NCBI GenBank assembly: GCA_009840525.1
Contig: VXNP01000152.1
Span: 1-64,000 of the forward strand
Direction of reading: 5' to 3'
From: Gammaproteobacteria bacterium
Lineage (GTDB): Bacteria; Gemmatimonadota; Gemmatimonadetes; Longimicrobiales; Gaopeijiaceae
Length of the DNA: 64,000 bases
The notes beneath the pieces are model-generated. The model saw nothing but the letters and a program-made list of their open reading frames with translations, did not search any database and was not told the DNA's origin. This document shows, one piece after another, positions 1 through 64,000 of this stretch; the stretch's first letter is position 1; the number at the start of each line of letters is the position of its first letter. The position numbers and the translations under genes are program-made.

Positions 1-51
<51 letters not shown>

Positions 52-855
52 GGCAGGGAGGGCGAACTGCTCGAGGCGATTGTGGGACCGGACCGGGGCC
101 TCCGCCGCCGGGCGGCGCTCGACCTGGCCGGGTGGGCAGGTGTCCCGGCCGAGGAGCTCCCCATCCGCACCGGCGATCCACCGCGGACGCTTGCCTCCGG
201 CGAGGACGAGACCGGCTTCGCGACCGCCCGGGCGCTCTATTCCGGAACGGTGGCCGACGAGGGCCGACGCCTGCTCCGGCGCCAGGTCGCCCGCTACCAC
301 CGAACCCAGCCGCTCCGACCGGGCATGCCGCTCGCCGAGGCCCGCGAGGCTCTGCCCCCCGGCACGGGCGCGGAACTGGCCGATGCGCTGCTCGCGCACC
401 TGGCGGACAAGGGCGAACTGGAGGTCCGCCGCGAGCTGGTGCGCAAGCCCGGCTTCACGCCCTCCCTCACCGCGGAGCAGCAAGGCGTGCGGTCGGGCCT
501 GGCGGAGCAATACCGGGCCGCGGGTCTCTCGCCACCCTCCATCCGCGATCTTCCCGCCCCGCTCCGCGACCATCCAGACCTGTGGCCCATCCTCAAGCTG
601 ATGGAACAGGCCGGCGACATCGTCGTGTTGAACGACGACTTCTTCGCCGACGCAGACGCGGTCGAACGGGGGGCACGGGACGTTCAGGAACGGCTCGTGG
701 GCCGATCCGGCCTCGGTCCCGCGGACTTCCGCGAGGTTCTGCCCGTCACCCGCCGGCACCTGCTCCCTCTGCTCGCCTGCTTCGACCGGCTCGGGGTCAC
801 GGTTCGGCGCGGCAGCGGGCGGGACGTGCCCGCCACCCCGGTTCCGACCTCCTGA
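52..855 (+). CDS. selB: Selenocysteine-specific elongation factor SelB, C-terminal part
   Basis: The reading frame is already open at the left edge, so the gene is 5'-truncated by the window and the GTPase domain is missing. The visible part (about 268 residues) corresponds to the winged-helix C-terminal region that binds the SECIS RNA hairpin. The closing pattern 'RRHLLPLLACFDRLGVTVRR' matches the last winged helix of bacterial SelB, where a basic helix is followed by 'YFDRxGVTxR'. SelB delivers Sec-tRNA to in-frame UGA codons on the ribosome. Its presence suggests the organism makes selenoproteins, but selA, selC and selD are not visible here. Assignment is from motif recognition only. Confidence 0.8.
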   Translation, partial: GREGELLEAIVGPDRGLRRRAALDLAGWAGVPAEELPIRTGDPPRTLASGEDETGFATARALYSGTVADEGRRLLRRQVARYHRTQPLRPGMPLAEAREALPPGTGAELADALLAHLADKGELEVRRELVRKPGFTPSLTAEQQGVRSGLAEQYRAAGLSPPSIRDLPAPLRDHPDLWPILKLMEQAGDIVVLNDDFFADADAVERGARDVQERLVGRSGLGPADFREVLPVTRRHLLPLLACFDRLGVTVRRGSGRDVPATPVPTS

Positions 856-953
856 GCGACGCCTGTCGCGGCCTGACGGAAGAGTTGAACATTTCGAGCC
901 TGAGCGGTGTCCTATCGAAGCAGCGAGGCACGGCAAGCCGGCGCCCGTCGATG

Positions 954-983
954 TTGACAGAGAGGGTGGCGCCCTCGTACCAT
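954..983 (+). promoter_or_regulatory. Possible sigma-70-type promoter
   Basis: A consensus -35 TTGACA at 954-959 is followed after 18 nt by TACCAT (four of six matches to TATAAT). It lies in the 220-nt gap between selB and the secreted protein at 1076, in the right direction to drive that gene. Nothing else is recognised in the gap apart from the hairpin at 1047. Confidence 0.4.
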
Positions 984-1046
984 GCCGTGGTGGTGCAGAC
1001 TCATTTTTTCCAGGATGCCTGGGAGGGCTATCGTTCCTAAGCTACT

Positions 1047-1063
1047 GCACAGAAAAACTGTGC
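1047..1063 (+). promoter_or_regulatory. 5'-UTR hairpin next to the ribosome binding site
   Basis: GCACAG, five A residues, then CTGTGC form a perfect 6-bp stem with an A5 loop. It ends immediately before the Shine-Dalgarno GGAGGGG (1064-1070) of the gene starting at 1076. It could affect translation or mRNA stability. There is no U-run, so it is not a standard terminator. Confidence 0.4.
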
Positions 1064-1075
1064 GGAGGGGTTGAT

Positions 1076-1522
1076 ATGAGACGCTTCCTACGCGTCTTGA
1101 CAGGCCTCCTCCTCATCCCGCTCGTTGGTCTGGATCCTACCTCGGCCCAGGAAACGGGTGATCGGGGACGCCAGCAGAATCCCGGATTCGAGTTGCGTCA
1201 GAACTACCCGAATCCGTTCAATCCGGAGACCCGCATCCCCTTCTCGTTGGGTGAAGAGTTGTTTTCGGGCGGGGAGCCGGTCGTCGTGTCGATTCGCATC
1301 TACAACGTGCTCCAGCAGTTGGTCGCCTCCCCCACGGCCCTGCGCAACCCGGGCAGCGACGGCTTCCCCGTGTCCGACATGGAGTACGAAACACCGGGGG
1401 ACTATGAAGCCTACTGGGATGGCCGGGACCTCGAAGGCAACCAGGTTGCGTCCGGGATCTATCTCCTCGTAATGGAGGTGAACGGTCGCTCGAACGTCAT
1501 CAAGATGTTCGTGACCAAGTAG
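1076..1522 (+). CDS. Small secreted protein with FlgD-like / T9SS-type Ig fold
   Basis: 148 residues. An N-terminal signal peptide (about residues 1-24, ending in 'SAQ') is followed by the motif 'QNYPNPFNPETRIPFSL', then 'YNVLQQLV', 'YWDGRDLEGNQVASGIYLLVM' split over two strands, and a closing beta strand. This is the FlgD Ig-like fold used as a C-terminal domain in Bacteroidota and Gemmatimonadota exported proteins. Here the domain is almost the whole protein, so there is no catalytic cargo. The start is fixed by a strong GGAGGGG ribosome site and the hairpin before it. It may be a stand-alone surface or secretion module; the role is unknown. Confidence 0.65.
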   Translation: MRRFLRVLTGLLLIPLVGLDPTSAQETGDRGRQQNPGFELRQNYPNPFNPETRIPFSLGEELFSGGEPVVVSIRIYNVLQQLVASPTALRNPGSDGFPVSDMEYETPGDYEAYWDGRDLEGNQVASGIYLLVMEVNGRSNVIKMFVTK

Positions 1523-1641
1523 GCCTGCGGCTGGCCGCCGCTTCTCCCGCACCCTACGATTAGCCTGTCCGCGCCCGATTCGCGGGTCGCAGTCGGCCAT
1601 CGCCCGACTGTTGCGGGCGACCGCTTCACGGGAGGAGCCGC

Positions 1642-2916
1642 ATGACGCCGCTCGACCGCCGCAACTTCATCCGCACCACCGCAGCCGCCGGTCTGGCCGC
1701 GCTTCCCGCCGGAGGGCTGGCGGCCCGCATCGCCGAAGGCGCCGAGTCCGCATCAGGCACCCCATCGGCCAGCCCCGCGCCCCCGAGTCTCGCCCTCGAC
1801 GATCCGCTCGGCGTCCGCCCCAGCTTCCCCGTGACCGGGGAACTCGCCTACCTCAACACGGCTTCCGTCGGGCCCATCCCGATCCCCGTGCGCGACGCGC
1901 TGTATGCCTACGCGGACGGCAAGATGCGGAGACAGGGCGGAGGTTCCGGCCCTTCCCCGCGGCAAAGAGCCGTCGCCGGGTTCGCCGGGTTGTTCGGGGC
2001 CGGCGAGGACGAGATCGCCCTTCTCTATTCCACGACGGACGCGGAGAACATCGTCGCTAGTGCGCTCGACTGGCGCGAGGGCGACAACATCGTGGTCGAC
2101 GAACTGCATTTCGTCTCCACCTACGTGCTCCACCGGCAGCTCGAGCAGCGGATGGGGGTCGAGCTGCGTGTGGTGCCGTCGCGCGACGGCGTGGTCACCA
2201 CCGAGGACTTCGAGCACCGGACCGACGCGCGCACCCGGCTCGTGAGCGTGGCGTGGGTGTCCAACCGGAACGGCTTCCGCCACGATCTGCCCGCGCTGGC
2301 CGAGCTGGCGCACGCGCACGGGGCCTATCTCTACGCCGATGCCGTCCAGGCGCTGGGCACCTTCCCCGTGAATCTGCGACAGGAAGGCGTCGACTTCGCC
2401 GGCGCCAACGGCTACAAGTGGCTGCACGCGGACTTCGGCTGCGCCCCCTTCTTCGCCCGCCGCGAGCACCTTGAGTGGATGGCGCCCGACCGCTACGGGC
2501 ACCGGCAGGTGGCCGAGACCCTGCCGGGGCATCGCTACCGCCTGCGCAGCAGCGCCGCCAGGTTCGAGTACGCGAGCCTGGCCAACGGTCCGGTGGCCGG
2601 CATGGCGGCCGCGCTCGACTTCCTCGCCGAGGTGGGGCTGGACCGCATCGCCGGGCACACCCACGCGCTGGCCGGCGAACTGCGCGCGGGAGCGGAAGCG
2701 CTGGGGATGCAGCTGTTCACCCCTCCCCGCAATCCGTCTCCCATCGTGAGCTTCTACCACGGCCTGGAACATGAAGCGCTGGCGAAGGCGCTCGCCGACG
2801 AGGGCATCGCCATCACGTTCCAGGAGGAAGGCCGCCTCCTGCGCGCCGCCGTGGCGATGTTCAACAACCGCGAGGACGTGGACCGTCTGCTGGGGGTGCT
2901 GGCGCGGATGGTCTAG
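1642..2916 (+). CDS. Tat-exported class V aminotransferase-fold PLP enzyme
   Basis: 424 residues. The Tat leader 'RRNFIRTTAAAG' is followed by a hydrophobic stretch and an Ala-rich cleavage area. The body has the fold-type I layout: 'LNTASVGPIP' near the N terminus, 'YADAVQALG' (the Asp that contacts the pyridine nitrogen), and 'NGYKW' with Lys259 as the likely Schiff-base lysine. Relatives include cysteine desulfurases, kynureninases and isopenicillin N epimerase-like enzymes; the substrate cannot be deduced. A second Tat-exported member lies at 32980-34320. The GGAGGAGCC ribosome site at about 1631-1640 supports the start. A periplasmic PLP enzyme implies export as a folded holoenzyme. Confidence 0.75.
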   Translation: MTPLDRRNFIRTTAAAGLAALPAGGLAARIAEGAESASGTPSASPAPPSLALDDPLGVRPSFPVTGELAYLNTASVGPIPIPVRDALYAYADGKMRRQGGGSGPSPRQRAVAGFAGLFGAGEDEIALLYSTTDAENIVASALDWREGDNIVVDELHFVSTYVLHRQLEQRMGVELRVVPSRDGVVTTEDFEHRTDARTRLVSVAWVSNRNGFRHDLPALAELAHAHGAYLYADAVQALGTFPVNLRQEGVDFAGANGYKWLHADFGCAPFFARREHLEWMAPDRYGHRQVAETLPGHRYRLRSSAARFEYASLANGPVAGMAAALDFLAEVGLDRIAGHTHALAGELRAGAEALGMQLFTPPRNPSPIVSFYHGLEHEALAKALADEGIAITFQEEGRLLRAAVAMFNNREDVDRLLGVLARMV

Positions 2917-2971
2917 GACGCTCGCCCGCGCCGGTGCAGGCGACGGAGAGAAGGCGGACCGCGAACCGACG

Positions 2972-4036
2972 TCAGTGCTCCAGCAGCGTCTCCACGTGCG
3001 CAGCCGCGGCGAGCGCCGTCCCGTCCAGGTTGTAGCCGCCCTCGAGCAGCGACACCAGGCGCCCCTCGCAGCAACTGTCGGCGTAGTCCATCGCCATGCG
3101 GGTCATGCGCCGGAAGGCGTCGTCCGTGAGGTCGAAGCATCCCAGCAGGTCGTCACGGCGGCTGTCGAAGCCGGCCGAGACGATCACGAAATCGGGGTCG
3201 AAGGCGGCCACCGCGGGCGAGAGCGCGTTATCCCAGTAGCGCAGCATGTCGGCATCGCTCGACCCGCACTCCAGGTGCACGTTGATGTTCAGACCCGCGC
3301 CGTCTCCCTCGCCGGTGAGCGACGGATCGCCGGTTCCGGGATACGCGTTCCAGTCGTGGGACGAGAAGAAGAGCACCGACGGGTCGTCGTAGAAGGCGTT
3401 CTGGGTAGCGTTGCCGTGGTGGTAGTCCCAGTCGATGACCAGGACCTTCTCGTGGCCGTGAATCTCTTGGGCGTACTTCGCCGCGATGGCCGCGTTGCTG
3501 TAGTAGCAGAAGCCCTCTTCGGCGCCGGTATTGTTGGCGTGGTGCCCGGGAGGCCGGATGGCGCAGAAGACGTTGCGCGCCCGCCCCTCGGCGACCACGT
3601 CCACGCCGGTGAGCGCGCCGGACACCGCGAGTTCCGCCACCGTCGCGCTCACGCCCAGTTGGCGCACCGAATCCACGTGTTCGCCGGTGTGGTGGGCGCG
3701 AATGCGGAGCAGGGGATCGACGGTGGGCGCGACGGGCACGGTCGCCTCGGTGAGCCCACGCGCTTCCAGCTCGGCCCGCATGCGCACCAGCCGCTCCGGG
3801 ATCTCCGGCGGGCGGGAGCCGTTCGGCCGAACGAGCACGTGATCGAGGTAGCGCGGGTCGTAGATGAGGGCGGTTCCGGCGGCCTGCGGGGAGGTCCCGG
3901 ATGGGCGTTCGCGGCTTGACGGGGAAGCATCCGCGCCCGCGCGGAAGGGTCCGCCACGCGCGGGAAGCGTCGTTGCCAGGGCGGGCAGGGCCCCGAGCGC
4001 CACGGCTGAGGATTTCACGAAATCGCGCCTGTCCAT
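2972..4036 (-). CDS. Tat-exported histone deacetylase-like amidohydrolase
   Basis: 354 residues from the ATG at 4036; a GTG two codons upstream is less likely. A Tat leader 'MDRRDFVKSSAVALGALP' is followed by an arginase/HDAC fold. Visible active-site motifs are 'IRPPGHHANN' (tandem His), 'DWDYHHGNATQ' (zinc Asp and His) and 'GFCYYSNAAIA'; a Gly-rich 'LEGGYNLDG' lies near the end. Bacterial class II relatives deacetylate acetylpolyamines or other N-acetyl amines. The leader implies periplasmic action, so the substrate is unlikely to be a DNA-bound protein. It is convergent with the PLP enzyme at 1642 and divergent from the amidohydrolase at 4148. Confidence 0.8.
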   Translation of the reverse strand: MDRRDFVKSSAVALGALPALATTLPARGGPFRAGADASPSSRERPSGTSPQAAGTALIYDPRYLDHVLVRPNGSRPPEIPERLVRMRAELEARGLTEATVPVAPTVDPLLRIRAHHTGEHVDSVRQLGVSATVAELAVSGALTGVDVVAEGRARNVFCAIRPPGHHANNTGAEEGFCYYSNAAIAAKYAQEIHGHEKVLVIDWDYHHGNATQNAFYDDPSVLFFSSHDWNAYPGTGDPSLTGEGDGAGLNINVHLECGSSDADMLRYWDNALSPAVAAFDPDFVIVSAGFDSRRDDLLGCFDLTDDAFRRMTRMAMDYADSCCEGRLVSLLEGGYNLDGTALAAAAHVETLLEH

Positions 4037-4147
4037 GACCACCCCACTTGTCGACCGGGATCGCTTTTCCTCCGGCGGGCATAATACTTCTGTTGTCGAG
4101 TCGCCCGAAAGATTGTCTGATTACGGTCACCCCAGCCGGAGGAAGCC

Positions 4148-5997
4148 ATGAAGCCCGAACCCAGGTCGGCGTACCGACTCGCCATCGTCGCCGCGCTCGC
4201 GACGGGGCTCATGCTGCTCTGGATCATCGGTGCGGTCGGGCTCATCGGCGTGGAGGGCGATCCATTCGACCGTTCGTACGGGGGCGTGCTCGCCGTCGGC
4301 ATGATGGGGGCCCTGATCGCCCGCTTCCGGCCGCGGGGAATGGCGCGCGCGATGGTCGCGGCGGCGTTCGCCCAGGCGCTGGTGGCCGTAATCGCCCTGA
4401 TCATCGGCAAGCAGCACTCCCCGGTCAGCTCCGTGGTAGAGATCCTGGGCCTGAACGGGTTCTTCGTGGTGCTCTGGGTGGTGTCGGCGCGGCTGTTCAT
4501 CCGGGCCGCGCGATTGCGGAGCTCGGCGGAAATGACCACCCGCGCTATCCCGATCCTGATCGCCATGGGGCTGGCGTTGCCGGCAACGCTCGAAGCCCAG
4601 GCCGGCGCGCCGGGGCAGGCGTCCGCCCCGCCCAGGACCATCTTCGACGGGGCGACGGTGATCGACGGCACCGGAGCTTCGGCCAGGACCGGCGTGGCCA
4701 TCGTGATCGAAGGAGAAGGCATCGCCTCCGTCGTCCAGGCTGCGGACCTGACCGACGAGCTACGCGAGGGCGCCGAGGTCATCGACGCGAGCGGATGGTT
4801 TGCCATCCCCGGTCTCGTCGAGTCGCATACGCACGTGGCTACGATGGCCAACCGCGCTCGGGCCGAGTTTATCCTCAACCGCCAGCTGTATGCGGGGATC
4901 ACGACGGCGCGTGACATGGCGGGCGACGTGCGCTCGCTCATGGACCTGCAGCGCGCTTCCCTGGTCAAGGAGATCGACGCGCCCGACCTGTACTTCTCGG
5001 CGCTCATGGCGGGACCGGTGTTCTTCACCGATCCGCGCACGGTCTCGTCGGCGGCGGGCGAGACGCCCGGCGAGGTGTCGTGGATGCAGGCCGTCACGGA
5101 GGAGACCGATCTGGCGCAGGCCGTGGCGCAGGCTCGGGGCACCTGGGCCACCGGCATCAAGACCTATGCGGCGATCGACGGAGACCTGCTGGCCGCGATC
5201 ACCGCCGAAGCCGACAGGCAGGGAATTCCGGTGTGGTCGCACACGCACGTCGGGCCGGCGCGGGCGCTCGAGGTGGCCGGGACGGGCGTGCGCTCGATGT
5301 CGCACGTGTGCAGCGTCGGCAGCGCGGCGATCCCGGACGGCGTCTTTCGCGAGGGGCAGGAGGGGCGCCGCACCGGGTTCGTGGAGGTCGACCTGAAACA
5401 CCCGGCGGTGGATTCGGTTTTCGCGCTCATGAGGCGGCACGGCACGGTGCTGGACGCGACCATCCGGGTCGTCGTCCAGGTCGGGCTGAGGCGCATGGCG
5501 GCGATCGACACGGTCAACGCGCCCCTTCCCGGTGAAGCTGCGGAGGGCGCGGAAGCAGGGCCGGGACCTCGGCGGCCGCCCATCGACCGGCGCCGCCGCG
5601 GCGTGCGTGCCGGGTGCGAGACGGCCGACGCGATTGCACTCACCCGCCGGGCGTGGGAGGCGGGCGTCATGGTCGCGACCGGGACCGACGGCATGACTCC
5701 GCCCACCTCCGATTTCCCGGCGCTCTTCGACGAAATCCGCCACCTGCACGACGACGTGGGGATGCCGATGCTGGACGTGCTGAAGGCGGCCAGTTACCAC
5801 GGTGCCGTCGCGCTGGGGCTGGAAGACTCGATCGGCACGATCGAGCCCGGCAAGCACGCCGACATCGTCTTCCTGCGGGAGGACCCGCTGGCCGGGCCGG
5901 AGAGCCTGCGCTCGGTGGAACTCACGGTGAAGCGCGGTACGCCGTACTACCGGCGGGACTTCGTGCTCGGAGCGCCGCGCGCAGGACCACCGGGACG

Positions 5998-6001
<4 letters not shown>
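4148..6001 (+). CDS. Membrane domain fused to metal-dependent amidohydrolase
   Basis: 617 residues in one frame with a good GGAGGA ribosome site. Residues 1-125 contain about four hydrophobic segments. An internal Met at residue 129 (4532) begins a second, complete-looking signal peptide ending 'LEAQA'. The rest is an amidohydrolase: HxH metal site His227/His229, the carboxylated-lysine position at Lys338, His365 and His367, then 'TGTDG' and the C-terminal '[14 protein letters not shown]'. Family members hydrolyse cyclic amides, dipeptides or similar compounds. The protein is either a true fusion or two genes joined by a lost stop codon. The stop overlaps the next start by ATGA, so the sigma-54 regulator downstream is translationally coupled. 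Confidence 0.8.
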
Positions 6002-7503
<1,502 letters not shown>

Positions 7504-7514
7504 CCGCCGGCGGC

Positions 7515-7556
7515 CTACAATTCTGTAGCTTCGTTCTCAATCCTACCAAAATGTAG
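7515..7556 (+). promoter_or_regulatory. Twin activator sites CTAC-N6-GTAG upstream of amt
   Basis: Two copies of CTAC-N6-GTAG lie at 7515-7528 and 7543-7556, 28 bp centre to centre. The second extends to perfect 6-bp arms (TCCTAC...GTAGGA, 7541-7558). They sit about 150 and 123 bp before the start predicted from the -24/-12 element, the normal range for upstream activator sequences bound by sigma-54 activators. Binding by the adjacent regulator is inference. Confidence 0.7.
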
Positions 7557-7647
7557 GAACCGCTGTTTGCGGCCGTGCCCCCATCCGCCTGCGGCACATC
7601 CCGCAAGAACAGACACGGCAACAGGTTGCGCATCCAGCACGTCCCCC

Positions 7648-7661
7648 GGCATGCCGCTTGC
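7648..7661 (+). promoter_or_regulatory. Sigma-54 (-24/-12) promoter of amt-PII
   Basis: CGGCAT-GCCGC-TTGCC fits TGGCAC-N5-TTGC, with the invariant GG at 7648-7649 and GC at 7660-7661 separated by exactly 10 nt. The predicted transcription start is near 7673, about 80 nt before the amt ATG. It is on the same strand as amt and downstream of the two palindromes. Confidence 0.7.
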
Positions 7662-7754
7662 CCTGCACCGCCCCGAACCGGTCGCGGACCGAGCAGCCCG
7701 CGGACGAATCCGCGCGCCCGCGCCCACGCTGGACCGACTCCCGGGAGGTGAACC

Positions 7755-9056
7755 ATGCGGTTCCTCATGACGCTTGCGTCAGTCGTACTCCTCGCCGCCT
7801 TTCCCGATGCGGCCGCCGCGCAGACGGCCTCGGCGGCCGACGCGCTCTTCGCGGTCAACAACACCTGGATGATGGTGGCGACCTTCCTCGTCTTCGTCAT
7901 GCACCTGGGGTTCGCCACCCTCGAGTCCGGGCTGACCCAGTCGAAGAACACGGTGAACATCCTCTTCAAGAACATGGGGATCATCGCCATCGGGCTCCTC
8001 ACCTACACCCTGGTGGGGTTCAACCTGATGTATCCGGACGAGTTCGCGCTCGGCGGCTTCCTCGGCTTCACCGGGATGGGCATCGGCACGGACGCCGCCG
8101 GGGTGACGGCCGAGTACAACCCGGGCTACACGTATTGGACGGACTTCCTGTTCCAGGCGATGTTCGCCGCCACGGCGGCGACGATCGTGTCCGGGGCCGT
8201 GGCGGAGCGGGTGAAGCTCGGTTCGTTCCTGCTGTTCGCGACGATCTACGTCATGTTCGTCTATCCCGTGGTCGGGTCGTGGAAGTGGGGCGGGGGCTGG
8301 CTGGACGGGCTGGGGTTCTACGATTTCGCCGGTTCGACGATCGTCCACTCGGTGGGCGGCTGGGCCGCGCTCGCGGGCGTGATCTTCCTCGGTCCCCGGC
8401 TGGGGAAGTACGTCAACGGCGAGATCCGGCCGATCCTCGGCCACAATCTCCCGCTCGCCGTCATGGGGATGTTCCTCCTCTGGCTGGGCTGGTTCGGCTT
8501 CAACGGGGGTTCGGTGCTGAGCGCCGACCCGGGACTGGTCTCGTACGTGCTCGTCACCACCTCGCTCGCGGCCGCCGCCGGCATTGTCGGGGCCATGGCG
8601 ACGACCTGGGTGGTCCACAGGCATCCGGACGCCTCGATGGTCCTGAACGGGGCGCTCGCCGGGCTCGTCGGAGTGACCGCCGGCGCGGATGTGGTGAGCG
8701 TTACGGCCGCGGTCATCATCGGCCTCGTCGCGGGGGTGATCGTCGTCATCTCCGTCGAGTCGTTCGACCGCGCAAAGCTCGACGATCCCGTCGGGGCGAT
8801 CTCCGTGCACCTGACCTGCGGCGTCTGGGGGACGCTCGCCGTGGGGATCTTCAGCGCGGATCACAGCCTCCTGACCCAGTTGGTGGGCGTGGCGGCATGC
8901 GGGGCCATCGCCTTCCCGGCGGCCGCGCTCATCTTCCTTGTCCTCAGGAGTACCGTCGGCCTCCGGGTGAGCCCCGAGGAGGAACGGCGGGGCTTGGACC
9001 TCGCGGAGCACAACATGGAAGCCTACCCGGATTACACCATCTTCACGGCTCGCTGA
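7755..9056 (+). CDS. amt: Ammonium transporter Amt
   Basis: 433 residues with a cleavable signal peptide (1-22, 'AAAAQ') and about eleven membrane segments. Landmarks are 'WTDFLFQAMFAATAATIVSGAVAER', here split across helices, the first pore histidine in 'STIVHSVGGWAAL' and the second in 'GAISVHLTCGVWGTLAVG', so the twin-His conducting pore is intact. It moves ammonium across the cytoplasmic membrane and is normally gated by a PII trimer; the PII gene follows 25 nt later. A strong GGGAGGTG ribosome site fixes the start. Transcription is probably from the -24/-12 promoter at 7648. Confidence 0.95.
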   Translation: MRFLMTLASVVLLAAFPDAAAAQTASAADALFAVNNTWMMVATFLVFVMHLGFATLESGLTQSKNTVNILFKNMGIIAIGLLTYTLVGFNLMYPDEFALGGFLGFTGMGIGTDAAGVTAEYNPGYTYWTDFLFQAMFAATAATIVSGAVAERVKLGSFLLFATIYVMFVYPVVGSWKWGGGWLDGLGFYDFAGSTIVHSVGGWAALAGVIFLGPRLGKYVNGEIRPILGHNLPLAVMGMFLLWLGWFGFNGGSVLSADPGLVSYVLVTTSLAAAAGIVGAMATTWVVHRHPDASMVLNGALAGLVGVTAGADVVSVTAAVIIGLVAGVIVVISVESFDRAKLDDPVGAISVHLTCGVWGTLAVGIFSADHSLLTQLVGVAACGAIAFPAAALIFLVLRSTVGLRVSPEEERRGLDLAEHNMEAYPDYTIFTAR

Positions 9057-9081
9057 GACCACCCACCCGAGACGGGAGTGC

Positions 9082-9426
9082 ATGATGAAACTCGTAATTG
9101 CGTACGTTCAGCCCGATCGGCTGCACAGCGTCAAGGAAGCGCTGGCCGAGGTGGAAGTGGGACGGATGTCGGTGACCAACGCCCTCGGCTGCGGACAGCA
9201 GGGAGGGTTCACGGAGACCTACCGGGGAGCCGACTTCGAGGTGAGGCTCCGCAAGAAGGTGCGCTTCGAGATCGCCGTGAACGACAATTTCCTGGAACGG
9301 ACCAAGCAGGCGATCATCAAGGGCGCGCGCACCGGGAACATCGGCGACGGAGTGATCTTCGTGCTTGAACTCGCGGAGTGCTACCGGATCCGGACGGGTG
9401 AGGAGGGCTCCCCCGCGATCGGCTGA
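9082..9426 (+). CDS. glnK: PII signalling protein (GlnK/GlnB-type), variant T-loop
   Basis: 114 residues; ATG at 9082 or the next codon. PII fold landmarks are present: 'KEALAEVEVGRMSV', the T-loop 'GQQGGFTETYRGADF', 'ARTGNIGDGVIFV' and 'YRIRTGEEG'. The genetic link to amt points to GlnK, which blocks Amt when nitrogen is plentiful. Aligned with E. coli GlnB by eye, the residue at uridylylation site Tyr51 is Phe (Phe52 here), and Lys85 and Lys90 are replaced by Asn and Val. Gln39 and Arg101/Arg103 are kept. Uridylylation by GlnD at Tyr51 is therefore not possible, and nucleotide binding may differ. Confidence 0.88.
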   Translation: MMKLVIAYVQPDRLHSVKEALAEVEVGRMSVTNALGCGQQGGFTETYRGADFEVRLRKKVRFEIAVNDNFLERTKQAIIKGARTGNIGDGVIFVLELAECYRIRTGEEGSPAIG

Positions 9427-9429
9427 GGT

Positions 9430-10716
9430 CTACTTGTTGATCCGGTACATGCGGACGTACTGAACGTCCAGTTCGTCGGTCCAGACGCCGAGGACGTAGT
9501 CGTCGCCGATTTCCATGTAGGGTGCCTGGTACTGGATGAAGGCCCGGTGGAGCCCGGGGGGCAACGCAACGCTGCCCAGCCAGGTGCCATTGGGTGCGTG
9601 GACCTCGAAGGGCGGGGGGTCAGCGCCGGCCACGTAGTACGGCTGGAGCCAGAGATGTCCGGTTCCATCCACGTGAATGGACCGGAGAACGGGGAGGTGC
9701 GGCGCCCGCGGCATTCCCCGCCACATCCGCCGCAACCCGTCGACCCGTTCCGGAGCGGTCTGGTCCGGATCCGCGAAGGCGATCTCCACGATGCCGTCCA
9801 GGTGGAGCTCGAAGAGGGCGCCAGTCGCCTCCCGCGGAGCCAGGTCGCGGCGAAAAACGGCCGTAGTCGCGCCATCGCGAGGTGAGATCATGCGCACCGA
9901 CCAGGCTTCCGTGTCGATCACAGCGAGACGCCCAGCCGCGGCACCGTACTCTGGCTCCTTGGCGAAGATATAGGTGCCCTGCGACAAACCTCCTTCCTCC
10001 CGTGCCCGCACAACCTGTTCCCGGCCCGGCACCACGATCAGCGACCTCACTGTGCCATCCGCAGGGTCCAGCGTCGCCACGCGCTCCAAGGGCCATCGGA
10101 CGACGCCAGTGGGAATCTCGTCGCCGGACTCGATGAAGCGCACGACGAGCAAGCCGTCCACGATACCTACCGCCTTGTCGGCCGCGATGGCCCTGCCGGC
10201 GGCCTCGCCCTCGGTGACCGCCACCCGGAAGCTTCGCACCAGGCCGCCCTGCGGGTCGAAGAGCTGGGCTCGCAGCAACGCTCCGTCGTAGGTCACCAGG
10301 GAATCGCCATCCGTGATACCGACGAAGTCGAGACTCCTGAATTCGCCCGGTCCTTCGCCGGACCTCCCCGCGCGCCACAGGAAGTTGCCCGCTGCGTCGT
10401 AGCGGCGCAGTTCCGACGCAGCCCGCTCGGCAACCACGATGTCGCCGTTGCTCAGACGCACGGCCGCGACCACATCCGTGAACAGGTACTCGGGTGCGCC
10501 AGTGACCGTGCCGATTTCGAGGAGAGGCTCGGATTCGACCGTCCAACCCTCATCGGGGCCCCACACCGGCGCGACAGCAGTTGCGATGGGAATGCCGGCC
10601 GAGTCGGTGTGGGCGGTGTGTACGGGTGGAGAGGCGGAGTCACAGCCGGCGGCGGCCATGGAGATGGCCGTCGCGGCCAGAATGCTCCCGAGTGGTCCGC
10701 GAGTCCTCATCTTCAT
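9430..10716 (-). CDS. Six-bladed beta-propeller lipoprotein
   Basis: About 428 residues from the Met at 10716; an in-frame ATG at 10773 would overlap the upstream stop by ATGA, so the start is uncertain. A lipobox ends 'MAAAGC', then 'DSAGI', the repeat strand 'SGEGPGEFRSLDF' and the closing blade 'LGVWTDELDVQYVRMYRI'. These are signatures of the NHL/6-bladed propeller lipoproteins abundant in Gemmatimonadota. No catalytic residues are recognised; a binding or scaffolding role in the periplasm is the usual guess. It lies directly downstream of a paralogue at 10770. Confidence 0.75.
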   Translation of the reverse strand: MKMRTRGPLGSILAATAISMAAAGCDSASPPVHTAHTDSAGIPIATAVAPVWGPDEGWTVESEPLLEIGTVTGAPEYLFTDVVAAVRLSNGDIVVAERAASELRRYDAAGNFLWRAGRSGEGPGEFRSLDFVGITDGDSLVTYDGALLRAQLFDPQGGLVRSFRVAVTEGEAAGRAIAADKAVGIVDGLLVVRFIESGDEIPTGVVRWPLERVATLDPADGTVRSLIVVPGREQVVRAREEGGLSQGTYIFAKEPEYGAAAGRLAVIDTEAWSVRMISPRDGATTAVFRRDLAPREATGALFELHLDGIVEIAFADPDQTAPERVDGLRRMWRGMPRAPHLPVLRSIHVDGTGHLWLQPYYVAGADPPPFEVHAPNGTWLGSVALPPGLHRAFIQYQAPYMEIGDDYVLGVWTDELDVQYVRMYRINK

Positions 10717-10769
10717 CCCCGTAGAGTCGTTGTCACGCCTCGTCGTGTGGACGATCGCCAGCGCCGAGT

Positions 10770-11990
10770 TCACCGCACGACCCGCAGCCGCACGACGTAT
10801 TGCACGTCAAGATCGTCGCGCTGCACGCCGTAGATATGCTCCCCCCGGGCCATCATCGGATCGAAGCCGTTTGGAGGCGTCATCGTGCCCAGGTAGCGTC
10901 CCTCGCGGTCGAAGATGTCGTACTCCGGCGTCGCGAACGCGTGCAGGCCGAACTCCACATGGTCGTCGGGTCCAAACGCCGACACCTGAAGCGCCCGCTG
11001 CACCCAGAGGGTTCCGTGGGGGCCTCCGAACAGGTTCGCAAACGCCGGGAAGTGCGTTCCGAACTCCATGGTGCGGATCATTTGTTCCCTGTCGGCAGAC
11101 AGAGGTCCACGCCCATACGACTCTCGTATGCGCTCGCGCAGTGCCCGCCGGTCGGAATCGCGTAGAGGCTTCCGTTCGAAGGACTTCGTAACAACGCGTT
11201 CGAGCTGGCCGGTCGGATCCTGGATTTCAAGCCTGTAGGCCGAGAGACGCCCGCTGGCCAGGCGACCATCTTCCAGCAGTGCCCATCGTGGCTCGGGCGA
11301 GAATGCCACCATCTGCGGCATGCCGTTCCGGAAGGAGAGGGCCCCACTGCTCCGCATTTCGAGCAGCGTGTCGATGACCTCGCCGCCACTGTCTCGAAGC
11401 AGTAACAGGGTCCGGGACGCGTCGCCGGTGGCAGATGAGGGATGTGGCCTGAGTACTTCAAGCAGGAGCCCATCCCGGGCGCGCCAGTCGATAGGGATCC
11501 CGCCCGCCAGATCCATCGGGGAATGGCCAGCGGGCGATCCATCCGTGAGGAACCTCTGTACCCGTCCATTGAGGACATCCGGTACCAGGATCGTGTCGCC
11601 CCCGCCGATCAATACGGCGGATGGCGAGCTCAGTTCGCCCGGTCCGCTCCCCCGCTGGCCGAATGCGCTGAGGAACTTGCCGTCAGGGTCGAAGACCCGG
11701 ATTTCGCGGGCCATCGAATCGAGAACGTAGATGCGGCCGGAGTCGTCAACCGCCAGACCTCTGATCGACCCGAACTCCCGCATCGGATCACCGTCCACCA
11801 CGCCGATGCGCAGCTCCTCCTCGAGCCTCCAGGCCGTGGCCTCCATCCACAGGCCGGCTACGGGGTTGGCGACGACGGTCACCCCGGCGCTGTCGTAGAC
11901 GGTGCCCGCCCACTCGCTGGCGACGCGCGAGTCCGCGCTGCAGCCAAACCCGGCCGCGGAGGCCATCGCCACTGCGATGAGTCGCTTCAT
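10770..11990 (-). CDS. Six-bladed beta-propeller lipoprotein
   Basis: 406 residues from the ATG at 11990, chosen because it begins a lipoprotein signal 'MKRLIAVAMASAAGFGC'. It carries 'YDSAGVTVV', 'GRIYVLDSMAREIRVFDPDG', 'GQRGSGPGELSSP' and the closing blade 'RDDLDVQYVVRLRV', the same architecture as the downstream neighbour. The two form a same-strand pair and probably one transcript. Function unknown. Divergent from the SDR gene at 12188, with about 200 nt between them. Confidence 0.75.
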   Translation of the reverse strand: MKRLIAVAMASAAGFGCSADSRVASEWAGTVYDSAGVTVVANPVAGLWMEATAWRLEEELRIGVVDGDPMREFGSIRGLAVDDSGRIYVLDSMAREIRVFDPDGKFLSAFGQRGSGPGELSSPSAVLIGGGDTILVPDVLNGRVQRFLTDGSPAGHSPMDLAGGIPIDWRARDGLLLEVLRPHPSSATGDASRTLLLLRDSGGEVIDTLLEMRSSGALSFRNGMPQMVAFSPEPRWALLEDGRLASGRLSAYRLEIQDPTGQLERVVTKSFERKPLRDSDRRALRERIRESYGRGPLSADREQMIRTMEFGTHFPAFANLFGGPHGTLWVQRALQVSAFGPDDHVEFGLHAFATPEYDIFDREGRYLGTMTPPNGFDPMMARGEHIYGVQRDDLDVQYVVRLRVVR

Positions 11991-12187
11991 ACCCACTACG
12001 CGGCCCACTACGGGGGCCCATGGCCGGCTCTCGCGGCTCCACCGGGTTGCCCCGGGATGGCTATCGCGTTGGTTCATCTCCCTTTGCGTCGGCATCGGCG
12101 TACCATGGGTCGCGGGATGCCGCGGCTGCAAGTCGCTGTATCTTTGAGCGAAGACTACCAACGCTCATCCACAGTGAAGGAGGCGCC

Positions 12188-13195
12188 GTGCCCGACCTTC
12201 CCCTCCACGACCAGGTCGCCGTCGTTGCCGGTGCGACGCGAGGCGCCGGCCGCGGCATCGCGCGCATGCTTGGCGCCGCGGGCGCCACCGTCTACTGCAC
12301 GGGCCGCAGCGTCAAGGGCCGCCCCGCCACCCCCGGGCGCCCCGAGACGCTGGAGGAGACGGCCGAGCTGGTCACGGCCGAGGGTGGGCGGGGCATCGCC
12401 GTCCGCGCCGACCACACCATCGAGTCCGAGGTCGAGCAGCTCTTCGCGCGCATCCGCGCTGAAGCGGGCCGGCTCGACATCCTGGTCAACGACATCTGGG
12501 GCGGCGACGCCCTGACCGAGTGGGGAACACCCTTCTGGGAGCTTTCCACCGCCAAAGGGATGGCGCTGCTCGAGCGCGCCGTCCACACCCACATCATCAC
12601 CAGCCGGCACGGCGTGCCGCTGATGGTCGAACGCGACGCCGGGCTCATCGTCGAAGTGACGGACGGCGCCACCTTCGGCTACCGCGGAAACCTCTTCTAC
12701 GACCTCGCGAAGAACGCGGTGATCCGGCTCGCCTACGCCATGGCCGCCGACCTCCACGCGCACAGCGTGACGGCGCTGGCCGTCACCCCCGGCTTCCTGC
12801 GCTCGGAGGCGGTGCTCGACCATTTCGGGGTCACCGAAGCCAACTGGCGCGAGGCAATCGGGAAGGACGAGTACTTCGCCGAGTCCGAGACGCCGTGCTT
12901 CGTCGGCCGCGCGATCGCAGCGCTCGCCGCCGACCCCGATGTCGCCCGCAAGAGCGGCGGCCTCTACTCCAGCTGGGAGCTGGCGAAGGAGTACGGCTTC
13001 ACCGACGTCGATGGACGCAGGCCGGACTGGGACAGCTTCTTTCTACGCAAGGTGCAGGGAATCGTCGAACGCGACGCGCCGCCGGACGAGATGGACCGGT
13101 TCGTCGTGCGCAGCCGCTTCTACCAGGCCGAACTCGACCCGTCCGCCGCCAGGGAGGCCGAGCGCCTGCGCGCCTGGCTCGAGCGGCACGAGTGA
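12188..13195 (+). CDS. SDR-family NAD(P)-dependent oxidoreductase
   Basis: 335 residues from a GTG with a strong AAGGAGG ribosome site 6 nt upstream; no ATG start is suitably placed. A Rossmann fold opens with 'VVAGATRGAGRGIARML' (TGxxxGxG variant), 'LVNDIWGG' replaces the usual NNAG strand, and the catalytic pair is Tyr171/Lys175 in 'FYDLAKNA'. The 'CTGRS' segment after beta-2 is consistent with NADPH preference. The C-terminal 80 residues are longer than a classical SDR (about 250) and contain 'DWDSFFLRKVQGIVER'. Substrate unknown. Confidence 0.85.
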   Translation: MPDLPLHDQVAVVAGATRGAGRGIARMLGAAGATVYCTGRSVKGRPATPGRPETLEETAELVTAEGGRGIAVRADHTIESEVEQLFARIRAEAGRLDILVNDIWGGDALTEWGTPFWELSTAKGMALLERAVHTHIITSRHGVPLMVERDAGLIVEVTDGATFGYRGNLFYDLAKNAVIRLAYAMAADLHAHSVTALAVTPGFLRSEAVLDHFGVTEANWREAIGKDEYFAESETPCFVGRAIAALAADPDVARKSGGLYSSWELAKEYGFTDVDGRRPDWDSFFLRKVQGIVERDAPPDEMDRFVVRSRFYQAELDPSAAREAERLRAWLERHE

Positions 13196-13219
13196 ACCCG
13201 GCTGGCAGTCCGTGAGCTG

Positions 13220-14479
13220 CTAGGCCTCCTTCACCCACCTCACCAGCTCCCGTAGCGTGGGCCGCTTCCCCTGCATGAGGATCCCGACGCGGTAGATCCG
13301 GCCGGCCACCCACGACGTGCCCACCACGGCGCCGGCCATGAAGACGAGCGACAGCCCCGTCATCCACCAGGGCACCGCTCCCTGCAAGGCCCGCGGGAAC
13401 ATCATGATCGGGCTGAAGAACGGGAAGAGCGCCACCCAGTCCATCCACGGCATCGTGCCTCCCCCGAGCGTGGCCGACTGCAGGATCAACGGGATGATGA
13501 GCAGCATGATCACCGGGAACTGGGCGTGTCCGGCTTCCTCCTCGGTGGCGCACATGGCCCCGACCGCCGCGAACAGGGACGCATAGAGGAAGTAGCCGAG
13601 AAGGAAGAAAACGATGAGGAGCACCAGGGCGCCAGGCCCCGGCAGGACCTGCGTGAAGAGCTCAAGGTCTGCGTTCGGTATCTGCGCCGCGATCATCGGT
13701 GCCGCGACGAGAAGCAGAATGCCGGCGGATGCCGCCCAGATCCCCATTTGCGTCAGCCCCATCGATCCCACACCGAGCACCTTGCCCAGCAGGAGCCGCC
13801 ACGGGGTAACCGACGAGATCACCACCTCCACCACGCGGTTCCGCTTCTCGTCCAGGACGGACCGGAGTACGAAGGCCCCGTAGAGCAGCGTGGCCATGTA
13901 CAGAAAGAAGGCTCCGCCAAAGCCGAAGGCCATCCCCGACATCCGGGCCGCCTCGGCCTCCGCCTGGTCTTCCACTTCGACGACCGATTCGAATTCCAGC
14001 CGCCCGCCTTCGATGAGCGACCGCAACTCTTCCCCGGTGCCGATCGTCGCCAGGTAGCTTTCCAGCGCGACGTCGTTCACCGCGGACTCGAAGAGGGCCA
14101 CGCGCGTGATGCCGGGCGAGTCCTGCCCGTGGTAGGCGAACACCCCCTCCGACAGCGTGCGGTCGTCGAGCACCAGGTAGGCTTCCAGTTCGTCGTCGAT
14201 GACCTGACGATCCAGTTCTTCCAGGCTGACGTCCGGGCCCATTACCTCGACGTCGTAGCCCAGTCCGTCGAGCCGCCCGGCCACTTCCTCGCCGATGCTG
14301 GCGGTGAAGTCCACCAGGGCCAGCTCCCGGTCGGAGTCCGAGGCCTGCACCGCAATGAAGATGTTGAGCCCCATGATCCCGATCATGAAGAGCGGAAGGG
14401 CGATCGTGCCGATGATGAAACCCTTCGTCCTGACCCGCTCCAGGTACTCCCGCCGCAGCACCACCCAGACCTGCCTCAT
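13220..14479 (-). CDS. ABC transporter permease, NatB-like
   Basis: 419 residues. One membrane helix near the N terminus ('GTIALPLFMIGIMGLNIFI') is followed by a large extracytoplasmic domain (about 45-200) and five to six membrane helices in the C-terminal half, the ABC-2 layout seen in NatB and similar exporters. The N terminus 'LRREYLERVRTKGFIIGT' is characteristic. Its ATG overlaps the stop of the ATPase gene by 4 nt, so the two subunits are translationally coupled. Sodium or drug export is known for relatives but the substrate here is not determined. Confidence 0.85.
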   Translation of the reverse strand: MRQVWVVLRREYLERVRTKGFIIGTIALPLFMIGIMGLNIFIAVQASDSDRELALVDFTASIGEEVAGRLDGLGYDVEVMGPDVSLEELDRQVIDDELEAYLVLDDRTLSEGVFAYHGQDSPGITRVALFESAVNDVALESYLATIGTGEELRSLIEGGRLEFESVVEVEDQAEAEAARMSGMAFGFGGAFFLYMATLLYGAFVLRSVLDEKRNRVVEVVISSVTPWRLLLGKVLGVGSMGLTQMGIWAASAGILLLVAAPMIAAQIPNADLELFTQVLPGPGALVLLIVFFLLGYFLYASLFAAVGAMCATEEEAGHAQFPVIMLLIIPLILQSATLGGGTMPWMDWVALFPFFSPIMMFPRALQGAVPWWMTGLSLVFMAGAVVGTSWVAGRIYRVGILMQGKRPTLRELVRWVKEA

Positions 14480-15450
14480 CGCGCGCCTCCCTTCGGCTGC
14501 AACGCCGGTTCGGTCGATTCCTCCCCTGCGTGGCGCACGAAGATCTCGTGAAGGCGGGGCTCCAGCAGCTCGAAGCGGCGCAGGTTGACGCCTTCGCGCA
14601 TGGCGGCGCCGAGCAGCTCGTGGTGGGAGATCCGGCCCGGCGGAATGTGCCAGGCGCCGTTCACCTTCTCGGCATCGACGAGGCCCGCCCGGTAGAGCCA
14701 GTCGGGGTCGCCCTCGAACTCAACGGCCATCGCGCCCGTCCTCTCCCGCCGCTTGAGCTCCCTGAGGTCGCCGTCGAGCACCTTCCGGGACCGGGAGATC
14801 ATGCAGACGCGCTCGCACAGCCGCTCCGCCTGTTCCATGAGGTGGGTGGAGAAGAGGATGGTCTTGCCGCGTTCCCTCTCCTCGCGGACGATCGACTCGA
14901 GCACGTCCTGGTTGATCGGGTCGAGCCCGCTGAAGGGCTCGTCGAGGATGAGGAGGTCCGGGTCGTGAAGGATCGTCCCGATGAACTGGACCTTCTGCTG
15001 CATCCCCTTCGAGAGATCCTGCACCTTCTTGGCCGCCCAGTCCTCGAGACCCAGCCGATCCAGCCACCCTGCCGCCCGCCGCTCGGCATCGCGCCGCGCC
15101 AGACCCCGGAGTTCACCGAGGAAGACGAGTTGTTCGATCACCTTCATCTTCGGGTAGACGCCCCGTTCCTCGGGGAGATATCCGACCCGGCCCCTGCGTT
15201 TCATGTCGGGCGGGCCGCCGAGCAGCTCGACAGAGCCCGCGTCCGGCAGCAGGATGGCCATGATCATGCGGATCGTCGTGGTCTTGCCCGACCCGTTCGG
15301 GCCCAGCAATCCGAGGATGGTGCCCCGGGGGACGTCGAGGTCGAAGTCGGAAACTGCGGTGTGCGCCCCGAACGACTTGGTGACGCCCGAAAGCCGGACT
15401 GCTGTTTCGTTCACGTATCGGCTCTCTGCTGAACGGGCTTGAGATGACAT
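14476..15450 (-). CDS. ABC transporter ATP-binding protein, NatA-like
   Basis: 324 residues. It has Walker A 'GPNGSGKTT', a signature motif in the variant form 'LSKGMQQKVQ', Walker B 'LLILDEP' followed by 'FSGLDP', and the switch His in 'LFSTHLME'. About 80 residues beyond the core form a C-terminal domain, as in NatA/DrrA subfamily proteins. It powers the permease at 13220. The upstream 337-nt gap is shared with the divergent AbiE module. Confidence 0.9.
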   Translation of the reverse strand: MSSQARSAESRYVNETAVRLSGVTKSFGAHTAVSDFDLDVPRGTILGLLGPNGSGKTTTIRMIMAILLPDAGSVELLGGPPDMKRRGRVGYLPEERGVYPKMKVIEQLVFLGELRGLARRDAERRAAGWLDRLGLEDWAAKKVQDLSKGMQQKVQFIGTILHDPDLLILDEPFSGLDPINQDVLESIVREERERGKTILFSTHLMEQAERLCERVCMISRSRKVLDGDLRELKRRERTGAMAVEFEGDPDWLYRAGLVDAEKVNGAWHIPPGRISHHELLGAAMREGVNLRRFELLEPRLHEIFVRHAGEESTEPALQPKGGAR

Positions 15451-15682
15451 CGATGGCCGTTGGCAGGTACGTTTGTGGAGCCGGAATGTTCAAATTCGCC
15501 CGGCGATGCCGGCTCTGTCATGTGCGCGGAGGGAAGGCGGCCGCGGCGTTGGATGCGTTGCGGCTTGGAGACCTCAGCACGACCGACAGCCGTGTACGCT
15601 ACAGGCGTGCACCGTCGAATACAATTCCGGTCAAAGGCGGAGTGGGGAAGTCTCAGCCACGAGGTGTCACGCGACAGGCCTA

Positions 15683-15742
15683 TGTTACTGATTCAGTAAC
15701 AATCATGCTCGTGTTGACACTTTGCCTTACAGGGCCTAGCTT
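15683..15742 (+). promoter_or_regulatory. 19-bp palindromic operator and promoter of abiE pair
   Basis: TGTTACTGA-T-TCAGTAACA (15683-15701) is a perfect 9+1+9 palindrome. It sits directly upstream of TTGACA (15714-15719), a 17-nt spacer and TAGCTT (15737-15742). The antitoxin ATG follows 45 nt later. Known AbiEi antitoxins autorepress by binding inverted repeats in their promoter, so this is the likely operator. The rest of the 15451-15787 gap shows nothing recognisable. Confidence 0.65.
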
Positions 15743-15787
15743 CCTTCTTCTCCCTAATTCAACAGGACGCTCATCTGGTTCAACGTC

Positions 15788-16585
15788 ATGGCCAGATCCA
15801 TCCCGCCTTCGCTTGCCGCGCTCGTCGAGCACCTCGAACTGGAGCGGAAACCCACCGTCACCCTCGAGGAGATCTCCCGCATTGCCGAGGAACAGGGGCT
15901 CAAGACTCCTGGGAGGATTGTCGCTCACCGCCTCGCTCGGCTCGGATGGCTGCTTCGCACCCCGGTGCGGGGCGCCTGGGAGTTCGCACCGGCCGATCGC
16001 GCCGGCGCGATCCCTGACGCGGACCCACTCCTCCCACTCAAAGCGCTCCTCTCGGCCTCCCGCGAAGATCTCCCCGCGGCCCTGGCCCTTGGGTCGGCGC
16101 TGTGGATCCAGGATCTGGCCGAGCGATCTCCTGACCGGGGTGAAGTCGCGTTGCCCTACGGAATACCCATTCCTCCGGCACTCCGACGCGAGTACCGCGT
16201 TCTGCGGCACACCGCCCATCTGGATCCAGCTCACGTTGGAGGTCTTCCGGTCCAGCGACCGGCCACCGTCCTAGTCCACTTGGCCACTCGCCCCACGGCT
16301 GTCCGGAGCTGGTCGAGTGTGCTGGACTGTCTCGAGGCCCTGACCCAACTCTCGAGCTACGATGAGATCGCGACCGAGCTACGGGGGCGGCCGAAGTCCG
16401 TCCATGTACGTCTGGCCTACCTTACGAGCGGAGTCGAACCCGAATTGTCTTCTCGGCTGGGGATTGAACCAGCAGGGAAGGTGTGGTTCGGTCCGAGACG
16501 GACGTTACGACGGCACGATTCGACCTGGAACGTCGCCGACACGGTGCTGCCCTACCATCCTTCGGAGGTCAGGAGGCGACCGTGA
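15788..16585 (+). CDS. abiEi: AbiEi-type antitoxin / transcriptional autorepressor
   Basis: 265 residues. The N-terminal 60-70 residues form a winged helix-turn-helix ('VTLEEISRIAEEQGLKTPGR'), followed by the AbiEi C-terminal domain with 'LLRTPVRGAWEFAPA' and the Cys-free core. AbiEi proteins neutralise the partner toxin in a type IV manner and repress their own promoter. The gene ends in GTGA, overlapping the toxin start. A perfect palindrome lies 87 nt upstream. Together the pair is a phage-resistance toxin-antitoxin system of the AbiE class. Confidence 0.8.
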   Translation: MARSIPPSLAALVEHLELERKPTVTLEEISRIAEEQGLKTPGRIVAHRLARLGWLLRTPVRGAWEFAPADRAGAIPDADPLLPLKALLSASREDLPAALALGSALWIQDLAERSPDRGEVALPYGIPIPPALRREYRVLRHTAHLDPAHVGGLPVQRPATVLVHLATRPTAVRSWSSVLDCLEALTQLSSYDEIATELRGRPKSVHVRLAYLTSGVEPELSSRLGIEPAGKVWFGPRRTLRRHDSTWNVADTVLPYHPSEVRRRP

Positions 16586-17529
16586 TCGGCGACGATCACG
16601 CGCTTACCCCTGGGTATGTGGCCCGTCACGTTCCACCCGGTTCCAAGATCGGAATCCACGTGGCCGTGCTCGATATCGCACAGGATTTCCTGCTCGCCCA
16701 CTTGGCCGAACGGGGCGTGCTGGGAGATCTCGCGATCTTCAAGGGAGGGACGGCCCTCCGGAAGTTGTTTGCTGGCGCACGGGGCCGATTCTCGACGGAC
16801 ATGGACTTCGCCTCACGGGAACCGGAGGCCGACCGTTACGCACTGGCGGAGATCATCGCTGGCGAAGCCGATGTTGCTCTCGGGCCCTTCCGCTTCCGGC
16901 CGTCGAGCACGAGAGGCCGCTGGCACATCGCCGTGGAGAGCCCGTTTGGGAATCCCGCGATCTCGGTGAAGCTCGACGTGGGCCCGCCAACCTGGCTCGA
17001 GCCCGAGCCAAGGCCGTTCGTCCCCCACGCTACGCACGACCGGTACGGTTTCACCCTGCCGACTATCGCGTCGGCGCGGTTGGAGGAGATCCTCGCCGAG
17101 AAGATTGCCCGCTTGACTCGGAGCGGGACTGCACGGGACGCGTCCGATCTGGTTTGGGCGGCGACGACGAGCCCTCACTCCGGATTCTTGATCGATCGGG
17201 TTCGGAGGCTGGCCATGCTCAAGGTCTGGGTCGACAACCACGGTCTGGGTCCAGCGTGGTCATCCGCCCTTTCGCCGCGCCCATTCGACCCAGAGCGATG
17301 GCTCTCTCCGCGAGAGGATTGGGATGATGAACAGATCGGACTGTTGACCCACCCGCCGCCGTCCCTGAGCGAGCTGGAAGCGAAGCTCCACCGGCTGTAT
17401 GCGTGGCTCGGCGATCTGACAGAGAAAGAAGGACGGTTGGCTTCGGCGGATGCGCGGGATCGATCGGAGGTGATCCGAGCGGTACGCGATCTCGCGCACT
17501 CGGCTCTGACGGACACGCACCTCTGGTAA
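16582..17529 (+). CDS. abiEii: AbiEii-type nucleotidyltransferase toxin
   Basis: 315 residues from the GTG overlapping the antitoxin stop, with AGGAGG at 16570-16575. The nucleotidyltransferase motif is clear: 'FKGGTALRKLF' (Gly55-Gly56) followed by 'STDMDF' with the metal Asp pair Asp73 and Asp75. Further on 'EEILAEKIARL' and 'ARDASDLVWA' match AbiEii/DUF1814 proteins. Relatives such as MenT add nucleotides to tRNA acceptor ends and arrest growth. All visible catalytic positions look intact. Confidence 0.85.
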   Translation: MIGDDHALTPGYVARHVPPGSKIGIHVAVLDIAQDFLLAHLAERGVLGDLAIFKGGTALRKLFAGARGRFSTDMDFASREPEADRYALAEIIAGEADVALGPFRFRPSSTRGRWHIAVESPFGNPAISVKLDVGPPTWLEPEPRPFVPHATHDRYGFTLPTIASARLEEILAEKIARLTRSGTARDASDLVWAATTSPHSGFLIDRVRRLAMLKVWVDNHGLGPAWSSALSPRPFDPERWLSPREDWDDEQIGLLTHPPPSLSELEAKLHRLYAWLGDLTEKEGRLASADARDRSEVIRAVRDLAHSALTDTHLW

Positions 17530-17675
17530 TTCAGCCCCCTCGATGTTGCCTGGAGATGCAGCTCGCCCCGTGCGACTATTCCTGATTTGATCGTCTCGAC
17601 TACGCTTGTACTGGCACAACGCTTGGCTTCCTTCGGCGGGACGAAGTGTCCAGTTCTCGCGTCTCGGGCTGCGCT

Positions 17676-18055
17676 TCATTGCCCGTTCTGCCCGGAGTCG
17701 GCCGACGAAGTTACGAGTTTCACCATAGCCGAGAAGTGCTTGGTGTCCTCCGCCTCGATCATGCGCAGCAGATCGCTGAGCACGGATGGCCCTTCCGCGA
17801 GCGCCGTCAAGTCATGCTCCGGTTCGCCCATCGCAATGCTGTGTGAGTGCGTGTGTAGGAACCGGCCTCCAGTATCCGCCTGGCCATGTTTGGAAGGGCA
17901 TAGTTCTCCTCGAGATCCCTCGATGACGACCCAGTTGCCGCTTCATAGATGCGGGCAAACAGGTACTGGTATTCCGAGTCATACTCAGCAAGCAGTGGAT
18001 CGAGGCTCCGAATTGCGCTACTCCGCACGTTGTCTTCCTGGGCAGATTCCAGCAT
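17676..18055 (-). pseudogene. Remnant of RloC/PrrC-like AAA_13 ATPase C terminus
   Basis: Two minus-strand frames join into one recognisable C terminus. The first (from about 18055) reads 'LLAEYDSEYQYLFARIYEA' and 'ENYALPNMARRILEA'. After a frameshift near 17840-17870 it continues 'HTHSHSIAMGEPEHD' and 'MIEAEDTKHFSAMVKLV', ending at 17676. These match the end of AAA_13 ATPases (RloC-type anticodon nucleases and relatives). The ATPase core is absent, so this is a decayed fragment beside an integrase remnant. Confidence 0.55.
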
Positions 18056-18167
18056 GAAGAATCAGGCAGGGCGGTTGCTCCGACCCCAAACCCCTTCGCC
18101 TTGTCCAGCACCTTGAGGGCTTCCGATAGGAACGAGTAGCTCTCCAGCCACAAGCTGCTCATCGTAC

Positions 18168-18339
18168 GCTCAACCGTGCGGCGGTTCTTCAATGCCTTCT
18201 CCCGAGCCTCCGCCAGCGTCACGACCGGATACGCCCCGGGCCCCACGTTGACGGGATGGCCGTGAATCCGCAGTCTTTGGCTCCCGTCTTGGACAGCCTC
18301 CCGGTGGTCGTCGGCTTCAGGAGCAGCCCCGATAGCCAT
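18168..18339 (-). pseudogene. Remnant of tyrosine integrase arm-binding domain
   Basis: The minus strand encodes 'QDGSQRLRIHGHP', 'VGPGAYPVVTLAEAREKALK' and 'NRRTVE', typical of the N-terminal DUF4102 arm-binding domain of P4-like phage integrases ('LGSYPxVSLAEAREKA'). No catalytic core (R...HxxR...Y) follows; the reading continues into unrelated sequence. It is a stub left from an integrated element. With the ATPase fragment and the AbiE pair it marks 15.7-18.3 kb as a former mobile island. Confidence 0.6.
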
Positions 18340-19342
18340 GTACACCACATGTATGTTCTGCCAGCGCTCCCTGGGCGCCAACGAAGTCGTCGAGACCTTT
18401 CCGGTGGGCCGCAGGCTGGCTTTCGACGCGGCCAGAGGACGCCTCTGGGTTGTATGCCGGAGCTGCGAGCGCTGGAACTTGACGCCGCTCGAGGAACGCT
18501 GGGAAGCGGTCGAGGCATGCGAGAAGCTCTTTCGCGAGACCCGCACGCGCATGTCCTCGGAGAATGTCGGTCTGGCGCGTCATCCCGAGGGACTGGAGCT
18601 GGTGCGGATCGGGAAGCCGCTGCGCGCGGAGTTCGCCGCGTGGCGCTACGGAGATCAGTTCGGGCGCAGGCGCAGGCAAAGCATCGTCCGGTGGAGCGTG
18701 ACGGGCGTGGGGCTGGCCGGTGGCGTTGCCGTGGCGGGCGTTGCGGGAGGGGCCGTGGGCGCGCTCCTGGCGTTCGAGGGAGCCAACTGGGTGAGTCTCC
18801 TGAACTACGTTCGGCCCTCAATCCGCTTCCGGCCGGAAGATGGGCTGCTGAGGCGCATGAGTCGCAGCGGTGTCCGTGAGACCCGCATCCGTCCCACCGA
18901 CGACGACACCCTCTTTCGGGTGCAGGCGCTTCCTCAGCGCTTCGACATCACTAAGGCGGCGGAGTGGTTTGAAGGAGAAGACGCGCTGCGCGTGCTCAGA
19001 GCGGCGCTCCCGACCCTCAACGCTCTTGGCGGCAAGGCCCGCATGGTGGAGGCCGCTGTCTCGGAGATCAGCGAACGCGGGCATGCGCACGCGTTTCTTC
19101 AGCAGATCGCCGTCCGAAGCGAGGATTATCTTCGCCAGGGGGCTCCCGGCTCCCTAGTCAGGATGCCCGATCCGGTCCGGCTGGCGCTGGAGATGTCCCT
19201 CCATGAGGAGGATGAGCGCCGGGCGCTCGAAGGTGAGCTGTGGCGCCTGGAGCGCGCGTGGCGCGAGGCCGAGGAGATCGCCGCGATCGCCGATCGGCTC
19301 CTGCTGCCCGACGCCGCCATCGACAAATCCGACCTTTGCTGA
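18338..19342 (+). CDS. Zinc-ribbon membrane-associated protein, uncharacterised
   Basis: 334 residues. The N terminus has two Cys pairs, 'CMFC' (5-8) and 'CRSC' (about 42-45), spaced as in a zinc ribbon. Next come 'WNLTPLEERWEAVE', then a Gly/Ala-rich hydrophobic stretch 'GLAGGVAVAGVAGGAVGALL' (about 128-150) that could be one or two membrane segments. The C-terminal third is helical and charged. I do not recognise a named family. Its N terminus abuts the integrase remnant on the other strand, so it may be the boundary of the old insertion. Confidence 0.65.
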   Translation: MYTTCMFCQRSLGANEVVETFPVGRRLAFDAARGRLWVVCRSCERWNLTPLEERWEAVEACEKLFRETRTRMSSENVGLARHPEGLELVRIGKPLRAEFAAWRYGDQFGRRRRQSIVRWSVTGVGLAGGVAVAGVAGGAVGALLAFEGANWVSLLNYVRPSIRFRPEDGLLRRMSRSGVRETRIRPTDDDTLFRVQALPQRFDITKAAEWFEGEDALRVLRAALPTLNALGGKARMVEAAVSEISERGHAHAFLQQIAVRSEDYLRQGAPGSLVRMPDPVRLALEMSLHEEDERRALEGELWRLERAWREAEEIAAIADRLLLPDAAIDKSDLC

Positions 19343-19425
19343 CCGGATCGGCGTGTAATTAGGTTGTCGTACGCCAGTGTTGGCGAAGCAGCGCATTCGC
19401 ACGGACTTCCACACGTGTTCTCATC

Positions 19426-20847
19426 ATGATCGAAAAAGGCAAGTCGAGGCCCAGGCCCCCATCGAGACCCGAACCCCGCGCCCGCAGCCGCCGGGATTTT
19501 GTCAAGTCCGCCGCAGCCGGGTCCGCGCTCGCTGCGGGTCTTCCGTCAATGCTCTCCGGGGAGGGAGGGCCGAGCGTGCGTGGGACGCTGTCCCGGGAAC
19601 CGATTCCGCCCGGTCAGGTTGCCCCCTCCGATCGCGTCGGTCTGGCCGTCATCGGCGCGGGCGGCATGGGCATGGCCGACGTGGACACGGCGCTGCGCAT
19701 CCCCGGCGTCGAACTCGTGGCCGCGTGCGACATCTTCGACGGGCGCCTCGACGCCGCCCGCGAGCGCCACGGCGACATCTTCACGACGCGCGACTACCGG
19801 GAGGTCCTCGCCCGCGACGACATCGACGCGGTCATCGTGGGCACGCCGGATCACTGGCATCAGCCCATCTCGATCGAAGCGCTCAGGGCGGGGAAGGCGG
19901 TCTACTGCGAGAAGCCGATGGTGCACGACATCGCCGAAGGGCACGATCTGATCCGCGCCCAGGAGGAATCGGGACGCGTATTCCAGGTGGGCAGTCAGGG
20001 AATGAGCTCGCTGGGCAACGAGAAGGCGAAGGAGCTGTACGAGCAGGGCGCCATCGGGCAGCTCAATTATGCGGAGGGTTTCTGGGCGCGCAACGACCCC
20101 ATCGGGGCATGGCAGTACCCCATCCCGCCCGATGCCTCGGAGGAGACCGTCGACTGGGAGCGCTTCCTGGGACCAGCCCCCGAACGTCCCTACGATCCCC
20201 TGCGCGTCTTCCGCTGGCGCAACTATCGCGACTATGGCACGGGGGTGGCCGGCGACCTCTTCGTCCACCTCTTCTCGAGCCTTCACTTCGTGGTCTCTTC
20301 GCGGGGACCCACGCGCATTCAGGCTGCGGGAGGGCTGCGCTACTGGAAGGACGGGCGGGAGGTGCCGGACGTGCTTCTCGGCGTCTTCGACTATCCGGAG
20401 ACGGACGCGCATCCGGGGTTCAATCTGTCGCTGCGCGTGAACTTCGTGGATGGCACCTCGGGCAGCACCTTCCTGCGGCTGGTGGGAAGCGAGGGCGCCA
20501 TGGACGTGACCTGGACCGACGTGGTGCTCCGCAAGAACGTCGCGGTCGATCCCATGGACGCCTTCTCGCAGGAGAAGATGGCCGAAGCGGCGGCGGGCGA
20601 GGGCGGTCTCCCCGCGCGCGTGCGCATGCTTCCGCCCGCGGAGGCCCGTTATGAAGTCGAGCGCGGCTACCGGGGCGCGCACGTCGATCACTTCTTCAAC
20701 TTCTTCCAGGCGATCCGCGGAGGCCGGCCGGTCATCGAAGATGCCGCCTTCGGCCTGCGCGCGGCGGCTCCGGCGCTGGCGTGCAACCTCAGCTATTTCG
20801 AGGACCGGATCGTGCGCTGGGATCCGGACGCTATGAGGCTCGCCTGA
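19426..20847 (+). CDS. Tat-exported Gfo/Idh/MocA oxidoreductase
   Basis: 473 residues. The Tat leader 'RSRRDFVKSAAAGSALAAG' starts at about residue 21. The Rossmann domain reads 'VGLAVIGAGGMGMADV', then 'VGTPDHWHQPISIEAL' and 'VYCEKPM' with the family's catalytic Lys. The C-terminal part is the alpha/beta substrate domain with 'HVDHFFNFFQAIRGGRP'. Family members oxidise or rearrange sugars with NAD(P); Tat-exported versions act in the periplasm with a tightly held cofactor. The stop overlaps the next start as TGATG. Sugar metabolism fits the DUF1080 gene two positions downstream. Confidence 0.88.
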   Translation: MIEKGKSRPRPPSRPEPRARSRRDFVKSAAAGSALAAGLPSMLSGEGGPSVRGTLSREPIPPGQVAPSDRVGLAVIGAGGMGMADVDTALRIPGVELVAACDIFDGRLDAARERHGDIFTTRDYREVLARDDIDAVIVGTPDHWHQPISIEALRAGKAVYCEKPMVHDIAEGHDLIRAQEESGRVFQVGSQGMSSLGNEKAKELYEQGAIGQLNYAEGFWARNDPIGAWQYPIPPDASEETVDWERFLGPAPERPYDPLRVFRWRNYRDYGTGVAGDLFVHLFSSLHFVVSSRGPTRIQAAGGLRYWKDGREVPDVLLGVFDYPETDAHPGFNLSLRVNFVDGTSGSTFLRLVGSEGAMDVTWTDVVLRKNVAVDPMDAFSQEKMAEAAAGEGGLPARVRMLPPAEARYEVERGYRGAHVDHFFNFFQAIRGGRPVIEDAAFGLRAAAPALACNLSYFEDRIVRWDPDAMRLA

Positions 20848-23800
20848 TGGACCTGTCTCCCACGAGCGGGATGACATCCATGTCGGCTGGCCCCGATTCG
20901 GCGAGCGAGACGGCCCGGGCTGCGAGCAACCGCCGCTGGATACTCCTCTCCCTGGCAGCCGTCCTGTGCCTGATCGTCAACTGCGGGGACGAAGTGCCCG
21001 CGGTGCTGGCGCCCCCGCCCCCGCCGGGGCTGGTTGCCACGAGCGTCACGCTGGAGCCCTCATCGGTGACGCTCGACGCGCTGGGCGACACGATTCGGCT
21101 CGCCGCCACGGTGCTCAACCAGAACGGTGACGAGATGACCGGGGTCCCGATCGGGTACACGTCCACCGACGCGTCGGTGGTGCGGGTGGACGGGTTCGGC
21201 CTGGTGACGGCGATCGGGAACGGAAGCGCGGTGGTGACGGCCGCGAGCGGCGCGGCGACGGGGGTCGCGACCGTGACCGTCGAGCAGATGGTGGCGCAGG
21301 TGCGGGTGTCGCCCGACTCGGCCACGCTGATCGCCATCGGGGACACGTTGCGGTTCGAGGCCGAGGCGCTCGACTCGCAAGGCCGCGGGGTGCCGGGGAG
21401 GCACGTGTTCGAGTGGTCGAGCAGCGACTCGGTGGCCGCGGTGGACGAGGACGGCCTGGTGACGGCGGTGAGGAACGGAAGCGCGGTGGTGACGGCCACA
21501 ACCGGGACGGTATCCGGTGGGGCGACGGTGAACGTGGAACAGGTCGTGGCGGAGGTGGAGGTGTTGCCGGGCTGGGTGACGCTCTTCTCCGTCGGCACCA
21601 CAGCCCAGCTCAATGCCAGGGCGCTGGATGCGAACGGGGTGGAGGTGCCCGACACCGAATTCGAGTGGTCGAACGACCGCGGGGCGGCGCGCGTGAGCGC
21701 CACGGGCCTGGTGACCGCGGTACGTGAAGGGACCGGAGTGGTGACGGCCACGACCGCATCGGTTTCGGGGAGCGCAGCGGTGACGGTGAGTCTGCTCGTG
21801 GGCTCCGCCAAGGACCGCGCGATCCTGGAATCGGTCTACGATGCGACCGAAGGCCGCTTCTGGAGGAACAACCGCAACTGGCTCAGCGACGCACCGCTGG
21901 GGGAGTGGTACGGTGTCGAGACCGATGTCGAAGGACGAGTCGTCGGGCTCGACCTGGTCGCCAACAACCTGGAGGGGCACATCCCGCCCGAACTCGGCCG
22001 GCTCGATACGCTCCGGGAACTCCGACTCGATGCCGCAACGGTCCCCCAGACCTGGTGCTATCGACCGTCCACTCCGCCCGAGTCAAGTGCGCGCAACGGA
22101 AGCGACATCGGCTGGTCCGGATCCGCACGGGAAGGGGGAAGCCTGCACTGGCTCTCGTGGGCGAGGCGCACCGGCGCGGGCCGCGAGCACGGGGCCGGCC
22201 TCGTGACCGATATCCCCATGGGCGCGCCGCTCAACGCCGGGACCGGCCTGCGGAACGGCGGCAACGGGTTGGCGGGGCCCATTCCGCCCGAACTCGGCGA
22301 GCTGGCCAACCTCGAGACGCTCTCCCTCGATCTGAACGAGCTGTCCGGGACAATCCCGCCCGAGCTGGGGAAGCTCGCTAACCTGAAGACGCTGTCACTC
22401 TCGCGAAACCGGCTCACGGGCACGCTCCCGCCGGAACTGGGCAACCTGATCCGACTCGAGAGCCTGAACCTCGCGGTGAGCTACGATCTCACGCTCACGC
22501 CCCCGCGCCCGCGGTATGTGCTCTCGGGAGGGATCCCGCCGCAACTCGGGAACCTGATCAACCTCAAGGAGCTGGATCTCAGGGGGCACAAATTCACGGG
22601 CACGGTCCCGTCGGCATTCGCCAGGCTCGCGCAGCTCGAATACCTGTCGCTGACCTGCAACTCGCTCGACGGCCCGATTCCTTCGGTACTCCGACAGCTC
22701 CGCCGCCTGCGCCACCTGGATCTGTCCGGCAACCAGTTCGAAGGAGGAATCCCCGCGTGGATGGACGATCTGGACGACCTGGAATTCCTCGATCTCGCCA
22801 GCAACTACTTCCTGACGGGGCCAATACCGACGAGCGTCACGCGGATAACGGGGCTGGTCCGGCTGAGCCTCGGCACCAACCGGCTCTTCGGGGTGATCCC
22901 GCCGCGACTCGGGCGCCTGACCAACCTGGAATCCCTGGCGGTGGGCAACAACCTGTTGACCGGCGCGCTTCCGCCCCACCTCGGGAATCTGCCGAATCTG
23001 GAGTTCCTCTCGGTGTTCAGGAACGCCGGTCTCACCGGGGCGCTTCCCCGCGAACTCATGCAAGCCCCGCTGGACGACTTCAATTGGCAGGCCACCGGCC
23101 TGTGCGCCCCGCGCGATCGTGTATTCCAGTCCTGGCTGGAGAGTATCCTCAACCACCAGGGAGGCCCCGGCTGCACCCTCCCGCCGCGCGAAATCTTCAC
23201 CTCGTTCTTCGAGGCGACCGGCGGTGCGGGCTGGACCGACAACACGAACTGGCTGAGGGATGCACCCGTGGCTTCGTGGTTCGGCGTGACCGTGGAGGAC
23301 AGTCTGCTCACGGCCCTGGAGCTTCCCGACAACGGGCTGGCGGGCACGCTTCCCCCCGCGGTGGGCGATTTCCTGGACCTGAAGCGTCTGGACCTGGGGG
23401 ACAACGCGCTGACGAGCCGTCTGCCCCCGGACCTCGGAAACCTGACGGAACTCGAAGCCCTCGACCTCTCCGGCAACGGGTTTTCGGGACCGGTCCCGCG
23501 CGATCTCGCGCTGCTCGGCCGGCTGGAGCGCCTGGACCTGTCGAACAATGAACTGGCAGGCGCGCTCCCCGGCATCCTGACAAGCCTGAGCGCGCTTTCC
23601 GACTTCAACTGGAGCGAGAGCGGTGCCTGCGCCCCCGAGGTGGCATGGTTCCAGACCTGGCTCGAGTCGGTCGAGACCCGCTCGGGGCCGACCTGCGACG
23701 GGATCTTCTCGGTGGCGGTTGCGGAGGCGCACCTGTCGCAGGCCACCCAGGGGGTCGGCGGCGGGGTGCCGCTCATCGCCGGGCGTCCCGGGCTCGTGCG

Positions 23801-25172
23801 GGTGCTGGCCACCGCGGACCGTGCCAACGACTTCAGGCCGAGCGCCCGTGCCGCATTCGTCGTGGATGGGCGGGAGGCTCATGCGGCCGAGATGGCGTTC
23901 GAGTCGACCCGCGGCCTTGCCGAGAACCTTCCGGGACGGCTGGACCAGTGGTATCAGGCGGCGATTCCGGCCGCGGCCCTGCGTCCCGGAGTCGAGATGG
24001 CCGTGCGGGTCGATCCCGACAGCACCATGCCCAGAGCGACGCTGGATGAAGTGCGCGTTCCTCTCGACGTGCGCGAACTGCCGCCTCTGGAGCTCACGAT
24101 CGTGCCCGTGGTTACCGGATCCAGCGCGGACGCGGATGTCCTTGAGTGGGTCCGGGACGCCGACGATCCGGCGGTTGAGTTCATGCGGGCGGTGCTGCCG
24201 GTCGGCGAACTCGATCTCACCGTTCGCGAGCCGCTCACCATCGCTTCGGCCCCGGATGCCTCAAAAGGCGCGGAATGGATCGTCATCCTCGAGGACATCG
24301 AGCTGGTCCGAAAAGCCGAAGGCGGAAGCGGATACTGGTATGGCGTGGTGAACCGCGACGGAGACCAGGGCATCAGGGGAATCGCCCTGGTGGAGGGCCG
24401 GGTCGCCCTCGGCGTTCCCGATGCCGAGGTCTTCGCGCACGAACTGGGTCACAGCATGAGCCTCATGCACTCGCCCTGCGGGAATCCCTGGCAGGTCGAT
24501 CCCGACTACCCCTATCCGGACGGCAGTATCGGCGTCCTCGGCTACGACGCCCGATCCGAGGAGCTGGTGGACTCCTCGACGCACGACCTCATGTCCTACT
24601 GCCACCCGCAATGGATCAGCGACTTCAACTTCAGGAAGGCGCTCGAGTACCGGCTCCGGACGGAGACGCGCTCACGCGCCGTGGCCGCCCGGGAGGAACC
24701 CCGGGGCAGCCGGCTGCTGCTGCGGGGTCACCTGACGGCAGAGGGCGAGCTCCACCTGGATCCCGCGTTCGCGCTCGACGCCCCGGCACAGCTGCCCTCG
24801 AGTTCCGGTCCCTACCGCGTCGAAGGCTTCTCCAGCGATGGCATCCGCACGTTCGCGCTCGATTTCGACATGGAGATGGTCTCGGAGGGGGGCGGCAGCT
24901 TCTTCTTCCTCCTCCCGTTCGCCGAGGATCGCATCGCCGCGCTCGAGCGCATCGTGCTCTCCGGACCGGAGGGTATCGCGACGCTGGACCGGGAGACGCG
25001 CGCGTCGCCGGTGGCCATCGTGACGGACCGCGCAACCGGACGGATCCGGTCCATCCTGCGGGGCGAAGCCGCCGCGGCGGCCAGTGCGATGGTGGCGGCT
25101 GACGGGCGTTCCGGGGCCGTGCCTCGCGACCGCGTGCTGGTCAGCTATGGATTGCCGGAACCGGTGCCTTGA
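20847..25172 (+). CDS. Giant lipoprotein: Ig-like repeats, LRRs and metzincin protease
   Basis: 1441 residues from the ATG overlapping the upstream stop. An N-terminal hydrophobic segment ends in a possible lipobox Cys ('LCLIVNC'). Three BIG_2-type Ig-like repeats follow (about 60-325), each with 'GLVTAxxxGxxVVTA'. Two blocks of plant-type leucine-rich repeats (about 330-775 and 780-950) use the pattern 'IPPELGxLxNLxxL'. The C-terminal domain has a zinc protease site 'HELGHSMSLMH' (His1198, Glu1199, His1202, His1208) and a Met-turn 'HDLMSYC' (Met1249). The motif is metzincin-like, with Ser where most have Gly. It is probably a cell-surface protease that binds large ligands. A 70-residue non-LRR stretch interrupts the first LRR block. 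Confidence 0.8.
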   Translation: MDLSPTSGMTSMSAGPDSASETARAASNRRWILLSLAAVLCLIVNCGDEVPAVLAPPPPPGLVATSVTLEPSSVTLDALGDTIRLAATVLNQNGDEMTGVPIGYTSTDASVVRVDGFGLVTAIGNGSAVVTAASGAATGVATVTVEQMVAQVRVSPDSATLIAIGDTLRFEAEALDSQGRGVPGRHVFEWSSSDSVAAVDEDGLVTAVRNGSAVVTATTGTVSGGATVNVEQVVAEVEVLPGWVTLFSVGTTAQLNARALDANGVEVPDTEFEWSNDRGAARVSATGLVTAVREGTGVVTATTASVSGSAAVTVSLLVGSAKDRAILESVYDATEGRFWRNNRNWLSDAPLGEWYGVETDVEGRVVGLDLVANNLEGHIPPELGRLDTLRELRLDAATVPQTWCYRPSTPPESSARNGSDIGWSGSAREGGSLHWLSWARRTGAGREHGAGLVTDIPMGAPLNAGTGLRNGGNGLAGPIPPELGELANLETLSLDLNELSGTIPPELGKLANLKTLSLSRNRLTGTLPPELGNLIRLESLNLAVSYDLTLTPPRPRYVLSGGIPPQLGNLINLKELDLRGHKFTGTVPSAFARLAQLEYLSLTCNSLDGPIPSVLRQLRRLRHLDLSGNQFEGGIPAWMDDLDDLEFLDLASNYFLTGPIPTSVTRITGLVRLSLGTNRLFGVIPPRLGRLTNLESLAVGNNLLTGALPPHLGNLPNLEFLSVFRNAGLTGALPRELMQAPLDDFNWQATGLCAPRDRVFQSWLESILNHQGGPGCTLPPREIFTSFFEATGGAGWTDNTNWLRDAPVASWFGVTVEDSLLTALELPDNGLAGTLPPAVGDFLDLKRLDLGDNALTSRLPPDLGNLTELEALDLSGNGFSGPVPRDLALLGRLERLDLSNNELAGALPGILTSLSALSDFNWSESGACAPEVAWFQTWLESVETRSGPTCDGIFSVAVAEAHLSQATQGVGGGVPLIAGRPGLVRVLATADRANDFRPSARAAFVVDGREAHAAEMAFESTRGLAENLPGRLDQWYQAAIPAAALRPGVEMAVRVDPDSTMPRATLDEVRVPLDVRELPPLELTIVPVVTGSSADADVLEWVRDADDPAVEFMRAVLPVGELDLTVREPLTIASAPDASKGAEWIVILEDIELVRKAEGGSGYWYGVVNRDGDQGIRGIALVEGRVALGVPDAEVFAHELGHSMSLMHSPCGNPWQVDPDYPYPDGSIGVLGYDARSEELVDSSTHDLMSYCHPQWISDFNFRKALEYRLRTETRSRAVAAREEPRGSRLLLRGHLTAEGELHLDPAFALDAPAQLPSSSGPYRVEGFSSDGIRTFALDFDMEMVSEGGGSFFFLLPFAEDRIAALERIVLSGPEGIATLDRETRASPVAIVTDRATGRIRSILRGEAAAAASAMVAADGRSGAVPRDRVLVSYGLPEPVP

Positions 25173-26536
25173 TGGATGGAATACACAAAATGCGCAAAAC
25201 ACGTAAGACGATGAGACATGGCTTCGTGGCTGGGTGCATCCTGGCCGCGGCGTGCGCAGATGCCGCCGACACTCCGCAGCAGACCACGCCCGACGCCGAC
25301 ATGGCAGCGGCGGCCGCGGGACAGGCCGCACCCCCAAACACCCTCACCGAAGCGGAGCGTGACGCCGGCTGGCGCCTCCTCTTCGACGGCGAGACCACGA
25401 ATGGCTGGCGCGGCTACAACCGCGAGTCCTTCCCCGACACCGGATGGGCGGTGATCGACGGCATGCTGGTCGTCGGTGCGACCGCCGTGGATCCAGATGT
25501 CCCGGTGGGCGGCGACATCGTCACAACCGAGTCGTTCTCGGACTTCGACCTCAGGTTCGAGTTCATGCTCTCGGAGGTGGCCAACAGCGGCGTCCTCTAC
25601 CGCGTAATCGAGGAGGAGGGAGCCGAAATCTGGTTCAACGCCCCCGAGTACCAGGTGCTTGACGACACCGCGTACATCGAGATGGGCACGATGGACATGC
25701 GCACCCACCTCACCGGCGACAACTACGACCTGCACGCCGCCGGCGAGAAGACCCTGCACGGCCCCGGCGAATGGAACGAGGGCCGCATCCGCATCGCGAA
25801 CAACCATGTGGAGCACTGGCTGAACGGCGTGAAGACGGTGGAGTACGAACTCGGCTCCGCGGAGTGGGAGGCATTGGTCGCCGCCAGTAAGTTCGCGCCC
25901 TATCCGCGCTACGGGCGCGCGGCGTCGGGTCCCATCGGGCTCCAGGACCACGGGCGCAACGTCTTCTATCGCAACATCAAGATCCTGCCGCTGGGGCCGG
26001 TTTCGCTCTTCAACGGCGAGAACCTCGACGGCTGGCGCGTGCACGGAACCGAGCGCTGGTATGTGGAGAACGGGGAGCTGGTGTGCGAAAGCGGCCCTGA
26101 TGCCGAGTACGGCTACCTGACGACAGATCGGATTTTTCGAGATTTTGACCTGACGGTCGATTTCAGGCAGGAGGCGGACGGCAACAGCGGCGTGTTCTTC
26201 CGCTCCGGCGTGGAGGGCACGATCGTGAGCGGCTGGCAGGCCGAGGTGGCGCCGCCGGGACTCTTCACCGGCGGGATCTACGAGTCCTACGGGCGCGGCT
26301 GGCTGGTGCAGCCCGATGCGGCGCTCGACGCTGCGCTGAGGATGGGCGACTGGAACACGCTGCGGGTCCGGGCGGTGGGCGACCGGATTACAACCTGGCT
26401 GAACGGGACCCGCATGGTGGACTTCGAGGATGCGACGATCGGCGAGGCCGAGGGGTCGATCGCGCTCCAGATCCACGACGGCGGGGGGATCAAGGTGCGC
26501 TGGCGGAATCTCAAGATCGTGGATCTTGGGGGGTGA
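25172..26536 (+). CDS. Tandem DUF1080 (3-keto-disaccharide hydrolase-like) lipoprotein
   Basis: 454 residues. The start ATG overlaps the previous stop as TGATG. A lipobox 'ILAAAC' follows a short hydrophobic segment. Two DUF1080 domains are evident: the first opens 'GWRLLFDGETTNGWRGY' and closes 'FYRNIKILPLG'; the second opens 'SLFNGENLDGWRVHG' and closes 'VRWRNLKIVDL'. This concanavalin-like fold is found in 3-keto-glucoside hydrolases of Bacteroidota and Gemmatimonadota. Its position after a Gfo/Idh oxidoreductase agrees with a 3-keto sugar pathway in which an oxidoreductase makes the keto sugar and DUF1080 cleaves it. That pairing is inference. Confidence 0.82.
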   Translation: MDGIHKMRKTRKTMRHGFVAGCILAAACADAADTPQQTTPDADMAAAAAGQAAPPNTLTEAERDAGWRLLFDGETTNGWRGYNRESFPDTGWAVIDGMLVVGATAVDPDVPVGGDIVTTESFSDFDLRFEFMLSEVANSGVLYRVIEEEGAEIWFNAPEYQVLDDTAYIEMGTMDMRTHLTGDNYDLHAAGEKTLHGPGEWNEGRIRIANNHVEHWLNGVKTVEYELGSAEWEALVAASKFAPYPRYGRAASGPIGLQDHGRNVFYRNIKILPLGPVSLFNGENLDGWRVHGTERWYVENGELVCESGPDAEYGYLTTDRIFRDFDLTVDFRQEADGNSGVFFRSGVEGTIVSGWQAEVAPPGLFTGGIYESYGRGWLVQPDAALDAALRMGDWNTLRVRAVGDRITTWLNGTRMVDFEDATIGEAEGSIALQIHDGGGIKVRWRNLKIVDLGG

Positions 26537-27171
26537 GGCGCACGGAAGCTCCCGCGAAAGCCGTCCTCTTCGACCTGCTCTCGGCGCTGATCGACTCGTG
26601 GTCGCTCTGGGACGACATCGCGGGGAGCGAGGAGCGAGGCCGTCGTTGGCGTTTCGAGTACCTGCGGCTCACGTACGGGACCGGCGCCTACGTGCCCTAT
26701 CTGGATCTCGTCGAGGAGTCGGCGGCAGCCGTCGGCCTTCCGCGGGAAATCGCCGGTGAGCTGGAAGCGCGCTGGGACGAGCTCGCCCCGTGGCCGGGGG
26801 CGGGCGCCTCGTTGCGGCGAGTCGCACGGGGAATGCCGATTGGCGTCGCCACCAACTGCTCTCAAGTGCTGGGCGTGCGCGCGGCCGAGCTGGTCGGAGC
26901 CCCTTTCCGCTCGGTCGTCACGGCCGAGTCGGCCGGGTTCTACAAGCCCGACCCGCGCATGTATGGCGCAGGGGTGGAGGCCCTCGGCGTCCCCGCGGGC
27001 AAGGTGTTGTTCGTGGCCGGTTCCCCGCGCGACATCCAGGGCGCGGTCTCGGCGGGCCTCAAGGTCGTGTGGCACAATCCGGCGGGGCTCGATGGGGGCG
27101 GGGCGGAGAAGCTCGCTGTCGCGGTGATCGACGATCTGGGGAAGCTGGACGGCGTGATCGAGTCGCTCTGA
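26533..27171 (+). CDS. HAD-superfamily hydrolase (haloacid dehalogenase-type)
   Basis: 212 residues from the GTG that overlaps the DUF1080 stop (GTGA). Motif I is 'LFDLLSALIDS' (nucleophile Asp), motif II 'ATNCS', motif III Lys in 'GFYKPDPRMY' and motif IV 'VAGSPRDIQGA'. The helical cap lies between motifs I and II. The pattern resembles L-2-haloacid dehalogenases, but the second Asp of the DxD phosphatase motif is Leu, which favours C-halogen or other hydrolysis over phosphate transfer. Substrate unknown. Confidence 0.75.
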   Translation: MRRTEAPAKAVLFDLLSALIDSWSLWDDIAGSEERGRRWRFEYLRLTYGTGAYVPYLDLVEESAAAVGLPREIAGELEARWDELAPWPGAGASLRRVARGMPIGVATNCSQVLGVRAAELVGAPFRSVVTAESAGFYKPDPRMYGAGVEALGVPAGKVLFVAGSPRDIQGAVSAGLKVVWHNPAGLDGGGAEKLAVAVIDDLGKLDGVIESL

Positions 27172-28365
27172 ATGATGTTGCCCCTGTTGTACCCGCTACT
27201 CTCGCAGCCATGGGCGGGGATGGCCGTTGGGGCCGGCATCGCCGTGATCGGGTTCTTGCTCGCGGTCGGCCTCCGGCGCCTCCAACCGGAGCCGCGCTCC
27301 CTCTGGTCACGGGCCGGGACCCTCGTCGTCTTGGGCGCCGGCGCGTCTTCGGCGATTCTGCTCTGGGGCGGCATCACGGTCTTTGTCGACATCTCGCGGC
27401 TCGCGTTCGACCATCCGCCGCCCGGCGCACTCGTGGATGTCGGCGGCTACCGCATGCACATCCTCGCCGAGGGAGACGCCGGGGACGGACCCACGGTGAT
27501 CTGGATTCCGGGCGGTCACGGCCAGGGGCTCGCGCTCTACCACCTGCACGCCGCCATCCGCAACGAGACCCGCTCGATCCTCTTCGACCGCCCCGGGACC
27601 GGGTGGAGCGATCCGGGGCCGTTCCCGAGACGCACCGCGCTCGAAGCCGAGGAGCTGGCGGCGTTGCTCGAAGGGGCCGGGGAGGCGGGACCGTTCGTGC
27701 TGGCCGGGCACTCCTACGGCGGGCTGCTTGCGGCGAATTTCGCCCGGCGCCATCCGGACCGGACCGCCGCCCTCGTGCTCCTCGACGCATCTCCCCCCGA
27801 TGCCTTCATCTACGCGCCGGCATACGGCGCGGGGGCCCTGGAAGAACTGGTGAACGATGCCGAGCGACAGGGCCTCGCCAAGGTGTTCGGCGGATGGACC
27901 GACCCCGGCGACGCGCTGGCCGGGACGGACACCGAGATCGGCGAGATCGTGCGCAACCAGCGCCGACTGCTCGCCGGGGTGGGTGACGCCGTGGAGGCGA
28001 ACCGCCGGCGCCCGGCGTCGTCCTTTGCCGAGGCTTCGATCTTCCGCGAGTTCGCTGCGAACGCAGTCTCGGCCACGGCCCCGGACCTCATGGTGTACGA
28101 CGGCGAACTCGGCGACATGCCGGTGCTGGTCGTGATCCCGGACGAGAGTGCCGCAGGAATCATCGAACCGCTGGGAATGGACGAGGCTTCGACCACCCGC
28201 GCCATCAACTTCTTCGAGCGCGTGCGCGTGCGGTACCTCGAGGTGTCGTCCGACGCGCGCCTGATCCACACGCCCCCGGGAACCGAGCACAACTACCCGT
28301 ATCAGACGCCGGAATTCGTGGTCGAAGTCGTGCGTGATCTGCTGGCGGAGCTCTCCGCGGGATGA
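27172..28365 (+). CDS. Membrane-anchored alpha/beta hydrolase
   Basis: 397 residues; the ATG directly follows the HAD stop. Two hydrophobic segments (about 15-32 and 45-70) anchor the N terminus, then an alpha/beta hydrolase domain begins at 'YRMHILAEG'. The oxyanion strand is 'VIWIPGGHGQG', the nucleophile elbow 'LAGHSYGG' and the likely catalytic His is in 'PGTEHNYPYQTPE'. Family members are esterases, lipases or peptidases. The stop overlaps the next short frame as ATGA, extending the coupled chain from 19426. Confidence 0.8.
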   Translation: MMLPLLYPLLSQPWAGMAVGAGIAVIGFLLAVGLRRLQPEPRSLWSRAGTLVVLGAGASSAILLWGGITVFVDISRLAFDHPPPGALVDVGGYRMHILAEGDAGDGPTVIWIPGGHGQGLALYHLHAAIRNETRSILFDRPGTGWSDPGPFPRRTALEAEELAALLEGAGEAGPFVLAGHSYGGLLAANFARRHPDRTAALVLLDASPPDAFIYAPAYGAGALEELVNDAERQGLAKVFGGWTDPGDALAGTDTEIGEIVRNQRRLLAGVGDAVEANRRRPASSFAEASIFREFAANAVSATAPDLMVYDGELGDMPVLVVIPDESAAGIIEPLGMDEASTTRAINFFERVRVRYLEVSSDARLIHTPPGTEHNYPYQTPEFVVEVVRDLLAELSAG

Positions 28366-28469
28366 ATCGCCGCCGCTTCGTCCAGGTCTCGGCAACCTTC
28401 GCTGCGGGCGCCGTGGGTCCGGTGGTCATGGTGCTCGAGATTCGAGGCTTTCTGGAGGATGTCCGATGA
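28362..28469 (+). pseudogene. 35-codon Tat signal stub, truncated gene
   Basis: The ATG overlaps the hydrolase stop, and the first 22 codons read as a textbook Tat leader 'MNRRRFVQVSATFAAGAVGP'. The frame then runs into 'VLEIRGFLEDVR' and stops, overlapping the antitoxin ATG. A mature domain is missing. It looks like the first codons of a former exported-enzyme gene whose body was replaced by the TA module. Confidence 0.6.
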
Positions 28470-28717
28470 AGGTCAACATGCACGAGGCGAAGTCGCAGCT
28501 TTCACGTCTCGCCAGGCGCGCGTGGCAGGGAGAGGACGTCGTGATCTGCAAGTCGGGACAGCCGTGGCTGCGACTGATTCCGTATCGGGAGCGACTGGAA
28601 CGCCGGGAGCCGGGTGGGCTGGAAGGCCAGATCCGAATGAGAGCCGACTTCGACGGGGACGATGAAGAGAAAATTGAGACTTTCGAGAACTATACGCTCT
28701 TTCCTGGAACCGCGTGA
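28466..28717 (+). CDS. Phd/YefM-type antitoxin
   Basis: 83 residues. The N terminus 'MKVNMHEAKSQLSRLARRAW' and 'GEDVVICKSGQPWLRLIPY' are the Phd/YefM DNA-binding fold. The acidic C-terminal tail would bind the toxin. GGAGGA upstream supports the start. It is followed with a GTGA overlap by a PIN toxin, the usual antitoxin-first order, and presumably represses its own promoter. No independent promoter is obvious because the gene sits in a coupled chain. Confidence 0.85.
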   Translation: MKVNMHEAKSQLSRLARRAWQGEDVVICKSGQPWLRLIPYRERLERREPGGLEGQIRMRADFDGDDEEKIETFENYTLFPGTA

Positions 28718-29097
28718 CCATGCGCCTCCTCCTGGACACGGACACGTTTCTGTGGTGGGTGTCGGATTGGGGTGAAATCGACGAAGCCACCCGGGATGCC
28801 ATCGCCGATCCCGGGAATCAAGTCTTCGTGAGCGCTGTGTCGGGTTTGGAAATCGCGGTCAAGAAGGCCCAGGGTCGGCTCGTCGCGCCGGACAGCCTGA
28901 GCGCGGTGGTCGAGGCGAAGCAGTTCGAGCACCTTCCGCTGACCTTCGAGCACATCGAGAGAGCCGCGGCTCTGCCGATGCATCATCGTGACCCGTTCGA
29001 CCGGATGCTGATCGCGCAGACGCAAGCCGAAGGGCTTGTCCTCGTGACAAGAGACGAGCGCATGCGTTTGTATAACGTTTCGACCCTGGCGGTCTGA
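28714..29097 (+). CDS. vapC: VapC-type PIN-domain toxin
   Basis: 127 residues from the GTG overlapping the antitoxin stop; an ATG lies two codons later. PIN acidic residues are visible in 'LLLDTDTFLWW' (first Asp), 'SGLEIAVK' (Glu), 'HRDPFDRMLIAQ' (Asp pair) and 'VTRDERM'. This is the Sll0205-like PIN subgroup, usually paired with Phd-type antitoxins as here. Expected activity is metal-dependent cleavage of tRNA or rRNA. All acidic positions are intact. Confidence 0.88.
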   Translation: MTMRLLLDTDTFLWWVSDWGEIDEATRDAIADPGNQVFVSAVSGLEIAVKKAQGRLVAPDSLSAVVEAKQFEHLPLTFEHIERAAALPMHHRDPFDRMLIAQTQAEGLVLVTRDERMRLYNVSTLAV

Positions 29098-29182
29098 CGG
29101 ACACGCGGTCCTCCCGGCTCATCGACGACTCCCCCCGGCGGGGACACCGGGCCCGGTCGCGTCGCTATCGGTGGCGCCCGCC

Positions 29183-30175
29183 TTACACCAGCACCTGCCT
29201 GTCCCGCTGCACCACGCGGCCGTCGACGGCGATGGTCGGCGCCCACATGAGCAGGTCGTAGTGCGTGGGGGCGACGATCTCCCCTCCCAGGGTGTGGCTG
29301 GTGCCGATGCCGATGTGGATCGTGCCCATCACGCCCTCGTCCTCCAGCATCTCCCCGGTGAGGCGCGCGTTCGGGTTCAGGCCCACGCCCAACTCCGCGA
29401 CGTTGAAGCAGTGCCGGTCGCCGAACGACTCCAGGTGCTCGCGCAGGAAGTCGGCCTGCGCGGCGCCGGTCATCTCCACGATGTAGCCCTCGCGCACCGA
29501 GCAGACGATGGGTTCTTCCAGGATGCCGATGCCGAGATAAGGCACGGATGCGTCGGCGATGATCGTGCCCTCGGCCGAACCCGTGACCGGCACCACGTTG
29601 ACCTCGATGTCGGGGACGGGCGCCAGTTGCCCGGGATCCGGGATGTTGGTCAGCACGTTGGCGACGCGGCCCTCGATGCCGAAGCGGAGATCGGTGCCCC
29701 GCGGGGAGGTGAGGCGCACCGAGCGGCCTTCGGTGAACGCCGCGCCCAGCCGGCGGCAGACGTCGGCCTGCGCCTCGAAGTCGGTCTCGAGCAGGGCGGG
29801 GCTGGTCATGATCGCGTCGGTGTACGCCGTCATCATGCACACCCGCGCTCCCGCTTCGAGGGCCGCCCGCATCGCACGCGTGTGGGTGATGGAGATGCGG
29901 ACGGGGGAGAAGATCACGGCCGCCTCGGTCATGGCGCGCGCGACCGGCGGGGGTGGCTCCTGGCCGTCCTGGTCGCGCACCGGGATGACGCTGACGGTGA
30001 CGGCCGCCCTGGCCTCGCGGGCGGCCCCGGCGACGGCATCCGCGTAGCGCCGCATCTTGGGGTCGGTCACCACCAGCACCGCCTCGCCCGGCTGGACGCG
30101 ACCGTTCACGTGCACGAGCCGCCGCGCGCCGGGAGACAGGTCGACGCCGGTCTCAGGTATTCCCGTCTCAGACAT
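29183..30175 (-). CDS. M29-like aminopeptidase / NicX-like metalloenzyme
   Basis: 330 residues. The fold is recognised from 'GEAVLVVTDPKM' near the N terminus, 'TSPRGTDLRFGIEGR', and the C-terminal metal region 'NVAELGVGLNPNARLTGEM', 'GTIHIGIGTSHTLGG' and 'APTHYDLLMW'. These Glu/His residues match the thermophilic M29 aminopeptidases and the related 2,5-dihydroxypyridine dioxygenase NicX, so the exact reaction cannot be fixed. No signal peptide is visible. It is convergent with the VapC gene and follows the symporter gene on the same strand after 38 nt, suggesting co-transcription for peptide or amino acid use. Confidence 0.7.
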   Translation of the reverse strand: MSETGIPETGVDLSPGARRLVHVNGRVQPGEAVLVVTDPKMRRYADAVAGAAREARAAVTVSVIPVRDQDGQEPPPPVARAMTEAAVIFSPVRISITHTRAMRAALEAGARVCMMTAYTDAIMTSPALLETDFEAQADVCRRLGAAFTEGRSVRLTSPRGTDLRFGIEGRVANVLTNIPDPGQLAPVPDIEVNVVPVTGSAEGTIIADASVPYLGIGILEEPIVCSVREGYIVEMTGAAQADFLREHLESFGDRHCFNVAELGVGLNPNARLTGEMLEDEGVMGTIHIGIGTSHTLGGEIVAPTHYDLLMWAPTIAVDGRVVQRDRQVLV

Positions 30176-30213
30176 TCCCGCCTCCGCCGCTGCCCGCTGC
30201 AGTCACGCCGGCT

Positions 30214-31380
30214 TCAGCCACGTCTCCTCCCGAAGAACTCGTCGAATCGGCCATCGAAGATGATCGCGGTGTAGCCGTCGCCAGTACAGTTGGTCGCGGT
30301 GCGCAGCATGTCGGGGATGCCTCCGGAGAGGGCGATCCAGCTCGCGATGAACTCACCCTGCGCCGGGCCCTCGAGCCCCAGAATGCTCGCGAAGAGGGTC
30401 GCGCTCCAGAGCGCCGTGCCCATCCCGGCCGGAAGCCCCGGGGCGGCGATGGTGAAGAGCACGACGGCCGGCCACGCGGCCAGCATCATCATCCAGCTCA
30501 GCTCCAGGCCGAAGACGTGGCTCACGACGAAGGGCCCGTAGGCGACGTAGGCCAGCGCGCTGGCGTCCAGGTTCACCACCGCGCCGAACGGCAGCACGAA
30601 GTCGGCCACCTCGTCGCGCACGCCGACCCGCTTGGCGTTGGCGAGGTTGACGGGGAGCGTCGCCAGCGACGAACACGTGCCCGCGGCGAACAGGGCCGTG
30701 GGGAGGTAGTACCCGCTCAGGACCGGTCCCACGGGGCGGCGCCCGACCCGGCGCACGAGCACGAACGTGTAGAACGTCCACCAGACCAGCACGAGCGCGC
30801 CCGTGTAGGCGGTCATGGTGAGGTAGTGGGACAGCCCCAACCTCGCTCCGAAGCGGACGCCGAGGGTGATGCCGAAGGCGAGGATGAGCGGCAGCATCAC
30901 GTACGCGAGGCCGCTGCCCGCGCTCTCGATGGCGTCGGCGATGCGCTTGAGCACCCGGTAGGTCGGATCGTGGCGGGCGCCCCAGAGCCCCAGCAGCACG
31001 CCCGCAAGGATAGCCAGGAGCGGCCACGAGGCGCCTCCCGCTCCGAGGCTCTCGAGCATCGTAGCGGCTTCGGTCCAAACGCCCCGCCCGCCCGTCGTCA
31101 GTGGAATGCGGAAGATGACCGCGGACGTAAAGAGCGCGATGAGCCCCGCGACGGTCGACGTGAACACGTACCAGAGAACCACGGCGCCAGCGAACCGCCC
31201 CGCCAGCCCGCGCCGCACCAGGGTGGCGATGGCCGGGCTGAGGGCGGCCAGGATCAGGAGCGGCACGATGGCAACCACCCACGCGATCAGCGTGGCGGTG
31301 GCGTCGGCGACGGGGGCGAGAGGGCCCGGGAGAAGACCCCCTGCCGCCAGACCCGCCAACAGAGCCAGAAACGTCCACAC
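30214..31380 (-). CDS. Dicarboxylate/amino acid:cation symporter (DAACS)
   Basis: 388 residues with about eight membrane helices and two re-entrant hairpins. Hairpin 1 is marked by 'GTCSSLATLPVN' (family SSSxxTLP), helix 7 by 'FGAVVNLDASALAY' (family NMDGTAL) and hairpin 2/helix 8 by 'GGIPDMLRTATNCTGDGYTA'. It imports dicarboxylates or acidic/neutral amino acids with sodium or protons. The family usually has about 420 residues; the N terminus is short here but starts in a membrane segment. Probably co-transcribed with the downstream peptidase. Confidence 0.88.
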   Translation of the reverse strand: MWTFLALLAGLAAGGLLPGPLAPVADATATLIAWVVAIVPLLILAALSPAIATLVRRGLAGRFAGAVVLWYVFTSTVAGLIALFTSAVIFRIPLTTGGRGVWTEAATMLESLGAGGASWPLLAILAGVLLGLWGARHDPTYRVLKRIADAIESAGSGLAYVMLPLILAFGITLGVRFGARLGLSHYLTMTAYTGALVLVWWTFYTFVLVRRVGRRPVGPVLSGYYLPTALFAAGTCSSLATLPVNLANAKRVGVRDEVADFVLPFGAVVNLDASALAYVAYGPFVVSHVFGLELSWMMMLAAWPAVVLFTIAAPGLPAGMGTALWSATLFASILGLEGPAQGEFIASWIALSGGIPDMLRTATNCTGDGYTAIIFDGRFDEFFGRRRG

Positions 31381-31490
31381 GTACGTGGGGATCCTGCGGG
31401 TTGCCGTCAGCCTTGCCTCCTTTCGGTTCGGGCGCGCATATCATAGCCGCGGAAGGCGATGTTTGACAATTTCCGGTGCAGGTGCTTGGT

Positions 31491-31581
31491 TCGTTGGTTT
31501 GAACGACCGCGGCGTTTTCGTTTGGACGAACATTGTTCTTTCGTTTAGACGATACAAATACTACGTTTGGACGATGATCGA
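31491..31581 (+). repeat. Four 23-bp dyad repeats upstream of the DUF4143 ATPase
   Basis: Four degenerate units start at 31491, 31514, 31537 and 31560 with periods 23, 23 and 22. Consensus core is TTCGT-TTGG-ACGAA, itself a hyphenated palindrome (perfect in the second unit). The last unit runs into the ATPase start codon. A matching four-unit array follows the gene at 32854. Confidence 0.7.
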
Positions 31582-32824
31582 CACCACGTTGTATCCCCGT
31601 TTCGTCGAGCCGCACCTGCTTGACGCGCTCGCCGACTCGCCGGCGGTCCTGATTCACGGGCCCCGCCAGTGCGGCAAGACCACGTTGGCGCGGATCGTGG
31701 GAGCGTCGCGCGGATACAGGTACGTCACCTTCGACGACGATGTGGTTCGCGGCGCCGCCGAGGAGGATCCGCTGGGGTTCGCCGCTGCCCTCCCCGCGCG
31801 AGTCATTCTGGACGAGGTGCAGCGAGCGCCTTCGCTGTTCACGGCCCTCAAGATGGAGATCGACCGGCGGCGCGTCCCCGGACGGTTCCTGCTCACCGGC
31901 TCCACGCATGTGCTCCTGGTGCCGAAACTCTCGGAATCGCTGGCTGGCCGCCTTCAGACGCTCCGGCTCCATCCGCTGGCGCAGTGCGAGTTGGAACAGA
32001 GTGACTCCGGTTTCCTGGATGCCCTGTTCGCAGCCGAAGTCGCGATCGGACACACTGCCCGGCTGGGTGACCGCCTTCCTGCTCGCATCGTCGCCGGCGG
32101 GTATCCGGCAGCGCTTACCCGTCCGCCGGGCCGTCGGCGCGCCAACTGGTACAACGATCACGTCAATGCCTTGGTCCAGCACGATGTACGCGACCTCGCG
32201 AGCATCCGGAAGCTCGACATCCTTCCGCGGCTGCTCGCGGCCGCCGCAAGCCAGACCGCGAGGATGTTCAACGCGAGCGACCTGGCCGCGCCTTTCGAGG
32301 TGAGTCGGCCGACGATACGCGACTACACGACGCTGCTTGAGCGGGTCTTCCTTGTGGAGCGCGTTCCGGCCTGGCACAGCAACCGCTTGAGCCGGCTCAT
32401 CAAGCGGCCGAAGTTACACCTGTGCGACACTGGAATCGCCTCTTCGCTTCTTGGCCTGGACGGTCCGGCTCTGGCTTACGACCGTACCTTGCTCGGCCAG
32501 CTTCTCGAGACCTTCGTGTTCCAGGAACTTCGGCGACAGGCCAGCTGGAACGATGCGCGCATGTCCTTCCACCACTTCCGCAACAAGGACGGGGCAGAGG
32601 TGGACATCGTCATCGAGCGTGGTGCTACCGGGGTCGCGGGCGTCGAGGTCAAGGCGTCGGGGACGGTGGGAACAGGGGACTTTCGCGGTCTCCGCAAGCT
32701 CCGGGAGGCACTGCGAGAGCGATTCGCCGCCGGCGTGGTCCTGTACGATGGGGAAGCCACGGTGCCGTTTGGCGATCGGCTGTTTGCGGTGCCGCTGCGG
32801 CAGCTCATGGAGGGTGCCGGATAG
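31574..32824 (+). CDS. AAA ATPase with C-terminal DUF4143 domain
   Basis: 416 residues from the ATG at 31574. Walker A is 'IHGPRQCGKTTLA', Walker B 'VILDEVQRAP', and sensor 1 lies in 'FLLTGSTHVLL'. A winged-helix segment ('FNASDLAAPFEVSRPTIRDY') leads into DUF4143 with 'HLCDTGIASSLLGL', 'LLETFVFQEL' and the PD-(D/E)xK-like 'DGAEVDIVIE...GVEVKAS'. The family is widespread, horizontally mobile and of unclear function. Codons and GC match the surroundings less well in the flanks, which are AT-richer and carry the 23-bp repeats. The gene is bracketed by these arrays, suggesting it moved with them or is controlled by them. Confidence 0.88.
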   Translation: MIDTTLYPRFVEPHLLDALADSPAVLIHGPRQCGKTTLARIVGASRGYRYVTFDDDVVRGAAEEDPLGFAAALPARVILDEVQRAPSLFTALKMEIDRRRVPGRFLLTGSTHVLLVPKLSESLAGRLQTLRLHPLAQCELEQSDSGFLDALFAAEVAIGHTARLGDRLPARIVAGGYPAALTRPPGRRRANWYNDHVNALVQHDVRDLASIRKLDILPRLLAAAASQTARMFNASDLAAPFEVSRPTIRDYTTLLERVFLVERVPAWHSNRLSRLIKRPKLHLCDTGIASSLLGLDGPALAYDRTLLGQLLETFVFQELRRQASWNDARMSFHHFRNKDGAEVDIVIERGATGVAGVEVKASGTVGTGDFRGLRKLREALRERFAAGVVLYDGEATVPFGDRLFAVPLRQLMEGAG

Positions 32825-32853
32825 CCTGTCCGTGGCGTGGGATACCGCTTGGT

Positions 32854-32945
32854 ATTTTCGTTTGGATAAACGCTATTCTTTCGTTTGGACGGACATCAAC
32901 CTTTCATTCGGACGTTGATCTGCCTTTCGATTGGTCGACGCTTCG
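32854..32945 (+). repeat. Four 23-bp dyad repeats downstream of the DUF4143 ATPase
   Basis: Units begin at 32854, 32877, 32900 and 32923, exactly 23 bp apart, in the same orientation as the upstream array. They share CTTTCGTTTGGAC with the upstream units; the second is the best match and the last is diverged (GATTGGTCGA). The third unit reads GGACGTTGATC where the upstream copy reads GGACGATGATC at the gene start. Confidence 0.7.
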
Positions 32946-32979
32946 CGTTCCGAGGCCCATAGCGTCAAAGGTCCCAATC

Positions 32980-34320
32980 TCACCTGCACCGCGCGGCGAT
33001 CGCTTCGATTGCCGCATCGATCTCGTCGCGGGTGTTGAAGAAGTGGATCGACAGCCGGAAATCGCGCGGCTGCCGGACCGGCGACGCGAGGATGCCATCG
33101 CCTTCGCGCAGGTCGTTGTAGAGTTGCGTGGCGTCGCACCCCTCGGGGAGTTCGAGCACGAACACGCCCGACCGGTCCGGCCGCGTGCGCGGGGACGACA
33201 CGCCCAGCCCGTCCGCGCCGTCTGCCGCCTCGATCGCATGGTCGACCAGCGACTGGATCCGCTCCTCGACCCGCGCGAGGCCGATGTCCTCCATCCACTC
33301 GACGGCGCGCGCGAAGCCGGCGAAGTCTGCGAGGGCACGGGTGCCGAATTCGTAGCGGGAGGCGCTCGGGAGGAGGGTGTACGCGCCTTCGTAGTCCATG
33401 GTCGCGTGGCTGTGGGAGCCGGCCCAACTGAGCCGCACCTCGTCGAGCACTTCCCGGCGCACGAAGAGCGCCCCAGTGCCCTTCGGGCCGAGCAGCCACT
33501 TGTGGCCGCACGTCGAATAGCAGTCGCAGCCCAGTGCGCGGAAGTCGGTGGGGACGCAGCCCGGGCCCTGCGCGCCGTCGAGGTGGTAGCGCACGCCGCG
33601 GGAGCGGAGCAGCGCGCCCAGCTCGGCCGACTCGTCGGTGCGCAGCGTCCGTCCGTTGTTCCGGGACACGTGGCTTATGCTCACCATGCGCGTACGGTCC
33701 GAGAGCTGGCGGCGCACCTCGTCGAGGAGTCCCGTCCCCGTGCTCAGGTCGATCTCGCGGATCACGATTCCGAAGCGGTCCCGCAGGACGTACCACGGGA
33801 TGACGTTCGCGGGATGCTCCGTGTTTGAAATCACGACCTCGTCGCCCGGCATCCAGTTGAGGCTCCATGCAACGATGGAGATTCCCTCGGAGGTGCTGTG
33901 GGTGAGCGCGACCTCGTCGGCTTCGGCACCGAACACGCGCCCGAGTTGCGCCCGCAGGTCGGGTTCGATGCGGCCCATGTCGGTCGCGATGCGGGGCTCG
34001 GCAGGGCTTTCGTTCTGGAAGGCGAGCCGTTCCCGGACGTGGTCGATGACCGCCTCGGGCGAGGGGCCGATCCCCCCGGTCTGGAAGTAAAGGCTGCCGG
34101 TCGAGGCGGGGATTTCGGCGCGGGCGCGGGCTACCCAAGCCTCCTGGGGTGTCGTGAGGCCGGGCGGTCGCAAAGCCGCTTCCGCCTCCGGGCCGGTTGT
34201 GTGCTCAGCGCCCGCGCCATCCCTCCCGCCGAGCCAGGCGAGCCGCCCAACCGGCACCACCGGGGCCAGCGCCAGCGCCCCCGCGGATCGGCGAAGAAAG
34301 CTGCGTCGACTGCTGTTCAT
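32980..34320 (-). CDS. Tat-exported class V aminotransferase-fold PLP enzyme
   Basis: 446 residues. The Tat leader 'SSRRSFLRRSAGALALAP' is followed by a PLP fold-type I domain: 'LYFQTGGIGPSPEAV', 'VISNTEHPANVIPWY', 'YHLDGAQGPGC' and 'TCGHKWLLGPKG' with Lys274 as the Schiff-base residue. It is a paralogue in type (not a close copy) of the enzyme at 1642. Isopenicillin N epimerase-like and cysteine desulfurase-like proteins share these motifs. Its start overlaps the stop of a small AbrB-type gene by 4 nt. Confidence 0.8.
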   Translation of the reverse strand: MNSSRRSFLRRSAGALALAPVVPVGRLAWLGGRDGAGAEHTTGPEAEAALRPPGLTTPQEAWVARARAEIPASTGSLYFQTGGIGPSPEAVIDHVRERLAFQNESPAEPRIATDMGRIEPDLRAQLGRVFGAEADEVALTHSTSEGISIVAWSLNWMPGDEVVISNTEHPANVIPWYVLRDRFGIVIREIDLSTGTGLLDEVRRQLSDRTRMVSISHVSRNNGRTLRTDESAELGALLRSRGVRYHLDGAQGPGCVPTDFRALGCDCYSTCGHKWLLGPKGTGALFVRREVLDEVRLSWAGSHSHATMDYEGAYTLLPSASRYEFGTRALADFAGFARAVEWMEDIGLARVEERIQSLVDHAIEAADGADGLGVSSPRTRPDRSGVFVLELPEGCDATQLYNDLREGDGILASPVRQPRDFRLSIHFFNTRDEIDAAIEAIAARCR

Positions 34321-34550
34321 GGGTTCTTCGCGAGCGCCCCAAGCGCTCCGCGATACCGTTTCTGAGCCTCGGCGGCGATGGCCCCGCCCTCCGCGACATC
34401 CGCGTCGTAGGGGCTTAGCAGGATCCCGTGCGCCGTCTCGACCACGAACACTTCGTCACCGGGCGCCAGGTGGAGGCGCTCCACCATATCTTCAGGTAGC
34501 GGTGCCCCGACGGATGCACCCATTTGCCGCAGCTTCACGTTTCGAACCAT
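34317..34550 (-). CDS. AbrB/MazE-type antitoxin, no toxin partner
   Basis: 77 residues. The swapped-hairpin AbrB fold is visible in 'VKLRQMGASVGAPLPEDMVE' and 'LHLAPGDEVFVVETAHGILL', followed by a Tyr/Ala-rich tail that would bind a toxin. Such antitoxins are normally followed by a Doc/Fic, MazF or PIN gene. Here the overlapping downstream gene is the Tat-exported PLP enzyme, so the antitoxin is an orphan or has been adopted as a local regulator. Confidence 0.78.
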   Translation of the reverse strand: MVRNVKLRQMGASVGAPLPEDMVERLHLAPGDEVFVVETAHGILLSPYDADVAEGGAIAAEAQKRYRGALGALAKNP

Positions 34551-34606
34551 GAATCTCCTCCAGGTAGCACGGAGATGCTACTCGTCGTCGCGCAACCCAA
34601 CAAGTC

Positions 34607-35974
34607 CTAACCCTTCACCTTCCGGAACCGCCATCCGTGCAGGATGCTCCCGTAGTGATTGAACGAGCGTCTGGCCTCGGCATCGTCGAAGGGATAGTCC
34701 GCGCCGAGCTGTGTGGCGGCGGCAAGCCCGGTGACGAAGCAGGTTTCCTGGCTGTTGATCAGCGTATGCGCCCCACAGTGCCAGGTCCGCCGCCGCCCCT
34801 GGATCCTGCGGAATAACGGTACGAGCCATGCGACGTGGCGCACGTCATGCACGATATGCTGGAACCACCACTTTCCGATAATCTTCCGATTATCGATTCG
34901 GCTGATGGGATTGTAGGTCACCAGGCAGGGCCGGTCGGACCGGCCGACCCACGGCTGCTGGTTGTGCATGATATACGTGATCTCATAGTTGTCCGGCCTG
35001 GCGCCGTATTGTTCAATATGATTGCTCCGGGTAGTCAGGGGTTTCGCTTCGTTGTCCGGAAGGACGGACGCGTCGGAGTGGATGATGGTATGGTTGTGAA
35101 GTTCGCTCTCGTAGCGCACCGACGAGAGAATGTAGCGCTCGAGCAGCGTGGGGTCGTCGAGCATCATCAGCGTCTGGTTGGCATTGCATGCGAAGATCAC
35201 CTGGTCGAACGTCTCCCTGGCGCCGGTCTCGTCCTCGACCACCACGTGCGACGGCCTGCGATACACCTTGCGAACCGGCCGGTTGAGGTAGATCCGGTCC
35301 CGGAAGTTCGCGGTCAGATGCTCGTAGATGCGCCGCGTCCCCTGGTCCCAGGTTTGCATGGGCGTGGCCGACTCGATGTCGAAGAACTCGAGGTACCGCG
35401 AAAAGAGCGCCGCCGGCATGTCGAAGACGTTCGTCGCCATCAGGAAATTGACGAACATCGGCTTCAGCACCTTGTACCTGAAGTCTCCGGATAATCCAGC
35501 CAGGTTCAGGACCGTCCCCATGCTGACGTAGTTGAAGGGATTGAGGGCGTTCAGGGACTTCGACCGGGACCGGGTCAGCCAGCCGAACCGGTGCAGCCAC
35601 CTGAGGATTCGCTGAAACTTGGCAATCTCGGGTTGAAGCTGCTCCCTGATGTCGGAGTCGAAGTCATGGGCATAGATGCCGCCCCGGTATTTCACGCTGT
35701 AGCTGAATCGGGTGTCGATCAGCTCGATGCCGTACTCCTCCATCAACAGCATGATGTGCCGGTATACCGACGGTATGCAGGCGGTGACGGAGATGTCGAA
35801 GGGAATGGAACTGCCGTCGCGCTGGGGCATGTCCGCGGTGACCGCGTTCCCGCCGATCCGGTCCCGGGCCTCGTACAGCCGGAAGGCGAACCGATCCGGG
35901 TGGCGGTCGAGTGCCCATGCGGCTGCGAGCCCCGATACGCCTCCGCCGATGATGGCTATGCGGCGGCGGCTCAT
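34607..35974 (-). CDS. FAD-dependent oxidoreductase (amine-oxidase-like)
   Basis: 455 residues. The dinucleotide fold 'IAIIGGGVSGLAAAWAL' is followed by the ribose-binding Glu in 'LYEARDRIGGNA'. A second conserved block is 'TFDQVIFACNANQTLMMLDD'. The C-terminal 'WHCGAHTLINSQETCFVTGLAAA' resembles the flavoproteins that often accompany cyclopropane-fatty-acyl synthase genes, but no such gene is nearby. The substrate is unknown. It follows the duplicated lipoprotein cassette on the same strand, only 10 nt after the last one. Confidence 0.8.
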   Translation of the reverse strand: MSRRRIAIIGGGVSGLAAAWALDRHPDRFAFRLYEARDRIGGNAVTADMPQRDGSSIPFDISVTACIPSVYRHIMLLMEEYGIELIDTRFSYSVKYRGGIYAHDFDSDIREQLQPEIAKFQRILRWLHRFGWLTRSRSKSLNALNPFNYVSMGTVLNLAGLSGDFRYKVLKPMFVNFLMATNVFDMPAALFSRYLEFFDIESATPMQTWDQGTRRIYEHLTANFRDRIYLNRPVRKVYRRPSHVVVEDETGARETFDQVIFACNANQTLMMLDDPTLLERYILSSVRYESELHNHTIIHSDASVLPDNEAKPLTTRSNHIEQYGARPDNYEITYIMHNQQPWVGRSDRPCLVTYNPISRIDNRKIIGKWWFQHIVHDVRHVAWLVPLFRRIQGRRRTWHCGAHTLINSQETCFVTGLAAATQLGADYPFDDAEARRSFNHYGSILHGWRFRKVKG

Positions 35975-35984
35975 CCCCGACGAC

Positions 35985-36407
35985 TCACCCGTCGCCGAGC
36001 CCGGGGCGAACGGTCACACCAAAACCCAGATGCATCGTCCGGCCCAGGGTATCGCCCACGGCCTGTGCAAATGTACCCGGTGGCTCCTCGGCCACCAGCT
36101 CAACGGTCGTTGTGCCAGCCGACACCGCCAGGATCGTCAACACGGAATCCCCCAGGGCAGCGGTCGCCACAGCCGGATCCGAAGAGGTCACCGACAGCGT
36201 CAGCGCCGACCCGTCGCTGAATACCCGTTGCGGGTCCTCGATTACCACGGTCTCGTCCACCTCCACGACCAGATCCGGAATGAATCCCACCACGCGCGGC
36301 GCCTCGCGCGGCGGCACCAGTGGGTCGTGAGCGACGGCGACCATGTCGCCGCCCTCCTCGCAGGCGACGGCGGTGCAGATGCCCGTCAGCAACACCAGGT
36401 ATCTCAT
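35985..36407 (-). CDS. Ig-like lipoprotein B, copy 2
   Basis: 140 residues from the ATG overlapping the upstream stop (ATGA), which matches the start of its paralogue ('MRYLVLLTG' versus 'MRYMMLLIW'). The signal ends 'CTAVAC'. The body is a bacterial Ig-like fold with 'SSDPAVATAALGDSVLTILAV' split over two strands and 'PPGTFAQAVGDTLGRT'. It pairs with copy B1 at 36916. Function unknown; probably a lipid-anchored periplasmic or surface protein. Confidence 0.7.
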   Translation of the reverse strand: MRYLVLLTGICTAVACEEGGDMVAVAHDPLVPPREAPRVVGFIPDLVVEVDETVVIEDPQRVFSDGSALTLSVTSSDPAVATAALGDSVLTILAVSAGTTTVELVAEEPPGTFAQAVGDTLGRTMHLGFGVTVRPGLGDG

Positions 36408-36832
36408 GGCCATCGCTGGTACACCCATTGCCGGCCGTACGAACAGTCGGCCACGATCTCGATCGTTCTCTCATCATCGTGCCATCGGCCTTCGTCGACG
36501 CAGCCGTCGTTCCAGGGTTCGAACCACAGATCGCCATCGTACCATAGCCAGTGACCACCCACGGTGAGGGTACGGCGCTCGCCGGATCGCTCCGCGGTAT
36601 GTTCCACAGTCACGGCGTATTCCCCGAAGTTCATCACCTGTAGCTGGGAGTGGTGGACCGTATAGGTTTCTTTGCCATCTCGACTGACCAGCGTTTGCGG
36701 GAGAACGCCATTGATGCCGGTCAGCCGGTAGCTGCCCCGGACCGCAGGTCTGTCAAGGCCGTCATCGTCGATGATCCCACCATCGCAGCCCAGGAGCGCA
36801 CAGACCAGACCGAGCATGGCGGCTCGCTTCAC
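36404..36832 (-). CDS. Small lipoprotein A, copy 2
   Basis: 142 residues from a GTG, chosen because the paralogue at 37341 begins at the aligned 'MKRAVVFGLVC'. The lipobox is 'CALLGC'. The mature part has 'GSYRLTGINGVLPQ', 'YTVHHSQLQV', 'ERSGERRTLTVGG' and a C-terminal 'DCSYGRQWVYQR'; paired Cys residues may form a disulfide. I recognise no named domain. Coupled to B2. Confidence 0.65.
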   Translation of the reverse strand: MKRAAMLGLVCALLGCDGGIIDDDGLDRPAVRGSYRLTGINGVLPQTLVSRDGKETYTVHHSQLQVMNFGEYAVTVEHTAERSGERRTLTVGGHWLWYDGDLWFEPWNDGCVDEGRWHDDERTIEIVADCSYGRQWVYQRWP

Positions 36833-36915
36833 CCGGCATCTCCCAGGGAGGAGCGGGATGTCCCCTGCGAACCTGGCGGACCTCCTCCTCAACGGGTCAT
36901 GACAGGCACGTGCGG

Positions 36916-37344
36916 TCATTCCTCGTTCTCCCTCGGACGCACGGTCACGTGGAAGCCCGATCGCACCGTGTGCCCCAGCGAGTCGCCAAGCACCCGGGCA
37001 AACGTGCCCGGTGGCTGCGAGGCCATCAGGTTGACCAGCGTCATTCCGGGCGATACGGCAACGATGGTCAGTACGGAGTCGGCAAAGGCAGCCGTCGCCA
37101 CGGCCGGATCGGACGATCTGGCGAAATGGGTCAACGGAGAGTCGTCGGAGAACATCTGCTGCGGGTTCTGCAACACCACGGTCTGACCGGTCGCCATGGT
37201 CAGATCGGGAATGAAGCCGGTCAGCCGCGGTCCCCTGTCGCGTGGCGGGATGGATTCCTCCTCCGGAGGCACGGCATCCGCGATGACCGCGTCTTCGCAA
37301 GCCACGGCGGCCGACATCCAGATCAGGAGCATCATGTATCTCAT
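36916..37344 (-). CDS. Ig-like lipoprotein B, copy 1
   Basis: 142 residues from the ATG overlapping the upstream stop. The lipobox is 'MSAAVAC'. The body shares with copy B2 the blocks 'GFIPDLTMATGQTVVLQNPQ', 'SSDPAVATAAFADSVLTIVA' and 'QPPGTFARVLGDSLGHTVR'. By eye about half the residues are identical, so the duplication is not recent. The 83-nt gap to copy A2 may hold a promoter. Confidence 0.7.
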   Translation of the reverse strand: MRYMMLLIWMSAAVACEDAVIADAVPPEEESIPPRDRGPRLTGFIPDLTMATGQTVVLQNPQQMFSDDSPLTHFARSSDPAVATAAFADSVLTIVAVSPGMTLVNLMASQPPGTFARVLGDSLGHTVRSGFHVTVRPRENEE

Positions 37345-37760
37345 CGTTCGTAGCGCCAGCTCCGGTTGTACGAACAATCACTCAGGAACGCGATGTAGCT
37401 CCTCTCGGGGTACCAGCGCGCCCGGTCTTCGCAGCTGTCTCCCATCGAACGGAATCGCAGTTCGGTACCGTACCTGCGCCAGCGGCCACGCACGGCAAGG
37501 GTCCGTCGCTCGCCGGTCCGCTCATCCGTATGGTCCGCCGTCACGGCATACTCCTCGTCGAACATTTCCAGCTCGGAGCCATGAACCGTGTAGGATGCGC
37601 CGGTATCACCGTCCCGTACGGGCTGTGGAATGGGACTCCCGTTGATGGTCACCAGCCGGTAGGTGCCCAGGAGTTCGCCTCTCACGCGGGCTGGCGGAGC
37701 GGTGCTGCTCTCGCAGCACAAGAGAATACAGACCAGCCCGAACACCACGGCTCTCTTCAT
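37341..37760 (-). CDS. Small lipoprotein A, copy 1
   Basis: 139 residues from the ATG at 37760. The lipobox is 'CILLCC'. It shares with copy A2 'GTYRLVTINGSPIPQPV', 'YTVHGSELEMF', 'ERTGERRTLAVRGRWRRYG' and 'DCSYNRSWRYER'. First gene of the duplicated A-B-A-B array. No known function. Confidence 0.65.
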   Translation of the reverse strand: MKRAVVFGLVCILLCCESSTAPPARVRGELLGTYRLVTINGSPIPQPVRDGDTGASYTVHGSELEMFDEEYAVTADHTDERTGERRTLAVRGRWRRYGTELRFRSMGDSCEDRARWYPERSYIAFLSDCSYNRSWRYER

Positions 37761-37976
37761 CTGTCGCTGCGGATCTCCGGGAACCTCGGTTGCTCGCGCT
37801 CGTCTTCCTGCCGGTCCACACCGCCCGGGGACTGGCCTCTTCACAGGTCTTCTTCCAGGCAGCGCGGGAAGAAGATACCGTCGCCTGCGGCGAAGCGACC
37901 GCCTACCCAATAGACGATCATGCCGGTCGGAATGCGACACCGGCCCCGGGCGACGATGCCCAGGACGCGCGGGATA

Positions 37977-38026
37977 ATACAGGAATCATACAGGCCAACA
38001 TACAAGATGGCGGACAACCATACAGG
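37977..38026 (+). repeat. Cluster of CATACAGG direct repeats
   Basis: ATACAGG (37977), CATACAGG (37987), CATACAAG (37999) and CATACAGG (38019) lie within 50 bp, about one to two helical turns apart. They are in the 295-nt gap upstream of the lipoprotein array, which otherwise shows nothing recognisable. They may be binding sites for a regulator. Confidence 0.4.
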
Positions 38027-38055
38027 ATCCCGTGGAAGGCTGAGGCGCGAGGTGC

Positions 38056-38781
38056 TCAGAACCTCAACCCGGACCGCACTCCTCCTGACCGCCAGCCGTT
38101 CCTGACAAGAACGACTGCGGCGTAGGGTCTGACGAACACCCGTCCGAACTCGACGGTCGCTCCAGCACGGAAGAGCGCGCTCGTCTCCCGCTCGTTTATC
38201 GAGATGTCGCCCTCGATAATCCGCTCGACCACGTGGCTCTCCATAGTTGCGGTCAGGGAGGTGATGATGGTCACTGGTGCATCTGGTCCGGTGACCCGGC
38301 GGCCGACGGCGAGCCCGGCGCCGTAGGCCGGCTTGCTCTTATAGGGAAAGTCGGAAGTATCTCTCGACCAGACCCCCTCCAGACCTGAGGTGAGCACTGC
38401 GCATATGGAGGGCGAAGGCGTAGGCAGTGGAACCCCCAGGGCCACGCGGGCGCTCGTGAAATCGAACTCCTGGTCGTACTTGTCGGCGCCCGAGAACTTC
38501 AGGAGTTCGCTGGTCGCGATGACCGGTCCGACGCGGAAGCCGCCGGCCCCTCCAATCCCGCTGACGTCCTGCGCCCACAAGCCCGTGACCGCCCGCGAAG
38601 CACCCAGGTATCCCTGGCCGGTGAACCCGAGGCAGATTTGCGCTTCCAGCGAAGACGCGGCCCAAGGCCCCAACGCAACCCAAGGCAGCAGCAGACGCCC
38701 GAGCCATGCCGAAGTCCGCCGGCGATGCGATGGTGTGCCGGGCAGTGATCGAAAGCTGGGCGACCTCTGGGCTTCAGTCAT
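38056..38781 (-). CDS. Exported beta-barrel-like protein, uncharacterised
   Basis: 241 residues from the ATG at 38781. A long basic N region precedes a signal peptide core 'LLLPWVALGPWAASSLEAQ'. The mature part is rich in alternating hydrophobic residues and ends 'RNGWRSGGVRSGLRF' with a C-terminal Phe, as in outer-membrane barrels. No family is recognised. Divergent from the S9 peptidase gene. Confidence 0.55.
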   Translation of the reverse strand: MTEAQRSPSFRSLPGTPSHRRRTSAWLGRLLLPWVALGPWAASSLEAQICLGFTGQGYLGASRAVTGLWAQDVSGIGGAGGFRVGPVIATSELLKFSGADKYDQEFDFTSARVALGVPLPTPSPSICAVLTSGLEGVWSRDTSDFPYKSKPAYGAGLAVGRRVTGPDAPVTIITSLTATMESHVVERIIEGDISINERETSALFRAGATVEFGRVFVRPYAAVVLVRNGWRSGGVRSGLRF

Positions 38782-38985
38782 GTAGTGGCTTCGCCATTCG
38801 GTGCTTCGACGCGTGTTCAATCTTCGCCTTTCGTTGCTCGGGCTGCCGTACACTTCATCGTATTCCAACAGGGGAGCGAATGTGCCGGGTGGATTGTGAC
38901 GGTTCCCCGTGCGCGGACCGCAGCCCATCTGCTATGCTTGTCGTCTGACACCGCGCGCGACTCGCAGCACCCCAAGGAGACCCGC

Positions 38986-41040
38986 ATGACCGCCCGCCGC
39001 CACTTCCGCACCGCCCCCGCGTTTCTCGCCCTCGTGATCGCCTTTGCACCGCCCGTCCAGTCGGCCGCCCAGCAGCCGAGCGGCCTCCTCGACATGGACA
39101 CCTACATGGAGATGGAGTCGGTCGGGAGCCCCCGCATCTCTCCGGACGGCAACTACATCCTCTTCACGCGCGGGAGCGTGGACAAGATGAACGACCGGAA
39201 CAAGAGCGAGCTGATGATCATGGATCTGTCCACGCGGCGGATCAGCGAACTCGAGACCGGCAGCTTCGAGGTGTCGTCGCCGATCTGGTCGCCGGACGGC
39301 ACGCGGATCGCCTTCCTGTCCGACAAGAGCGGGACGAACCAGATCCACGTCATGTGGCTCGACACGCGCGAGACCAAGCAGCTCACCAACCTCGACCGGG
39401 CCCCCGGCGGCATCCGCTGGTCGCCCGACGGCGGGCACATCTCGTTTACGAGCTTCATCCCGGAGACCGGATCGCCGCTGCCCATCACCATGCCCGCCTT
39501 CCCGCCGGGCGCGAACCTGGCCAAGCCGGCCGTGGTGGAGGACCGCATCGCGTGGCAGCGCGACGGGACCGGGTACACCCGCAGGGGCAACACGCAGATC
39601 TTCATCGTCGATGCGGACCTGGGGGGCACCCCGCGCCAGATCACCTTCGGCGACACCTCGCACGGCAACCCGCGCTGGGCGCCGGACGGCACGAAGCTCT
39701 ACTTCAGCGGCGACCTCATCCCCGAGGAGGGATATGAGCGCGGCAACTCCGAGGTTCACGCCATCGATCTCGCGACCCTCGAGATCACCACGCTGACGGA
39801 CCGCCTCGGTCCCGACAACGGCCCCATCCCGTCGCCCGACGGGCGCATGATCGCGTACACCGGCTACGACGAGAACGAGAACTACAGCAACCTGTCGCAC
39901 CTCTACCTGATGGACGCGGACGGCTCGGGCAGCCGGATGCTCGCCGGCAACCTCAAGAACTCCCCGAGCGGGGTCACCTGGGCGCCGGACGGGTCCGGCC
40001 TCTACTACACGCTGGGCGAGGAGGGCTCGTCCAACCTCCACTTCGTGTCCACGAGCGGTGACATCGAGAAGGTCACGGACGGCGTCCACTACATCTCCGG
40101 CGTCTCGATCGCGAACAACGGGCGCGCGGCCGCCATCAATTCGACCTTCTACCGCCCGAATTATCTGATCACATTCGACCTCGACGACGCGGATGAGCTC
40201 GAGACCCTGGTCGACTACAACGAGGACGTGCTCGCCGGCATCACGCTCGGCGACGTCGAGGAGATCTGGACCGAGTCCGTCGACGGCTGGCCGGTGCAGG
40301 GGTGGCTGATGAAGCCGGCCAACTTCGATCCGGGGCGCGAGTACCCGCTGCTGCTGTGGATCCACGGCGGGCCGGTGTCCATGTACACCGTGCGCTGGAA
40401 CTGGAACTGGCAGAACTTCGCGGCGGACGGCTACGCGGTCCTGTGGACGAACCCGCGCGGGAGCACCGGATACGGCCAGGACTTCGTGAACGGCATCAAC
40501 TACCTGTATCCCGGCAACGACTTCCACGACCTCATGGCCGGCGTTGACGCCGCCATCGACCGCGGCTTCATCGACGAGGACAACATGTTCGTCACCGGGA
40601 GCAGCGGCGGCGGCGTGCTCACCGCCTGGACCGTGGGACACACCGACCGCTTCCGGGCCGCGGTGTCGCAGCGGCCGGTCATCAACTGGCACTCCTTCGT
40701 GGGGACGACGGACGGGTCGGGCTGGTACCGCCGCTTCCGCTCCTATCCCTGGGAGGACCCGGTGGAGTACGCCGAGCGCTCACCGCTGCACTACGTGGGC
40801 AACGTCACCACCCCGACGATGCTCCTCTCGGGCGTCGAGGACCTGCGCACCCCGATGCCCCAGGCCGAGGAGTTCTACCGCGCGCTCAAGGTGCTCGGCC
40901 AGGAGACGATGCACGTCAAGATTCCGGACGAGTACCACGGCTCGCGCTCCGTGTCGCACCGGATCATGACGCAGCTCTACATCAAGGCGTGGTTCGACAA
41001 GTACCGGACGGGGGCGGTGACGCAGCAGGACGGCGGATAG
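38986..41040 (+). CDS. S9-family prolyl oligopeptidase, exported
   Basis: 684 residues with a signal peptide ('VQSAAQQ') and an AAGGAG ribosome site. The N-terminal half is a PD40/TolB-type propeller ('SPRISPDGNYILFTRGS', 'WSPDGTRIAFLSDKSG'). The C-terminal alpha/beta hydrolase domain carries the triad Ser540 in 'VTGSSGGG', Asp619 in 'SGVEDLRTP' and His651 in 'EYHGSR'; 'WIHGGP' forms the oxyanion strand. It cleaves short peptides, probably in the periplasm. Acylaminoacyl-peptidase and dipeptidyl-peptidase relatives share this layout. Confidence 0.92.
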   Translation: MTARRHFRTAPAFLALVIAFAPPVQSAAQQPSGLLDMDTYMEMESVGSPRISPDGNYILFTRGSVDKMNDRNKSELMIMDLSTRRISELETGSFEVSSPIWSPDGTRIAFLSDKSGTNQIHVMWLDTRETKQLTNLDRAPGGIRWSPDGGHISFTSFIPETGSPLPITMPAFPPGANLAKPAVVEDRIAWQRDGTGYTRRGNTQIFIVDADLGGTPRQITFGDTSHGNPRWAPDGTKLYFSGDLIPEEGYERGNSEVHAIDLATLEITTLTDRLGPDNGPIPSPDGRMIAYTGYDENENYSNLSHLYLMDADGSGSRMLAGNLKNSPSGVTWAPDGSGLYYTLGEEGSSNLHFVSTSGDIEKVTDGVHYISGVSIANNGRAAAINSTFYRPNYLITFDLDDADELETLVDYNEDVLAGITLGDVEEIWTESVDGWPVQGWLMKPANFDPGREYPLLLWIHGGPVSMYTVRWNWNWQNFAADGYAVLWTNPRGSTGYGQDFVNGINYLYPGNDFHDLMAGVDAAIDRGFIDEDNMFVTGSSGGGVLTAWTVGHTDRFRAAVSQRPVINWHSFVGTTDGSGWYRRFRSYPWEDPVEYAERSPLHYVGNVTTPTMLLSGVEDLRTPMPQAEEFYRALKVLGQETMHVKIPDEYHGSRSVSHRIMTQLYIKAWFDKYRTGAVTQQDGG

Positions 41041-41076
41041 GAAGCCGCGCTTCGGTGCCCCGGCGGGCCGCCGAAT

Positions 41077-41472
41077 TCACCACATCCCACGCCCGACGGC
41101 CACATCGCCGGCCCCTGACAGAATCGCCCTGTCACCAGTGGCCAGCCGAACCCCGAGCTGCCGTGCGGCCACCACGAATTCGGCGTCGTATGCACTGAGC
41201 CGGCACTCGAGAGCGACATCCAGGACGCGGTCGGCCGAGACGCTCACCACCCGGGGGCCCAGCACCGTGGCGGCGTCGTCGCACATGGCCTTGGCCTGGT
41301 CCGGGGTCATTGAGCCTCGGCGCACGAAGCCCAGGAGCACGTTCGTCAGCTCGCTCGTGAGGGTCCGGGGCGCGGCCCACTCCGGGTCCTTGAGAAAGAG
41401 CCGCGCGGCGTCCGCTCCCTGACGGCCTCCGACGACGAACCGCACCATTACGTTGGTGTCGACGACGATCAC
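41077..41472 (-). CDS. vapC: VapC-type PIN-domain toxin
   Basis: 131 residues. PIN acidic residues are in 'MIVVDTNVMVRFVVG' (Asp), 'LTSELTNVLLG' (Glu), 'LSAYDAEFVVAA' (Asp) and 'LATGDRAIL'. Its antitoxin lies 48 nt upstream on the same strand. Expected role: antitoxin-controlled ribonuclease. Convergent with the S9 peptidase gene. Confidence 0.85.
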   Translation of the reverse strand: MIVVDTNVMVRFVVGGRQGADAARLFLKDPEWAAPRTLTSELTNVLLGFVRRGSMTPDQAKAMCDDAATVLGPRVVSVSADRVLDVALECRLSAYDAEFVVAARQLGVRLATGDRAILSGAGDVAVGRGMW

Positions 41473-41520
41473 GGACGTCCCCGGTTCAACCGCCTCTTCT
41501 TCACCGTCGCCAACGCCCGC

Positions 41521-41781
41521 CTACTCGCCTCTCCTCCAGCGCCTGCGCCCTTCCTCGCGAAGCCGGCGCAGTCTCTTCTCGTTCAGGTCGATGGGCCCGA
41601 GCCTCTCGTGGCGACGCCGGATCCGCTCCAGGAGAGCGGCCGCATCCACCGGCTGCGGGCGGACCGAAGCCGTCAGCCTGGCGAGGATTTCTCCATTCAG
41701 GCTGCGATGACTTCTCTTCGCGGCCGCCTTCAAGTCTTGATGCAACTGTTCCGGAATCCCCCGGAGCGCCACGTCGGGCAT
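41521..41781 (-). CDS. FitA/Arc-type ribbon-helix-helix antitoxin
   Basis: 86 residues from the ATG at 41781 ('MPDVALRGIPEQLHQDLKAA'). The ribbon-helix-helix reads 'ALRGIPEQLHQDLKAAAKRS' and 'HRSLNGEILARL'; the C-terminal half is very Arg-rich. It pairs with the PIN gene at 41077. A 19-bp palindrome lies 26 nt before the start and is the probable autoregulatory operator. Confidence 0.8.
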   Translation of the reverse strand: MPDVALRGIPEQLHQDLKAAAKRSHRSLNGEILARLTASVRPQPVDAAALLERIRRRHERLGPIDLNEKRLRRLREEGRRRWRRGE

Positions 41782-41806
41782 GCTCCCCACCTCCTCCGAG
41801 TCTCAA

Positions 41807-41825
41807 TGATATCGTTACGATATCA
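41807..41825 (-). promoter_or_regulatory. Palindromic operator of the FitA/VapC pair
   Basis: TGATATCG-TTA-CGATATCA is a perfect 8+3+8 palindrome. It is AT-rich in a GC-rich background and immediately upstream of the antitoxin gene at 41781, as expected for a ribbon-helix-helix autorepressor site. Confidence 0.65.
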
Positions 41826-41913
41826 TAATAACATCACCGGTCCCGGAACGCTTCCCACCGGCGGTCGTGGATCCCGTCCATGACCAGGCCGGATCCGCCC
41901 GCTAGCGAGCCTC

Positions 41914-41925
41914 TATGCTAGCATA
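41914..41925 (+). promoter_or_regulatory. Palindrome upstream of second FitA/PIN pair
   Basis: TATGCTAGCATA is a perfect 12-bp palindrome, followed by TTGCTGGC and preceded by another GCTAGC at 41901. It lies about 106 nt before the TTG start of the antitoxin at 42031 and is its likely operator. Confidence 0.5.
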
Positions 41926-42030
41926 TTGCTGGCGAATACGCTACGTTCCGCTGTCAAAGGCGGCTCTGACGAAGCCGGCACCAGGACGCTGACGCCGCCG
42001 GTACCCTTTCGCCGACGCACGGGAGGACGC

Positions 42031-42444
42031 TTGGGCGTACTCACCATCCGCAACGTGGACGACGATGTGATCGCTGCGCTCAAGGCGCGGGCCAGGGCCA
42101 ATCATCGCTCGCTCGAGGGCGAACTGCGCTATCTGCTCGAACGCTCCGCAACTCCGAGACCCCCGCTCGGTCTGGTGCGGGAACGGGCCCGGATGGCCGC
42201 CCGATATCGGGCGGATTCGACTGTTGCGACCACCGCGTCCGACATCCGGGTCCCCGAGGCCGAGCCGGCCGGGCCGGCCCCCGACGCGGGCCCTGGGGTC
42301 GAGGCCGGCGGCGGAGAATGGATGGGCGCCATGAGCGACCTCGGCGAGATCGTGGGCGACATCGTGTCCCCGGCGACCGACCCCTCCGAATGGGCCGCGC
42401 TCCGCCCGGACATCGCGGAGCCGAACGGCGTCGACAAGCCGTGA
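42031..42444 (+). CDS. FitA-like antitoxin with extended C-terminal tail
   Basis: 137 residues from a TTG start with a GGGAGGA ribosome site; an upstream ATG in the same frame would add a Pro/Arg-rich stretch unlike the family. The ribbon-helix-helix is 'VLTIRNVDDDVIAALKARAR' and 'NHRSLEGELRYLL'. The remaining 90 residues are Ala/Pro/Glu-rich and far longer than a typical FitA (about 80 in total). The stop overlaps the PIN gene start as GTGA. Confidence 0.75.
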   Translation: MGVLTIRNVDDDVIAALKARARANHRSLEGELRYLLERSATPRPPLGLVRERARMAARYRADSTVATTASDIRVPEAEPAGPAPDAGPGVEAGGGEWMGAMSDLGEIVGDIVSPATDPSEWAALRPDIAEPNGVDKP

Positions 42445-42836
42445 AGCTGCTCCTCGACACCCACATCTGGCTCTGGAGTCTGCTCGATCCCGACCGGCTC
42501 AGCGGCCGGACGCGCAACGAGCTGATCGACCCGGCGAACACCCTGACGCTCTCGTCCGTCAGCATCTGGGAAGCGCTGGTGCTGGCCGAGAAGGAACGCG
42601 TGCTGCTCCGCCCCGATCCCTGGAGCTGGATCCGTACCGCCCTGACCGTCCGGCCCCTGCGTGAACTCCCCGTGACGTTCGACATCGCGCTGGGCAGCCG
42701 CACCGTCCGCCTGGGTCATGACGATCCGGCCGATCGCTTCATCGCGGCCACCGCCGTGGCGCACGGACACACCCTGGTCACCGCGGACGCGTCGCTCCTG
42801 CGGTGCCCCGACATCCGGGTGATGCCGGGCGTTTGA
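42441..42836 (+). CDS. PIN-domain toxin (Sll0205-like)
   Basis: 131 residues from the GTG overlapping the antitoxin stop. It reads 'LLLDTHIWLWSLLDP' (first Asp), 'VSIWEALVLAE' (Glu), 'HDDPADRFIAATA' (Asp pair) and 'VTADASLL'. This PIN subgroup usually pairs with Phd antitoxins; here the partner is FitA-like, an unusual mix. Second of two adjacent, divergent PIN modules. Confidence 0.85.
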   Translation: MKLLLDTHIWLWSLLDPDRLSGRTRNELIDPANTLTLSSVSIWEALVLAEKERVLLRPDPWSWIRTALTVRPLRELPVTFDIALGSRTVRLGHDDPADRFIAATAVAHGHTLVTADASLLRCPDIRVMPGV

Positions 42837-42848
42837 AGGCGATTGACT

Positions 42849-43202
42849 TTAGCCCCCGCGGGTGCCGTTCGGGACCGGGTGCTCCGGGGTCAGCAGCGCC
42901 GGTCGGAGGCCATCCTCGTAGCCGACGTCGAAGAGCATTCCCTCCGAGACTTCCCCCATCATCTTCCTTGGCTCCAGGTTGACGATGAACAACGCCTGCC
43001 GGCCTTCGATCTCGGTCGGATCTTCGCGCTCCTGCTTCATTCCCGCGAGGATTGTCCGCGTGTGGTCGCCGAAATCGACCCTGAGTCGAACGAGCTTGTG
43101 CGACCCTTCGACGTCGCTGACGCTCTCGATCGTGCCGACGCGGGCGTCAACCTGATTGACGACACCGATGTTGATGGTGGGCTTGACCCGTGCAGGCTTC
43201 AT
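42849..43202 (-). CDS. tRNA-binding (MetRS C-terminal/CsaA-like) protein
   Basis: 117 residues from the ATG at 43202. The OB-fold EMAP/CsaA domain is marked by 'VDARVGTIESVSDVEGSHKL', 'VDFGDHTRTILAGMKQ', 'FIVNLEPRKMMGEVSEGML' and a C-terminal 'PNGTRGG' close to the family's 'PDGxxV'. CsaA has chaperone activity and the domain binds tRNA. Convergent with the PIN gene. Confidence 0.85.
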   Translation of the reverse strand: MKPARVKPTINIGVVNQVDARVGTIESVSDVEGSHKLVRLRVDFGDHTRTILAGMKQEREDPTEIEGRQALFIVNLEPRKMMGEVSEGMLFDVGYEDGLRPALLTPEHPVPNGTRGG

Positions 43203-43309
43203 TTCTTGCAACCCGATCCCTCCCGTGGAGCGTTCTCCGGCCGCGCCGATTCGCGGCCGCTGGCCAGCGAAAGGTAGACGCGAGCCCGAAAGCGTGGAAG
43301 CTTGAGCGA

Positions 43310-44392
43310 ATGGAACGGAAGCTGATGATCTACGGCGCGACCGGCTACACCGGCCGGCTGGTTGCGGAGGAGGCGGTTGAAGCCGGCGTACGGCCCGTAC
43401 TCGCCGGCCGCGATGCGGAAAAGCTCGGCGCCCTGGCCGATTCCTTGAACGCGGCTGCGGGCGGCGAGTCCCGGAGCGCGCCGCTCGAGACCCGCGCGTT
43501 CGGCCTGGACGAACCGGCGAGGATCACCGCGGCGCTCAGGGATATCGATGTGGTGCTGCACTGCGCCGGCCCCTTCTCGCGCACCGCGCTGCCGATGTTC
43601 GAGGCCTGCCTCAGGACCGGTACGCATTACGTGGACATCACCGGCGAGATCAGCGTGTGCGAGGCCCTCGCGGCCCGGGACGCGGAGGCCAGGGAGGCGG
43701 GGATCATGGTGCTGCCCGCCGCCGGCTTCGATGTGGTGCCGAGCGACTGCCTGATCGCGGATCTTGCCGCGCGGCATCCCGGTGGGCGCATCGTGCGGCT
43801 GGGCCTGCTGGTTCGTTCCGGAGCTTCGCGCGGCACACTGAAGACCGCGCTGGAGGGCGTAAGCGCGATGCGCATCCGGCGCGACGGTCGCATCACGCGG
43901 GTCGGCGCGGGCAGCCTGCGGCACGAGTTCGACTTCGGGCGCGGGCCGGCCGCAGCTCTCGTGACACCTCTGGCGGATGTCTCGACGGCCTGGTGGTCGA
44001 CCGGCATCGAGAACATCGAGGCCTACTATCGCGCCGGAAGAAGACTCCCGCAGCTCATGCGGCTGAGTCGATGGTTCGGCTGGCTGCTGGCCGGGCGGAC
44101 GGCCCGGGCCCTGCTGGGCAGATGGATCGACCGTGGACCCGAGGGGCCGAGTGACGCGGAGCGCAGGACGAGCGAGGGGATCCTGGTCGCGGAGATCGAG
44201 GATGCCCGGGGCGGGCGCGCCGCCGCCCGCATGCGCGTTCCCGATCCTTACGGATTCACCGCGAAGACCCTGGTGGCTATCGGGGTGCGCGTGCTGGACG
44301 GCGACTTCAAGGCCGGATACCAGACGCCGTCCTCGGCGTACGGTGCCGACTTCGTTCGCGAGTTTGATGGTGTGGAGTGGGAGCTGCTCTAA
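43310..44392 (+). CDS. Saccharopine dehydrogenase-like NAD(P)-binding protein
   Basis: 360 residues from the ATG at 43310. The Rossmann start is 'LMIYGATGYTGRLVAEEAV', followed by 'LAGRDAEKL', 'VLHCAGPFSRTALPMFEACL' and 'HYVDITGEISVCEAL'. These are hallmarks of the SDH-like reductases (trans-acting enoyl reductase type) rather than of lysine-pathway saccharopine dehydrogenase itself. Substrate unknown. No signal peptide. Confidence 0.85.
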   Translation: MERKLMIYGATGYTGRLVAEEAVEAGVRPVLAGRDAEKLGALADSLNAAAGGESRSAPLETRAFGLDEPARITAALRDIDVVLHCAGPFSRTALPMFEACLRTGTHYVDITGEISVCEALAARDAEAREAGIMVLPAAGFDVVPSDCLIADLAARHPGGRIVRLGLLVRSGASRGTLKTALEGVSAMRIRRDGRITRVGAGSLRHEFDFGRGPAAALVTPLADVSTAWWSTGIENIEAYYRAGRRLPQLMRLSRWFGWLLAGRTARALLGRWIDRGPEGPSDAERRTSEGILVAEIEDARGGRAAARMRVPDPYGFTAKTLVAIGVRVLDGDFKAGYQTPSSAYGADFVREFDGVEWELL

Positions 44393-44414
44393 CGCGCCAT
44401 CGAGGTGCTGGTAT

Positions 44415-44741
44415 TCAGCCCTCTTTCGCGAGTCGGACGCTCGCAAGTCGATTCATGCTTATACCCTGTTCCGCCGCCTGTATGGCCAGGGCACGATGCG
44501 TCTCCGGTGGCACGCGCACCACGAACTTGCCACTGTAGAGGCGATCTGCAACCGGCTGCGGAGCCGTCTCACCGTTCGACTGCATGTCAGCGACGCAGTC
44601 GGCAACGAGTTGTTGGATTCCGGAAAGGGCCTCCCCGGGAGTCGGCGCCAGCCAGGTGAGCGACGGGAATTCGGCACATAGCCCTACATGCTCAGCATCT
44701 TCAGCAGACCACGTGATGCGGTAGGTGTAGTGGTCGGTCAC
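44415..44741 (-). CDS. hicB: HicB-type antitoxin
   Basis: 108 residues from a GTG overlapping the toxin stop. The N-terminal degraded RNase-H-like HicB fold is 'YTYRITWSAEDAEHVGLCAE' plus 'LTWLAPTPGEALSGIQQLV'. The C-terminal ribbon-helix-helix is 'FVVRVPPETHRALAIQAAEQ' plus 'ISMNRLASVRLA'. Gene order is toxin first, typical of hicAB. Confidence 0.87.
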   Translation of the reverse strand: MTDHYTYRITWSAEDAEHVGLCAEFPSLTWLAPTPGEALSGIQQLVADCVADMQSNGETAPQPVADRLYSGKFVVRVPPETHRALAIQAAEQGISMNRLASVRLAKEG

Positions 44742-44992
44742 TCCATGCCCTCCAGCTTTTCGATGGCCCGGATCGCTTGGCGGACCTGGTAGGGCTTCGC
44801 CATCCCTTTCGCGCTCTGAATGTTCACGCGCGGATCTCCCGCCCACGGCATCCGGTAGACGCGGTGGCTACCGGTGCGCTGGCGTGGCTGTCCGAAGGCT
44901 GCGTCGCACACTCTTGTCAGATCCCGGAACCGAACACCCCTCGGGTTCTTGCGGAATGCCTCGATGGCTGCCGGTATCTCCCCACGCTTCAT
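44738..44992 (-). CDS. hicA: HicA-type mRNA interferase toxin
   Basis: 84 residues from the ATG at 44992. The dsRBD-like fold has 'NPRGVRFRDLTRVCDAAFG', the catalytic His in 'TGSHRVYRMPW' and 'KPYQVRQAIRAIEKLE' at the end. It cleaves mRNA when not bound by HicB. Overlaps hicB by 4 nt. The palindrome CATTAATG lies 6 nt before the start. Confidence 0.87.
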   Translation of the reverse strand: MKRGEIPAAIEAFRKNPRGVRFRDLTRVCDAAFGQPRQRTGSHRVYRMPWAGDPRVNIQSAKGMAKPYQVRQAIRAIEKLEGME

Positions 44993-44997
44993 GGTAG

Positions 44998-45005
44998 CAT
45001 TAATG
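44998..45005 (-). promoter_or_regulatory. Short palindrome at the hicAB start
   Basis: CATTAATG is an 8-bp palindrome inside the imperfect dyad TAGCATTAATGATA, between the promoter region and the hicA ATG. HicB proteins bind such inverted repeats for autoregulation. Short, so only weakly supported. Confidence 0.3.
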
Positions 45006-45109
45006 ATACTAGGATCCAAGGTGACGGCTCCGCGGTCGATGCGGAACTCCAACCTAGGTGGAATCCGTGGGCGGCCGAATGGCCGGATGGGGCGTGGTGG
45101 TTGCGGTGA

Positions 45110-46252
45110 CTAACGCGCCAGCCAGGTGCTGAAGCGTTCGTTCAGCTCGTCTTGGTGGTCGACCCAGAAGGCCCAGTCGTAGCGCAGGGCGCGCGCCTCA
45201 TTGGCGGGGGTGGCCGGCATGTGCGGGTCCATCTCGACACCGGTAGCCAGATGGGTCGTCACCAACGGCATGCCGGACCTGCGGGTCGGTGAGTAGGAGA
45301 TACGGCGGCTGATCCGCGCGAGCGACTCGGCGCTGGTCGCGAAGCCCACGTAGCGTAGTGCCGCGTCGAGCCTGGGTGTGCCCCGGACGACCCCGATCTG
45401 GCCGAACGCGAGCAGTTGGCCATCCCAGATGATCACGAACGGCTGGTCCTCCAGGACCTGCGCGTTGAAGATGCGCCCGTTGTACGCCGTGCTCATCACG
45501 ACCTCGCCGTCGGCAAGCATCTGGGGCGGCTGGGCACCCGCCTCCCACCAGATCACCTCGTCCTTGATCGTATCGAGCTTGCGGAAGGCACGGTCGAGCC
45601 CGTCGGGCGTGCTCAGAGTCGGGTAGACCTGGTCGCGGGGCACTCCGTCGGCGAGCAGGGCAAACTCCAGATTCGCCTGCGCAAGACGCCGCATCCCGCG
45701 CCGGCCCGGAAACTTCTCCAGATCGAAGAAGTCGGCCATGGTAGCGGGCTTCTCGCCCGGGATAGTCTCCTCGTTGTAGACGATCACCGTGGACGCGTAC
45801 AGGAAGGGGGCGCCGCACACAGTCTGCGTCTCGGCAACGAAGTCCTCGGCTGCCGGCGTGCCGTCGTAACCGGGAGGCAATGCGTCGATGTCGATCGGCT
45901 CGAGCAGACCCTCGTCGCATGCCTGCACCGCGTCGGCGATCTCCAGGCTGACCACGTCCCACTGGGTGTTGCCGATGTCCACCTGGGCGCGGATCTCGGC
46001 GAGCCCGCCGTTGTACGCCCCGAGGTTGACGGGGATGCCGGTCGCCTCGGTGAACGGGACGATGGTGGCTTCCTCAACGGCACGTCCGTAGGAGCCGCCC
46101 CACGATACGACGGTGATTGGCTCGGGCCGGTCCTGTCGGCACGCGGCGGTGGCGAGGACCGCGAAGGCCGAAATCAACGCCTTTCGCAACCCGCCGCGCC
46201 CGCGCTGCATGACGTTGCTGAGGGACCGATCGACCTTGGGGTTTCTGGGCAT
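45110..46252 (-). CDS. PotD-like extracellular solute-binding protein
   Basis: 380 residues from the ATG at 46252; an internal Met at 46210 is an alternative. A signal/lipobox 'AFAVLATAAC' precedes the periplasmic-binding fold: 'ITVVSWGGSYGRAVEEATI', 'VDIGNTQWDVVSLEIADAV', 'WWEAGAQPPQMLADGEVVM' and 'AYNGRIFNAQV'. It resembles polyamine (PotD/F) binding proteins of ABC importers. No permease or ATPase gene is adjacent, so it would need partners encoded elsewhere. Confidence 0.85.
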   Translation of the reverse strand: MPRNPKVDRSLSNVMQRGRGGLRKALISAFAVLATAACRQDRPEPITVVSWGGSYGRAVEEATIVPFTEATGIPVNLGAYNGGLAEIRAQVDIGNTQWDVVSLEIADAVQACDEGLLEPIDIDALPPGYDGTPAAEDFVAETQTVCGAPFLYASTVIVYNEETIPGEKPATMADFFDLEKFPGRRGMRRLAQANLEFALLADGVPRDQVYPTLSTPDGLDRAFRKLDTIKDEVIWWEAGAQPPQMLADGEVVMSTAYNGRIFNAQVLEDQPFVIIWDGQLLAFGQIGVVRGTPRLDAALRYVGFATSAESLARISRRISYSPTRRSGMPLVTTHLATGVEMDPHMPATPANEARALRYDWAFWVDHQDELNERFSTWLAR

Positions 46253-46407
46253 CGAGTACCTTTCTCTTCCGGGCCAGCTGCGTGCAGACCGAGTTCGCGC
46301 CGCAGGGAACGTACTACACGGCATCGAATAGTACCTTCTTCCGGTGCCGTTCGTGACGAACGTGGAAGGTCCGCGCTTCCGGAAGACGGCGAGAGCGGTA
46401 GCGAGAG

Positions 46408-47196
46408 ATGACTCCGATGCGCATCCGTAGCCTGGCTCTCCTCTGGCTGATGTCTCTGGCCCTGGCCGGCTGCGACCTTCTCGGGCCCGAGTACATCGAG
46501 ACCCGGGAGGTGACCGTCGGGCCCACCTTGGCCAAGTGCTACGGTGTGGGTCCGCAGTCGTGCATGGTGGTTGACGGCGGGTTCTTCTACGACGGAATCG
46601 AAGGATTCGACTACGAGCCCGGCTACGACTATCGCCTCCGGATCGGCAAGTACGATCCCTGGGGCGGGGGAGAGCCGCCGCAGGATGCCGGCCGGTACGC
46701 CTATCGTCTGCTGGAGCAACTGGAGAAGACGGTCGCACCCTCCACCCCCGCAACGGTGTCGCTGGCTCCGACGCGGGTGACCTGCATCCAGGGTGACGAC
46801 TTCTGCCTCGTGCTGGACGGCGAGCTGTACGACGACATGATCACGAGCTTCGAATACGAGGCCGGCGATCACTATACCCTTGATGCCAACAGATATCGCG
46901 ATGGCCGGTATCTGCTGAACGAGATTACTTCGAGAACCAGGGCAGCGGGGACGGAAGACGAGATTACCATCGATCGGCACCGGGTTCAATGCGACGACGG
47001 CCATCCCGGGTACTGCAAGGTCGTGAACGGCGCTCCGTACCGTGGCGAGATCGTCGGCTTCCAGCCCGCGCACGACTACGACTATCGTCTGCGCGTCGAG
47101 AGGTTCGACATGTTTCCCGAGGGTGTGACCCCGGCGCCTTACGTTCCGATCTACGGGTACCGCTGGCTGGAGACGCTCGAGCGCACGAGCGGCTGA
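46408..47196 (+). CDS. Lipoprotein with three DUF4377-type repeats
   Basis: 262 residues; lipobox 'LALAGC'. Three repeats of about 75 residues each carry a Cys pair and a 'GF.YE.G..Y.L' core: 'CMVVDGGFFYDGIEGFDYEPG', split at the hairpin; 'CLVLDGELYDDMITSFEYEAG'; and 'CKVVNGAPYRGEIVGFQPAHD'. Each ends near 'YRLLEQLEKT' or 'YRWLETLERT'. DUF4377 usually occurs once per protein, often beside heat-shock HslJ/META domains. The internal triplication is visible in the sequence; function unknown. Confidence 0.75.
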   Translation: MTPMRIRSLALLWLMSLALAGCDLLGPEYIETREVTVGPTLAKCYGVGPQSCMVVDGGFFYDGIEGFDYEPGYDYRLRIGKYDPWGGGEPPQDAGRYAYRLLEQLEKTVAPSTPATVSLAPTRVTCIQGDDFCLVLDGELYDDMITSFEYEAGDHYTLDANRYRDGRYLLNEITSRTRAAGTEDEITIDRHRVQCDDGHPGYCKVVNGAPYRGEIVGFQPAHDYDYRLRVERFDMFPEGVTPAPYVPIYGYRWLETLERTSG

Positions 47197-47218
47197 TTCC
47201 TCGCGGCGCGACTCTTGA

Positions 47219-48988
47219 CTACCGTGAGCGGTCGACGATGAACTGCCGTTCTCCCATTGCGACCAAACCGTGCGGACCGGCGACTTCGATCTTGAGTGCG
47301 TATTCTCCGTCAGCGAGATTGCCGATGTCTACATCCATGGCCATCGGCTCCGTCACTGCAGCTACGGCTTGCTCCCAGGATACCTCAGGCATCCGCGGGG
47401 CCGATCGGATACGGAGCGCGCGCAGCGCCCGGGTCAGGAATCCAGGTCGCTCGCCTTCGACGGAGAGCGTAACCCGCAGTGGCCAACCAGCCACGACTCC
47501 GTACACCTCCCAGTAGACGGCCAGTTCGCTATCCGCGATGGCCGTGGTCGCGAGCATCCGAGCCACGGCTTCGTCACGGCTGCCGGGAAGATCGGGCCCC
47601 GAAGGCAGAACAAGCAGGGGATCCGACAGTACGATTCCTTCGGTGTCGAGCGGCAGAAGACCAGTCCGGGCCCGCGCGACCGCGCGGCGCTCGTCAAATG
47701 ACTCCACGCTCACTGCCACCGGCGTGTGTGGGACGACCGTTTCGAAGACGGGAAGTGTCGTATGCGGGGGAGCCTGGAGAAACACTGGAAAACTGCCGGG
47801 CCCGTCGCTCAAGAGAAAGACGGTTCGAGGTGCGACGAGCTGGGCTCCGTCGAGGCGGGCGGCCGCTACCACGACCAGTGAGTCCTGGTCACGGAACCGT
47901 GCAAACTGCGCGGGCACCTGAAAGACCGGCCCGTAGGTGGCCGGAGTGTAGCGCTCGTCGTCCCTGCCGGCCTCGAGGTGGTACCGAAGCGCGCCCATCC
48001 CGTCGGTGATTGCCGAGACGGGCGTAAAGCGGTACCTGGCCGCACGCAAGCTCTTCCAGCGCGGGGTTGGCGTGGGCTGTGGCGACCACGAGTCCTCGGG
48101 TCCCCGGCGCACGAGGAGACCTTGGTGTGGATACCCGTGCTCTCCGCCGCGTGCTTCGAGGAGACTCCAATGCAGCACCGACTCGACACCTCGACGTATA
48201 TGGGCTGTCCAGCGGTCATTGCCGGGAATAGACCACATGGGGTTGGCCAGCCACCAGAATCGCTGCTCGAAGTCACTGCGCTCGCGACCCGTCAGCCGCT
48301 GGTAGGCCGATCTGTCGTTGCCTTCCAGCAGGTCGCCGATGCCCGTCAGGAGCGCCGCCAGAGCCGGATCGGCGTCGGGCAGCGCGGAACGGAAGTAAGC
48401 CGCGGCTTCCGCGGGCCGGCCACCCCGTTCGTGAACCATGCCCAGGAGCAACTCGCACCACCAGGCGACAAAGGTACATTCACCGGCCACCGCCAGGGTC
48501 TCCTGAAAGTCGCTTAGCCGGGTATGCGCATAGACGACCTGGGCGAAGGCCAAGGCATCGTCCGGCCTTGCGGCGGCGGCCTCGGTGAGGGCGGTCAATA
48601 GCTCGGCTACTTGGTCCGGCCGACGTCGTCGGCGAACTCGCCAGTTGTGGTCTTCGTGATCCCCGTTGAAACACAGATCGCCATCGTCGGCGCTACAGCC
48701 CGAGCCCGCCGTGGTCCGCACCTGCGAAGGACCGTAGTAGCTGCCCAGAACCCACGCGACATCAGGCGCGAGCGGCTCTTGCCATTCGACTTGGGCTGAG
48801 GAACTCTCCTCATCGCGGGCAGTATTTTCCTGCGCGTGGGAGTCGCGTGGTGCGACCAACGGCAACCCGAAGAACGCGAGCGCCAAAGCAGTGAGCGAAA
48901 TCGCTGGTGTCGCAAGCCTTTGCGGAGTTCGGACGAAATCGGCAAATGCGCACTGTAGGCGGTGCAAGTAGAGCATTTCGGGCGACAT
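47219..48988 (-). CDS. Large exported protein, GWxTD-like, uncharacterised
   Basis: About 589 residues; the start (48988 or 48976) is uncertain. A signal peptide core 'LALAFFGLPLVAPRDSHAQ' follows a long N region. Residues about 130-230 contain TPR-like helices ('DALAFAQVVYAHTRLSDFQE'). Then 'FEQRFWWLANPMWSIPGNDR' resembles the FW..RDP stretch of Gemmatimonadota GWxTD proteins, and the C-terminal half has beta domains with 'LAVYWEVYGVVAGWPLRVTL', also like that family. No catalytic motif seen. Confidence 0.55.
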   Translation of the reverse strand: MSPEMLYLHRLQCAFADFVRTPQRLATPAISLTALALAFFGLPLVAPRDSHAQENTARDEESSSAQVEWQEPLAPDVAWVLGSYYGPSQVRTTAGSGCSADDGDLCFNGDHEDHNWRVRRRRRPDQVAELLTALTEAAAARPDDALAFAQVVYAHTRLSDFQETLAVAGECTFVAWWCELLLGMVHERGGRPAEAAAYFRSALPDADPALAALLTGIGDLLEGNDRSAYQRLTGRERSDFEQRFWWLANPMWSIPGNDRWTAHIRRGVESVLHWSLLEARGGEHGYPHQGLLVRRGPEDSWSPQPTPTPRWKSLRAARYRFTPVSAITDGMGALRYHLEAGRDDERYTPATYGPVFQVPAQFARFRDQDSLVVVAAARLDGAQLVAPRTVFLLSDGPGSFPVFLQAPPHTTLPVFETVVPHTPVAVSVESFDERRAVARARTGLLPLDTEGIVLSDPLLVLPSGPDLPGSRDEAVARMLATTAIADSELAVYWEVYGVVAGWPLRVTLSVEGERPGFLTRALRALRIRSAPRMPEVSWEQAVAAVTEPMAMDVDIGNLADGEYALKIEVAGPHGLVAMGERQFIVDRSR

Positions 48989-49039
48989 GAGAGCGCGACC
49001 AGTAAACGAGGCGCGGAACATACGAGGAGTCGCGTCGTC

Positions 49040-49300
49040 ATGACAGACTGCCTGAACACCGTGACAGCCTCCAACAGCCCGACCGAAGCGCACTCAACCG
49101 TCGGCACGCGCATCCACGTCATCGGCAACAGCGCGTCAGGCAAGAGTACGCTTGCGGCGAGGCTGGCGGACGTGCTGGATGCGGCGTTCGTCGAGCTGGA
49201 CGCGCTCAACTGGTGGGCCCAGTTCATGATCTGGCGGAAGCACGATTCGCTGCTCGGATGGATCATCACCCAGCATGCCCGCAAGCGGTCAGCCGAGTGA
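49040..49300 (+). pseudogene. P-loop kinase-like gene with internal deletion
   Basis: 86 residues. The start is a normal adenylate-kinase-like P-loop: 'RIHVIGNSASGKSTLAARLA' then 'FVELDALNWW'. Only 25 residues later it ends 'KHDSLLGWIITQHARKR', which corresponds to the C-terminal helix of full-length relatives (about 180 residues). The lid and substrate regions are missing, pointing to an in-frame internal deletion. It overlaps the 3' end of the opposite-strand gene at 49289. Confidence 0.5.
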
Positions 49301-49825
49301 CCCCCGCTCCTTCCACTCCACCGCGTGCGGCACCCCTTCGCTCGCCAGCTCCTCCAGGATGGCGTGCACCGCGTCCGCGAGGCGCTCGTCGAAGAGATGG
49401 GAGTGGTCGAGGTACCAGGCCACCCAACCCTCGCTGAGCAGGTGCTCCTTGAAGGAGCGACGGTAGGACTCCCACATCTTCTCTTCCATGGCCCCGGTTT
49501 CGTGCTGGTAGACCAGGTTGCCCATGTGGCGGAAGATCGCCGTCATATAGGAGTTCCAGCGCAACCGCTCCCCGGCCGTGAGCCCGTCCGGGTCGTCGGC
49601 CGCCCGGGCGAGGAAGTCGGCCAGTTCGGGGTCCCGGAAGACGTGCTCGAGCAGGCGGATACTGTTCTCGACCATCGAGTTGAAGGTGGCCGCGCGTACG
49701 CTCTTCGTGTTGCGTTGCGTCTGCTCGATGCCGAGCCTCATCCGGCGCGCGACCAGAAGCAGCGACGCCACGACACCCACGGCACCGATGAACTCGCCCA
49801 GGTTGCCGAGGATATCCAGGTTCAT
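49289..49825 (-). CDS. Membrane-anchored helical protein, uncharacterised
   Basis: 178 residues. The N-terminal 'FIGAVGVVASLLLVA' is a single membrane helix; the rest is alpha-helical with 'HVFRDPELADFLARAADDP', 'RLRWNSYMTAIFRHMGNLVY' and 'GWVAWYLDHSHLFDERL'. The pattern resembles DUF6082-type proteins. Last gene of the minus-strand run beginning with the ATP-grasp enzyme (41-nt gap after the beta-propeller). Confidence 0.6.
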   Translation of the reverse strand: MNLDILGNLGEFIGAVGVVASLLLVARRMRLGIEQTQRNTKSVRAATFNSMVENSIRLLEHVFRDPELADFLARAADDPDGLTAGERLRWNSYMTAIFRHMGNLVYQHETGAMEEKMWESYRRSFKEHLLSEGWVAWYLDHSHLFDERLADAVHAILEELASEGVPHAVEWKERGSLG

Positions 49826-49866
49826 TCGGGAAGCGCCAGAGAGGCGTGGTGGTGAGTGGGGTTGAA

Positions 49867-51099
49867 TCAGCGCATCCCTTCGGGGAGGCGCCTAACTGCC
49901 ACATAGGGCACGTCGAGGTCGTCCGTCTCCACGAAGGCGACGAGGCCGCCCGGGCCGAAGGCGGAAGGCATCGCGGTGGAGCCGGGCGGGAGGGTGCCCA
50001 GGTAGCGTCCGTCCGACGAAATGAGGTCGATGCGGTTGCCCTCCGTGTCTCCGTCACCTCGGTGAAGGACCCAGATGGTGCCTTCCCAACTCGTGGTCAG
50101 GTCAACCACGACGGGGACCTCGTCGAAGAACTCCATCGCCTCGATCTGGCTGCGGCGCATTTCTCTCATTTGCTGTTGAAACGAGTCGCCGCCGCGAACG
50201 GGCGCGAGTGCTTCCAGGCGCCGCTCGATCTCAGCGGCCCTGATGCGGCCCGTCGCGCGGCGGGGTTGGAACGGACGGGTCAGGATCCGGGTCACGAGGC
50301 CGCCCGGCACGGCGGACTTGATCGCATACGTAGAAGAGTCGGTGTACACGAAGGCTCCGCTGGGCAACACGCCCGCCCTGAGCACCGGCCTGAATCCCTC
50401 CGCATCACCAGGGGGCCGCCACCCCGCGGCAACCGAGTCGATGCGGACCTCGTCGCCACTCAGATCATAGCTCAGGACATGCCGGAACGAGGGTTCCGAC
50501 GACTCGTCGCCCGGATCGGCGGTCATTCTCAGATAGCGGACCTCGGATGTCGCGAGGACTCGATCCATTCCCGGGAAGACCTGAATGCCGCCAATCATCG
50601 CAGCGCTCATCTGCGCACCTGGAAAGCGGGCCATGCGTTCGAATTGGCCGTCGGCATCAAAGAGGGTGAATCCCATTTGTCCCAGGTCGTAGACGGTCAC
50701 CCGCCCATCCCGCATGACCGCGAACTCCGCCATCAACACTGTGTTTCTTCCGAATTCGCCCGGGCCTTCCCCTTCTCGAATGAACTGGCGCACCAGGTTG
50801 GCTTGCAGGTCGACGACGTTGATCCGCACCGCCTCGGTGTCGAGGATGTAGAGGTTGCCGGCACCGTCGAAGCCGACCCCCGCGACGCGGCCGAAGGTGT
50901 CCCAGCCGTCCCCATCCAGCGAGCCCACCCGGTAGATGTCCTCGAAGTCGGCGTCGAGGGGAAGGTCTTCAGCCGGGAGTTCGATTACTTCCTGGGCAGC
51001 GAGTGGGTGGGCCAGCGTTGCGAGGATCGCGATTGACAGCGTGGCCATTGCGATGGCCGTCGCATAACTCGTCCGCTCCTGCGTCGTCTTCCCAGCCAT
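49867..51099 (-). CDS. Exported six-bladed beta-propeller protein
   Basis: 410 residues with a signal peptide ('ATLAHPLAAQE'). Blades include 'DGAGNLYILDTEAVRINVVD', 'REGEGPGEFGRNTV', 'GRVTVYDLGQMGFTLFDADG' and 'GRYLGTLPPGSTAMPS', ending 'TDDLDVPYVAVRRL'. Same family as the genes at 9430, 10770, 53385 and 59494, but with a type I signal rather than an obvious lipobox. It follows the ATP-grasp gene by 38 nt and is probably co-transcribed. Confidence 0.75.
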   Translation of the reverse strand: MAGKTTQERTSYATAIAMATLSIAILATLAHPLAAQEVIELPAEDLPLDADFEDIYRVGSLDGDGWDTFGRVAGVGFDGAGNLYILDTEAVRINVVDLQANLVRQFIREGEGPGEFGRNTVLMAEFAVMRDGRVTVYDLGQMGFTLFDADGQFERMARFPGAQMSAAMIGGIQVFPGMDRVLATSEVRYLRMTADPGDESSEPSFRHVLSYDLSGDEVRIDSVAAGWRPPGDAEGFRPVLRAGVLPSGAFVYTDSSTYAIKSAVPGGLVTRILTRPFQPRRATGRIRAAEIERRLEALAPVRGGDSFQQQMREMRRSQIEAMEFFDEVPVVVDLTTSWEGTIWVLHRGDGDTEGNRIDLISSDGRYLGTLPPGSTAMPSAFGPGGLVAFVETDDLDVPYVAVRRLPEGMR

Positions 51100-51137
51100 C
51101 GTTCGTCTCCTGCGGTGTTGCCGCTACGCCATCCCCG

Positions 51138-52124
51138 CTAACACGCGATGCGCTGCGGCCGAAGGCGCGGCATCGCCGTCCTGCGTACATACCGGGCCAC
51201 CTCGCGCATGCCGTCGACGCCGATCCGGGCGCCAAACGCCTGATTGTAGTTGGTTGTGCCGTTGATGTCATACGTGTAGCGGTTGCCGCGGGCATCCTCC
51301 ACGAATTCGATTCCGGCGATCTCGATCCCTTCCTCGATGCAGAGCCGGATGTACCTCCGGACCAGCGGGTCGCCGGCCGCGATCGGCGACGGGCTGAAGA
51401 GGTCGGCAGCACCGGTGCCACCCGCACCCGTCCAGAGGCTCTCGCGGTTCGGAGGGATCGGATTGCACGCATCCGAGGGGCAGAGTTCGAACCCCCCGGC
51501 CGTGGAGCTCCGCATCGCGAACACGAAGCGGCCGCCAACGATCTCCACCCTCGTGATGAATGGTTCGGGTGCCGGGATGTACTGCTGGAGGATCACCCTG
51601 GCGCCGGGCCCGGCGTCAAAGCTCCTGTCGCCAAGGTGCTCTTCGAGCTTCCCGGGGTCCTGGAAGAGCCGGATGCCCAGGCCCTTGCCCCCCTGATCGT
51701 GCTTCGTGATGAACGGGCCGTCGAAGGTTGCGGCTGCTTCGCGCAGATGCTCCCTCCCGACGGCCAGCACCGTGCGCGGCGTCCTGATCCCGTGTCGCCG
51801 CAGGACGAGGTCCTGCCGAAGCTTGCTCATCTCCAGCTCGAAGGCGCCCAGCCCGTTGACGACTCGACGGCCGTGCGACTCCAGCCAGTACAGAAGCTGG
51901 CGAGCCAGCTCCACCGTGTGGACGTGACCCCGGGTGTGCGAGGACGGGCTGATGCGGTTCATCCAGATGCCGTCGGGAGGAGGTGCCGACGGATCGACGA
52001 TCCCCTCGTTCACATGCACGAGGCGGACCCGGAAGCCTTCGCTCTCAAGTGCCTCCCGAAGAGGCGGAATCCAGGCAGGATTTTCGTAAAGGACATTTAT
52101 TGTCGGTAGCACAGGGCTGATCAT
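51138..52124 (-). CDS. RimK-like ATP-grasp ligase
   Basis: 328 residues. The ATP-grasp core is visible: 'SKLRQDLVLRRHGIRTPRTV', the ATP-binding Lys and Gly loop in 'FITKHDQGGKGLGIRLF', 'VILQQYIPAPEPFITRVEIV', and metal ligands in 'IAGIEFVEDARGNRYTYDIN' followed by 'GTTNYN'. Relatives join an amine to a carboxylate, for example RimK glutamylation, or act as RiPP maturases (graspetides). The preceding 64-codon Cys-rich frame and terminator suggest a peptide substrate; this is inference. No Shine-Dalgarno is evident at the ATG, so a later start is possible. Confidence 0.85.
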   Translation of the reverse strand: MISPVLPTINVLYENPAWIPPLREALESEGFRVRLVHVNEGIVDPSAPPPDGIWMNRISPSSHTRGHVHTVELARQLLYWLESHGRRVVNGLGAFELEMSKLRQDLVLRRHGIRTPRTVLAVGREHLREAAATFDGPFITKHDQGGKGLGIRLFQDPGKLEEHLGDRSFDAGPGARVILQQYIPAPEPFITRVEIVGGRFVFAMRSSTAGGFELCPSDACNPIPPNRESLWTGAGGTGAADLFSPSPIAAGDPLVRRYIRLCIEEGIEIAGIEFVEDARGNRYTYDINGTTNYNQAFGARIGVDGMREVARYVRRTAMPRLRPQRIAC

Positions 52125-52177
52125 TGGTTTGTCTCTGAGGTTAGGGCAGGCGTAGAACGGCGGGGGATCGGAGCACG

Positions 52178-52209
52178 AAAAAACCGCCCGGATCGGCTGA
52201 CCGGGGCGG
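52178..52209 (-). terminator. Intrinsic terminator or attenuator before the ATP-grasp gene
   Basis: On the minus strand, an 8-bp GC stem (CCGCC/CCGG pairing with CCGG/GCGG, one bulged G) with a 9-nt loop is followed directly by six U residues. It lies 33 nt after the Cys-rich mini-ORF stop and 53 nt before the ATP-grasp start. It would end most transcripts coming from higBA and the mini-ORF, leaving read-through for the downstream enzyme. Confidence 0.7.
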
Positions 52210-52242
52210 CTCGGAAGCGGCTTGAGCTCGGGACTCAGCGCG

Positions 52243-52437
52243 TCAACACACCCGGATCCAGGCGGAACATGGACACGAGCACATACAGGTGCAGGTCGCT
52301 CCGCGGGCGCGGGCGGATCGGATGTCGGTTGCGTGGATCATGGCGAGGAAGATGTCGGAAACCGGTTTGGGGGACAAGCGCGGGCTGTCAGCAGTCTCAG
52401 CCAAGGCGATCCACGGTTGGCCTTTGGTGCGAATCAC
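52243..52437 (-). CDS. Cys-rich mini-ORF, candidate modified-peptide precursor
   Basis: 64 codons from a GTG immediately after the higA stop; an internal ATG at 52341 would give 32 residues. The N-terminal part is leader-like and polar ('SDIFLAMIHATDIRSARA'), and the C terminus is 'TCTCMCSCPCSAWIRVC', with Cys at five alternating positions plus a terminal Cys. It is followed by a terminator and then an ATP-grasp enzyme on the same strand. Such leader-core architecture next to a maturase suggests a RiPP. No family match is claimed, the ribosome site is weak, and chance coding remains possible. Confidence 0.35.
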   Translation of the reverse strand: MIRTKGQPWIALAETADSPRLSPKPVSDIFLAMIHATDIRSARARGATCTCMCSCPCSAWIRVC

Positions 52438-52743
52438 TCACCCGCCGAGAGCCCGCAAAACTGCTTCAGGCTCTCGGTCGATGACCGTGAGCAGGACACG
52501 GGCTGCGCGGTCGGGCACCCGCCGTCCCTGTTCCCATTCCTGAACGGCCCGTACATGGAGGCCGAAACTGTCGGCAAACTTCTGGCGGCTCAGCTTCATC
52601 CGCTTGCGCAGCGCCAGGATGTGCTCGGGGGCCGGGTCGTCGACGATTCGGCAGGGAAGGGGTCTGGTGCCACGCACATGGGCGAGCACTTCGCCGAGGG
52701 CTCCCTCCAGCTCGTATCCCAAATCGGTTCGCTGGCTAGTCAT
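52438..52743 (-). CDS. higA: HigA-type XRE antitoxin
   Basis: 101 residues from the ATG overlapping the toxin stop (ATGA). The C-terminal helix-turn-helix reads 'LRKRMKLSRQKFADSFGLHV' then 'RAVQEWEQGRRVPDRAARVL', typical of HigA and the NadS family. The N-terminal 'TDLGYELEGALGEVLAHVRG' region also occurs in a decayed copy near 55.0 kb. Toxin-first order supports HigBA. Confidence 0.88.
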   Translation of the reverse strand: MTSQRTDLGYELEGALGEVLAHVRGTRPLPCRIVDDPAPEHILALRKRMKLSRQKFADSFGLHVRAVQEWEQGRRVPDRAARVLLTVIDREPEAVLRALGG

Positions 52744-53072
52744 CGGCATCGCTCCTCCTTCTTGATCTCGGCAACAAGCCGGGAGAGTACTCTTCTGTCC
52801 GCCGGACTCAGGTCATCCCGGTCCGCCTTGGCATACGCGGTAAGCAGATAGATGGCGTCGGCACCGGCATGACGGAAATAGATCGCGCGGATCCCACCCC
52901 GCTTGCCCCGTCCCGAGCCCGTCCAGCGCAGCTTGCGAAGCCCTCCGGTGCCCTGGATGACAGGCGCAGCACGGGGATCAGCGACGACGGCCGCTTCCAT
53001 GGCCGAGCGGTCGGGTTCTGGCAGCAGCTTTCGTACGGCGCGTTCGCAGGTTTTCGTGGTAAAGACCCGCAT
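52740..53072 (-). CDS. higB: HigB/RelE-type mRNA interferase toxin
   Basis: 110 residues from the ATG at 53072 ('MRVFTTKTCERAVRKLLPE'). The RelE fold shows 'VIQGTGGLRKLRWTGSGRGK' with basic catalytic residues, 'GGIRAIYFRHAG' and 'AIYLLTAYAKADRDDLSPAD'. This is the HigB2 branch. It cleaves ribosome-bound mRNA; overlaps higA by 4 nt. Confidence 0.87.
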   Translation of the reverse strand: MRVFTTKTCERAVRKLLPEPDRSAMEAAVVADPRAAPVIQGTGGLRKLRWTGSGRGKRGGIRAIYFRHAGADAIYLLTAYAKADRDDLSPADRRVLSRLVAEIKKEERCR

Positions 53073-53384
53073 GGCAAATGTGCGGCACTGCGGCATTCGT
53101 CGCAAGTGGGATCGCGGCAGCTGAGGATAGGCACTCCTGCGTGGTACGAATCTGGCCGAAATGCGAGGGCGGGCGAATGGCTGGATGGGTCGTCGTCGCC
53201 TTGGCGTACGGCGGGAGGGACAAGACCCTGTCGGACGTCACGGCCTTGTTGGAGGCCGGAGCCTACCCGAACGAGCCAGTGCCCAGTCCCGGCCGATGTC
53301 CAGCAGGAGCGTGCGGGGAGGCAGGACGAGCGTCCGGATCCATGTACCACGCCTTTGGCCGATGCACAGCGGCTCGGGGCCGCG
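53073..53384. other. Gap without a recognised gene
   Basis: 312 nt upstream of higB and downstream of the beta-propeller gene at 53385. Open frames here have no recognisable domain and look like GC-driven shadows. It must contain the higBA promoter, but no clear -35/-10 or palindrome was found. Confidence 0.5.
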
Positions 53385-54542
53385 TCAGAAACCGGGCTCG
53401 AACCTCACCCGCGCGACGCGCCGCACATCGAGTGAATCCCTCGTCGTGCCGTAGAGCACAGACTCGGTGACCCAAGGGACACTTCCCACGCTGACGCGGC
53501 GCGGCCAGCGATACCGTGCCACCAGCGCGGACCCCGCGTAGACGTCGGCTTCACGCACCTCGTCCCCTTCGGTGCTCGTCTTCTCGACCCACAAGCGTCC
53601 GGACCGATCAAAGAAGATGTCGGCAAGCGGCGGCTTGCGGTCGGGAACCCCGGATGGATGGTTTCGGAGGCCGAGCCGCCGCAGGTCGCCGGCAATGGTG
53701 GCCCGAGCGCGTTCACGCTCGGATGGGCCGAGCCGCGGGCCAGTTAGCTGTGGTCCCTCGACATGCGAAACAGTCCCGTCGGGGTGTTGGAGCGTGACCG
53801 AATACTCCGAGGTGACCGCTTCAGCCCACACGCCGTTGGGGCCGTGGGCGTGAATCCATCGCGGACCGAACGGCTGGCGGACGTAGAAGGTGACGAGAGA
53901 CTCGCCGATCACGCGTTCAGCCGTGGTCGAGCCCGTCGCCTGCCTTTCTGGATCGGCCAAAGGTACTGTGTCCACGGCTCCGCCAGGAGCGTGATGGAAG
54001 CGTGCGACGACAGGCCCGTCCTCGGTCGTCACTGGTCCGATGTCGACAAGCCGGCCCTCGGTGTCGAAGGTGACCGGTGCAACCATGCCCACACCGCCGT
54101 GAGCGATCCTCGCTCCACCGTCGTACTCCGCGCTCGCGTCGTCCAGTTGGAACACGCTGTATCGCGTGCTCTCGCGGACCCACAGGTTGCCATCCGGCCC
54201 GAAGGCGAGACAACAGGGTTGCGTCAGCTCACCGGGTCCCTCTCCCTGACCACCGAAGCGGAACAGGAAGGAACCCTCGGAATCGAAGACCCGTATCTCG
54301 TGCGACTGCAGGTCGGCGACGATCAGCCGCCCGCGTGTGTCCTCGACCATCGACTCAATCCTGGTGAAGAGATAGGGATCTTCACCCTCGATCTCCCCGA
54401 ACTCCAGATCGATCGTGCCATGGAAAGTCGGGACATCACGCACTGGACGTTCAACGCCTCCCTCCGAGCAGCCGGTCACAAGGTAGAGGGCCAGCAGCAC
54501 GGGAACGGACATGTGGCCGACAGCGGGGGAGTGTTCGTTCAT
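53385..54542 (-). CDS. Six-bladed beta-propeller lipoprotein
   Basis: 385 residues; the Met at residue 11 (54512) is a good alternative start for the lipoprotein signal 'MSVPVLLALYLVTGC'. Blades include 'GRLIVADLQSHEIRVFDSEG', 'GGQGEGPGELTQPCCLAF' and a C-terminal 'TRDSLDVRRVARVRFEPG' in place of the usual DELDVQY. Periplasmic, role unknown. Stands alone between higBA and decayed genes. Confidence 0.72.
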   Translation of the reverse strand: MNEHSPAVGHMSVPVLLALYLVTGCSEGGVERPVRDVPTFHGTIDLEFGEIEGEDPYLFTRIESMVEDTRGRLIVADLQSHEIRVFDSEGSFLFRFGGQGEGPGELTQPCCLAFGPDGNLWVRESTRYSVFQLDDASAEYDGGARIAHGGVGMVAPVTFDTEGRLVDIGPVTTEDGPVVARFHHAPGGAVDTVPLADPERQATGSTTAERVIGESLVTFYVRQPFGPRWIHAHGPNGVWAEAVTSEYSVTLQHPDGTVSHVEGPQLTGPRLGPSERERARATIAGDLRRLGLRNHPSGVPDRKPPLADIFFDRSGRLWVEKTSTEGDEVREADVYAGSALVARYRWPRRVSVGSVPWVTESVLYGTTRDSLDVRRVARVRFEPGF

Positions 54543-54631
54543 CGGTCGGAACTCGAAGTTGCGGAAATCGGCACCACACCTGTCTCAACGCTAGCGGAGC
54601 CATCTCGCGCAAGCCAGCACCGGCGGACGCC

Positions 54632-54847
54632 TCAGGCCGCCCGCACCCGCTCGATAAACTCATCGCCGGTGCCGCAATCCAGCGGGGCGTCGCTCACCCT
54701 GTCGATGTCTTCGGGTTCGGACAGCTCCTCCAGCAGCCGGGTCAAACGTCCAGCCGTCTCCTCGCCGAATCTGCGGGTCGCCAGTTGGCCCAGAACCCGC
54801 CGGGCGCCCTCCCGCGCTCCCTGGTCGAACAACTCATCCAGACTGCG
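54632..54847 (-). pseudogene. Detached Rpn-type C-terminal tail
   Basis: Encodes 'RSLDELFDQGAREGARRVLG', 'TRRFGEETAGRLTRLLEEL' and 'CGTGDEFIERVRAA', nearly the same as the tail of the DUF429 fusion at 61301, and clearly related at the DNA level. There is no nuclease domain in front; it runs in frame from HigA-derived sequence. Confidence 0.65.
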
Positions 54848-54859
54848 CTCGAATTTGCC

Positions 54860-55055
54860 CACCACCACCTCCCCAGGTTCTCGGTTTGCTTGATCCAATA
54901 GCACTCCCGGATCGTCCCGCCGTTGACCATCCCCATTCGCTGCGGATGGTTCCGGGAGTCGCAGCGGAGCCGACGGGGAAGGTGCGCGCGTCCGCAGCGG
55001 TGAGCACTTCGCCTGGGGCTCCCTCCAGCTCGCGTCCCAGATTGGTGCCCTCATC
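54860..55055 (-). pseudogene. Decayed HigA antitoxin
   Basis: One minus frame reads 'EGTNLGRELEGAPGEVLTAA', matching 'TDLGYELEGALGEVLAHV' of the intact HigA at 52438; another reads 'GQRRDDPGVLLDQANREPGE', matching 'GRRVPDRAARVLLTVIDREP'. Frames differ and the helix-turn-helix is gone. DNA similarity to higA is visible. No toxin copy accompanies it. Confidence 0.6.
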
Positions 55056-55154
55056 GGCCCATGCCTCTATGGATGCGCCCTGGGCTCTGCGTGAGGTTAG
55101 AGGGCCCGAGCCCCCTGATCGCCAATCCATTTCATCTCAAGAGCCATTCCATCG

Positions 55155-56078
55155 GTGGACGACGCCACCTTCAAGAAGCTGTTTTCCCACCGGAGGATGA
55201 TCGAGTTGCTGATCCGCCGCCAAATCCCGGAATGGGATGGGAAGATCGAGTACTCGACGCTCGAGCGACTGCCCACGGAACTCATCGATGAACGTCTGCG
55301 GCGACGCTACGCGGACATGATATGGCGTGCCCGCACGATCGACGGGACAACGGACCTGGTGCTGCTGCTGGAGCTTCAAGGCAGGCCCGAGCGGCACATG
55401 GTTCTGCGCACCACCACCTACAACATTCTCGCGGTCCAGGAACTGATCGAGCACGACAAGGAACTGAGACGGGGCGAGCGCCACCTCGCGGTGGAGTCCC
55501 TCGTCCTTCACCACGGGGAAAGGCATTGGAACGCGCCGACCCGCTTGCGCGACCTGTTTCTGGACTCCGCCCCGGATACCTACCGACTAGTGGAGCGCCT
55601 GCCGGCCGATGCTCCGCCACAAGGGCCGCTGGACCTTCCACGGATGATTCTGGGGTTTGCCGGAGTGGTTTCCGCGAAGGTCATGACACGGCAGTTGGCA
55701 GTGCTGGAAACCGTGGTCGACGGTTGTGGCGACGAGGACTTCGACCGGTTCATGGCCCGGGGCACGAAGGCGATGTTACGTTCGAAGGGATTCGAGAGCG
55801 AGCGACTGAAGGAGGCGATGACGATGGCAGCGGTGGTGACGGAGTTTCAGCGCAGCCTGGACGACATCAGGCAGGAGGGAATGGAGGCGGGAATGGAGGC
55901 GGGACAGGTGACGGTCCTGCGCCAACAGGCTGCCCGCAAGTTCGGTAGAAGAACCGCCGAGGAACTGGCGCGGTTGCTCGCGGAAATCCATGATGGGGAA
56001 GAGATTAGCCGGGTCGCGGCGGCCGTCGTCGATTGCGATGCGCCGGACGACTTTCTGGCACGGGTGCGCGGAGGCTGA
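55155..56078 (+). CDS. Rpn/PDDEXK-family transposase-like nuclease
   Basis: 307 residues from a GTG ('DDATFKKLFSHRRMIELLIR'). The nuclease core shows 'RYADMIWRARTI' (Asp) and 'LVLLLELQGRPERHMVLRTT' (E-x-Q of the PD-(D/E)xK site), then 'LPRMILGFAGVVSAKVM'. A 'GMEAGMEAGQ' linker leads to a tail 'LRQQAARKFGRRTAEELARL...FLARVRGG' homologous to those at 54632 and 61301. Rpn proteins are RecA-independent recombination-promoting nucleases. Appears intact. Confidence 0.8.
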   Translation: MDDATFKKLFSHRRMIELLIRRQIPEWDGKIEYSTLERLPTELIDERLRRRYADMIWRARTIDGTTDLVLLLELQGRPERHMVLRTTTYNILAVQELIEHDKELRRGERHLAVESLVLHHGERHWNAPTRLRDLFLDSAPDTYRLVERLPADAPPQGPLDLPRMILGFAGVVSAKVMTRQLAVLETVVDGCGDEDFDRFMARGTKAMLRSKGFESERLKEAMTMAAVVTEFQRSLDDIRQEGMEAGMEAGQVTVLRQQAARKFGRRTAEELARLLAEIHDGEEISRVAAAVVDCDAPDDFLARVRGG

Positions 56079-56132
56079 GGCTCTGCCAACGGGAAAAACG
56101 CAAACGCTGTCTGCGGATTCTATCGCACGTCC

Positions 56133-56914
56133 CTAGCCGCGGTCCAAGCGTCGCACCTGCGGATGCTGGACGTCCAGCTCGTCCTCCCAGACGCCGAGGA
56201 TCTCGTCCAGGCCGATGTCCGTGACCCGGAAGTTCTCGGGGATCTCAACGCTCCCGAGCCAGTTCCCGTCGGGGCCGAGCACCAGCCAGGGCTCCGGTCC
56301 GCTCCCCTCGCTCATGCCGCGGAAGGAACGAGAAGCGCCAGGACTGTGGGAAACCGCACCAAGCCGAAGGCGTCGTAGTCAGGCACCGATGTCTCGACAA
56401 CCATGATTCCATCGCCCAGGTACCGAACCTCGCCGATATCGGGGTCGGGCCACATCGTGTGGACCAGCCCGAGGTCACGTCCGAACATGGCCATGCGCCC
56501 GTTCCAGTCCAGGACGAGCATGGAATCGCCGATGAGTTCGATCCGCTGAAGGTTCGTGAACTCGCCCGGACCCTCGCCGCTGCCTCCCGCCGAACGGACG
56601 AAGCCGCCGTCGGGGGAGAACTTCCGGATCTCGTCCGAGCCACGATTCGCCACGACGATGCCGCCATCCGGCAGCCGCCTCACGTCCCGCACCGAATAGA
56701 AGTGGTGCGCATCGCCGGTGCCCGACTCCGCCAAGTCGACCAGGGGCTCCACACCGACCCGCCAGTGCGCCGCATCGCCCCAGGCGGGCGCAAAGGACTC
56801 GATGATCGTGATGCCGGCGCTGTCGCGCTGGACAACAAGTGGCGGCAGGTCGTCAGAGGGGGAGCACGCGGCGAAGAGCACGAGCAGGATGGGGAGCCGG
56901 ATTGGAGATTTCAC
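56133..56914 (-). pseudogene. Beta-propeller lipoprotein broken by deletion and frameshift
   Basis: A GTG start at 56914 gives 200 residues: lipobox 'LLVLFAAC', 'RDSAGITIIESFAPAWGDA', 'GGSGEGPGEFTNLQRI', then the frame ends near 56312. The closing blade 'LVLGPDGNWLGSVEIP...WEDELDVQHPQVRRL' lies in another frame to 56133. About 130 residues in the middle are missing relative to intact paralogues. Possibly non-functional. Confidence 0.65.
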
Positions 56915-56980
56915 TCACCGTTCCTCTTGCAGGCGCAGCACCCGAGGACGCTGGACGTTCAGTTCAAACGCCCGGTCCGA
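56915..56980 (-). pseudogene. C-terminal scrap of another beta-propeller
   Basis: The minus strand reads 'RAFELNVQRPRVLRLQEER' and a stop abutting the GTG of the next gene, matching the DELDVQY...LRL end of the beta-propeller family. The rest of that gene is gone, replaced by the Ig-like fragment at 57056. Confidence 0.45.
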
Positions 56981-57055
56981 GCGGCTCCAAGGTATCGGTA
57001 GTTGCTGGGATCGTCGACCCCATCCACCTTCAGCCACCGCCCATCAGGAAGGGGA

Positions 57056-57233
57056 AACGGCCGTCGGGGACACGCTCCGGCTGACGGCTCGCGTGACCGA
57101 CCAATACGGGCAAGCCCTGGCGGTCCCCGTCGCGTGGGCCGTGGATCAGCCCGGCGGTGGCGGCCGCCGTCCGCACCCGCCAGTCGTAGCCTTCGGACGT
57201 CTTGAGGTCGAGCCCCTCGGTCGCACCCTCATG
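57056..57233 (+). pseudogene. Partial copy of the BIG_2 Ig-like gene at 60810
   Basis: The stretch 'GDTLRLTARVTDQYGQALAV' and 'PVAWAVDQPG' is nearly the same as in the gene at 60810. After 'DQPG' the copy jumps to sequence matching that gene's 3' end and flank (GTCCGCACCCGCCAGTCG), so about 100 nt were deleted. No start or signal is attached. Confidence 0.6.
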
Positions 57234-57273
57234 AGCCGGCTTCCGGGCCTGGGGTATCGGGGTTTGTTCGAGA

Positions 57274-57366
57274 TCCCAACGGGTAGATCGCCTTCGAGAG
57301 CTCGGCGTGGCGGCGCATCCGGTAGCTGTTGCCGCGGATGTTGACGATGGCCGCACGACGAGCCAC
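57274..57366 (-). pseudogene. Possible IstB (IS21) C-terminal fragment
   Basis: The minus frame contains 'VARRAAIVNIRGNSYRMRRH' then 'AELSKAI', similar to the end of IS21-family IstB ATPases ('NIRGxSYR'). Only about 30 residues are recognisable, so the call is tentative. It fits the debris-rich setting. Confidence 0.35.
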
Positions 57367-57432
57367 TGGACTTAGTGCCCTCCACTCCCGCCGCGGACAG
57401 CACTCATGAGCCCTGCCATGGGGAGATACCCG

Positions 57433-57460
57433 TTGACAACATGTAACCGAACGGTTACGT
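57433..57460 (+). promoter_or_regulatory. arsR-type promoter with embedded operator
   Basis: TTGACA at 57433-57438 is followed by the perfect palindrome GTAACCG-AA-CGGTTAC (57443-57458), which fills the spacer up to a TACGTA-like -10. The start codon is at 57469. A repressor bound here would cover the promoter, the standard arrangement for ArsR autorepression. Confidence 0.6.
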
Positions 57461-57468
57461 ATCAACTC

Positions 57469-57819
57469 ATGGATACCTCACAGCTCGATCTCGTGCTCGC
57501 CGCGATGGCTCACCCCACCCGCCGGCGGATGATCGACCTGGTGAGTTCAGTCCCCGGAATGAGCGTCACGGCAGTGGCGTCGCACTTCGACATCAGCCGC
57601 ATCGCTGTGATGAAGCACCTCCGAGTCCTGGAAGCAGCCGATCTCATCACCTCCCGGAAGAAGGGGCGCGTCCGACACCTCTTCTTCAACGCCATCCCCA
57701 TCCAACTGGTCTACGACCGGTGGACCACCAAATACGCGGGCTTCTGGGCAGGCCGCATGGCCGATCTCAAGACCCGAATCGAAGGCCGTGCAGAAATGGA
57801 GGAAATTAAAAGTGCCTGA
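57469..57819 (+). CDS. ArsR-family transcriptional regulator
   Basis: 116 residues from the ATG at 57469. The winged helix is clear: 'LAAMAHPTRRRMIDLVSSVP', 'SVTAVASHFDISRIAVMKHL', 'RVLEAADLITSRKKGRVRHL'. No Cys metal-sensing motif (ELCVCDL) is present, so it belongs to the non-metal group commonly paired with SRPBCC proteins, as here. It overlaps the next gene by 8 nt and is preceded by its likely operator. Confidence 0.88.
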   Translation: MDTSQLDLVLAAMAHPTRRRMIDLVSSVPGMSVTAVASHFDISRIAVMKHLRVLEAADLITSRKKGRVRHLFFNAIPIQLVYDRWTTKYAGFWAGRMADLKTRIEGRAEMEEIKSA

Positions 57820-58324
57820 AACCACCCAAGTATTCCGCATCTTCATCCGCGGGTCCGTTGAGGAAGTTTGGCGAGAGATCACAAAGACGGACGAACCAAT
57901 CGCGTGCTTCTTCAACTCCCGGATGGACGTCTCCGCTTTGCGTCCGGGATCGAAGCTCGCGATGCGAACTCCCAACAACGCGTACACGGGCGTCGTCGGA
58001 GAGATACTCGAGGTCCGGCCGTACCAGAGATTCAGCCACAGCTTTCGCTTCACTCACCTGAACGAACCGGCCAGCAAGGTCATCTACGACCTCGAGCAGG
58101 TCGAGGGCGGAGTGGAGTTCACGTTGACGATCGAGGATCTGCCGATCGGCACCAAGTCGGCCAAGCAGATGGTTCAAGGCGGCACGATGATCGTCAATAC
58201 GCTCAAGAAAGTCATCGAGACCGGCCGACCCAGCCTTGGGACGAGAGCCCTGTTCGCCTTTTTTCGGGCGACGCAGCCGTTCACACCGAACAAGTGTCGG
58301 ACGGAACACTGGCCGGTCGACTGA
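57812..58324 (+). CDS. SRPBCC / AHSA1-like protein
   Basis: 170 residues from a GTG with GGAGG at 57799-57803. The START-like fold reads 'FRIFIRGSVEEVWREITKTD', 'LRPGSKLAMRTP', 'VGEILEVRPYQRFSHSFRFT' and 'VEFTLTIEDL'. Members bind small hydrophobic ligands. The ArsR-SRPBCC pair is a common stress or ligand-responsive unit. The last 35 residues are longer than usual. Confidence 0.82.
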   Translation: MPETTQVFRIFIRGSVEEVWREITKTDEPIACFFNSRMDVSALRPGSKLAMRTPNNAYTGVVGEILEVRPYQRFSHSFRFTHLNEPASKVIYDLEQVEGGVEFTLTIEDLPIGTKSAKQMVQGGTMIVNTLKKVIETGRPSLGTRALFAFFRATQPFTPNKCRTEHWPVD

Positions 58325-58360
58325 CCCCCCCAGCATCCAAAGGCACCGAGGAGCCCATTC

Positions 58361-59128
58361 ATGAATTGGAAGCGAGGAAGTTTCGAACCATCCTGTCTGC
58401 TGATCGCGGGAATAGTCATGATCGTCCTGGCCGCGACGGCAAGGGTCACGGTGGCGCAATCAGGAGGGAACATGGAGCGCCCTCCGCACTGGCAGGTCCT
58501 GCACCCGGATCGGAACGAAGTGGTGGAGCGCCCCTTCGTGGTCATGCGGCCTGGTTGGCACATCTTCGCGGGGCCGGGTGCCCTGCTGTGGGATCCCGGG
58601 AGTTTCGCGTCGGGCAACTTCAGCGTCACCAGCAAGATGTTCCTGTTCCCCACGCCCGAAATGGGAACGCCCTTTGGCGTGTTTTTCGGAGGCAGCCAGT
58701 TCGAAGGGGAATGGTCCACGTACCTATCGTTTCAGATCCGAAACGACGGGCGGTTTCGCGTCGCCCACCATGCGGGGGAGCAAGTCCACGAGCTTGTTCC
58801 CTGGACCGAACACGCCGAAATCGTGCCACTGGAGGCGACTGACGGCCCGGTCGAGAACCGGCTAGCCGTCGATGTCCAGGATGGCGTCGTATCCTTCTTC
58901 ATCAACGATGCCGTCGTCGCGGAGCTTTCGGACGCGGGACTGACAACTGACGGAGCGATCGGCCTTGCCGTCGGTGGGGACCTGAGCCTTCACGTGACCG
59001 AGCTTCTGATCGGCCCGAACCGGCTGGCCGGCACCGGCCGCGATTCGACTCTGACTTGGTCCATGGACAGAGCGCGGATCCTGTTTACCGGATCCCGCAA
59101 CGGGACGACGGGGCACAGATCGTCGTGA
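58361..59128 (+). CDS. Exported LamG-like protein, chimeric C terminus
   Basis: 255 residues. A signal peptide ('IVLAATARVTVAQ') precedes a beta-rich domain with 'VVMRPGWHIFAGPGALLWDP', 'EGEWSTYLSFQIRNDGRFRV' and 'VSFFINDAVVAELS' plus 'GLAVGGDLSLHVTELLIGP', the layout of concanavalin/LamG folds (also DUF1080-like). The last 25 residues ('RARILFTGSRNGTT') look like a TolB propeller start that then shifts frame, so the natural C terminus may be lost. 36 nt after the SRPBCC gene, possibly same operon. Confidence 0.6.
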   Translation: MNWKRGSFEPSCLLIAGIVMIVLAATARVTVAQSGGNMERPPHWQVLHPDRNEVVERPFVVMRPGWHIFAGPGALLWDPGSFASGNFSVTSKMFLFPTPEMGTPFGVFFGGSQFEGEWSTYLSFQIRNDGRFRVAHHAGEQVHELVPWTEHAEIVPLEATDGPVENRLAVDVQDGVVSFFINDAVVAELSDAGLTTDGAIGLAVGGDLSLHVTELLIGPNRLAGTGRDSTLTWSMDRARILFTGSRNGTTGHRSS

Positions 59129-59349
59129 GCGACCTGGGCGGCGACAACCAGCGCCGAGTCACCAGCGGACCGGGCTTCCGGTACAGCCCCCGGTGGTCTC
59201 CCGATGACTGGTGGCTGATGTTGTCGGCGAGTGACGACGGAAGGCAATACGATATCCGTGCGGTCCGCATCGAGGACGGGGCCGTTGTTGACTTGGTGTC
59301 GACCCCTGAGGACGAGCGGGAAGGTCGGTGGATTCCTGCGGTGCCGTAA
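59104..59349 (+). pseudogene. TolB/PD40 propeller fragment
   Basis: Encodes 'DDGAQIVVSDLGGDNQRRVT', 'SGPGFRYSPRWSPDDWWLML' and 'RAVRIEDGAVVDLVSTPEDE', a two-blade piece of a TolB-like propeller in a different frame from the gene before it. No start of its own. Fused by deletion to the gene at 58361. Confidence 0.6.
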
Positions 59350-59493
59350 GGCGCGGCTGGGACTGCCTGTTTGTCTTGAAGCTCGCCCGCCGAGTAGCTT
59401 TCCCGCTGTTCCATGGCCACCGGAACCCCGTGATGTACGTGGCCGACAACGGCCCAAACCCCGCGTCGTCAGCCAACCGATGGAAGGAGCCGA

Positions 59494-60717
59494 ATGAGGA
59501 TCAAGCGTTGCGCAACCACCGATGGCGCCACGGCCATTGCCGTCGCCGCCGTTGCGGCGTGCGGCGACGGCGCGCCCCCCGCCCGCTCCTCGGCCGTGGT
59601 CACCGACAGCGCAGGCATCGAAATCGTCACCAACGACCCATGGACCACGGAGGCTCACTGCGCAATCGGCGACGAGCCAATCCTCTCGATCGGTGCCCGC
59701 GAAGGGGATGCTCCCCACATTTTCTTTCAGGTGCGCGCCGCCGCACGCCTCTCCGATGGGTCGGTCGCGGTCGTGGATGGCTCCAGCCGAGAAGTACGCG
59801 TGTTCGCCGCGACCGGCGCGCACCTCGTCTCCATGGGTGGTCGTGGCGACGGACCCGGTGAATTCAGCAGCCCCTGGCTCCTATGGGTTCTGCCGGGTGA
59901 CATCCTCTGGGTAGGCGACTACCTGCCTTGGCGCTTCAATATCTTTTCTGCAGACGGGGTATTCATCCGCTCCGTAACTCCAGACGACTTTGCCCTGCAC
60001 ACCCTCATCCCTCCTGGGGGCGTGCTGGACGGCGGCTCCTCCGTGAATGTGACGCAGGGGACTGGCGGAGCGGGTGGCGACTTCGCCACTCCGGTAAACT
60101 TCCTGGTGATCGCACATGGCCCCGACGGTGCCGTTCTCGATACGCTTGCGACCTTGCCGGGAGTGCGTCTCGGCTCGTTGCCCGGATTCGCCGGTTTTGT
60201 CGAGCCACTGTTCGAGGCGTCTTCGCTGGTGACGGCCCGCTCGTCCACCGTCGCGATGACCACAGCGCGGGAACCGGAAGTCGGGATTCTGGACGGAGAG
60301 TTCCGACTGCGCCGTATCATACGCTGGTCGGATCCTGACAGAGAGGTAACTGGCGCACACGTGCAGGCGGCTCACGAGGACTACATCGCCCGGCATGGCG
60401 GTCCCGGAAGCCCGGGCTGGAGCGCAGGGCACGAAGCTGCCATCAGCGACGATCGACCCGTGGCGGAGGTCTTTCCGACCGCTTCGGATCTCATGATCGG
60501 GCGTGACGAGCGCCTGTGGCTGAAGCGCTATACGAGGCCCCGCGAAGAACCATCCTGGATGGCCTTCCAAGCGGGCGGGGATTTCTACTGCCATTTCCGT
60601 CCCGGCCTGGAATTGACGCCGCTCGAATTCGGGGCCGCCTACCTGATCGCCCTGCACCGCGACGACGTGGGGGTGGAACGGGTCGTCATGTACAACCTGA
60701 CAAGGAACTCCAGTTGA
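59494..60717 (+). CDS. Six-bladed beta-propeller lipoprotein
   Basis: 407 residues; lipobox-like 'VAAVAAC'. Blades contain 'TDSAGIEIVTNDPWTTEAH', 'GSVAVVDGSSREVRVFAATG', 'GGRGDGPGEFSSPWLLWV' and a final 'DDVGVERVVMYNLTRNSS' (the DELDVQY position is altered). GGAAGGAGC before the ATG supports the start. Only plus-strand member of the family in the window. Its end runs into a decayed fragment. Confidence 0.75.
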   Translation: MRIKRCATTDGATAIAVAAVAACGDGAPPARSSAVVTDSAGIEIVTNDPWTTEAHCAIGDEPILSIGAREGDAPHIFFQVRAAARLSDGSVAVVDGSSREVRVFAATGAHLVSMGGRGDGPGEFSSPWLLWVLPGDILWVGDYLPWRFNIFSADGVFIRSVTPDDFALHTLIPPGGVLDGGSSVNVTQGTGGAGGDFATPVNFLVIAHGPDGAVLDTLATLPGVRLGSLPGFAGFVEPLFEASSLVTARSSTVAMTTAREPEVGILDGEFRLRRIIRWSDPDREVTGAHVQAAHEDYIARHGGPGSPGWSAGHEAAISDDRPVAEVFPTASDLMIGRDERLWLKRYTRPREEPSWMAFQAGGDFYCHFRPGLELTPLEFGAAYLIALHRDDVGVERVVMYNLTRNSS

Positions 60718-60812
60718 CCCCGATCCACATCTTCATCAGCAGCGTCCAACAGGAGTTCGCGCGGGACCGTGGACATGATCCGGCGGTGCGCCGAGGCGGG
60801 TCTGCCCGAGTG
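60714..60812 (+). pseudogene. N-terminal scrap resembling DUF4062/AAA proteins
   Basis: Directly after the beta-propeller stop the frame reads 'TPIHIFISSVQQEFARDR', a typical start of DUF4062 or AlbA-type ATP-binding proteins ('IFISSVQxEFxxER'). Twelve codons in the next frame give 'MIRRCAEAGLPE' and a stop. The body is absent. Short, so tentative. Confidence 0.4.
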
Positions 60813-61220
60813 AGACGACGGAAGCTCCCCGTCTGGTCGCTGCTGCTTGCGCTGGCGGCGGGATGCGATGCCGGAAACGTCGCCGTCGAACCCGATCCCC
60901 TGCCGCCTCCCGGCCAGTGGGAGGCCAACCCGCGTCCGGTGACCGTCACCGTCGGCCCGTTGACGGCGACCCTCTCTGCCGTCGGGGACACGCTCCGGCT
61001 GACGGCCCGGGTGGCCGACCAATACGGGCAGGCCCTGACCGTCCCCGTCGCGTGGGCCGTCGATCAGCCCGGCGTGGCGGCGGTGGATTCGGCCGGCCTG
61101 GTGACGGCCCGGAGGAACGGGATGGCGGTCGTGACGGCCACGGCGGCCGGCGTCTCGGGCTCGGCAACCGTGACGGTGGCGCAGGCGGTGGCGGCCGGCG
61201 TCCGCACCCGCCAGTCGTAG
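60810..61220 (+). CDS. Lipoprotein with one BIG_2 Ig-like domain, possibly truncated
   Basis: 136 residues from a GTG. The signal 'LPVWSLLLALAAGC' is a good lipobox. A Pro-rich linker leads to one Ig-like repeat: 'TVGPLTATLSAVGDTLRLTA', 'VAWAVDQPGVAAVDSAGLVT', 'VVTATAAGVSGSATVTVAQ', ending soon after. In the LRR/metzincin protein at 20847 the same kind of N terminus precedes large domains, so this looks like a remainder of a longer surface protein. A deleted copy lies at 57056. Confidence 0.55.
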   Translation: MRRRKLPVWSLLLALAAGCDAGNVAVEPDPLPPPGQWEANPRPVTVTVGPLTATLSAVGDTLRLTARVADQYGQALTVPVAWAVDQPGVAAVDSAGLVTARRNGMAVVTATAAGVSGSATVTVAQAVAAGVRTRQS

Positions 61221-61300
61221 CCTTCGGACGTCTTGAGGTCGAGCCCCTCGGGTGGTGCCCCATCTGGCGCGAGAGCATTTGACGAATGGCCCCCTCCGCC

Positions 61301-62410
61301 TCAGGCCGTCCGCACCCGCTCGATGAACTCCTCGGCGGTACCGCATTCGATCAGCGCGTCGGCCACCTTGTCGATGCCTTCGGCGTCGGACAGCTCCTCG
61401 AGGAGCATGGATAGACGTCCGGCCGTCTCTTCGCCGAATCGACGGGTCATCAGCCGGCGCAGAACCTGTGTCCGGCCCTGGCGGATAGCTTGCTCGATGC
61501 CCTGCCGCATCCCCTTTTCAACCAACTCGTCCAGGCTTCGGTGAACTCTGTCCACCAATTCGGTAATCGTCTCCGCTCCTCCCAGCTTCACTTCCTCCGG
61601 GTAGTCCCTCATGGCGAACGCGCTCGCCGGCGCATAGACCATTTCCATGGGCAAGCCGCAGGAGTCCTCAACCGGGAGTTCGGGCAGGGTTCTGAGCGCC
61701 CCCCGATTCGCCGAGGCCGTGATCGCCAAAGCCATGCCGTCGAGGATGTCGTCGTCGGCCAGGTCCGAGGGTCGGTGTCCGGTCCGAATCTCGTCAAAGC
61801 ACCCGACGGTGGCGGGGTGGAAGCGCTCCAGCACGGCAACCCGTTCGTCAAAACCGCGTCTTGTCTTCTTGTTGTGTCGCATGGGACTGCCTCCGGCGAG
61901 CGCCCAGAAGCAGATCTCGGGGTGGACTTCTCGGACAACCCTCCGCGCTCGTGCGCTGCCGCGGAGCAGGCTGTCCACTTCCCTGATCTTCGGCATGATC
62001 GCGTAGGTTTGTTTGGACAGCCTCTTTCCGCTTGCCTTCCAGTTCTTCTCGCTCGCCTCCTCGTACGTCTCCGCGGTCAGTGCCGACCTTACCGGTACCG
62101 GGAACACGCTGCTTGTCCGGTAGGGGGCCAGCTTCTGGCGCGCTTCGGTGTCGCAGAGGCGTCCCTCCCCACCGTTCGGAAGCCCGATCGGGATATCGAT
62201 GAAGATGCGGTCCGAATCGTCTGCCTCAGCGACCAAGTCTGCCATTCTCGCGACTACGCCCCATCCGGGTTCTCGCCCCGGGACCAAAGCGAAGTAGAAC
62301 CAGCCTTTGCGACACCCGTCGACCCCGTACGCCGTCTCGGTTCGTAGGCTATTCGATGTCAATCCTGTCCTCCTCTGACGGGGGCGGCTATAGATTTGAT
62401 TCTGCTTCAA
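61301..62410 (-). CDS. DUF429 predicted nuclease fused to Rpn-type tail
   Basis: 369 residues. Residues about 28-265 are DUF429, an RNase H-like predicted nuclease: 'YGVDGCRKGWFYFALV', 'RIFIDIPIGLPNGGEGR', 'PYRTSSVFPVPVRSAL', 'EVHPEICFWAL' and 'DDILDGMALAITA'. Stand-alone DUF429 proteins are about 230-250 residues. The extra C terminus 'LVDRVHRSLDELVEKGMRQG', 'MTRRFGEETAGRLSMLLEEL', 'CGTAEEFIERVRTA' matches the tail of the Rpn protein at 55155 and the fragment at 54632. Confidence 0.78.
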   Translation of the reverse strand: MKQNQIYSRPRQRRTGLTSNSLRTETAYGVDGCRKGWFYFALVPGREPGWGVVARMADLVAEADDSDRIFIDIPIGLPNGGEGRLCDTEARQKLAPYRTSSVFPVPVRSALTAETYEEASEKNWKASGKRLSKQTYAIMPKIREVDSLLRGSARARRVVREVHPEICFWALAGGSPMRHNKKTRRGFDERVAVLERFHPATVGCFDEIRTGHRPSDLADDDILDGMALAITASANRGALRTLPELPVEDSCGLPMEMVYAPASAFAMRDYPEEVKLGGAETITELVDRVHRSLDELVEKGMRQGIEQAIRQGRTQVLRRLMTRRFGEETAGRLSMLLEELSDAEGIDKVADALIECGTAEEFIERVRTA

Positions 62411-62458
62411 AACTCAACCACCCTCCATGACGGCGAAAGAGGGCAGAGGGGGATCTTG

Positions 62459-63732
62459 ATGGCAATCGACCAAGCCAGTGATGGGCGCGGAGGAGAATCC
62501 TTCCTGGCGGCGCTCTTGCGTTGGTTTTCACGCTGGTGGCGGCGCGAGCCCTCTTCAGGAGAGGAAACCGTGGAAGTGGCCAGCCTCGCACAACACCCAC
62601 CCCGCGAGCCCGTCGGCCAAATCTTCACGCATGAGGGACACCCGGAGATCGCAGTGGTCGATCTGGGCCGGGACATCAGTGACGCCTTGCGCGCCTCATG
62701 GGACGCAGGGCACCTCTTCGCATCGGGCGGCGTGATCCAGAGCGTCTGGCTGCAACCGCTCTTCGCTACCGGCACCACGGCCTCCTCGTCCCTCCTCGCC
62801 GGCAACGTGTTCCTGGCAACGGCCGATCCCTCCACGCTGATTACCATCGGTGGTGGAAAGGGGTCGGCCGTCATCGGGGCGGGCGGCAAGATCATCATGC
62901 ACCGTTCGTATCCGCTAGCAGCGCCCTCTTGCCGGTAGTGGCGCCACTGATGCTCTTCACTACGGTCTCTTCGATCATCACCGGTGCCCGCCTCGACCGG
63001 ATACAGAGCACTCTCGGCACGCTTGCGCAGGTCCTGGCGCGCGTGCGCAAGCTACTGGAGACAGAAGCCTACGCAAGATTCCAGAGCGCGACGAAGCACC
63101 TCGAAGAAATCCGTTCACAATTCGAGCACAGCCAGCGGTTCACTGCGGGTATGAAGTCGGAACTCGTGCACGTCAGGCGTGACCTCGGCTTGCTGTGTCA
63201 CCAGTACGGGCACTTGGCCAATCGGAGGATAGGGACGGAAGAGGACGCCAGGGAGGCGGTATGGGACATCAACCTGTTTTTCTTGTCGACTGTCATGGAC
63301 ATCCGCGCCGACATTCTCCGGTTGTATCTGACCCTCGAGGACGACCCGGCGTATGCGGGGCAACGCCATGCCAAGCTGGTCAGGAAGGTGGAGGAGTGCA
63401 CCAATAGGTTCCGGGCGCTGCTCGACGAAGATCCGATCACGCGCTTTCACGAGGCGTTGTCGAGTTCATCCGAGGGCTCTCTCTTCGATCCGCGACGGCA
63501 ATTCAAGAGGTGGTTCAGACGCGGAGGATCCACGAAAACACGGAATGTCGAGGAGATCCTCGAGACCTTCAACGAAGTTCGCGAGCCCATCGAGCGTTGG
63601 GTCAGCGCGGTCGACTCGGGGACCGGCTCGGATTGCGAAGCATCCGTCGTCGTCTATCGAGACCGAGACGGTGAGCGCGCGCTGCACGCGCGCTACACCC
63701 GCGATCTACGGCTCCAACAGGTGGGTGTGTAG
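62459..63732 (+). pseudogene. Coiled-coil membrane protein split by a frameshift
   Basis: An ATG with GAGGGGG starts a frame with 'QIFTHEGHPEIAVVDLGRD', 'FASGGVIQSVWLQPLF' and 'GSAVIGAGGKIIMH', ending at 62938. Near 62905-62925 the next frame takes over: 'SSALLPVVAPLMLFTTVSSI' (a hydrophobic segment) followed by a long charged helix 'LGTLAQVLARVRKLLETEAY' and more helices to 63732. The two halves read as one protein of about 420 residues. Frameshift or sequencing error; family not recognised. Confidence 0.55.
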
Positions 63733-63840
63733 TCGTCGAGCGTGGTTGTCGTGGACGTCCTTGGCCGCGCCCTGGAGGGGCAGCGGATCCGCCACCTCGT
63801 CCACCTTCAGTGACCCGCCCATAGAGAAAGAAGACACGAT

Positions 63841-64000
63841 ATGGCTACTCACCGGAAGACACTCCTGGCGCAGCTCGCACCAATGTTCGGTTCACAAACG
63901 GAAAACCTTGCTGTGGAGGCACTTGGACACATTCTGTCCGGGTCCGCCGCGGCCCGAGGCGCTCTCTCCGAACTGCTGGCGGCCGGTGGGGCGGGGATTG
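63841..64000 (+). CDS. N-terminal part of an uncharacterised protein
   Basis: An ATG after a purine-rich GAAAGAAGA stretch opens 'MATHRKTLLAQLAPMFGSQT', then 'VEALGHILSGSAAARGALSE', and runs off the window. A similar N terminus precedes PD-(D/E)xK nucleases in some genomes, but too little is visible to name it. Same strand as the frameshifted gene before it. Confidence 0.5.
   Translation, partial: MATHRKTLLAQLAPMFGSQTENLAVEALGHILSGSAAARGALSELLAAGGAGI

Follow-up and report, generated by a model that had tools for sequence, protein, structure and literature searches.

Which regulator switches on the ammonium transporter gene amt and the PII gene behind it is the question raised by this locus, where a putative sigma-54 activator is encoded directly upstream of both. 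The window analysed here, a 64 kb stretch of DNA on contig C96, belongs to a genome of 4.0 Mb that is 98% complete. It carries, on the forward strand, the gene of a NifA-like one-component sigma-54 activator (5998-7503), whose ATG shares 4 bases with the stop codon of an upstream open reading frame (4148-6001), followed by amt as the predicted target gene (7755-9056; PF00909, 382.7 bits; TIGR00836, 405.6 bits, above cut-off) and by a PII-family signal protein gene (9082-9426; PF00543 and alignment with E. coli GlnB), second in the predicted target operon.

The activator contains the Pfam domains GAF_2, GAF, Sigma54_activat and HTH_8, and its translation includes the GAFTGA loop (ERGAFTGA). It has in this way the AAA+ domain, the Fis-type helix-turn-helix and the loop of sigma-54 enhancer-binding proteins, in agreement with the GAF/AAA/Fis architecture given in a first-pass annotation of the locus. 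The receiver domain of NtrC response regulators is absent, a GAF domain being found instead. Its top NCBIfam model is NifA (TIGR01817) at 509.7 bits, under the cut-off of 528.85, which is passed by four of the six relatives scanned (L088, L089, L094, L107) and failed by L098 and L022. In a tree of 38 rows, several of whose reference branches are long and which is without AnfA or VnfA sequences, none having been found among the matches listed from plasmid searches, the window protein lies inside a 23-row clade (support 98/96) that is sister to the NifA references, with a joint support of 88/92. The only cysteines are at positions 43, 119, 138 and 251, those at 43 and 138 not being conserved in orthologs, and an N-terminal GAF cysteine cluster of the AnfA/VnfA type is absent. 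The GAF domain in the PDB that is nearest in sequence is that of Aquifex Nlh1 (89 bits, vs 53 bits for NifA), which was also the closest in a profile search. An AlphaFold model of the activator is of moderate quality (pLDDT 73.8, pTM 0.46) and its Foldseek matches mainly reflect the AAA+ domain; with moderate confidence it places a single helix (145-188) where Nlh1 has its signalling helix. The activator is best described as a NifA/AnfA-like protein assigned to ammonium uptake.

The gap of 251 bp between the activator gene and amt holds two palindromes and a -24/-12 element. The distal palindrome (7514-7529), with CTAC-N6-GTAG at 7515-7528, is a predicted enhancer site for an activator dimer, and so is the proximal one (7542-7557), which reads CCTAC-N6-GTAGG with CTAC-N6-GTAG at 7543-7556; the distance of 28 bp from start to start is exactly that first annotated. 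These are the only two CTAC-N6-GTAG matches in the window, where 0.12 are expected and one of 100 shuffles gave two, and the exact CCTAC-N6-GTAGG occurs once in the whole genome, as the proximal palindrome. Further downstream, the predicted sigma-54 element CGGCATGCCGCTTGCC (7647-7662, forward strand) includes CGGCATGCCGCTTGC (7647-7661), the sole exact YGGCAYGN4TTGC in the window, in which GG (7648-7649) and GC (7660-7661) show the reported GG-N10-GC spacing without deviation. With one mismatch allowed, this pattern has six matches in the window vs 6.3 expected; since such matches occur at the chance number, the element taken alone is weak, and its support comes from conservation. A transcription start predicted near 7673, 12 bp past the GC, would put the palindrome centres near -151 and -123, matching the distances of about 150 and 123 bp that had been proposed. 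Tandem TAC-N6-GTA-type dyads ahead of an RpoN site, as found here, are characteristic of AnfA/VnfA sites, and rpoN, whose presence had been named as a check on the circuit, lies elsewhere in the genome. No match to the NifA enhancer TGT-N10-ACA occurs anywhere in the window, and a search of 7400-7800 for sigma-70-like promoters, by a scan that may not fit this phylum, gave none.

An ortholog of the activator with 93-100% identity and an intact reading frame is present in all 11 same-genus genomes, and both palindromes occur at all 11 loci. Among 59 genomes searched, orthologs at 79-81% identity were found in three other genera. A pair pattern, defined as two palindromes with a gap of 10-20 bases, matched 13 of 395 genomes of the phylum (the reversed control pattern matched 4 of 395), with one pair in each, in five genera of one family, and all 13 pairs lie between activator and amt. 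When the window gap was aligned with those of 11 out of 18 Gemmatimonadota loci (L073, L075, L076, L081, L085, L108 and L109 being left out), making 12 intergenic regions and five genera in all, 23 of the 24 columns in the half-sites and in GGCA/TTGC are invariant as against 9 of 231 elsewhere (p = 2e-24). GGCA and TTGC of the -24/-12 element do not vary in any of the 12 regions, the sole imperfect column being due to the distal site of L082, which ends in GTGG. Outside the alignment, L085 has a distal site ending in GTGG plus one exact site, and L109 has one exact site in its gap. These counts bear out the conservation at orthologous loci on which the first-pass annotation had staked its claim. 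Chance palindromes were rejected given the genome-unique site, the single pair in each of the 13 genomes, the low number expected in the window and the invariant columns.

Amt itself was found in 28 of the 59 relatives. Fifteen amt loci have no activator in the fetched stretch, and the palindrome is present at one of these, L228 (G025), and at none of the other 14; of these, L234 offers fewer than 300 bases of upstream sequence, and L224 shows a TAC-N6-GTA that lacks the outer C and G. In L228 the palindrome is accompanied by a -24/-12-like element with no activator detected adjoining, an exception that may reflect an assembly gap or another activator. At L023 (G029), an activator relative of 55% identity stands ahead of amt and the palindrome pair is degenerate. 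In genus g52 (L080) the PII gene is followed by one for glutamine synthetase (6893-8365). The end of L197 (G032:C27) and the start of L198 (G032:C111) have the same sequence around a palindrome, so these two contigs, which belong to one metagenome-assembled genome, may abut. The nearest named relatives are metagenome-assembled genomes titled Gemmatimonadetes, BD2-11 clade or Gammaproteobacteria, the last probably mislabelled: L072, L073, L076 and L108 bear that title and are likely mislabelled bins, since the locus closely matches Gemmatimonadota.

None of the 59 relatives, the window's own genome included, has nifH above cut-off, and the activator appears to be a NifA relative that controls ammonium uptake where nitrogenase was not detected. 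Two family members (G019:C34 and G026:C189; L055 and L056) carry pairs of NifH-like proteins that score about 200-234 bits and fall short of the nifH cut-off; these may be BchL/BchX of phototrophic gemmatimonads.

Relatives of the activator that are about 50-60% identical occur in Spirochaetota, Myxococcota (titled Deltaproteobacteria), Hydrogenedentota, Planctomycetota and Rhodothermota, the GAF alignment having yielded 43 loci. Amt and PII genes adjoin the activator in six Spirochaetota loci (L088, L091, L092, L100, L104, L105), and a Planctomycetota locus has the activator, then a porin-like gene, then amt. In L098 the activator is followed by nifH, PII, PII and nifD, and in L094 by a second activator. 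A site matrix trained on Gemmatimonadota sites only gave a single-site p no higher than 0.025 in 12 of 21 gaps behind the activator, the site being absent or not significant in the other nine, and a combined p of about 1e-12 over 19 non-redundant gaps. Within the gap set, L088, L091 and L092 are closely related, L093 is counted twice, and L023 belongs to Gemmatimonadota; L102, being too short, was left out. The single-site statistic is independent of spacing; the pair statistic was not blind, its spacing range of 26-32 having been chosen after the gaps were read.

The genes behind matrix-positive gaps are amt, nifH or a second activator; the L103 gap leads instead to a contig end, where the reading is similar to the start of amt in L104. 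The best pair in the L098 gap before nifH is CCGACAAAAAAGTAGC and CCTACCGTCATGTAGC, 28 bp apart, followed by TTGGCCTGCATCTTGC. Within a pair the sites are spaced by 28 in the window genus and by 29 in the four further Gemmatimonadota genera; a spacing of 30 was seen in four Spirochaetota loci and in the L093 gap before amt. Since 9 of the 21 gaps are without a significant site, amt is not the target of every clade member, and the notion of amt as the one target common to the whole clade was rejected. Activator, sites and promoter travel together across genera, and together with amt-PII they extend into Spirochaetota as well; this comparative evidence supports the sigma-54 circuit that had been proposed for the locus.

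Among 20 non-Gemmatimonadota genomes carrying activator relatives, two have nifH above cut-off. In a Spirochaetales metagenome-assembled genome (L163, G425) nifH is followed by PII-like frames, with its upstream region interrupted by a contig end; an activator copy (L090) lies on another contig.

Similar sites precede genes other than amt. In L082 (genus g4), CCTACATTTTGGTAGG and TGGCACGAGACTCGC lie upstream of a TorF/Gcw_chp putative porin gene, and such sites also precede genes like it, with scores below the Pfam cut-off, in L193 and in L201, the latter truncated by a contig end. Porin genes above the Pfam cut-off stand after the activator in L089 and L093, where the L089 gap and the first L093 gap contain only TTAC-N6-GTAA-like sites that are not significant. 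In two species of genus g23, CTAC-N6-GTAG and TGGCACGGG-N-CTCGC precede a small gene (L196, 2938-3432; L198, 280-795) for which no Pfam family was found and which, on the strength of these sites, is a possible further target.

The NifA-like kind of the activator and the AnfA type of its sites had escaped the first-pass annotation. Experimental work on R. capsulatus yielded TAC-N6-GTA as the AnfA consensus; in that species two AnfA sites and an RpoN site lie within the 266 bp between anfA and anfH (PMC7294313). The targets of VnfA1 are described as bearing GT(T/A)C-N6-GTAC, usually with two such motifs (PMC9542535). The window locus resembles these AnfA/VnfA systems of R. capsulatus and A. vinelandii in the GAF-AAA+-HTH order, the two tandem dyads, the placement of the activator gene immediately ahead of its target and the location of both the sites and the RpoN site within the activator-target gap. 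It differs from them in that the target is amt-PII and not nitrogenase, and in that the activator has no N-terminal cysteine cluster. In D. vulgaris too, the nifH upstream region contains CTAC-N6-GTAG and a -24/-12 element. The AnfA consensus, the VnfA1 dyads and this nifH region put the site type on the AnfA side of the family; the apparent difference from that side is the use of such sites before amt.

Classical NifA provides the best NCBIfam model of the window activator and the sister position in the tree. The nifA-nifB gaps of reference plasmids have TGT-N10-ACA in three of four cases, one of these three also having a TAC-N6-GTA that overlaps its promoter, and the fourth has neither site type; the window locus, in contrast, has CTAC-N6-GTAG, and its activator lacks the cysteine set found near the AAA+ end in two references. 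Nlh1 of Aquifex aeolicus is likewise a NifA-like homologue, with the nearest solved GAF, but belongs to another phylum and has another target. A paper of 2000 reportedly describes binding of the NifA-like protein of Aquifex upstream of glnBA. Nlh1 is thought to act in nitrogen assimilation rather than fixation (PMC9866876).

Two further systems are described in Desulfovibrio vulgaris: DVU1949, a one-component activator predicted for nitrogen metabolism and transport, and DVUA0143, which is AnfA/VnfA-like, predicted for nif and assigned the nifH operon; the analysis there found no conserved sigma-54 promoter near either gene (PMC4641369). Their regulons differ from the window locus in target and phylum. 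In Herbaspirillum, NtrC is described as exerting sigma-54-type control of amt and PII, together with the membrane protein gene nlmA (PMC3023670). The NtrC-glnK-amtB arrangement relies on two-component NtrC and GlnD-modified PII, whereas a one-component activator is found here. The annotated departure from the usual NtrBC control is supported to this extent, with Aquifex Nlh1 and Desulfovibrio DVU1949 as precedents for one-component activation in nitrogen assimilation. Among the matches listed in the openly accessible literature, no report links amt of Gemmatimonadota or Spirochaetota to a NifA-like activator; the novelty of the circuit is reduced by the Nlh1, AnfA and Desulfovibrio precedents.

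As for the signal input, Tyr51 of E. coli GlnB is replaced by Phe in the window PII, and it is missing from all eight PII rows aligned to E. coli GlnB, the other seven having Phe, Leu or Ile. GlnD was detected in none of the 11 genus genomes by a search that was positive in 5 of 14 named control genomes. The features of uridylylated PII are thus not found, and from the absence of Tyr51 and the undetected GlnD we infer that PII would be controlled by ligands alone. In R. palustris, deuridylylated PII is reported to inhibit AnfA, an inhibition that is gone without the GAF domain (PMC12093980), and the dimeric signalling helix of Nlh1 is described as keeping the AAA+ domains inactively arranged until GAF binds its ligand (PMC9866876). 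The Rhodopseudomonas PII-AnfA mechanism may not be transferable to the window activator. A second amt of the genome lies on contig C114 (L241, about 4981-6225, reverse strand), with a Gcw_chp/TorF putative porin gene (889-1422, reverse strand) within about 4 kb; no TAC-N6-GTA was found in the 500 bases read ahead of this second amt.

Taken together, the locus is very probably one in which a NifA/AnfA-family activator, acting at two TAC-N6-GTA enhancers, drives sigma-54 transcription of amt-PII. Dimers of the activator would bind these enhancers, which lie some 123 and 151 bp ahead of the predicted amt start; under nitrogen scarcity the AAA+ ring would form, the DNA would loop, and the activator would remodel sigma-54 RNA polymerase at -24/-12, turning on amt and PII. 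More tentatively, GAF and the signalling helix could keep the AAA+ domains in an inactive state, in the way proposed for Nlh1, and ligand-controlled PII in its nitrogen-excess state could inhibit through GAF, as for Rhodopseudomonas AnfA, closing a negative feedback. The role of the activator in this lineage would be ammonium scavenging rather than nitrogen fixation. The parts named in the first-pass annotation stand, but its word 'complete' is too strong as to the signal input.

The promoter and palindromes might instead be served by an NtrC- or NtrX-like two-component activator encoded elsewhere, the GAF activator doing another job. The genome has three response-regulator activators (L003, L005 and L001, the last with NtrX as its best model at 445 bits), any of which could act at the amt promoter, and the L228 sites have no activator detected beside them. 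Yet none of the three reaches the ntrC cut-off of 558.6 (409, 332 and 431 bits), and the palindromes, whose core is that of the AnfA site, co-occur with the GAF activator across genera and phyla and are found at only one of the 15 amt loci without it, which makes this alternative unlikely. An NtrC above cut-off in the window genome was rejected, none being found among its strong activators.

A relic or passenger NifA of a lost nif cluster, with persisting sites and amt transcribed mainly from another promoter, would agree with the similar sites that relative L098 has ahead of nifH-PII-PII-nifD and with the rarity or absence of nifH apart from L098. Such a relic is nevertheless very improbable given that sites and promoter are strongly conserved across the five genera, that the activator frames are intact and, subject to the fit of the scan to this phylum, that a nearby sigma-70-like promoter is lacking. 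Equally improbable is an autoregulatory or repressive role of the palindromes, for instance in curbing readthrough out of the activator gene, in place of an enhancer role for amt: CTAC-N6-GTAG does precede the activator gene in L082, L085, L094, L095 and L099, but the window has no further copy and so none upstream of its own activator gene, and the sites stand before -24/-12 elements ahead of amt, TorF-type porin and nifH genes.

The use of a NifA/AnfA-like activator and AnfA-type sites for ammonium uptake is supported by this comparison of sequences, with precedents in Aquifex and Desulfovibrio. On a wider and more speculative view, for which the odds are somewhat less than even, a NifA-like clade spanning six phyla (Gemmatimonadota, Spirochaetota, Planctomycetota, Hydrogenedentota, Myxococcota and Rhodothermota) would run an ammonium-scavenging regulon of amt, PII and TorF-type porin genes through TAC-N6-GTA enhancer pairs, with no NtrBC or PII uridylylation, and control of nitrogen fixation would perhaps be a derived use of the activator family and not its first. 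The NCBI NifA model would label such proteins nif-specific activators, as it does the four relatives that pass it, and since nifH is above cut-off in so few of the non-Gemmatimonadota genomes that carry them, being annotated as NifA is in itself a poor indicator of nitrogen fixation. The compact locus, with PII in the operon of a GAF activator and apparently without uridylylation, would offer a minimal PII-activator feedback open to testing.
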